Shown: positions 1 through 28,905 of the stretch, piece after piece
How the letters are laid out: the number at the start of each line of letters is the position of its first letter
Numbering within the stretch: the stretch's first letter is position 1
NCBI GenBank assembly: GCA_030618495.1
Contig: JAUXDE010000006.1
Location: forward strand, 1-28,905
Direction: 5' to 3'
Origin: Clostridia bacterium
GTDB lineage: Bacteria; UBA6262; WVXT01; JAUXBS01
DNA length: 28,905 nucleotides
Made by a program: the position numbers and the translations under genes
The notes under the pieces: generated by a model
Seen by the model: the letters and a program-made list of their open reading frames with translations, nothing else
Told to the model about the DNA's origin: nothing
Database searches by the model: none

Positions 1-634
1 TAAAAGTCGCCAGAAGGCGTGCTGTACGTCCATTACCGTCATAATACGGATGTATTGTTACAAACTGGTAATGTACCAGAGAAGCTATTATGGGAATGGG
101 TATATTCTCTTTTTGCGCTTTATGTGCCCATCTGATAATTTCTTTCATTAGTTTTGGTACATCTTTTGCTTCAGGCGGCATATAAACAATACCTCCCGAG
201 CCTGAATCTCTTATTACATTTTGCTCGGTTCGATATGGTGACGGCTTAGCTCTTTTGCCCTTTTCTACGATAGCATGTAATCTTTTTATCAAGTTTTCTG
301 TTAGGTCTGTCTTCTTTGCTGCCCAGTCTTCTACCTTAAGCAGTGCTGCCCAGTAGTTTTGAACTTCGCTCACATCCCTCTGCCTGCCGTGAAAATGCGT
401 TTTTTTCTTTTCTATGACCTGTTCTGCTTCTTTTAGCGTCAACCGGTTACCTTCTATTCGTGTTGAATAATGTGTTGACCTTACCCGGGCTTTGTGAATC
501 ATCTCTGCTTCCACTGCCAGAGACAGTGGTGTGTTTTCAATGATGGTTTTTACTGCTTCTATCTCCATCAGGGCTTTTGCTATTCTGGAGTTTATGCTAT
601 ATTTTGGTTTCCAATATGTTTTTTTCTTTTTCAT
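1..634 (-). CDS. Fic-domain protein, N-terminal part (cut by window edge)
   Basis: This reading frame on the minus strand runs off the left edge, so only about 211 N-terminal residues are visible. It carries the Fic catalytic signature HPYYDGNGR at about residues 195-203; the His is the catalytic base and the DGNGR part forms the anion-binding nest that holds ATP. An inhibitory-helix motif of the (S/T)xxxE(G/N) type is visible at residues 57-62 (STRIEG), as in class II Fic proteins where the Glu blocks ATP from the N-terminal side. Fic enzymes usually AMPylate hydroxyl side chains of target proteins, and many act as toxins or stress regulators; the target here is unknown. The start is the ATG at 634, preceded by a weak AGAAAG ribosome-binding site and a consensus promoter. 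It lies head-to-tail with the toxin-antitoxin pair on the same strand. Any C-terminal winged-helix domain lies outside the window. Confidence 0.9.
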   Translation of the reverse strand, partial: MKKKKTYWKPKYSINSRIAKALMEIEAVKTIIENTPLSLAVEAEMIHKARVRSTHYSTRIEGNRLTLKEAEQVIEKKKTHFHGRQRDVSEVQNYWAALLKVEDWAAKKTDLTENLIKRLHAIVEKGKRAKPSPYRTEQNVIRDSGSGGIVYMPPEAKDVPKLMKEIIRWAHKAQKENIPIPIIASLVHYQFVTIHPYYDGNGRTARLLATF

Positions 635-659
635 ATTTTTCTACTTTCTATTATAGTGA

Positions 660-688
660 AATATAGCATGTTTTTAGACGGAAGTCAA
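660..688 (-). promoter_or_regulatory. Sigma-70-type promoter of the Fic gene
   Basis: On the minus strand a -35 box TTGACT and a -10 box TATATT are separated by exactly 17 bases, about 26 bases upstream of the Fic start codon. A further TATAAT lies just downstream but has no matching -35 box at proper spacing. Confidence 0.6.
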
Positions 689-799
689 GGATTTTGCGCA
701 GAAAGGGAGGAATTTTAAAATGCAATCGAAAAGTACTACAAATTTAACTATAATTGTAACCGAAAACCGGAACATTATGGTGTAATCCTACTGAAATGT

Positions 800-840
800 A
801 TCATAATTCGATGACAATCGTGTGTCAAAATTGGATGACA
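800..840. repeat. Two imperfect 17-bp direct repeats, possible remnant of an IS end
   Basis: Two copies of a 17-base unit (800-816 and 824-840, both ending GATGACA) match at 14 of 17 positions with a period of 24 bases. Tandem subterminal repeats ending in TGACA are typical of insertion-sequence ends such as IS21-family elements, but no transposase is nearby and the second end is not visible. Binding sites of a regulator are an alternative explanation. Confidence 0.35.
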
Positions 841-893
841 TTTTACATACATGAGGCAAAGTCCTTCTGGGACGAAAAGAATGAATATTGAGT

Positions 894-1190
894 TTAAGCA
901 GATTTCTTAAAATTAACCTCGAGTCTGGTTCCTGTTATTAAAGCTACCTTCTCTAAAGTCCTAAGACTATATCCTAAGTAATCGCCTCTTTCAATCCTGG
1001 CAATTGCTGCTTGGCTTGTATGAATCTTTTCTGCCAACTGTTTTTGAGTTAAACCTCTTTTCCTTCTTAAATCTGCTATTTTTAAACCTAATTGAAGCTT
1101 TCTTCCTTCTTCCTCATAGTACTTTCTAAATTCCTTGTCTTTTAATTTCTTTTTTAAAACATCATTTAGGGTTAAAAAGGGTTTGCTCAT
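894..1190 (-). CDS. HigA-like Xre-family antitoxin
   Basis: A 98-residue protein with a helix-turn-helix of the Xre/Cro type at about residues 34-90: the segment LTQKQLAEKIHTSQAAIARIE is the classic recognition region, followed by LRTLEKVALITGTRLEV. The N-terminal 30 residues are charged and resemble the toxin-wrapping arm of reverse-order TA antitoxins. It overlaps the end of the upstream toxin gene by four bases (ATGA), so the two are translationally coupled. The role inferred from the family is to neutralise the toxin and, with it, repress their promoter by binding the dyad at 1568-1587. The HTH assignment is clear; the antitoxin role follows from the operon partner. Confidence 0.9.
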   Translation of the reverse strand: MSKPFLTLNDVLKKKLKDKEFRKYYEEEGRKLQLGLKIADLRRKRGLTQKQLAEKIHTSQAAIARIERGDYLGYSLRTLEKVALITGTRLEVNFKKSA

Positions 1191-1546
1191 TTTAATTTCT
1201 CCTTTTCATATCGTGATATAAAATCAATCATATTTCTTTCCGCTTTTTCTATATCCCGTTTTGGCAATGCTTGGGATTTCTTTTTAAAAGCATGTAGTAA
1301 AACAATATTGTTTTTCAAAAAGAAAAAATAAAAGATTCTGACATTACCTGCTGATACGTTGACTCTAAGCTCTCTAAGTTTGCCTTTTACATGACCGGTA
1401 TAGGGACGCGTTAACGCTATCCCATGTTCTTGTAGTAATACCAAATACCGATAAACCTTTGCTTGGCTTTTTTTATCCAGTTGTTCTATAAAATCCCTTA
1501 CTGGATATTCTCCTCTTTTTGTTTTGTAAAAACTTGTTTTGTACAT
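1187..1546 (-). CDS. HigB/RelE-superfamily toxin (phage Gp49-like)
   Basis: A 119-residue basic protein of the Gp49-like/HigB branch of the RelE superfamily. Recognisable features are the N-terminal YPVRDFIEQL segment, the core strand LRELRV, the RIFYFF strand and the following LLHAFKKKSQALPKRDIEKAE segment, which in this family carries basic residues for ribosome and mRNA contact. The family members characterised are ribosome-dependent mRNA interferases; activity here is inferred. The toxin is the first gene and the antitoxin second, the reverse of most TA operons but normal for HigBA. A GAAAGAT ribosome-binding site lies a few bases upstream of the ATG, and a promoter with a dyad operator lies directly in front. 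Confidence 0.9.
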   Translation of the reverse strand: MYKTSFYKTKRGEYPVRDFIEQLDKKSQAKVYRYLVLLQEHGIALTRPYTGHVKGKLRELRVNVSAGNVRIFYFFFLKNNIVLLHAFKKKSQALPKRDIEKAERNMIDFISRYEKEKLK

Positions 1547-1564
1547 TATTTATCTTTCACTAAT

Positions 1565-1593
1565 AGTATATATCAAATATGATATATTGTCAA
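1565..1593 (-). promoter_or_regulatory. Toxin-antitoxin promoter with a perfect dyad operator
   Basis: On the minus strand TTGACA (1588-1593) and TATACT (1565-1570) are 17 bases apart. The spacer is filled by a perfect 20-bp inverted repeat at 1568-1587 (8-bp arms ATATATCA/TGATATAT, 4-base centre). The position, covering spacer and -10 box, is what is expected of an autoregulatory operator bound by the HTH antitoxin. Confidence 0.75.
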
Positions 1594-1955
1594 GCTATAT
1601 TTATCTTTCTATTTCCCTGTCCCTGCCGGATTCGCGGACTGCTGATTTTATTACTGCGGTTTCTTCCCGGGATAAGCCTTTATTGTATTTAGAAGTTGCG
1701 GTTTGTAAAAGAAGTGCGGGGGAAAGAGAGCGTAGGTCTTTTTAGGACAAAAAAAACAAGAAAAGCTTACTTGCCACTTTTCTTGCTTAATTTATAGTAT
1801 AGCAAATAGACTTTATAATGTCAAGAAAAAAATAGCGTATATCGTCGACAACGAACACATTCCTCTACTGTTAGGAATTACTGTTGTTTTCGAAAACGTT
1901 TATTGCGGATGTTATCTTCGTTATGCTCGGGCTGTTGCGGTTTGAGGCGAGAACT
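1594..1955. other. Gene-poor gap between the TA module and the barrel gene
   Basis: I see no convincing coding sequence here. The open frame on the plus strand at its left side has no family resemblance and low-complexity Ser/Tyr/Leu content from AT-rich promoter DNA. The interval contains one likely terminator (1749-1785, minus strand). The remaining sequence is unremarkable and may be decayed DNA. Confidence 0.4.
1749..1785 (-). terminator. Rho-independent terminator downstream of the barrel gene
   Basis: Read on the minus strand, a perfect 9-bp stem (CAAGAAAAG/CTTTTCTTG, arms at 1777-1785 and 1757-1765) with an 11-base loop is followed directly by eight T residues. It lies about 170 bases after the stop of the minus-strand gene ending at 1956. 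Confidence 0.65.
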
Positions 1956-2915
1956 CTACCTGGGAATTAAACGGATGCCGATATTGATTGATGTGTCCCT
2001 CAGCATGAACAACATGCCTCTTCCGTTGGAAGCTGAAAATATTACATAAGGCTGGATAATCATATATTCTTTTATGAAATTAGTCCCCAATCTTGCTATG
2101 AAGTATGTTACGGGGGTTTTGTTGAAGTCAATTGACAAAAGTGATTTTCCATCGTTTATTGAGGGATCATAATATTCATAAGTTTGTACAATATCGTTTG
2201 AAATGTATTCATAATATATCCCGAAGAAGTATTTCATGTTGTTTTTTGTCGTTGGGAACTCATATATTATCTCTGTGTTGAATCCCGCCCTGTATTCCCT
2301 GATAAAAGGCTCGTAATTAGGGGGGAGTTCTTCGTCGATGAAAAACTTTCCTCCCAGAGAAAACAGGAAATTCGAATTATTCAGGAAAGAATGAGAATAG
2401 CGTGTGCCGATGCTAAAATAATTCATGTTGTTTCTCTCCTCCATTATGGAATCCCCTGCCTCTATTGGATAATACGCAGTGGCCATTGTAGAACCTCTTG
2501 TACCCGAATAATGCTGGCTTTCATGCGATAGCCCTATGTTTGTTACCAGGAGATTCTTATCGTTCCCGGTTAAATTGAATTTACTAAATAATTTAATGCC
2601 AAAGTTTCCCCGCCATAATTCATATATACCCTCCAGTTCAAGGAAACCACTTAAAATCAGAGCATTATCCACATCCTTGATTTTTGCTCCCAATAAATTG
2701 ATAGTATTACCACATTTTAAACGGTTATAACGATCAAAAAAATAATCCGGATGAAAGTTGTAGATTTCATAACCCGGATAATCCGGGTCACTTGACGTAT
2801 CTCCGCCGGTATAATTGGGAAGAGGCGGGAACAACTCAATTTCATAATCCCCGGCCCCGTGTCCGGGGTGCGTTATCAGGATTAACATTGAGATAATCAA
2901 TATTTTCTCAGTCAT
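1956..2915 (-). CDS. Secreted protein, predicted outer-membrane beta-barrel, unknown function
   Basis: A 319-residue protein with an N-terminal hydrophobic signal segment (about residues 3-20) and no other long hydrophobic stretch. The mature part alternates polar and aromatic residues in many short strands (for example KYFFGIYYEYIS, YFIARLGTNFI, INIGIRLIPR at the C-terminus), which is typical of small outer-membrane barrels. A segment IGLSHESQHYSGTRG recalls the His-containing loop of DUF1207-like proteins, but I am not sure of that relation. The start at 2915 has a strong GGAGG ribosome-binding site, and a TTAACA/TATAAT promoter lies about 120 bases upstream. It is divergent from the secreted protein at 3183. 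Function unknown. Confidence 0.75.
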   Translation of the reverse strand: MTEKILIISMLILITHPGHGAGDYEIELFPPLPNYTGGDTSSDPDYPGYEIYNFHPDYFFDRYNRLKCGNTINLLGAKIKDVDNALILSGFLELEGIYELWRGNFGIKLFSKFNLTGNDKNLLVTNIGLSHESQHYSGTRGSTMATAYYPIEAGDSIMEERNNMNYFSIGTRYSHSFLNNSNFLFSLGGKFFIDEELPPNYEPFIREYRAGFNTEIIYEFPTTKNNMKYFFGIYYEYISNDIVQTYEYYDPSINDGKSLLSIDFNKTPVTYFIARLGTNFIKEYMIIQPYVIFSASNGRGMLFMLRDTSINIGIRLIPR

Positions 2916-3033
2916 TTTTTAACCTCCGGCAAAGAATTAAGTCATCTGTATATTACGTAATGTGCAATGAATATAAGGCTATTTGTTAACATTGTCATCC
3001 CTGTGGCTTAGTTTTCTGCTATCAACTTCCATT

Positions 3034-3062
3034 ATTATAACATAAGTATTCCTGTTTGTTAA
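3034..3062 (-). promoter_or_regulatory. Promoter of the barrel gene
   Basis: On the minus strand TTAACA (3057-3062) and a perfect TATAAT (3034-3039) are separated by 17 bases. This gives a leader of roughly 110 bases before the ATG at 2915. Confidence 0.6.
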
Positions 3063-3147
3063 GCATATTCTTTAAAATAATTACTGCTGAAAAGAATACC
3101 TCCGGTAAACCAAACAACTGTCCTGATAATATTTTATAAAATATTGC

Positions 3148-3176
3148 TTGCAAAAAGATAGGTTTTATGGTATTTT
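3148..3176 (+). promoter_or_regulatory. Promoter positioned for a leaderless transcript
   Basis: TTGCAA and TATTTT are 17 bases apart and the -10 box ends six bases before the ATG at 3183, so the expected transcription start falls on or next to the A of the start codon. There is no ribosome-binding site between them. Confidence 0.5.
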
Positions 3177-3182
3177 GTTCTT

Positions 3183-4049
3183 ATGAAAAAACTTATAGTA
3201 ATAATGTTAGTACTGTTAACCTCAGTATCGGCAAAGTTCCCGTCGAAGATTAAGTTAACTTACGCTCCACAGCAGGGCAGTACTTCCACTTATGAGTTGA
3301 AGGTAAAATCAGTTTTAGTCCTCAAAAATATTAATCTGAAATTATTGAACCTTCATACGCCCAACTACACGAACTACCTGAACTTCGTGTTCACGAACGT
3401 AGTTGATGCAGTCAATAAGAACGGTTCTATCACCGAGACGGTAACTTATAATGATTTTACCCTCGAGCAGGAATTAATGGGTATAAGGACGCCCATTGAC
3501 ATGGATTTAGAATTAAAGGGTAAAAGTTTCACCACAACGGTATCAAAGGACGGCACGGTTATCGATACGAAGGGACTTGATATTCTTGCGCCTACCCTGA
3601 GGAACCTTAAACTCGATAATCTGTTTCTGCAGACAAGGCCTGTCTTCCCGGAAAAGAAAATAAAAGTCGGGGACTCCTGGGATAATGAAATAATTTCAAA
3701 ACTCCCGATAAAAAACAGCATAGTCAAGACCAGCATGAAAATGAAGTACTCGCTTGACGGATTTGAAAGAATTGATAAATGCAACTGCGCCGTCGTCGGA
3801 ATGAAGTTCGAAACGCAGACGGAAACAATACCCGTCCGAAAGGAAAAGGAAGATTTTGTGATTGAGGTGAATCTCACCGGCTCGGGAAGCGGAAAAATCT
3901 ATTATGATTACGCGAAAAGCAGGGTAACGTTATCAATAATAACCATGGACCTTTCAAGCAAAATAAACACAACGGCTCAAACGGGAACGAGCAGCCTTGA
4001 TACAGACCAGAAGGTTGAGATGGAATTGAAATTACTGAAGAAAAATTGA
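3183..4049 (+). CDS. Secreted protein of unknown function
   Basis: A 288-residue protein with a clear signal peptide (MKKLIVIMLVLLTSVSA, cleavage expected after SA) and a soluble, beta-rich mature part. The segment FPEKKIKVGDSWDNEI in the middle matches a pattern shared by DUF6263-like secreted proteins (a 'P...KVGDSW' strand); this is only a similarity of motif. One CNC motif lies at about residue 200. There is no lipobox, so it is probably periplasmic or exported. The ATG has no ribosome-binding site; see the leaderless promoter entry. A terminator follows 70 bases after the stop, so it appears to be a single-gene unit. Function unknown. Confidence 0.75.
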   Translation: MKKLIVIMLVLLTSVSAKFPSKIKLTYAPQQGSTSTYELKVKSVLVLKNINLKLLNLHTPNYTNYLNFVFTNVVDAVNKNGSITETVTYNDFTLEQELMGIRTPIDMDLELKGKSFTTTVSKDGTVIDTKGLDILAPTLRNLKLDNLFLQTRPVFPEKKIKVGDSWDNEIISKLPIKNSIVKTSMKMKYSLDGFERIDKCNCAVVGMKFETQTETIPVRKEKEDFVIEVNLTGSGSGKIYYDYAKSRVTLSIITMDLSSKINTTAQTGTSSLDTDQKVEMELKLLKKN

Positions 4050-4117
4050 GCAATATTCATTTTAGTTTACAACATAATAATAATAACAAGGACAAAAAAA
4101 CATTGTAACCGATGATG

Positions 4118-4140
4118 CCCGGCTAACGCCGGGTATTTTT
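4118..4140 (+). terminator. Rho-independent terminator after the 3183 gene
   Basis: A GC-rich 6-bp stem CCCGGC/GCCGGG with a TAAC loop is followed by TATTTTT. It separates the preceding gene from mnmG. Confidence 0.85.
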
Positions 4141-4187
4141 GACGACAAAATGATTAAAGAATGAGCGTATGATTAAGCGGTGATAAC

Positions 4188-6071
4188 TTGAAGAATACCT
4201 ATACTTATCCAAAAAAATATGATGTTATCGTGATTGGCGCTGGCCATGCCGGCTGCGAAGCGGCGCTTGCGGCTGCAAGAATGGGCTCTTCCGTACTGCT
4301 TCTCTCAATTAATCTCGATACCGTTGCGCAGTTGTCCTGTAACACCTGTATCGGCGGCGTCGCCAAGGGGCAGATCGTCCGGGAAATCGACGCCCTGGGC
4401 GGCGAAATGGCAAGAAATACCGACGATACGGGTATTCAGTTCAGAATGCTCAATATGAGTAAAGGGCCCGCAGTCAGGTCCCCAAGGGCGCAGTGCGATA
4501 AGAAGCTGTATCAATTTACGATGAAGCATACCCTGGAGGCGCAGAAAAACCTTGACCTTAAGCAGGGTGAAGCAGTCGAAATCGTCGTGAAGAATGGTAA
4601 TGCATGCGGAATTATCACCAACCCCGGCATGAAGTACTCCGCAAAAACCGTTATCGTCACTACCGGAACTTTTCTGAAGGGTGTTATTCATATAGGAGAG
4701 AGCATCTTCAAGGCGGGAAGGGGCGGTGAATTCCCGGCAAATCATCTGTCGGATTCACTTTTAAAACTTGGTTTCGAGATAAAAAGGCTTAAAACCGGGA
4801 CTCCGCCGAGGGTTAATGCAAGAAGCCTTGATTACTCAAAACTGACCGAACAGCCGCCGGACAGTAACCCGTCGCCTTTTTCCCATTTTACCCGCCAAAT
4901 AAAGCAGAAACAGCTTTCCTGCTGGTTAGCTTACACTAACATTAAAACACATAAAATCATTGCATCAAATTTCCACAGGGCGCCGCTTTTCTCGGGACAG
5001 ATTTCCGGAATAGGGCCGCGCTACTGCCCCTCTATCGAAGATAAAATCAAGAAATTCCCCGATAAGCTCCGTCACCAGATTTTCCTGGAACCGGAGGGGC
5101 ACACTACCGAAGAAATATACTGTAACGGGCTGGCAACGAGCCTTCCCGTTGACGTACAGATAAAAATACTCCACAGTATCAGGGGAATGGAAAAAGCCGA
5201 GCTAATGCGCCCTGGTTACGCCATAGAGTACGATTACTGCCCCCCGACACAGCTAAAACCAACCCTGGAAACAAAACTGATAGGGAACCTGTGGTTTGCG
5301 GGGCAGATAAACGGCACCTCAGGATACGAAGAGGCGGGAGGACAGGGTATTATGGCCGGAATAAACGCCTGCCTGAAACTGGAAAGCAGGGAACCCTTTA
5401 TTCTTGACCGCTCTGAAGCATATATAGGCGTCCTGATTGACGACCTCGTAACAAAGGGCGTTCTTGACCCCTACCGGATGTTCACCTCGCGGGCCGAATA
5501 CCGTCTTATTCTGAGAACCGATAACGCCGATATGCGCCTTATGAAGTACGGCCGTAAGTACGGGTTGATTTCAAGTAAGAACTACAAACTTTTTCTTGCT
5601 TACAGGGATAAAGTCGCCAAAGAAATAACACGGCTTGAAAAAGAAATTGACTTGAAGGAAAAAATCCCGTTTGCCACTTTAATAAGGCAGGGGAAACTTT
5701 CCGCGGGAAGAACGGGCGCAGGTAAAACCGGGAAGAAAAGGACAGGTGTAAGACCAAAAAGAAAGATAGCTGAAAACACTTACATAGTAAGCCCGGAGAG
5801 AATAAGCCATGAAGCTTTTATAGAAATCAAGTATGCCGGTTATATAAAACGTCAGAATTCAGACATATCCAGGTTCAGGAATATGGAAAGGAAAAGAATC
5901 CCGGATAATATGGATTATACAAGGCTAAAGGGACTATTAACGGAATCAAGGCAAAAACTCATTCTGATAAAACCCGTATCAATAGGGCAGGCTTCCAGGA
6001 TATCGGGGGTTACACCCGCTGATATAGGAATTCTTCTGATATATCTCGAAAAACTGAGTAACAGGGGCTAG
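4188..6071 (+). CDS. mnmG: MnmG (GidA), tRNA wobble-uridine carboxymethylaminomethyl enzyme
   Basis: A 627-residue FAD protein which, with MnmE, modifies U34 of certain tRNAs to (carboxymethyl)aminomethyl-uridine. The N-terminal dinucleotide-binding motif VIGAGHAGCEAA lies at about residues 16-27. The family block SCNTCIGGVAKG is at about 50-61, and further conserved blocks follow: MARNTDDTGIQFRMLN, AGQINGTSGYEEAGGQG, FTSRAEYRLILRTDNAD and, near the end, LGQASRISGVTPADI-like GQASRISGVTPADIGIL. Length matches the family. The start is TTG at 4188, as no ATG/GTG in frame precedes it and the FAD motif begins soon after; a GCGGTGAT sequence upstream may serve as ribosome-binding site. A Gly/Lys/Arg/Thr-rich stretch near residues 502-525 replaces the usual acidic segment before the C-terminal helical domain (see findings). 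A parS site follows immediately; rsmG, the usual neighbour, is absent. Confidence 0.97.
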   Translation: MKNTYTYPKKYDVIVIGAGHAGCEAALAAARMGSSVLLLSINLDTVAQLSCNTCIGGVAKGQIVREIDALGGEMARNTDDTGIQFRMLNMSKGPAVRSPRAQCDKKLYQFTMKHTLEAQKNLDLKQGEAVEIVVKNGNACGIITNPGMKYSAKTVIVTTGTFLKGVIHIGESIFKAGRGGEFPANHLSDSLLKLGFEIKRLKTGTPPRVNARSLDYSKLTEQPPDSNPSPFSHFTRQIKQKQLSCWLAYTNIKTHKIIASNFHRAPLFSGQISGIGPRYCPSIEDKIKKFPDKLRHQIFLEPEGHTTEEIYCNGLATSLPVDVQIKILHSIRGMEKAELMRPGYAIEYDYCPPTQLKPTLETKLIGNLWFAGQINGTSGYEEAGGQGIMAGINACLKLESREPFILDRSEAYIGVLIDDLVTKGVLDPYRMFTSRAEYRLILRTDNADMRLMKYGRKYGLISSKNYKLFLAYRDKVAKEITRLEKEIDLKEKIPFATLIRQGKLSAGRTGAGKTGKKRTGVRPKRKIAENTYIVSPERISHEAFIEIKYAGYIKRQNSDISRFRNMERKRIPDNMDYTRLKGLLTESRQKLILIKPVSIGQASRISGVTPADIGILLIYLEKLSNRG

Positions 6072-6089
6072 CGCAGGCGGAGATACAAT

Positions 6090-6105
6090 TGTTTCACGTG
6101 AAACA
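6090..6105. promoter_or_regulatory. parS: parS centromere site 1
   Basis: The 16-bp palindrome TGTTTCACGTGAAACA is the canonical chromosomal parS sequence, recognised by the ParB helix-turn-helix. It lies 18 bases after the mnmG stop. ParB encoded at 12544 in the same window is the expected ligand. The palindrome is followed by a run of T, so it could form a weak hairpin after mnmG. Confidence 0.95.
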
Positions 6106-6112
6106 TTTTTAA

Positions 6113-6358
6113 ATGAATAGAACACACTTCAAATGGTATGCTTTTTCTCTTATTTCACTGCTTGTTTTCATCAGCGCGGCATATTTCTTATTAAAATCAA
6201 ATAAAATCGCTTCTTGCGACACAAAATCACTTCATGAAGCAAGTTATTATAAAACGCTTCCCGCCAATACGCTAACCTGCGGTCTTTGCTTCAGGAATTG
6301 CAGGATTCCCGAAGGGAAAACCGGGTTCTGCAATAAAAAAATACCGGGGATCTGGTAG
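6113..6358 (+). pseudogene. Truncated AmrS-like radical-SAM protein, N-terminal fragment
   Basis: An 81-residue frame with an N-terminal transmembrane segment (about residues 9-28) followed by HEASYYKTLPANTLTCGLC and CRIPEGKTGFC. This Cys-rich stretch matches the N-terminus of AmmeMemoRadiSam-system radical SAM enzymes (AmrS), where it precedes the core barrel. The homology stops at FCNKK; the next few residues and the stop codon lie at the edge of an inverted-repeat element beginning at 6358. The radical-SAM CxxxCxxC motif and the barrel are gone, and no continuation is seen on the other side of the element, so it is a broken gene with its 3' part deleted. parS site 1 sits just ahead of the ATG and there is no ribosome-binding site. 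Confidence 0.65.
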
Positions 6359-6478
6359 TGTTCTGTAACATAAATTCCCGTTATTTTTGAGGCTATAGTC
6401 TACGGCAAATTCAAGGCGTGAGAAGGGCGCAATGCGTTGGCATTGTAACCGACGAAACAACGAATAAGTTGCCCATAA

Positions 6479-6511
6479 GTGCCTTGTTAAACAACTTATG
6501 TAACCAGGCAC
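6479..6511. repeat. 33-bp palindromic insert in copy A
   Basis: Arms GTGCCTTGTTA and TAACCAGGCAC match at 10 of 11 positions, and the outer bases GTGCC resemble the GTGYT start of the larger element's ends. Copy B lacks this segment at the corresponding place. It may be a collapsed element consisting only of two ends. Confidence 0.5.
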
Positions 6512-6585
6512 TAAGCCTCCCAAAGGGCTTCGGGCTTTTGGCCTATGCCTTTGCAACGCTCGGCTTACATACTCCCGGTATGTAA

Positions 6586-6853
6586 GTGTTGGGTAACATA
6601 AATATCTTGACAATGGAATGTCTAAATTTGAGGCCAGTACAAGGAGCGGCGATCGAACAATGTTGAATACATGTAAACGAAGAGCGGCGCAGGAATGGCC
6701 CAAAGATGGATGTTCCCTTTGGACTGAGTCCTTTTGCCTTAATTCTGCGTTGTTCATCGCTAACAGACCGCAACGAGTATGCAGCGCTCTTCACTCCTTG
6801 AATTCAGGCAAAATAACCTCAGTCATTGTTAAGCTATTTATGTTACCCAACAC
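6586..6853. mobile_element. Nested miniature inverted-repeat element
   Basis: Ends are 30-base inverted repeats matching at 28 of 30 positions, beginning GTGTTGGGTAACATAAATA. It is flanked by AA on both sides (6584-6585, 6854-6855); removing the element and one AA restores an alignment without gaps to copy B. Thus it inserted into copy A, with a 2-bp target duplication. Its ends share GTAACATAAAT with the host element, so the two belong to one superfamily. Subterminal sequence on the right (rc) shares the ATTCAAGG...GAGCGC block with copies A and B. Confidence 0.75.
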
Positions 6854-6937
6854 AAGCCTCTCGTTACTTCGGTGCTGCTCAAAATCCCATAGCAAAAATA
6901 TCGGGAATTTATGTTACAAAGCACAAAAACCAGCGAT

Positions 6938-6953
6938 TGTTTCACGTGAAACA
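6938..6953. promoter_or_regulatory. parS: parS centromere site 2
   Basis: A second perfect TGTTTCACGTGAAACA. The surrounding bases are also shared with site 1 (both read ATTGTTTCACG...CATTTT). Together the two sites bracket the truncated AmrS-like gene and the MITE nest, and the second lies just upstream of the promoter of the par operon. Confidence 0.95.
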
Positions 6954-6972
6954 TTTTAATATTATAAAAGTA

Positions 6973-7001
6973 TTGACATTTATAAAGAAAATATATAGAA
7001 T
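6973..7001 (+). promoter_or_regulatory. Promoter of the rhodanese-pckG-par operon
   Basis: TTGACA (6973-6978) and TAGAAT (6996-7001) with 17-base spacing, 20 bases after parS site 2. ParB spreading from that site could in principle affect this promoter; this is inference. Confidence 0.65.
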
Positions 7002-7032
7002 GCCGTTTACTTAATTATTTTGGAGACACATT

Positions 7033-8475
7033 ATGTACTTACAGTATAAGCGGTTTACTGCTCTATTAATCATATTAACCTTAATTATCCTGCCCGGATA
7101 CGTTCTCTCGGAAGAGCCGGGAAACATCTGGCTTGGTAAATTACCAAAACCGCCCGCGCCTGAAGAATGCGGAGCCGGTATGATTTTCTATGATACCACT
7201 CTTCTGAAACTAAGAAAATCTCTTAATAGTCCCTGTACGAACTGGACTCAGTTCCCCGGAGAAAGCGCTTATGCGCAATTTGTGACGGTTTCAGGAACCG
7301 GCAAGGCGGACTTTACCGTTGACGCTTACGGCGCAAGGTGCATACAAGAAGCTATAAACAGTTTTAAAAACTGCTCCGAAGATACAAGGGGGGCGGTTAT
7401 TATACTTCCCGGCAATTATGATATCGGCAAAAAATCCTTAAAATGTATTGACTACGTGGACCTTGTCGGCGCCGACAAGGATTCCTGTAAAATTACCGGG
7501 GTGGGGAAAACCGTTGTTAACGTTTCCGATAATTCCGGAATAATAAATCTTACCATTGAAAATACAGGTAAATCCTCAAAAACCACTGTTGTTTCCTGTA
7601 TAAAGATTTCCTATTTCTCCTATCTTTCCGACTGCAGCGTTACAGGTAACGGCAATGCAATTGAACTTAACAACAGTTCATCTTACAATATTACCAACTG
7701 CAGTATTACGAGTCTTAAAAAATACGGTATTTCATGCAAGAAATCCAACCCGACTGTTTTTAACTCTAAAATCTCGGGAAAATCCTTTGCCCTGAAATGC
7801 CTCAAGTCTTCAACTGCAACATTCTATAATTCAACCGTTAAAGGAATCTATATCTCAAAGAACAGTAAAATTGAACTGACTAATACGAATACCGATAAGT
7901 CTCTCATAGACGGTGGAAAGGGCGCTATTTTAGTAAGCAATGACAAATCCTCCGACTTAAACGTTTCAGACAATGTAAAGATAAGGAAACCCCACGATAT
8001 ACAGAAAAAGCTTTCACGTCATATTCCTAAACGCTCCACCTCTACCCCTGCGCGTTACGCCGATAACCCCAAGAGACAGGGAAAGAAGGATTGTGGGTGC
8101 AAAAAAAAGGAATCCGTTGCAATAATTGAGGTTGATGAGGTTTACAAAAAAATCAGGAAAAGAAAGACTAATGTGGTGCTTATTGACGTACGTTCGGAAG
8201 ATGAATTCATGAAACGTCATATAAAGAAAGCAATAAATATTCCTTACAAGAAAATAACTGAAAACCTTCCGGACAGGCTACCCAGGGATAAAGAAATTAT
8301 ATTCTATTGTTCCCGCTCAATAAGCCCTGTATCCGAATATGCCGTGCGTAGATTATTAGACATGGGTTATAAAAAGGTCGTGAATATGAAGGGCGGCTTT
8401 GAGGAATGGAAGAAAAAGAAATATCCTCTGGTTCCCAAAAAGCCATATAAATCAAGGGAAAAAAAGAAACAATAA
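7033..8475 (+). CDS. Secreted beta-helix protein fused to a C-terminal rhodanese domain
   Basis: A 480-residue protein in three parts. Residues 1-26 form a signal peptide. Residues about 90-310 look like a right-handed beta-helix of the pectin-lyase fold: a pectinesterase-like opening (GARCIQEAINSF, AVIILPGNYDI) and then short Asn/Ser-rich turns (NSSSYNITNCSI, NPTVFNSKISG). After a basic Cys-containing linker (DCGC at about 353-356), residues about 362-468 form a rhodanese domain (VVLIDVRSEDEFMKRHIKKAINIPY ... IIFYCSRS ... GYKKVVNMKGGFEEWKK). The active-site Cys is C426, but the loop CSRSIS lacks the usual CRxGxR pattern. The start ATG has a GGAGA ribosome-binding site and a consensus promoter. 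pckG follows 20 bases later. Sulfur transfer or redox sensing outside the cytoplasm is a guess. Confidence 0.85.
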   Translation: MYLQYKRFTALLIILTLIILPGYVLSEEPGNIWLGKLPKPPAPEECGAGMIFYDTTLLKLRKSLNSPCTNWTQFPGESAYAQFVTVSGTGKADFTVDAYGARCIQEAINSFKNCSEDTRGAVIILPGNYDIGKKSLKCIDYVDLVGADKDSCKITGVGKTVVNVSDNSGIINLTIENTGKSSKTTVVSCIKISYFSYLSDCSVTGNGNAIELNNSSSYNITNCSITSLKKYGISCKKSNPTVFNSKISGKSFALKCLKSSTATFYNSTVKGIYISKNSKIELTNTNTDKSLIDGGKGAILVSNDKSSDLNVSDNVKIRKPHDIQKKLSRHIPKRSTSTPARYADNPKRQGKKDCGCKKKESVAIIEVDEVYKKIRKRKTNVVLIDVRSEDEFMKRHIKKAINIPYKKITENLPDRLPRDKEIIFYCSRSISPVSEYAVRRLLDMGYKKVVNMKGGFEEWKKKKYPLVPKKPYKSREKKKQ

Positions 8476-8495
8476 CATAATGGAAAGGTTTACTC

Positions 8496-10382
8496 ATGAA
8501 CAAAAAACAGGTTGAACTACTCAAGAAAAAATGCGGAAAAATCGGTTATGACCGACTGCTTACCTTAAAGAACCCCTCTCTTAACAGTTTTATCCATAAG
8601 TGGGTATCTCACTGTAATCCTGAAAACGTGTTCATCTGCACCGATTCAGAAAAGGATACCGAATACCTGAGAAAACAGTCACTGAAGAACAGGGAGGAAA
8701 AAAGACTTGCAACGAAGGGCCATACCGTCCATTTTGACGGTTACTTCGACCAGGCAAGGGACAAGGCAAACACCAAGTACCTTCTCCCGCCCGGCGCGTT
8801 GCTGAGCTCGGACATAAACATCACAGACAAGAAAAAAGGCCTTGCTGAAATAAATAGCCTTCTTAAAAACAGCATGCTCGGAAAGGAGATGTACGTTCTT
8901 TTCTTCTGCCTTGCCCCGCTCAATTCGCCTTTCTCAATATCGTGCGTCCAGATAACAGACTCGGGCTACGTCGCCCACAGTGAAAAGATACTCGTGAGAA
9001 GCGGTTACGAACAGTTTAAAAAACTTGGCGGCAGTACCGATTATTTCAGGTTTGTTCACAGCGCTGGCGAGCTGACCGAAAGCAATATCAGCAAGAACTT
9101 CAATAAGCGCCGTGTTTATATTGATATCCAGGAAAATATCGTTTTCAGCACCAACACCCAGTACGCGGGCAACACCGTCGGATTAAAGAAACTCGCAATG
9201 AGACTTGCGATACACAAGGCGTCTCATGAAAACTGGCTTACCGAACACATGTTCATCATGGGCGTGCGCGGCAGGAAGGGCCGCACCACTTATTTCACAG
9301 GAGCCTTCCCGAGCGCCTGCGGAAAAACAGCCACTGCAATGCTCGAGGATGAAACCATTGTGGGCGATGACATTGCCTACATCAAAAACATCAAGGGCAG
9401 GGCTCATGCCGCCAACGTCGAATGCGGTATATTCGGAATCATCATGAACGTCAACTCAAAAGACGATCCCTCCATATATAAGGCTCTCAACACTTCCGGA
9501 GAAGTTATTTTTTCAAACATTCTCGTTACGAAGAATAATAAACCCTACTGGCTTGGCAAGGACGGGGCCGTCCCTAAAAACGGCGCGAATTACTCCGGCA
9601 AGTGGTTCATCGGTAAAACCGACGAGCGCATGAACGTAATCAATGCTTCCCATAAAAATGCCCGTTACACCCTAAGTATAAGCAGTTTAAGTAATCGTGA
9701 TAAGAATGCCGATAATCCGGGCGGCGTGCCGGTAAGCGGCGTCATTTACGGCGGCAGGGACTCCGATACAACCGTGCCTGTCGAGGAAACCTTCAGCTGG
9801 GAACACGGCATAATTACCAAGGGGGCAATGCTTGAGTCCGAGACCACTTCCGCAACGCTCGGGCAGGAAGGCGTAAGGAAGTTCAACCTGATGTCCAACC
9901 TTGACTTTCTTTCAATACCGCTTTCAAAGTACATATCCTGCAACCTGAATTTTGCCAGGAAGCTTAAGGTTGTCCCGCGCATTTTCGGCGTAAACTACTT
10001 CCTTAAAGACGTCATTTCCGGTGAGTATTTGAACGGTATAAAGGACAAGCACGTATGGCTTAAATGGATGGAACTAAGGGTCAACAATAACGTAGACGCC
10101 CTCAAAACACCCTCGGGCCATATTCCCTTATACAAAGACCTGCGGAAACTTTTTAAGTCGGTTTTGCATAAAAATTACTCCAGGGAGGACTACATAAGGC
10201 AATTCTCCATAAGGATACCGCAGAACCTGGCGAAGATAGAAAGAATCCTGAAAATATACCAGAACAATGTTGACAAGGCGCCCGTGGTCCTGATAAAAAC
10301 AATAAATGCGCAGAAGAAAAGACTGCAGAACGCAAGAAAGATATTCGGGGACTATCCCACCCCGGACAGGTGGGAAAATTAA
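8496..10382 (+). CDS. pckG: Phosphoenolpyruvate carboxykinase, GTP-type
   Basis: A 628-residue enzyme converting oxaloacetate and GTP to phosphoenolpyruvate, CO2 and GDP; it works in gluconeogenesis or, in fermenters, in the reverse direction. GTP-class features include GLKKLAMRLAIHKASHENWLTEHM, the P-loop-like kinase-1 motif FPSACGKTA at residues 271-279 with the reactive Cys at 275 and Lys at 277, the metal/nucleotide segment VGDDIAYI, and NPGGVPVSGVIYGGRDSDT near residue 410. The length fits the roughly 600-residue GTP class rather than the shorter ATP class. The ribosome-binding site GGAAAGG precedes the ATG. It overlaps or abuts parA at its 3' end, so it is cotranscribed with the partition genes, an unusual location for this metabolic gene. 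Confidence 0.95.
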   Translation: MNKKQVELLKKKCGKIGYDRLLTLKNPSLNSFIHKWVSHCNPENVFICTDSEKDTEYLRKQSLKNREEKRLATKGHTVHFDGYFDQARDKANTKYLLPPGALLSSDINITDKKKGLAEINSLLKNSMLGKEMYVLFFCLAPLNSPFSISCVQITDSGYVAHSEKILVRSGYEQFKKLGGSTDYFRFVHSAGELTESNISKNFNKRRVYIDIQENIVFSTNTQYAGNTVGLKKLAMRLAIHKASHENWLTEHMFIMGVRGRKGRTTYFTGAFPSACGKTATAMLEDETIVGDDIAYIKNIKGRAHAANVECGIFGIIMNVNSKDDPSIYKALNTSGEVIFSNILVTKNNKPYWLGKDGAVPKNGANYSGKWFIGKTDERMNVINASHKNARYTLSISSLSNRDKNADNPGGVPVSGVIYGGRDSDTTVPVEETFSWEHGIITKGAMLESETTSATLGQEGVRKFNLMSNLDFLSIPLSKYISCNLNFARKLKVVPRIFGVNYFLKDVISGEYLNGIKDKHVWLKWMELRVNNNVDALKTPSGHIPLYKDLRKLFKSVLHKNYSREDYIRQFSIRIPQNLAKIERILKIYQNNVDKAPVVLIKTINAQKKRLQNARKIFGDYPTPDRWEN

Positions 10383-10387
10383 TTACT

Positions 10388-11245
10388 GTGAATAAAATCG
10401 TTGCAATCGCAAATCAGAAAGGCGGCGTTGGTAAGACAACCACGGCGGTGAACCTGGCAAGCTACCTTGCCCATTTCGGCAAGGAAACCCTTCTTGTTGA
10501 CATGGATCCCCAATCAAACAGCACAAGCGGATTCGGGATAGAAAAATCATCCGTTAAGCGCAGTTGCTATGATATTCTCATAAACAATGCAACGATTGAG
10601 GAAACAATTCTACCGACGGGCGTTGACTGGCTTGACATAATTCCCGCAAACAGGGACCTCATCGGCGCCGAGGTTGAATTGGTAAACACCATTTCCCGCG
10701 AAACACGATTAAAGAAAATTTTCAAAAACTTTCAGGGTTCTTATAAGTACATAATAATAGACTGCCCACCGTCTTTGAGTCTATTGACTCTGAATTCCCT
10801 TACCGCCGCCAATTCCGTGCTGATACCTCTCCAGGCGGAATTTTACTCGCTCGAAGGCATTTCTGAACTTACAAACACCATCAACCTTATCCGGGAGGAT
10901 TTGAACCCCGGGCTTGAAATTGAGGGCGTTCTACTGACGATGTACGATACAAGGCTGACCCTTTCCTCCCAGGTAGTTGAAGAGATAGGCAAGTTCTTCA
11001 AGGACAAGGTTTACCAGACCGTCATACCGCGGAACGTACGGCTCGCGGAGGCTCCGTCGTTCGGCAAACCTGTTATATTTTACGACCCGGAATCCAAGGG
11101 GGCAAAAGCTTATCAGAACCTTGCAAGAGAATTCCTTAAAAGAAACGGTATTGAATTGAAGCAACCCCCCGTTGATGTTAAAATGAAATACCCGCTTGCG
11201 GTACAGAAGAAAACCAAAAAGGATTTAACAATTACCGGTAAATAA
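10388..11245 (+). CDS. parA: ParA/Soj chromosome-partition ATPase
   Basis: A ParA-family ATPase that, with ParB and parS, segregates the replication origin. It has the deviant Walker A box KGGVGKTTT at the very N-terminus, the DMDPQSNSTSG segment (Walker A'), the Walker B-type DCPPSLSLLTLNSL, and the C-terminal NVRLAEAPSFGKPV block. I prefer the GTG at 10388, giving MNKIVAIANQKGG, the usual Soj opening; an in-frame GTG at 10370 overlaps pckG by 13 bases and adds six residues. It has a C-terminal tail of about 25 residues beyond the usual Soj end. A CNNM/CBS gene begins one base after the stop, and parB comes after that, so the usual adjacent parA-parB pair is split. Confidence 0.96.
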   Translation: MNKIVAIANQKGGVGKTTTAVNLASYLAHFGKETLLVDMDPQSNSTSGFGIEKSSVKRSCYDILINNATIEETILPTGVDWLDIIPANRDLIGAEVELVNTISRETRLKKIFKNFQGSYKYIIIDCPPSLSLLTLNSLTAANSVLIPLQAEFYSLEGISELTNTINLIREDLNPGLEIEGVLLTMYDTRLTLSSQVVEEIGKFFKDKVYQTVIPRNVRLAEAPSFGKPVIFYDPESKGAKAYQNLAREFLKRNGIELKQPPVDVKMKYPLAVQKKTKKDLTITGK

Positions 11246-11246
11246 T

Positions 11247-12515
11247 ATGGAAATTATACTGATTTATATCGAACTTTTTCTTTTCATAATCTTTGTAGCG
11301 CTCTCCGGTTTTTTTTCATCAATAGAAACAGCATTAATGTCCCTCGGTAAACTCAGCATAAAGGAACTTCTTAAAAAGAACACCGGCAAAACCGAACTGC
11401 TCAAGATGTGGCTGGAAAACCCCAACCGGCTGCTCACGGCAATTCTCATAGGCAATAATTTTGTAAACGTCTGCGCTTCCATCACCGCCACCCTGCTTGC
11501 AATAAACCTGGCAATACATTTCGGGGCCAGACAGTCTCTTCTTGTGGGAATCACAGCCGGATTTGTAACCATCATCATACTCGTTTTTGGTGAAATCACT
11601 CCCAAAATTTTCGCCAAACAGAATGCCGGTAAGGTGGCGTTGTTTTCCATAAAACCACTACTCGTTTTATCAAATATCCTTTCTCCCGCAATAAATGTTC
11701 TTATTTTCATCGCAAATATATTTATAAGAATCCTCGGCGGAAAAATCTCAAGGGAAATCACCCTGTTTACCGAAGATGAAATCCGCGCAATGATAGACAT
11801 AAGCGCCGACGAAGGCGTTATTGAAAAAGAGGAAAACAAAATGATAAAGGAGATCCTTGAACTCGGAGATACCATTGTCCGCGAGGTAATGCTCCCCAGA
11901 ATAGACATGAAATGCTTAGACATCAATACCCCTGCCGAAAACGTCATTAACAGTGTTATCGATACGGGACATTCGCGCATTCCCGTTTATACCAACAGCC
12001 TTGACGGCATAGTCGGCATACTTTATGCAAGGGATGTGCTTGGCGCAATAAACAAGGGTGAACTGTTGTCCATTGAAAGCCTTATGCGCCAATGCCTGTT
12101 CATTCCTGAAACAAAAGGAATCCTGGACTTGCTTACTGAATTTAAGAAAGGCAAGATGCACATTGCCATAGTGGTGGATGAATACGGGGTAACTTCCGGA
12201 CTTATCACGATGGAAGACCTGCTTGAAGAAATAACCGGTGAAATCCGTGATGAATATGATTTAGACGAGGAAAGCCTCCAGCGTTCCGAAGACGGTTCCT
12301 TCGTCGTTCTTGCCAAGGAAAACCTTGACCTGGTGGGTAAGGAATTCGGAGTGGACCTCCCATCAAATAATTTTGACTCCATCGGCGGACTGGTCGTTGA
12401 CCTCTTCGGTAAAATCCCAAAAAAAGGCGAAAAAGTGAGTTTCAAAAATATAAAGTTTATTATAGAAGAAGCCAACAGAAGAAGGGTCATAAAAGTAAGA
12501 GTTATTAAACAGTAG
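11247..12515 (+). CDS. CNNM/CBS/CorC-domain membrane protein (HlyC/CorC family)
   Basis: A 422-residue integral membrane protein. The CNNM (DUF21) domain spans residues 1-190: a first helix at 5-25 with FFSSIETALMSL, helices around 70-110 (NRLLTAILIGNNFVNVCAS) and 120-160. Two CBS domains follow at about 205-325 (IVREVMLPRIDM; HIAIVVDEYGVTSGLITMEDLLEEITGEI), then a CorC/transporter-associated domain at about 338-420. The family is involved in Mg2+ or other divalent cation homeostasis, including efflux; the old 'haemolysin' name is misleading. Its position between parA and parB, one base after parA and 28 before parB, points to one transcript. No functional tie with segregation is evident. Confidence 0.93.
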   Translation: MEIILIYIELFLFIIFVALSGFFSSIETALMSLGKLSIKELLKKNTGKTELLKMWLENPNRLLTAILIGNNFVNVCASITATLLAINLAIHFGARQSLLVGITAGFVTIIILVFGEITPKIFAKQNAGKVALFSIKPLLVLSNILSPAINVLIFIANIFIRILGGKISREITLFTEDEIRAMIDISADEGVIEKEENKMIKEILELGDTIVREVMLPRIDMKCLDINTPAENVINSVIDTGHSRIPVYTNSLDGIVGILYARDVLGAINKGELLSIESLMRQCLFIPETKGILDLLTEFKKGKMHIAIVVDEYGVTSGLITMEDLLEEITGEIRDEYDLDEESLQRSEDGSFVVLAKENLDLVGKEFGVDLPSNNFDSIGGLVVDLFGKIPKKGEKVSFKNIKFIIEEANRRRVIKVRVIKQ

Positions 12516-12543
12516 AGACACCACACCAGGAAGGGAGTAATAT

Positions 12544-13389
12544 ATGCGAAAAGCACTGGGCAAGGGATTTGCCGCACTATTACCCGCGGCAGAAACTTCA
12601 ACGGAATCAATATGCCGGATCAGTATCAATAAAATAAAAGTAAACAAATACCAGGCAAGAAAAGACTTCAACCAGGAAAAAATAATCGAACTTGCCGCCT
12701 CCATAAAAAAGAAAGGCCTGCTTCAGCCTATCCTGGTCTCGCCCGAAGGCGAAAAATTCCGTTTAATTGCGGGTGAAAGGCGTTTAAGGGCGGCAAAAGC
12801 CGCCGACATGAAAGAGATACCGGCAATTATAAAAAAATCATCGGATGAAGACATGTTTGAGCTTTCCCTTATAGAAAATCTCCAGAGGGAAAACCTCAAC
12901 ATTCTTGAAGAAGCCGAGGCATACGAGAAACTGATGAAAACGTTCAGCCTTACCCAGGAACAGGTTGCTGAAAAACTGCATAAAAATAGACCCGTGATAG
13001 CCAACACTCTCCGCCTGCTTAAACTCCCCGAAGAAATAAAACAAGCCCTTTCCGGCAACCTTATTTCAGCCGGTCACGCCCGGTCCATTGCTTCAATTAA
13101 AAACAGCAAATCACAATCGAAACTCCTTGAAAAAATCATGCGGGAAAAACTAACCGTCCGTGAAGTTGAAGAAATAATAGCCGGAACAAAAACGAAAAGC
13201 TCCGGGAAGAAAAAGAAAAAAGAGAAATCCGCTGAAATTCTTGATTCGGAAGAGAACCTGCGCACAGCGCTTGGCACCAAAGTCCAGATTAAGCAAAAAG
13301 GAAAAAAAGGTAAAATAGAAGTATTCTGGTATTCCTTCGAAGACTTGAACAGGATAATGGGAATTATGACAAAAGGAGAAAAAAAGTAG
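12544..13389 (+). CDS. parB: ParB/Spo0J centromere-binding CTPase
   Basis: A 281-residue ParB. Starts with the typical RKALGKGFAALLP; the N-terminal CTPase domain includes ARKDFNQEKIIELAASIKKKGLLQPI and the arginine-rich GERRLRAAK box, followed by ENLQRENLN. The parS-reading helix-turn-helix is LTQEQVAEKLHKNRPVIANTLRLLKLP at about residues 138-164, with the usual RPxIANxLRLL of chromosomal ParB. A Lys-rich linker (about 218-232) precedes the C-terminal dimerisation domain. A GGAAGGGAG ribosome-binding site lies close to the ATG. Two perfect parS sites in the window are its expected targets. It ends the operon that began at 7033. Confidence 0.97.
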   Translation: MRKALGKGFAALLPAAETSTESICRISINKIKVNKYQARKDFNQEKIIELAASIKKKGLLQPILVSPEGEKFRLIAGERRLRAAKAADMKEIPAIIKKSSDEDMFELSLIENLQRENLNILEEAEAYEKLMKTFSLTQEQVAEKLHKNRPVIANTLRLLKLPEEIKQALSGNLISAGHARSIASIKNSKSQSKLLEKIMREKLTVREVEEIIAGTKTKSSGKKKKKEKSAEILDSEENLRTALGTKVQIKQKGKKGKIEVFWYSFEDLNRIMGIMTKGEKK

Positions 13390-13459
13390 CTAGACATATA
13401 AGAATATATATAAGTAATATCTAAATATTATATTATTACTAAAATCACAAAAAAATAAT

Positions 13460-13488
13460 TTGACATTTATATGAATATATAGTAACTT
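13460..13488 (+). promoter_or_regulatory. Probable promoter of the envelope cluster
   Basis: TTGACA (13460-13465) is followed after 17 bases by TAACTT, a weak -10 box. The surrounding 100 bases are very AT-rich. The same TTGACATTTATA opening occurs in the par operon promoter at 6973. A TATAAT at 13495 lies too far from the -35 box. Confidence 0.4.
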
Positions 13489-13512
13489 TAATATTATAAT
13501 AGAGAGGCGAAA

Positions 13513-14553
13513 TTGTTCGATAATAAAAAACAAAAAGATATTTCAACAAAAACATCTATCGAATCCGGATCCGGGGATTCTAATAAGATGCCGGAGGCAA
13601 TAAATGCCAACGCTAAGGCTACGAAAGCCAGCGAAGTCGGTCCTGAACCCCGTGGCTCGGAAAATACTGCAGTTGCAGCAGCAGTTCCTGTAAAGGCTCC
13701 CGTAAAGGGAAAACCTTCTTCCGGGAAGAAAAGTCCTGTTCTGGCCGCTCTTCTTGGATTACTCGTTCCGGGTTTGGGATTTATATATACGGGACTGATA
13801 CTGCATGGGATTGTGGTTTTCCTTTTTTCTTGTATTTTTGTATCTATTGTCCTGAAGCTAGTATTTATACATACAGGTTTTGTGATGCAGTGGAACGCGA
13901 TTCTTCTTTTTTCCTGGTTGACTATTCCGTACTTGTATGGAATATTCAGCGCTTTTGTCACCGCAAAAAAAATCAACCGGGGAGAACCTTACGGCGCAAA
14001 GCTGGGGTTGTTTGTTTCAATGCTGTCCGGCGCTTTGGTATCGGCATTGCTGGTCCATTTTGTTATTATATCCACTGTGATACCTATGATTATCGCAACG
14101 GAAAATACCCTTGTGAAATCAGTCAAGAATGAAATTGAATCAGCAATGAAGGCAATGGGATCTGTTGTTTCTCGTGGAGAAAACGCAGAAACAGCGCAAA
14201 AGCCTGTTGAATCGGCAGATGAACCCAAAGAAGAACCGGTTCCCGAATCGGAAGGTGTTTTTGACGGCGGGGGAGAAGTTCCCGTCTACCCCGGAATGGA
14301 GATGCTGGGAATAAAAATGGGCGATAATTACATGGGACATAAATTCGCGGTGAAAGCTACGCTTAAGAATGTTGTTATATTTTATAAAACAAGACTCGTG
14401 GAAACAGGCTATAAGCTTTACTCCTCTGACTATAAAGAAGGAACGGAAAAAACAACCCTTTCTTTCAGCAGGAAAGGCATTGAATGTAAAATTGATCTTA
14501 ATAAAAATGAAAACGGAAACACTACTACAGGCTTGATATCAATAATTCAATAA
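13513..14553 (+). CDS. Membrane protein with C-terminal soluble domain, unknown function
   Basis: A 346-residue protein. Residues 1-75 are hydrophilic, rich in Ala, Pro and Ser, and likely cytoplasmic. Four hydrophobic segments follow between about 77 and 200, opening with LAALLGLLVPGLGFIYTG, a pattern resembling TM2/DUF5683-type small membrane domains. An acidic Pro/Glu linker (about 218-245) leads to a soluble domain at about 255-346 (YPGMEMLG, NVVIFYKTRLVETGYKL), which looks like a small alpha/beta 'FYK..L...GY' module seen in many secreted proteins. The start is TTG at 13513 with GAGAGG upstream; no ATG would keep the N-terminal tail. It is the first gene of the plus-strand envelope cluster. 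Function unknown. Confidence 0.7.
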   Translation: MFDNKKQKDISTKTSIESGSGDSNKMPEAINANAKATKASEVGPEPRGSENTAVAAAVPVKAPVKGKPSSGKKSPVLAALLGLLVPGLGFIYTGLILHGIVVFLFSCIFVSIVLKLVFIHTGFVMQWNAILLFSWLTIPYLYGIFSAFVTAKKINRGEPYGAKLGLFVSMLSGALVSALLVHFVIISTVIPMIIATENTLVKSVKNEIESAMKAMGSVVSRGENAETAQKPVESADEPKEEPVPESEGVFDGGGEVPVYPGMEMLGIKMGDNYMGHKFAVKATLKNVVIFYKTRLVETGYKLYSSDYKEGTEKTTLSFSRKGIECKIDLNKNENGNTTTGLISIIQ

Positions 14554-14562
14554 AAATACTTA

Positions 14563-14580
14563 ATGAAAAGGAGGTGGTAA
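14563..14580 (+). other. Orphan strong Shine-Dalgarno sequence / five-codon minicistron
   Basis: AAGGAGGTGG, almost fully complementary to the 16S 3' end, lies in the gap before the next lipoprotein but is not followed by a start codon at proper spacing. It is contained in a minimal frame ATG AAA AGG AGG TGG TAA (MKRRW). It may be a standby ribosome site or a relic of a lost gene. Confidence 0.3.
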
Positions 14581-14631
14581 AACCAACTAATTCAAGACAA
14601 ATCAGAAGTTAAATCCAAACGGGAGGAAGCA

Positions 14632-15243
14632 ATGAAGAAATATATTTTACTCGCAGTGGCAGTTGTTTTTGGTTTTAACATGATCCTTGGCTGCGCAGGC
14701 GCCCCGATAGGTTCAGAGAAAATCATTGATTGGTCTCCGGGTTACAAGAAAGTCGCGCCCACGTGGACCCAGAATATCTACGTTGAACAGAAGGGATACC
14801 TCTATTTCACGGGTATCAAATCAAGCGTGCAGAACAAGGACCTTGGTCAAAGACAGGCAAAAGCAGAAGCAACGAAAAACGTTGCTGAAGGGATAAACCA
14901 GAAGGTAACCACCGAATTTGCGGATTCAATACAGGGCAGTAATATCAACGAGGACGACCTCGGCGATTTCACCCGCGACGCAATCGGTATCATGGGCAAC
15001 CTTCCCAGCCTCCAGGGGTTACAGGTTGAAGAGTATTACTGGCAGAAGGTGCAGAAAAAAATCAGCGCCGACGAAGTCAAGATGCTTTACAACTGTTTTG
15101 CCCTTGTTAAGCTGAGCGTAGCCGATTATAAAAAGGCGCGCGACGTTGCTCTTAACGGCCTTGCCGAAAAAGCTAAGAAAGCAAAGGACAAGAAAGCAGA
15201 AGACATCGCAGAGAGCCTGATGAAGAGACTTGCTGCAGAATAA
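14632..15243 (+). CDS. LPP20-family (FlgP-like) outer-membrane lipoprotein
   Basis: A 203-residue lipoprotein with a lipobox at ILGC (Cys at about 21), so it is acylated and exported. The mature part begins with PTWTQNIYVEQKGYLYFTGIKSS and has the long helix LGQRQAKAEATKNVAEGINQKVTTEF; this 'P.W.....GY.YF.G......LG.RQAKAEA' pattern is the LPP20 fold also found in Vibrio FlgP and Helicobacter LPP20. The C-terminus is a Lys/Ala-rich helix. GGGAGG precedes the ATG. It is followed by a second lipoprotein with the same N-terminal layout. In flagellated Vibrio the family builds an outer-membrane ring; no flagellar gene is seen here, so an envelope role of another kind is more likely. Confidence 0.82.
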   Translation: MKKYILLAVAVVFGFNMILGCAGAPIGSEKIIDWSPGYKKVAPTWTQNIYVEQKGYLYFTGIKSSVQNKDLGQRQAKAEATKNVAEGINQKVTTEFADSIQGSNINEDDLGDFTRDAIGIMGNLPSLQGLQVEEYYWQKVQKKISADEVKMLYNCFALVKLSVADYKKARDVALNGLAEKAKKAKDKKAEDIAESLMKRLAAE

Positions 15244-15280
15244 TACGTTCTAACCAGTTTGTAACGACATCAGTTTAAAT

Positions 15281-15306
15281 CCGGGCAGGCTTAAATGCCT
15301 GCCCGG
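15281..15306 (+). promoter_or_regulatory. Perfect 10-bp hairpin between the two lipoprotein genes
   Basis: CCGGGCAGGC and GCCTGCCCGG form a flawless GC-rich stem with a TTAAAT loop. There is no T run after it, so it is a poor intrinsic terminator on its own. It more likely acts as an mRNA-stability element, processing signal or partial terminator that sets a different expression level of the two flanking genes. Confidence 0.55.
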
Positions 15307-15411
15307 CGACTTATACTTATAAGCACCAGGTTTAATATCTTTATGGATAAATTTGTATTGAACCTGGCGTTTGTAAGATTATCTATTTATATTTTTTCAG
15401 GAGGAAATTAT

Positions 15412-16881
15412 ATGTTAAGGAAAATATTCGTAACAGCGATAATATCGACCCTCGTTCTATCCTGCGCTTCCGCTAAAGTAAAACTCCTTGAGAAATCAAG
15501 CAGGAAAAGGCCAAAATGGATTATAACTTTACCCGAGGATTCAAAGAACCTCTATTTTCTGGGAAGCAAGTCAAAAGCCGCTTCATACGAAAAAGGCGTC
15601 AGCTCCGCGCTCAATCAGGCAATGACCGAGGTCATGAAACACATCGGTTTTACTTTCACCCTGCAGACCGAAATAACCACCCTTATAAAAGGCGACCAGG
15701 ACCTCAGCACCTACATGGATAAGATTAACGAAACCGGGCAAGTGGAACTTAAGGGCCAGCGTGTAAAGGAAATTTATTTTGAGAAGTACAGGGATACTAA
15801 AAAGGTAACTGAAAACAACATTACCAGAAGTGTGGAAGAAATATATTACGACGTGTACCTGCTCCTTAAATACTCAAAAAAGGAAATCAAGGCTGAACGC
15901 AGGAAAAAAGAGGAAAAGGACAGGGAAAACCAGAGGCTGGCAAGAGGATATAAGGAAGAAGGAGAAGAATTGCTTCTAAAAGGCAGGGTTATGGACACCT
16001 ACAACAAGTATGCGGATATTATTAAAACGCTGTCCTCCCAGTCGGGCGTCCCGCTCTTTAACGAAGGATTAACTTCCGTTAAGAACATAGCGGAAAACAT
16101 CATTATCAAGGAAGTCCCCTCAAAAGCAAGAAAGGAAATATCCTTCAAGGTAACCCACGAAACAGCGGACGGCAGCTCCCCGGTATCCCGGGTCAACGTC
16201 AGCTCGGAAATACTTATGGGTGAAGGAGAGGTTGATAGGCTGGTCTCAACCGGCCTTGACGGTATCGGCAACTGTAAAATCCAGAAGATGAAGTTCACCG
16301 GGGGACTTGCCAAAATAAAATTCACCGTTGAACCCGGGCAGTTCATTTTCCCACTGATGGACACTGCCTTATCAAACGAGGAAAAGGACGCCGTGGTAGA
16401 TACGGTGAAGATGAAAAGCATCATAGTGACCCTCAAGTCTTCGCAGTACGGAACCTCGAAAGTCTGCGTCATCATATGGGAAAAGAACGGGGGCCGGAAC
16501 AAGGAAATGGAAAGCATGATAACCCGGGCCCTTACGAACAACGGGATAAGCGTTGTCATCCCCAAGTCCTTAACTTCCGATTTAAGCTATAAGAATTTTG
16601 ATAATCCAGATTTCTATACAAAATTATCCGAAGAAAAAATATCTACTGCCGTAATAGGCCAGACCGAAGCAGCCGATAACGGAAAGATCTACACGATGCA
16701 ATCCGTCCTTGGAATCATTGACGCCCGTGTCGTCGATATAAAAAATCATCAGGTCCTGACAACGATTTCAAAAAGTATCCCAAAAGCCGGCATTTCGTTC
16801 GCCCAGGCAAAAACCAGGAGCTTTGAGGCCCTGGCAGAATCCGTAACCCCGACAATAGTTGATACCGTCAGCGCGGAGTAG
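15412..16881 (+). CDS. Lipoprotein with N-terminal LPP20-like domain, unknown function
   Basis: A 489-residue protein if started at the ATG at 15412, which has a perfect AGGAGG site and opens a lipoprotein signal (MLRKIFVTAIISTLVLSCAS; lipid Cys at about 17). A longer frame from 15295 runs through the hairpin and is not credible. The first 130 mature residues repeat the layout of the preceding lipoprotein: RPKWIITLPEDSKNLYFLGSKS, then a helix of Ala/Met/Glu residues. A charged helix (about 165-190) is followed by a beta-rich domain (about 235-345) and by a C-terminal alpha/beta domain with KVCVIIWEKNG and AVIGQTEAADNGKIYTMQSVLGIIDARVVDIKNHQVLTTI, which resembles CsgG/LpoB-type folds. Probably part of the same outer-membrane assembly as its neighbours; function unknown. 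Confidence 0.78.
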   Translation: MLRKIFVTAIISTLVLSCASAKVKLLEKSSRKRPKWIITLPEDSKNLYFLGSKSKAASYEKGVSSALNQAMTEVMKHIGFTFTLQTEITTLIKGDQDLSTYMDKINETGQVELKGQRVKEIYFEKYRDTKKVTENNITRSVEEIYYDVYLLLKYSKKEIKAERRKKEEKDRENQRLARGYKEEGEELLLKGRVMDTYNKYADIIKTLSSQSGVPLFNEGLTSVKNIAENIIIKEVPSKARKEISFKVTHETADGSSPVSRVNVSSEILMGEGEVDRLVSTGLDGIGNCKIQKMKFTGGLAKIKFTVEPGQFIFPLMDTALSNEEKDAVVDTVKMKSIIVTLKSSQYGTSKVCVIIWEKNGGRNKEMESMITRALTNNGISVVIPKSLTSDLSYKNFDNPDFYTKLSEEKISTAVIGQTEAADNGKIYTMQSVLGIIDARVVDIKNHQVLTTISKSIPKAGISFAQAKTRSFEALAESVTPTIVDTVSAE

Positions 16882-16905
16882 TCCTATTATAGAAAGGAAA
16901 GTTTC

Positions 16906-18351
16906 ATGAAATTATCTTTTAAATTATTTTTAACTGTTTGTTTTCTTTCGCTTGGCTTTTCAGGCAACAGCGTTTCCGCCAATCTTGAACCCGGGGACAG
17001 CGCCCCGAATTTTTCAATGACACGAACGGACGGCAAAAAGGAAACCCTTAAGACGCTGGTCGGGCCGGGGATGGAGAGAAGTATTGTTGTTCTGAGCTTT
17101 TTCGATACCAACTGTAAACCGTGCCTCAGAGAGCTTCCCCACATTACTGCGCTTTATAAAAAATACCGGAATACCAGGAAAGTGAAAATACGCCTCGTGG
17201 GCCTTGACACCACCGGTAAAAAAGCTATTGACCCGTACATCAAGAAGCACAACGTCATAATCCCCGTGCTTGTTGATCGCGAGGGGCTTTACGCCGGTGA
17301 AAAATACGGGGTAGTATCCTACGGCAGGGCAAAGGTGCCGAAATTATTCGTTATCAGCAAAAACAAAGTAATCAAGAAAATCTTTTCCGGGTTCAAGGAG
17401 GGGGAAGAAAAAAAATTCGAGACAACCCTTACTAACCTGATTGAAAACCTTCGCAAGGAAAAGGTCGTTAAAGAATATCCGAACAACATCACGATACTTT
17501 ATTCCAACAGCACCAACGGGTACTTTGAATCCTGCGACTGTCCCGAAAACCCGTTCGGGGGACTCGTGAGAAGGGCAACCACCATAAATAAAATCCGCAG
17601 AAATACGGACGTTCTGCTCGTAGATTCCGGTGACCACCTTTCTCCGTATCCAAACAAGCTGCGCGGGAAATATATATTCAAAATGCTCGCCCTGATGGAT
17701 TACGACGCTCTCGGCGTGGGCGACCAGGAGTTTATAAACGGCCCGGGCTGGTTCAACAATCTAATCGAGAAAAAGACCTGCGGCGACCTGCCTTTTTTGT
17801 GCACCAACATCCAGATGTGCGATGACAAACTCTGCTGGAACCTTACCAGGCCTTACATAATAACGAAAGTCGGCAAGTACAAGGTTGGCATAATAAGCAT
17901 TCTTAACGCATCCAGCGTGTATTCCTTCATGCCGCCGCCAAAAGAACTTAAAATCAAGAATTCCACGGAAACCATAAAAACTTACGTCAAGCTGCTGCGC
18001 GAAGAGAAAAAAGTCGATATCGTGGTGCTGTTATCACATTCGGGTTTTGATACGGACAAAAATATCGCAAAGCAAGTCTCGGGCATAGACGCAATTATAG
18101 GCGGTCATTCCCAGACCCTCATAGAAACACCCCGGGAAATTAATAATACTATAATAGTCCAGGCGGGAGAAAACGGCCAGAGACTGGGAAAACTCGTACT
18201 TAATTATGACGATTACGGAAAGAGAACCTCTTATGGCAGCGATTTCACCCTGCTCACCAAAAACATAAAAGACAATGCGGCGATAAGGGAACTCATTAAC
18301 CGTTACAATAAAGAAGTAAAGGAACAGGCCGGGAAAGCGCTTTCAAAATGA
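16906..18351 (+). CDS. TlpA-type thioredoxin fused to a 5'-nucleotidase-like phosphoesterase domain
   Basis: A 481-residue exported protein. A signal peptide (1-25) precedes a redoxin/TlpA domain at about 26-190 with the extended opening LEPGDSAPNFSMTRTDGK and the active-site C70-K-P-C73. The second half, about 198-470, is a UshA-like metallophosphoesterase domain: ESCDC (Cys 210 and 212), GGLVRRATTINKIR, LLVDSGDHL (240-245), YDALGVGDQEF, LSHSGFDTD and GGHSQT (His 401). The usual first metal motif DxH is replaced: NSTNGYFESCDC stands where ND.HG is found in UshA, a trait of a 'CxC...GGLxRR' subfamily often seen with redox proteins. Enzyme activity is therefore uncertain. It overlaps the next gene by four bases (ATGA), so the two products are made together. 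Confidence 0.85.
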   Translation: MKLSFKLFLTVCFLSLGFSGNSVSANLEPGDSAPNFSMTRTDGKKETLKTLVGPGMERSIVVLSFFDTNCKPCLRELPHITALYKKYRNTRKVKIRLVGLDTTGKKAIDPYIKKHNVIIPVLVDREGLYAGEKYGVVSYGRAKVPKLFVISKNKVIKKIFSGFKEGEEKKFETTLTNLIENLRKEKVVKEYPNNITILYSNSTNGYFESCDCPENPFGGLVRRATTINKIRRNTDVLLVDSGDHLSPYPNKLRGKYIFKMLALMDYDALGVGDQEFINGPGWFNNLIEKKTCGDLPFLCTNIQMCDDKLCWNLTRPYIITKVGKYKVGIISILNASSVYSFMPPPKELKIKNSTETIKTYVKLLREEKKVDIVVLLSHSGFDTDKNIAKQVSGIDAIIGGHSQTLIETPREINNTIIVQAGENGQRLGKLVLNYDDYGKRTSYGSDFTLLTKNIKDNAAIRELINRYNKEVKEQAGKALSK

Positions 18352-19874
18352 GGAAAACGATCCTCACGTTGTGTTTATTGCTGTTTGCTGCAAGTTCCCT
18401 TGCCCAGCCGTCCATAAGGCTTTCGCGGGTATCCTGGGAAGCCGGCCGGGTCGCGGAGGGAAAGCTCCTCAAGGAAAAAATAACCATCTCCAACCCCGGC
18501 AGCCAGGTGCTGGAAGTAAACCTGAGGTCCGGGTGCAGCTGTATAACTTTTGACAAAACTATCGGGAAAATCGCTCCGGGTAGAGAAAAAACCCTGACGA
18601 TTATCTTTAACACGAAAGGAAAGCAGGGGAAGTTAACCGAATATATATATTTTGACACCAATGACCCTGAATTCCCTTACTTAACATTCATTGCCGAGGC
18701 AGACGTTGCCGGCAAACCCGCGGACGAAAAAGTCCCGGTAAAAAAAGTTCTTTCTCAAGGCAGTGTTGAAGGCAGGATCCAAATATCGATGTTCTCCTCT
18801 CCCGGCTGCGCAACATGCAGGAAGCTGAAAGAGGACTTCATACCAAAGCTTGCAAAGGAACACAACCTTGCGATTAAAATCAAGCACTTTTTGGTTGATA
18901 AAAAAGAAAATTACGAGAAACTGATTGCGCTTGAGGACAGCCTGGATGACAGGAACAACAAGTTGCCCGCGCTGGTTATCGGCGGAAAGATACTCGGCGG
19001 CGACAGGGAAATAAAGGCTGAGCTGGGAAACACATTAGCATCCATCAGGGAAAAGGGACTCAAGGAGTTCTTTGGAAAAGAGGTTGCGCAAAGCGCAAAA
19101 GAGGTTTCGCCGGGCGCGGGAAATATCCGGGACAAAATTAACTCCGTACAACTTCTCCCGATTATAGGGGCGGGGCTTTTGGACGGCATAAATCCCTGCG
19201 CTTTTGCGACCATAATATTCTTTATTTCCTACCTTTCCTTTGCGGGAAAAGGCGGGAAGGAAATTCTCGGCACTGGAATAGCCTTTACCCTGGCAATTTT
19301 TTTATGCTATACTTTAATTGGTTTGGGATTATTCAAGGGATTTGAGAAGTTAACGGAAGTGCCGTTTGTTTCTCTTATAATAAAGATTATTACCGTATCA
19401 ATGGTTTTTGTACTTGGTGTCCTCAGCGTATATGATTACATCAAGTGCAGGCAGGGCAAGCCCGCTGACATGAAACTCCAGCTTTCCCCGCTCCTGAAGG
19501 AAAAGATTCATAAGTCCATAGTCAGCAAGAGGGAGGATTTTGCAGGAAAGAATTCCGGGGTATTCAAGCTTGTCCTTGCGGGTTTCAGCGTGGGGGTGCT
19601 CGTTTCAATATTCGAATTCGCGTGCACCGGGCAGATTTACCTGCCCACCATAATGTATATGCTCAAGATTCCGGGTCTCCGGTTTGGCGCTTTAGGATAC
19701 CTTTTATTGTATAACTTGATGTTCGTCGCGCCACTGATAATAATATTCATTCTCGCGTGGAAGGGGATTACTTCAGAACAGTTCACGAATATAATGCTCA
19801 AGCATTTAAGCAAGATAAAGATCGGGATGGCAGTATTTTTCTTCGGAATGGGAATATTGTTAATTTACACATAA
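18348..19874 (+). CDS. DUF1573-thioredoxin-CcdA/DsbD-type transmembrane fusion
   Basis: A 508-residue membrane protein. A signal peptide (1-19) is followed by a DUF1573 Ig-like domain at about 22-122 with the signature GCSC (Cys 63 and 65). A thioredoxin-like domain occupies about 145-245 with the active-site C154-A-T-C157, then six transmembrane helices at about 268-508 of the CcdA/DsbD type. The membrane redox cysteines are visible: C284 in DGINPCAF and C426 in EFACTGQIYLPTI. Proteins of this class carry electrons from cytoplasmic thioredoxin across the membrane. The order (thioredoxin before the membrane domain) differs from DsbD. It presumably reduces its own thioredoxin domain and then the TlpA partner encoded upstream. 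Translational coupling (ATGA overlap) supports this. Confidence 0.9.
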   Translation: MRKTILTLCLLLFAASSLAQPSIRLSRVSWEAGRVAEGKLLKEKITISNPGSQVLEVNLRSGCSCITFDKTIGKIAPGREKTLTIIFNTKGKQGKLTEYIYFDTNDPEFPYLTFIAEADVAGKPADEKVPVKKVLSQGSVEGRIQISMFSSPGCATCRKLKEDFIPKLAKEHNLAIKIKHFLVDKKENYEKLIALEDSLDDRNNKLPALVIGGKILGGDREIKAELGNTLASIREKGLKEFFGKEVAQSAKEVSPGAGNIRDKINSVQLLPIIGAGLLDGINPCAFATIIFFISYLSFAGKGGKEILGTGIAFTLAIFLCYTLIGLGLFKGFEKLTEVPFVSLIIKIITVSMVFVLGVLSVYDYIKCRQGKPADMKLQLSPLLKEKIHKSIVSKREDFAGKNSGVFKLVLAGFSVGVLVSIFEFACTGQIYLPTIMYMLKIPGLRFGALGYLLLYNLMFVAPLIIIFILAWKGITSEQFTNIMLKHLSKIKIGMAVFFFGMGILLIYT

Positions 19875-19907
19875 CAAACAGGTTTTTACTAAAAGGAGAT
19901 AAGAAAC

Positions 19908-21656
19908 ATGAGGAGAATGATTTCCGTTTTATTAATCATTAGTTTTACTTTCCTTGCAGTCAGCGTTCATGCGCAGGAAAAAGATACAAGAAAGGGTATC
20001 GCGGTGCTTGACTTCAAGCCTTCCGGTGTATCCGCCTCAGAGGCATCTTTCATTACCGAGTTTTTCAGGAACGCGCTCGTTTCCGCCAAGGCATTCAGGC
20101 TCATTGACAAGTCGAACATGGACAGAATCCTTGCGGAACAGGGTTTCCAGCAAAGCGGCTGTACAACCCAGGAATGCGCCGTCCAGATGGGTAAAATGCT
20201 TAACGTGCAGGGTATGATATCCGGGACCTTCGGGCTGCTTTTCGGGGAATACGTTTTGACCATTAACCTTGTTAAGGTGGAAACGGGGGAAATTATTTAT
20301 TCCGACACCGGCCGGCGCAAAGACCCCAGCCAACTACAGTCCCTGACAGATGAAATGGCGGCACGCCTCGCAGCCGACCAGACCGGAAGAGCAGCGCCTG
20401 TTAAAAAAGCGGCGCCCGTAGTTCCAGTAGAGCCCGTATACGTACCCCCCGCCAGAACCATTACCCCGGCCCCAACTGCGGCGCCCCCTACGGGCCTGCC
20501 TACGCACATATCCACGGGTTTTGACGGCACGATAACTAAAGTAACTGGCAACCAGGTTACGCTAAACATGGGAAAACTACACGGTATCAGCAAGAACCAG
20601 GTGATGGACATAATAGCCATCACGGAGAAAGTCAAGAGCCCCATCTCGGGCCAGGTAACCGGCATAAAGACAAAAGTAATCGGAAAGGTAAAAATTACCT
20701 ATATTGAAGCCCAGCAGAGCCTGGGAACCGTGACATCGTTAAAAACAGGCTATAAAGCTGCTGTCGGCAATGGTATTAAATTCGCCGGGGCAAAAACATT
20801 TCTCCTGGGGTTTAACGGCCTCTGGAGTCCTTCGCAGTCCGAAACCGAAACCGGCGCCATGCAGGAGTTTGATTCATATCTCGAGTGGAGATTTTCAGAT
20901 TTCAAGATAAACGCCGGGTCAATATCCAATAACTTCCTTACAGCAACCACTGCCGGACAACCGTCGCTGGGGTATTTAATGTTCTCTCTCGATTATCCAA
21001 AGTTTGGACTCGGAGTGGGTGTCGTTATGTACGATGGTCCCGGAACATGCGTGGGCTTGCGTCTTGGCTCTGAAGAAGAAGGTAATTTGAAGAATAACTT
21101 TTACCTGGGGCGTGGGGGAGGTGAGAAAGAATATACGGGTAGTTTAGGAGAAGAATATACGAGGAAGTTAGGGGGAATTATCAAAGCTCCCGACATGCAC
21201 GTGGTAGAAAAGCTTGAGTTGAACTTTAAACCTTCAGCTTCAAGAAAGTTCCGCATGTACTCATTGATTACCGCGGATTTAGGTATAAGAAACTTTGATA
21301 ATACAGACGATTATTACGTAAGCCCCGCGATACAAAATGCTCACCTGAGCCTTATCGCTGAAGCAAGAATCGGGGCCATCTTTGGGATGAAGTTCAAGTT
21401 AATTAATAAGCTAAGTCTTAGCATGGGCTACGGGTTCTACGAGTATATCATTCTCGAAGCCTATGACTTCATTATTGACGGCAGTCCTTTTGTTAATAGC
21501 ACACCTTCCGATTTCCAAACTCAAGTTGTGATTTCAGGTGTTGATTTTAACATCACCAATAATTTCCAGATAGGAGCCGATGTTGAAATGGAATTCGGCG
21601 GTGGTTCGGGGGGAGGGGACCCTCAATTAAGGATTAAATTCGAATATGGTTTTTAG
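19908..21656 (+). CDS. CsgG/LpoB-like protein with FlgT-like domain and C-terminal barrel
   Basis: A 582-residue exported protein. A signal peptide (1-22, ending VHA) precedes a CsgG/LpoB-like domain at about 28-165 (GIAVLDFKPSGVSASEASFITEFF; SGCTTQECAVQMGKMLNVQGMISG). A Pro/Ala-rich linker spans 165-200. A small all-beta domain at about 204-275 (GTITKVTGNQVTLNMGKLHGISKNQVM) resembles FlgT C-terminal/SH3-like modules. From about 285 to the end (ending LRIKFEYGF, with terminal Phe) amphipathic strands suggest an outer-membrane barrel. Such proteins are probable assembly or anchoring factors of the outer membrane. AAGGAGAT gives a good ribosome-binding site; 33 bases separate it from the redox gene before it. 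Confidence 0.82.
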   Translation: MRRMISVLLIISFTFLAVSVHAQEKDTRKGIAVLDFKPSGVSASEASFITEFFRNALVSAKAFRLIDKSNMDRILAEQGFQQSGCTTQECAVQMGKMLNVQGMISGTFGLLFGEYVLTINLVKVETGEIIYSDTGRRKDPSQLQSLTDEMAARLAADQTGRAAPVKKAAPVVPVEPVYVPPARTITPAPTAAPPTGLPTHISTGFDGTITKVTGNQVTLNMGKLHGISKNQVMDIIAITEKVKSPISGQVTGIKTKVIGKVKITYIEAQQSLGTVTSLKTGYKAAVGNGIKFAGAKTFLLGFNGLWSPSQSETETGAMQEFDSYLEWRFSDFKINAGSISNNFLTATTAGQPSLGYLMFSLDYPKFGLGVGVVMYDGPGTCVGLRLGSEEEGNLKNNFYLGRGGGEKEYTGSLGEEYTRKLGGIIKAPDMHVVEKLELNFKPSASRKFRMYSLITADLGIRNFDNTDDYYVSPAIQNAHLSLIAEARIGAIFGMKFKLINKLSLSMGYGFYEYIILEAYDFIIDGSPFVNSTPSDFQTQVVISGVDFNITNNFQIGADVEMEFGGGSGGGDPQLRIKFEYGF

Positions 21657-21668
21657 GAGGTATCTGTC

Positions 21669-22562
21669 ATGAAAAAAAGAATTCCGGTCTGGTTAATCAG
21701 TTGTACGGTCGTATGCATAATATTTCTTGCCGGCTGTAATGGCGGCGGGGGAGAATGGCCCCCTGTTTCTTTCGGCGGCAAGTTAGACTTCAACCCCGGG
21801 TTGGCCGGCAAGGGGACCGGTGGAATAGAAATTGAAATCCGCGAATATTCCGATGAAGACGACGGCTTCTTCTTTTCCGGTGTTTCGGTCAGGGACGGCA
21901 AGAGTGTCGGCAGTTACGCAATACTTAATGAGGTAACGATATCTCTTGACACTGGTTTTGAAGACACGATGGACTCAATTTCTGCTCCTTACACAAGAAC
22001 AATCGATGGTATACCCTCAGGCCCGCACATTCTGAAAGTTTCCTGTTCTGGATTTGACACCTTTATAAGTATCATTACGGTAAAAGCAGACGATTATGTT
22101 CACATTGACGTCCACTTGGAGGAGGAAGACACAAGCGCCTGGGATAGCTACGAACCCAACAACGACAAGGACAACGCTTGTGCGGATTTCTACAACTACA
22201 ACTCTCCCCCCTGGGAGTATAAGAATTGGGGTAGCGATGGTCGTCTTAACTGCTATTACACTACCATTGACACCGTAAATATCCATAGTTATAGTGATGA
22301 GGATTGGTTTAGGGTATACTTGCATCCCGATAGATACATCGATGCAGAATTAACCTCTGTCCCGGATGGATGTAATTATAACGTTGAACTATACGATGGT
22401 TCTAATGAGGAACCGATAGCATATGGCGACGAAAATGATAAAATAAGTAATTATCCCATTACTTCCGAAGATAATTATTACATAAGAGTTTCCTTCGAAT
22501 TCGAAGAATATTCGAATTTTACTGAAAATTATTCTCTATATTTGGAAGTTGAATATGATTAG
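21669..22562 (+). CDS. Lipoprotein with carbohydrate-like and PPC-type domains
   Basis: A 297-residue lipoprotein with the lipobox FLAGC (Cys at about 24), a Gly-rich start, and two beta modules. The first (about 48-150) has the layout of a PEGA/carboxypeptidase-regulatory-like domain (GVSVRDGKSVG ... IDGIPSGPHILKVSCSGFDTFI). The second (about 155-297) matches a bacterial pre-peptidase (PPC) domain, with YEPNNDKDNA and DEDWFRVYL followed by YNVELYDGSNEEPIAY. These domains mostly bind or present rather than catalyse. GGAGG precedes the ATG by about 8 bases, overlapping the end of the upstream gene. It is the last gene of the cluster; two palindromes follow before the convergent tolB. Confidence 0.75.
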   Translation: MKKRIPVWLISCTVVCIIFLAGCNGGGGEWPPVSFGGKLDFNPGLAGKGTGGIEIEIREYSDEDDGFFFSGVSVRDGKSVGSYAILNEVTISLDTGFEDTMDSISAPYTRTIDGIPSGPHILKVSCSGFDTFISIITVKADDYVHIDVHLEEEDTSAWDSYEPNNDKDNACADFYNYNSPPWEYKNWGSDGRLNCYYTTIDTVNIHSYSDEDWFRVYLHPDRYIDAELTSVPDGCNYNVELYDGSNEEPIAYGDENDKISNYPITSEDNYYIRVSFEFEEYSNFTENYSLYLEVEYD

Positions 22563-22614
22563 TAAATATTAATTTACTTACTTTGGTTGGTTAGTAATAA
22601 CGGGGTCTGACCCC
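22561..22614. terminator. Two palindromes between convergent genes
   Basis: AGTAAAT/ATTTACT (7-bp arms, loop ATTA, 22561-22578) is followed by GGGGTC-T-GACCCC (22602-22614). The GGGGTC/GACCCC unit recurs in many bacterial genomes as a REP-like palindrome. The pair sits in the 53-base gap between convergent stops, which suits a bidirectional terminator, but the U tract is weak on both strands. Confidence 0.45.
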
Positions 22615-22615
22615 C

Positions 22616-23923
22616 TTATTTCGACCATGCCGGGTCTTCACAGTTAGCCCTTAAAGAAAACAGCAGCCTTTCGTATTCACCGTCTGAGCGCATCACGTAA
22701 ATACCCTTCCTGCCCCTTCTTTCGGATGTAAACACTATGTAACTGCCATCAGGAGCCCATGATGGGTTTTCGTTTGAAAAATTGTTGTAGGTCAGCCTTT
22801 TCCTGCCGCTCCCGTCAAGCCGCATCGTATATATGTTGAACTTGTTTTCCTCAAGCGAAACGTAGGCAATCACATCGTCTTCCGGGTGACAAACCGCCGA
22901 GTCATTGTACCTGCCGTCAAAAGTCAGTCTTTGCAGGTTCGTTCCATCCACGTCTATCATGTATACCTGCGGCTTACCGCTTCTGTCGGATGTAAAAAGT
23001 ATCTTCCTTCCGTTGGGAAGCCAGCTTGCGGAGGTTTCTATAGCCCATGAACGGGTTAGCCTCCTGAGGTCTTTTTTCTTTTCGTCATAAACATATATAT
23101 CCGAGTTCCCGTTTTTGGTCATCATCAAAACCAGGTACCTCCCGTCAGGCGACCACCTGCCGCCAATGTTCGTGCGGGTAGTGGGGAACAGTCGTTTCGA
23201 AAGCCCGGCCTTGGTGTCCAGGATGTAGAGATACGGCCTTTTGTTCTTGTAACTCGTATAGGCTATTCGCCTGCCGTCAGGCGACCACCTGGGCAAAAGC
23301 GCTATCGACTTTTCCCTCGTTAACTGCTTTATATTGTAACCGTCGTAGTCTACCACGTATATTTCCTTGTGCCCCGATTTGTCCGAAATAAACGTTATGC
23401 GGGAGTCCGTTATCCCTTCGTTTCCCGTTGTGTTTTTCAGTATGTCTTCCGCAAAACGGTGGACGAGCGTCCTGTGCATTCCCTTTTTGCCCTTATACCT
23501 TTTTTTAAATATCTTTGATATGCCGCCAACATCGTATAATACTCCTATCAGAATCAATTCCTTCTTCTTCACCGTATAAGTGGCAATTGCCGCAAATTCC
23601 ACCCGCTTTGAAGTTAATTTAAGGAAATCAACATCCTTTTTTTCTTTTGCCCCGGAACCTTCCATTATTCTGAACATTCCCGTCATGAAAAGGTCGTTCT
23701 TCAGGATGCCTGTCAGTTCCTTTGGCTTGAAAGCTTCTGCGTCTGACTCCTTCATGGGGGAAAATTTTGAAATGGAAATCACTACTTTCCCTTTAATTGG
23801 AGTAAGGCGCTCATCCCCGATTACTACCTCCGTTTTCTGGGAATATAGTAATCCTGAAGAAAATACAGTCAAAACTATTACTATAAATAAAACCTTATTT
23901 AATCTTGAAATAAAAGTGAACAA
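22616..23923 (-). CDS. tolB: TolB, periplasmic beta-propeller of the Tol-Pal system
   Basis: A 435-residue protein with an N-terminal signal segment (about 8-28), an N-terminal alpha/beta domain (about 30-165: VVISISKFSPMKES ... ELTGILKNDLFMTGMFRI) and a WD40-like six-bladed propeller marked by repeated WSPDGRRIAYTS, WSPDGRYLVLM, WLPNGRKILFTSDRSGKPQVYMID and WAPDGSYIVFTS. TolB binds Pal and TolA and helps the outer membrane constrict during division. The start is TTG at 23923, since no other in-frame start precedes the signal peptide; it overlaps the TonB-like gene by 29 bases, so translation is coupled. It is the last gene in the pal operon, an order opposite to the usual tolB-pal. Confidence 0.95.
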   Translation of the reverse strand: MFTFISRLNKVLFIVIVLTVFSSGLLYSQKTEVVIGDERLTPIKGKVVISISKFSPMKESDAEAFKPKELTGILKNDLFMTGMFRIMEGSGAKEKKDVDFLKLTSKRVEFAAIATYTVKKKELILIGVLYDVGGISKIFKKRYKGKKGMHRTLVHRFAEDILKNTTGNEGITDSRITFISDKSGHKEIYVVDYDGYNIKQLTREKSIALLPRWSPDGRRIAYTSYKNKRPYLYILDTKAGLSKRLFPTTRTNIGGRWSPDGRYLVLMMTKNGNSDIYVYDEKKKDLRRLTRSWAIETSASWLPNGRKILFTSDRSGKPQVYMIDVDGTNLQRLTFDGRYNDSAVCHPEDDVIAYVSLEENKFNIYTMRLDGSGRKRLTYNNFSNENPSWAPDGSYIVFTSERRGRKGIYVMRSDGEYERLLFSLRANCEDPAWSK

Positions 23924-24494
23924 TTAAGTACTCCTCTTTGAATTCTGAAGGCAGCGGTATAAACGGCATAGATTCCTTCACTGCCCGGAGGCCCGAAATG
24001 TCAAGCTCCGATATCCCCGAACGCGTTTCAATCCTTATGCCGCTTACCTCGCCTCCGCGTTTAATTCTGAAATATATAACAGCTTTTTTCCCTACCATAT
24101 CCTCGGGCTGTACCGGCATGTCCCAGTTGTTGCCTATTTTTTTCCTCAGACTGTTCAAATACCACGGGTAGGGGAAATTGGGTATTTCTATTATTCCTGT
24201 TGTTTGCTGGGGTTTCTTTTGCGGCTCGGGTTCGGGCTCAGGTGTTTTTTTTGTTACTTTTTCCTTCCTGGGTGTCTTTTTGATATTAACTTTTTCTTTC
24301 TCTTTCTTCACCAGCTTCTTTTTTGCGGGTTCCTTCACCGGCTCCCGCTCAAAGACCCGCATTTGAATGGGCATGTAAATATCATATTGCCTGTGTTCTA
24401 TTTGAGTTTTGAAGATAAGAAATAAGGAAACATGAAACAGAATTGAAAAAACCAGGCTCAGTTTAAAACTTGTAAGGCCGGAATTATTCATCAT
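23895..24494 (-). CDS. TonB/TolA-like energy-transducing protein
   Basis: A 199-residue protein with one N-terminal membrane anchor (about 11-29), a long Lys/Pro/Glu linker (about 50-98) able to span the periplasm, and a C-terminal TonB/TolA-fold domain (about 105-199: YPWYLNSLRKKIGNNWDMP; VIYFRIKRGGEVSGIRIETRSG; LDISGLRAVKESMPFIPLPSEF). The SLRKKI/NW pattern favours the TolA-like branch, which fits the neighbours; TonB itself is the alternative. No TolQ/TolR or ExbB/ExbD partners are in the window. It overlaps the end of cpoB by four bases (ATGA) and the start of tolB by 29, so the three are coupled. Confidence 0.85.
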   Translation of the reverse strand: MMNNSGLTSFKLSLVFSILFHVSLFLIFKTQIEHRQYDIYMPIQMRVFEREPVKEPAKKKLVKKEKEKVNIKKTPRKEKVTKKTPEPEPEPQKKPQQTTGIIEIPNFPYPWYLNSLRKKIGNNWDMPVQPEDMVGKKAVIYFRIKRGGEVSGIRIETRSGISELDISGLRAVKESMPFIPLPSEFKEEYLIVHFYFKIK

Positions 24495-25183
24495 TGCTGA
24501 TTCGCAAGACTTTCTTTCTTCTCCTTTGCCTGTTTTGCCTCGTTTGAAAGGGGGTATTTCTTTATTATTTCATCCAGCAGGGTTGCGGCTTTATCGTTTT
24601 TCCCCAGCCTTAACAGCGCGAGGGTTTTCTTGAACTTCGCCTTCTTGACTTCATCCGAATCCGCAAAACCGGACATAACTCCGTCAAATTCATCTATTGC
24701 CTTAGCCCATTTGTTCTGGCTGAAGTAACACTCGCCCTTGTTGTACTTCGCCTTCGCTGCCAGGACATCCCGGGGGTATCTCTCCAGCATCTCGGTAAAA
24801 CCCATGACCGCCAGAGAGTAATTGCCTTTAATATAATCCTTGTACGCAAGGTCATAGATTTCCTTCGCTCCGGAAGTTTTCACGGCAGGTTTTATTGTTC
24901 TTTTCGATATTTTGGAAGTACCTACTTTCCCGGTTAGTTTTTCTATTCTTCTGGCAAGAATATCTACGTTTTCAGTAACGGCAAGCAGGTTCTCCATAAG
25001 TTCTTCCAATCTGCTTCCCAGTTCCGCCTGGTTTCGCTGAATGCTGGCCATGTCCTTCTCTATTTTTGATACGCTTTTTTCCACTTTGACAATATCATTC
25101 TGTGTGGCAATCATGGGAAATTCAGCGCAGGCTGAAAAGAAAACCGTCAAAGGCAGGATTAATAGTAGACGGCGGAAATTCAT
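24491..25183 (-). CDS. cpoB: CpoB/YbgF, Tol-Pal coordinator with TPR repeats
   Basis: A 230-residue lipoprotein: the signal ends in VFFSAC (Cys at about 19). Residues 30-85 form a coiled coil with heptad-like spacing (VEKSVSKIEKDMASIQRNQAELGSRLEELMENL). TPR units follow from about 105 (AKEIYDLAYKDYIKGNYSLAVMGFTEMLERYPRDVLAAKAKYNKGECYFSQ) to the C-terminus. Known CpoB coordinates peptidoglycan synthesis with Tol-driven constriction; many members are soluble, and this one appears lipid-anchored. Only four bases separate it from pal. Confidence 0.9.
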   Translation of the reverse strand: MNFRRLLLILPLTVFFSACAEFPMIATQNDIVKVEKSVSKIEKDMASIQRNQAELGSRLEELMENLLAVTENVDILARRIEKLTGKVGTSKISKRTIKPAVKTSGAKEIYDLAYKDYIKGNYSLAVMGFTEMLERYPRDVLAAKAKYNKGECYFSQNKWAKAIDEFDGVMSGFADSDEVKKAKFKKTLALLRLGKNDKAATLLDEIIKKYPLSNEAKQAKEKKESLANQQ

Positions 25184-25187
25184 ATAA

Positions 25188-25700
25188 TCATCTTACCCTT
25201 AAAAGGGTTTCTGCTTTTCTGTTCTTCGACCATGCCGCTTCGCTGTGGCGCGGGTCAGAGGGTTTTTCCTCACCCCAGCTGAGCACCATAATTCTTGAAT
25301 CATCAACACCCAGGGCAACGTAGTACTTCCTCACGCCCTCCGCCCTTCTTTCACCGAGGGCTATGTTGTATTCCTCTGTACCGCGTTCATCGCAGTGCCC
25401 TTCCACCCTCACCCATTCTCCCGGGTTATCCTTGAGCCACTGTGCATTGTTTTCAAGCGTATTCTTCGCGTCTGCCTTGAGGCTTGCCCTGTCAAAACCA
25501 AAATAAATAGTTTCCAGGTCGTCCGTAACCTCGTAAACCCTGTCCTCGAGAGGCATGGAAACATCCCATTTATCTACCGGCGCTCCGGGTTCTTCCGCCG
25601 GCTTAACAACTATTTTCTTTTTCTTCGCGCAGCCCGACACCCCTATCGCACAAACCAGCATTAAAATCAAAACAAAAGTGTTTTTTCTTGAAATTGTCAT
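25188..25700 (-). CDS. pal: Pal, peptidoglycan-associated lipoprotein
   Basis: A 170-residue lipoprotein with the lipobox GVSGC (Cys at about 24), a Lys/Pro linker and an OmpA-like peptidoglycan-binding domain at about 65-168: IYFGFDRASLKADAKNTLENNAQWL, VRVEGHCDERGTEEYNIALGERRA and NRKAE. The Asp and Arg that hold diaminopimelate in OmpA domains are present. It tethers the outer membrane to the wall and is the first gene of its operon, behind a consensus promoter and a GGGAGG ribosome-binding site. Confidence 0.96.
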   Translation of the reverse strand: MTISRKNTFVLILMLVCAIGVSGCAKKKKIVVKPAEEPGAPVDKWDVSMPLEDRVYEVTDDLETIYFGFDRASLKADAKNTLENNAQWLKDNPGEWVRVEGHCDERGTEEYNIALGERRAEGVRKYYVALGVDDSRIMVLSWGEEKPSDPRHSEAAWSKNRKAETLLRVR

Positions 25701-25729
25701 GTTTACCTCCCAAAAATTAATTACAACTT

Positions 25730-25758
25730 TTTATAACATATATTAAATATATAGTCAA
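25730..25758 (-). promoter_or_regulatory. Promoter of the pal-cpoB-tonB/tolA-tolB operon
   Basis: On the minus strand TTGACT (25753-25758) and TATAAA (25730-25735) are exactly 17 bases apart, about 30 bases upstream of the pal start codon. Confidence 0.7.
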
Positions 25759-25793
25759 GCTTATTATTAATTATACAGCGCGCCGCTAGTGTA

Positions 25794-25880
25794 GTGTTAC
25801 TAACATAGCTTTACATATGAAGGGCAGGCTTTGATACGGATTCAAGGAAAGACGACGAAAGCATATCGAGAATATGGCTT
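25794..25880. repeat. Truncated end of an inverted-repeat element
   Basis: GTGTTACTAACATAGCTTTACA resembles the rc right end of the nested element (GTGTTGGGTAACATAAATAGCTTAACA) with small gaps, and the following ATTCAAGGAAAGACGACGAAAGC resembles the subterminal block of the same family. Only one end is seen; copy B starts at 25881. A previous element interrupted or trimmed by copy B is likely. Confidence 0.45.
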
Positions 25881-26145
25881 GTACTCTGTCTCATAAATTA
25901 CCGTTATTTTTGAGGCTATAGTCTGAGGTGAATTCAAGGCGTGAGGAGAGCGCAATGCGGTGGCATTGTAACCGACGAAACAACGAAGGAGTTGCCTAGA
26001 GTATAGCCTCCCGAAGGGCGTCGGGCTTTTGGCCTATACCTTTGCAACGTTCAGCTTACATACTCCCGGTATACGCGCTTCACGTTGCTTCGGCTCGGCT
26101 CAAAATCTTCTAGCAAAAATATCAGGAATTTATGTTACGGAGCAC
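25881..26145. mobile_element. Miniature inverted-repeat element (copy B), abutting trpF
   Basis: A 265-bp element whose ends (25881-25912 and 26114-26145) match copy A; the right end carries the same CAAAAATATC.GGAATTTATGTTAC sequence. The left end has drifted (GTCTCATAAATTACCG). Without the nested insert and the 33-bp palindrome, copy A would be the same size. The right end falls six bases before the trpF ATG and provides its GGAG ribosome-binding site. I find no outward promoter inside it. The whole 25701-26151 interval has no other gene. Confidence 0.8.
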
Positions 26146-26151
26146 AAAATC

Positions 26152-26787
26152 ATGGTAAAAGTAAAAATATGCGGTATAACCAACAAGAAGGATGCCGTAT
26201 GGGCGTCAGGGCTTGGGGTGGATTACCTGGGGTTCAATTTCTATAAAAACAGCCCGAGGGCCGTATCCCCTAAAAATGCCCGGGAAATAATAGCCCAACT
26301 CCCGCCTTTTATAGGAACCGTGGGGGTTTTTGTCAATGAGGAAATGAAGGTTATTAAAAGCATAGTGAAGAAGACCGGAATAAAGGTACTACAGCTTCAC
26401 GGAGATGAAACCGTCGAATACTGCGGGGAGCTTAAGACGATGTTTGACGGTATTGAGATAATAAAGGCATTCAGAATCGAGAATGAAGAAAGCCTCCAAA
26501 AAATCCCCGCTTACGATGTGAACTACTACCTGCTGGATACGTACGTCCCGGGAGTGGAAGGCGGGACGGGAGAGGTGTTCAACTGGGACCTTGCGGTGAA
26601 GGCAAAGGAATTCGGCAAGCCCGTGTTTCTTGCCGGGGGATTGAACCCTGGTAACGTGAAAGAGGCAGCAGGGAAGGTAACGCCCTATTGTGTTGATACC
26701 GCAAGCGGCGTTGAAAGACTGCCGCGCAGGAAGGATTATGACAGGATGCATGATTTTATTGAAGGAGTTAGAAATGCTGCCGGATAA
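26152..26787 (+). CDS. trpF: Phosphoribosylanthranilate isomerase
   Basis: A 211-residue TIM barrel converting phosphoribosyl-anthranilate to CdRP in tryptophan synthesis. It opens with [15 protein letters not shown], in which the conserved Cys of KICG is the catalytic base, and shows [20 protein letters not shown]-like [13 protein letters not shown], the catalytic Asp in [31 protein letters not shown] and VDTASGVE. A longer frame from 26029 would translate the MITE and is rejected; the ATG at 26152 has GGAG 9 bases ahead. trpC, its usual upstream partner, is not present. It overlaps trpB by 14 bases. Confidence 0.96.
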
Positions 26788-27952
26788 AAGTGGATATTTT
26801 AGCGAGTTTGGCGGGAAGTACGTTCCGGAAACGTTGATGTACGCCCTTAATGAGCTTGATGAGGTTTATAAGAAAATTAAAGGGAGCAGAACGTTCAGGG
26901 AGGAATTTCTTTACTATCTCAAACAGTACGCGGGCCGCCCGACCCCGCTGTACTTTGCCCGGGAATTAACGCGAAAACTTGGCGGCGCGAAGATTTATTT
27001 GAAGAGAGAGGACCTCTGCCATACCGGGGCGCACAAGATAAATAATGCCGTGGGGCAGGCTCTGCTTGCAAGAAAACTTAACAAGAAAAGGATAATAGCC
27101 GAGACGGGGGCGGGACAGCATGGCGTTGCGGCGGCTACGGCTGCCGCGCTTTTCGGTATGAAATGCGCTGTATATATGGGCAGGGAAGACATGAAGAGAC
27201 AGGCGCTGAACGTTTACAGGATGAAGCTTCTCGGGGCAGAGGTAATACCCGTGGAATCAGGTACGAGAACCCTGAAGGATGCGATAAATGAAGCCATAAG
27301 AGACTGGGTGACCAACGTCAGGACCACGCATTATCTTATAGGTTCATGCGTGGGGCCCCATCCCTATCCTTCCATCGTAAGGGATTTCCAGTCCGTCATA
27401 GGGGAAGAGTCAAGAAAGCAGTTCCTTGCCGTCCAGGGTAAATTGCCTGATTATCTTCTTGCCTGTGTAGGCGGCGGAAGCAACGCCATAGGGTTGTTTC
27501 ATCCCTTCTATAAAGACAAGGTGAAATTCATCGGTGTTGAAGCGGCAGGCAGGGGACTGAAAACAGGCAGGCATTCAGCCCCGCTAAGTAAAGGTTCTGT
27601 GGGAATACTGCACGGAATGAGGAGTTACCTGATGCAGGATTCGGGCGGTCAGATATGCGAGACGCACTCTGTATCCGCCGGGCTGGATTACCCGGGAGTG
27701 GGACCCGAGCACAGTTATTACAAGAAAATAGGAAGGGCAGAGTACGTTTCGGCAACCGACAGCCAAGCCATTGACGCTTTCAGGCAGTTGTGTGAGACGG
27801 AGGGCATAATACCGGCGCTTGAATCCGCTCACGCCCTGGCTTATCTTAAGGTACTGGCCAAAAAAACGACAGAAAAACAAACGGTAATAGTATGCCTGTC
27901 GGGCCGCGGTGACAAGGACCTGGATATAGTTACAAAAAAGGATAAATATTGA
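26774..27952 (+). CDS. trpB: Tryptophan synthase beta subunit
   Basis: A 392-residue PLP enzyme joining indole and serine. It starts at the ATG at 26774, with GAAGGAG upstream, within the end of trpF, giving [25 protein letters not shown], the normal opening. The PLP lysine is in [10 protein letters not shown], and the catalytic Glu is in AETGAGQHG. The phosphate-binding loop is VGGGSNAIG, and the C-terminal block [13 protein letters not shown] is intact. Length and motifs are of the TrpB1 type, matching TrpA next door. The start of trpA overlaps its stop by four bases. Confidence 0.97.
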
Positions 27953-28740
27953 ACAGAATCAACAGGAAGTTCAATCAACTAAAAAGAAAAAGGAAGAAAG
28001 CCCTCATAACCTTTATAACGGCAGGCGACCCGGACCTGGGGACGACTGAGAAACTGGTGCCTGAAATGGCCCAAAGCGGGGCCGATATCATTGAACTTGG
28101 GGTGCCTTTCTCCGACCCGCTGGCTGACGGCCCGACTATACAGGAGTCTTCCCAGAGGGCATTAAAAAGCGGGACGTCGCTTGCAAAAATACTCAAAACG
28201 GTAAAGAGGCTGAGAAAAATCACAGAGGTACCGCTTGTGTTGATGACATATCTTAATCCCGTGCACAGGTACGGTTGCAGGAAGTTTGTAGATGAATGCG
28301 AAAGCGCCGGGGTAGATGGAATAATAGTTCCCGATCTCATAGCTGAAGAGGCGGGGAATTTAATAACAATGTCAAAAAAGAGCGGTCTTTCAACGATATT
28401 TCTTGCCGCTCCCACAAGTTCACCCGGAAGAATAAGGATGATAGCTTCAAAATCCACGGGGTTTCTTTACTACGTTTCCCTTACAGGGACCACCGGGGAG
28501 AGGAAGTCCATCAGTAAAAGCCTAATCGCAGAACTTAAGAGAATAAGGGGGATGGTAAAAATACCCGTGGCATGCGGTTTCGGTATTTCCACGCCCGAAC
28601 AGGCAGGAAAAGTAAGCCGTTATGCCGATGGGGTGATAGTGGGCAGCGCAATAGTCAAAATAATAAAGAAATACGGGAAAACAAGCAGGACCGTCAAAGA
28701 AGTTAAGAAATTTGTATCCTCCCTGAAAGAAGCAATCTAA
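27949..28740 (+). CDS. trpA: Tryptophan synthase alpha subunit
   Basis: A 263-residue TIM barrel that cleaves indole-glycerol phosphate to indole for TrpB. The catalytic Glu and its surroundings read [19 protein letters not shown], and the catalytic Asp is in DGIIVPDLI. Phosphate-binding glycines lie in [11 protein letters not shown] and [11 protein letters not shown]. Starts at TTG in the TTGA overlap with the trpB stop; no better start exists. No clear terminator follows, and the next promoter begins about 55 bases downstream. Confidence 0.96.
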
Positions 28741-28776
28741 ACTTAATACTAAATACTATACTATCCCGATAAACGA

Positions 28777-28797
28777 AATTGAATTCAGAATTCAATT
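28777..28797. promoter_or_regulatory. 21-bp perfect palindrome at the -35 box
   Basis: AATTGAATTC-A-GAATTCAATT has 10-bp arms with a single central base and ends inside the -35 hexamer of the promoter for the gene at 28865. A regulator binding here would occlude RNA polymerase. It is not followed by a T run, so it is not a good terminator for trpA. Confidence 0.5.
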
Positions 28798-28850
28798 GAC
28801 AAATCTATTAAAATGATGTATACTATTAGTGTATACAATATATATACACT
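28796..28850 (+). promoter_or_regulatory. Consensus promoter with overlapping dyad operators
   Basis: TTGACA (28796-28801) and TATACT (28819-28824) are 17 bases apart. Two overlapping inverted repeats cover the -10 and start region: TGTATAC/GTATACA at 28817-28823/28831-28837, and AGTGTATA/TATACACT at 28828-28835/28843-28850, each with a 7-base centre. Such half-site arrays are typical operators of ribbon-helix-helix autoregulators. Confidence 0.75.
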
Positions 28851-28864
28851 ACGGGAGGAGTGAT

Positions 28865-28905
28865 ATGAGTGTTAAACATATTAATATTACCATGCCGGAC
28901 AATCT
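28865..28905 (+). CDS. Start of a probable ribbon-helix-helix (antitoxin-like) protein
   Basis: Only 13 complete codons are visible (MSVKHINITMPDN), cut by the window edge. The short, alternating hydrophobic N-terminus KHINITMPDN is the beta-strand of CopG/RHH-type proteins, where it reads the DNA as a dimer. A GGGAGGAG ribosome-binding site lies correctly before the ATG, and the promoter is full of dyads as expected for an autorepressed toxin-antitoxin operon. The identification is inferred from a very short segment plus context. Confidence 0.6.
   Translation, partial: MSVKHINITMPDN

Follow-up and report, generated by a model that had tools for sequence, protein, structure and literature searches.

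When a gene for a CcdA-type membrane protein overlaps a gene for a protein with a phosphatase fold, the question arises of whether their products form a single redox pathway and of what stands at its end. This question is posed by two genes, here termed p1 and p2, in a 28,905-nucleotide stretch of DNA from a Clostridia bacterium (NCBI GenBank assembly GCA_030618495.1, contig JAUXDE010000006.1), which was analyzed as a whole and is referred to as the window. A preliminary description, made from the sequence alone, had envisaged an electron path from the cytoplasm to a periplasmic nucleotidase-like substrate. Its CcdA-type domain, domain order, and pairing of the genes have held up under further analysis, but the UshA-like domain as a nucleotidase substrate has not. 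The evidence makes it probable, with some room for doubt, that p1 and p2 constitute one extracytoplasmic reductive thiol relay ending on a repurposed UshA-fold domain with a redox role. All the parts are members of known families; what is new is their combination, its conservation, and the repurposing of the UshA fold.

Domain Architecture of the Gene Pair

16906..18351, + strand: p1, 481 aa, with signal peptide, TlpA-type thioredoxin domain, and UshA-fold domain
16990..17379, + strand: TlpA/AhpC-TSA thioredoxin domain, residues 29-158 of p1 (PF00578, 3e-16)
17113-17124, + strand: CKPC motif, C70/C73 of the p1 TlpA domain
17473..18336, + strand: UshA-fold domain, residues 190-477 of p1, with hydrolase residues replaced and no C-terminal nucleotide-binding domain
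17533..17541, + strand: C210-x-C212 (CxC) of the UshA-fold domain, aligned with the CxU of UshA-like selenoproteins
17818..17835, + strand: C305/C310, a further cysteine pair in the UshA-like domain that does not vary within the p1 subfamily
18348..18351, + strand: ATGA shared by the end of p1 and the beginning of p2
18348..19874, + strand: p2, 508 aa, with signal peptide, DUF1573, thioredoxin domain, and CcdA-type membrane domain
18411..18707, + strand: DUF1573/OS_HP2 domain of Ig-like fold, residues 22-120 of p2 (PF07610; NF041425)
18534-18542, + strand: C63-x-C65 of the DUF1573 domain, invariant
18768..19067, + strand: thioredoxin-like domain, residues 141-240 of p2, with P207 at the cis-Pro position
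18807-18818, + strand: C154/C157 (CxxC) of the p2 thioredoxin domain
19131..19871, + strand: CcdA-type six-helix membrane domain, residues 262-508 of p2 (hhalign and AlphaFold2 model)
19197-19199, + strand: C284 of the membrane domain
19623-19625, + strand: C426 of the membrane domain

The two open reading frames, their domain make-up, and their overlap, in which one ATGA serves as p1 stop and p2 start, are present as initially described. The cysteines singled out at that stage (C70/C73, C154/C157, C284, and C426) were correctly placed and are invariant across 11 orthologous loci, as are all ten motif cysteines wherever these loci cover them (one p2 ends with the fetched stretch). Since C154, C157, C284, and C426 are also invariant in 29 p2 homologs, this conservation excludes chance; P207 and the DGINPCAF, E423, and CTGQ elements of the membrane domain are invariant in the same homologs. 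Beyond the preliminary description there are three more cysteine pairs (C63/C65 of DUF1573, C210/C212 and C305/C310 of the UshA-like domain), the loss of hydrolase residues in the latter domain, and a recurrent third gene downstream. Structure prediction, which had been proposed as a check, yielded good AlphaFold2 models of the two proteins singly with pLDDT values of 84.9 (p1) and 84.6 (p2).

In p2, the DUF1573 model PF07610 scores over its gathering score (6.4e-9; 36.2 bits against 26.1) and the OS_HP2 (seleno)protein model NF041425, the nearest NCBIfam family, remains under its cut-off (1.6e-10); where p2 has C63-x-C65, OS_HP2 has UxC. The domain adopts an Ig-like fold with HYDIN/PapD-type matches (Z 14), DsbD-alpha not being among the matches listed. 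The assignment of the membrane part to the CcdA/DsbD type is borne out by hhalign comparison with canonical CcdA proteins of the same phylum (probability 97.8, E 7e-13), which places both C284 and C426 on the Pro-Cys cysteines of CcdA, and by the AlphaFold2 model, which shows six helices in the membrane, C284 lying where helix 1 is broken and C426 within helix 4. The Pfam model PF02683 (E 0.01) is reached by 4 of the 29 p2 homologs, the window p2 not among them, and searching the PDB for folds like that of the membrane domain was uninformative, the list being filled by the DUF1573 domain.

Like DsbD and ScsB, p2 joins a CcdA-type membrane domain bearing two membrane cysteines to a thioredoxin domain in the periplasm; p2 also has a cysteine-bearing periplasmic domain of Ig-like fold. 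DsbD, too, has Ig-like, thioredoxin, and CcdA parts, but their order differs. The thioredoxin domain precedes the membrane part, as had been noted from the outset, and the membrane part has six helices, as in CcdA. The accompanying claim that no second periplasmic domain follows is right in that nothing stands after the membrane part, but DUF1573 is itself an Ig-like domain with an invariant CxC; its likeness to the DsbD-alpha domain of DsbD is one of fold type. The protein is best described as thioredoxin fused to CcdA and preceded by an Ig-like CxC domain at the N terminus, DsbD-like in its proposed working but not a member of that family by domain order. Among the papers searched, none treats DUF1573 together with CcdA, and none combines DsbD, thioredoxin, and "circularly permuted."

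A UshA-Fold Domain with Replaced Hydrolase Residues

The first domain of p1 scores 59.9 bits with PF00578 (AhpC-TSA; cut-off 26), which identifies a TlpA/ResA-type fold, and its C70, C73, and P145 (the cis-Pro) are invariant in 13 orthologs. The remainder of the protein had been described as 5'-nucleotidase-like, a description that stands as far as the N-terminal fold is concerned. Residues 185-480 match 5'-nucleotidases (5h7w, 1.2e-25), and the p1 model matches 3ivd over 279 residues (Z 33, rmsd 2.3), showing the N-terminal, calcineurin-like metal-domain fold of these enzymes. It does not stand for the active site or for the second domain. Both the D and the H of the DxH motif of venom 5'-nucleotidase and CD73 are replaced in p1 (S202/N204), the GNHEF of these enzymes reads GDQEF (D273, Q274), with loss of the catalytic His, and the C-terminal nucleotide-binding domain is absent, p1 ending at residue 481 and the fold match at 477. 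The replacements are kept in 13 orthologs (S202, N204, and D273 in 13/13, Q274 in 12/13), and the metal-site residues D243, H378, and H401 are retained and invariant. A nucleotidase function was hence set aside as the main reading, given the missing metal and catalytic residues and C-terminal domain, and hydrolase activity of the UshA-fold domain is improbable.

The same domain carries a CxC of its own, with C210 and C212 invariant in the 13 orthologs and in a further alignment (A3). UshA-like proteins with CxU have been listed among selenoproteins (PMC2398784), and lists of selenoproteins include both UshA-like CxU and OS_HP2/DUF1573 UxC or UGC forms (PMC2398784, PMC13188914, PMC9312934). The p1 motif, S-C210-D-C212 in the loop after the first strand, aligns with PCGU in a UshA-like protein of a Thermodesulfobacteriota MAG (L104:1239-2624 and upstream, - strand), where an in-frame TGA at the position of the second Cys encodes a putative Sec and a cytochrome c554-type multihaem region continues in the same frame after the UshA-like part. 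With the NCBIfam family UshA_like_PCGU (NF041198; PMC2398784), p1 shares the UshA-fold domain, with CxC where that family has CxU, but it differs in its score (5.6e-48; 163.8 bits against a curated cut-off of 275, which is not reached), in matching only the first ~300 of 519 model positions, in having Cys rather than Sec, and in its fused TlpA domain. The best NCBIfam match after this model is SoxB (TIGR04486, 2.9e-31), at 108.4 bits against a curated cut-off of 550, which is likewise not reached. Because its invariant CxC has relatives that carry selenocysteine, the UshA-like domain is more likely to be a redox carrier or enzyme than an ordinary substrate.

Selenocysteine was also considered for the Elusimicrobia-type pairs and rejected, because the stop codons marked within those matches turn out to be terminal, and both outer positions of the motif are Cys (CxC). 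In a Desantisbacteria MAG (L102:3-689, - strand) the UshA-like motif is CxxC (CPTC) rather than CxC. At four loci (among them L013:4759-7056), a purple-acid-phosphatase-like metallophosphoesterase (PF00149) precedes and is fused to Trx-CcdA, and its GNH is apparently GDN or GSN, comparable to the change from GNH to GDQ that the UshA-like domain shows. UshA-like and PF00149 would thus be two phosphatase folds that apparently became linked to one and the same redox module.

Conservation and Fusion of the Pair across Genomes

A genome survey, also proposed in the preliminary description, was carried out in 198 genomes from the phylum of the Elusimicrobia MAG to which locus L009 belongs. A profile of the UshA-CxC domain (E below 1e-80) detects 11 of these genomes, all 11 hits being TlpA-UshA fusions, and the two genes co-occur in every one of them: a full DUF1573-Trx-CcdA gene lies in the same orientation, directly adjacent in 10/11 and ~2.6 kb away in the other. 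Full-length p2 is found in 13 of the 198 genomes, and the hypergeometric chance of this overlap is 2e-16, a value that carries no phylogenetic correction. The pairing is retained in several bacterial phyla. Neither of the two outcomes named in the preliminary description as refuting it, genes that never co-occur or a modeled membrane domain lacking the CcdA fold, was found.

In other genomes the domains occur as a single chain, which argues that they work together. UshA-Trx-CcdA proteins without TlpA are encoded at three loci of Omnitrophota, a phylum in which most strong matches (six) have an open-frame length similar to that of this fusion, one of them domain-checked. A Desantisbacteria MAG (L014) encodes UshA-DUF1573-Trx-CcdA, with the start of UshA located at the end of another contig (L102) that overlaps and is almost identical, and at a further locus (L100) UshA is joined to a thioredoxin domain. 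A comparable design is that of TsoB, a rhodanese/DsbD fusion selenoprotein listed without a description of function (PMC13188914), in which an extracytoplasmic redox domain is likewise fused to a DsbD-like membrane part, but the fused domain and the gene set are others.

Co-occurrence is not a universal rule across phyla. Of 296 genomes from the spirochaete phylum, 27 have UshA-CxC and 15 have p2; 3 have both, and in 2 the genes are adjacent. Most other spirochaete UshA-CxC genes adjoin genes for a rhodanese and a MauE/DoxX protein with CGC, often with a GAF/HD-domain protein in the same cluster. MauE, too, is a membrane protein that acts in thiol pathways, and its presence beside UshA-CxC suggests that the electron donor to this domain may be exchangeable (CcdA-Trx or MauE).

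A Proposed Reductive Thiol Relay and Its Alternatives

Reductive relays leading from cytoplasmic thioredoxin through CcdA and TlpA-type thioredoxins to an extracytoplasmic enzyme are established, an example being the CcdA-Etrx-MsrAB2 system of Streptococcus pneumoniae (PMC3914529). The path proposed here is of the same kind, but thioredoxin and CcdA form one chain, TlpA is fused to the acceptor, and this acceptor is the UshA-fold domain of p1 instead of a methionine sulfoxide reductase. For the direction of electron flow, the order of transfer, the role of DUF1573, and the final substrate, we infer the following scheme. Electrons from cytoplasmic thioredoxin would first reach C284/C426 in the CcdA-type membrane part of p2 and pass from there to the periplasmic thioredoxin domain of this protein (C154/C157), after which the CxC of DUF1573 (C63/C65) perhaps acts as a relay; p2 would then reduce the TlpA domain of p1 (C70/C73), and this domain the CxC (C210/C212) of the UshA-fold domain, at which the relay would end. 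Having lost its hydrolase residues, the latter would work as a thiol redox carrier or enzyme, with the adjacent CsgG-like protein and its cysteine pair as a possible client.

Several lines of evidence point to this relay: the invariant cysteines in every domain, the homology to CcdA, the UshA-fold domain devoid of usable hydrolase residues, the alignment of CxC with CxU (together with the in-frame TGA of L104), the conserved pair and its fusions, the swap of donor partner in spirochaetes, and the CcdA-Etrx-MsrAB2 precedent. It counts against the relay that most spirochaete UshA-CxC genes occur in genomes without p2, and that one paralog resembling p1 (L098) has no cysteine at the first Cys position of the TlpA motif. 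Homologs of p2 are, moreover, far commoner than the pair and usually lack DUF1573 or UshA (the relatives compared were the best 80, picked by similarity, of at least 566 in a scan of named genomes), which implies that p2 has other clients.

If the UshA-fold domain were still a metal hydrolase, whether nucleotidase or SoxB-like, the relay would only keep a regulatory or structural disulfide reduced, as in the preliminary description. The invariant metal-site residues, the SoxB match, and the close fit of the N-terminal fold agree with such a role, but the loss of DxH and GNH and of the C-terminal substrate domain is conserved throughout and the SoxB score is far under its cut-off, making a hydrolase distinctly unlikely. 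The CxC or CxU might alternatively carry or reduce sulfane sulfur and be regenerated by the relay, following the logic of the Sox system, in which SoxB is a UshA-superfamily protein, SoxV is of CcdA type, and SoxW is a periplasmic thioredoxin. The pair shares this trio of components and SoxB is the top NCBIfam match apart from the UshA-like selenoprotein model; p1 has, however, lost metal and catalytic residues, and SoxYZ was not seen. Rhodanese and MauE accompany UshA-CxC in spirochaetes, but that link comes from other lineages: neither these nor sox genes were seen beside the pair in the window and the Elusimicrobia-type loci examined, so that an operon with sulfur genes, found in spirochaetes only, was rejected for the window. 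We consider a sulfur-handling enzyme rather doubtful.

TlpA/ResA and CcdA are also the classical reductive pair of cytochrome c maturation, and both domains score with those families, so that p1 and p2 could serve this route or general disulfide repair, with the UshA-fold and DUF1573 domains as passive binders. This appears quite improbable, since the genome encodes a separate canonical CcdA, the CxC of both supposedly passive domains is invariant and has Sec relatives, and other phyla have UshA-like domains joined to Trx-CcdA with no TlpA part. The relay ending on the UshA-fold domain remains the preferred reading. Lists of selenoproteins have included UshA-like CxU proteins since 2008, with no role known for them, and gene linkage and fusions would put the Cys-containing version at the terminus of a thiol relay across the membrane. 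This poses the concrete question of whether a fold of phosphatases now belongs to a redox protein, and of what such a protein reduces. The design with thioredoxin before CcdA is widespread in candidate phyla, and current domain models cover it poorly.

A CsgG-Like Third Gene

The gene next after p2 encodes a CsgG-like protein with a cysteine pair.

19908..21656, + strand: CsgG/LpoB/TolB_N-like gene (PF03783, PF13036)
20160-20177, + strand: C85/C90 pair of the CsgG-like protein

To judge from its sequence, the C-terminal part of the product is probably an outer-membrane barrel. Relatives of this gene adjoin TlpA-UshA or UshA genes at ten loci, and are found between p1 and p2 at another (L139) and next to p2 at one more (L007). 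At 7 of the 11 Elusimicrobia-type loci a CsgG-like gene lies inside the fetched stretch, for which the chance, allowing for copy number per genome, is ~7e-9. The family is multi-copy, with ~9 copies bearing the cysteine pair in the genome of the window, the further ones on eight other contigs, and 3 in a genus mate; the sister family (4 genomes) has weak CsgG-like matches only, without the cysteines. In sampled genomes without UshA-CxC these cysteines are mostly absent, with four genomes as exceptions. The CsgG-like protein is probably part of the same set as p1 and p2, and the recurrent linkage, together with a cysteine pair mostly absent where UshA-CxC is absent, makes the CsgG-like proteins the best candidate clients of the relay. 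Shared ancestry could also produce this cysteine pattern, and C85/C90 could be a structural disulfide. In a broader and more tentative reading, possible if doubtful, a UshA-fold phosphatase would have turned into a general extracytoplasmic thiol/selenol module with interchangeable donors (CcdA-Trx, MauE, or a multihaem cytochrome), acting in the lineage of the window on multi-copy outer-membrane CsgG-like proteins through their cysteine pair.

Upstream of p1, positions 15295-16881 of the window hold a lipoprotein-like gene without a confident Pfam match, the C-terminal part of whose product, by eye, resembles a TolB/CsgG-type domain and has no cysteines. Positions 12544-13389 hold a ParB gene whose product comprises an N-terminal, an HTH, and a dimerisation domain.
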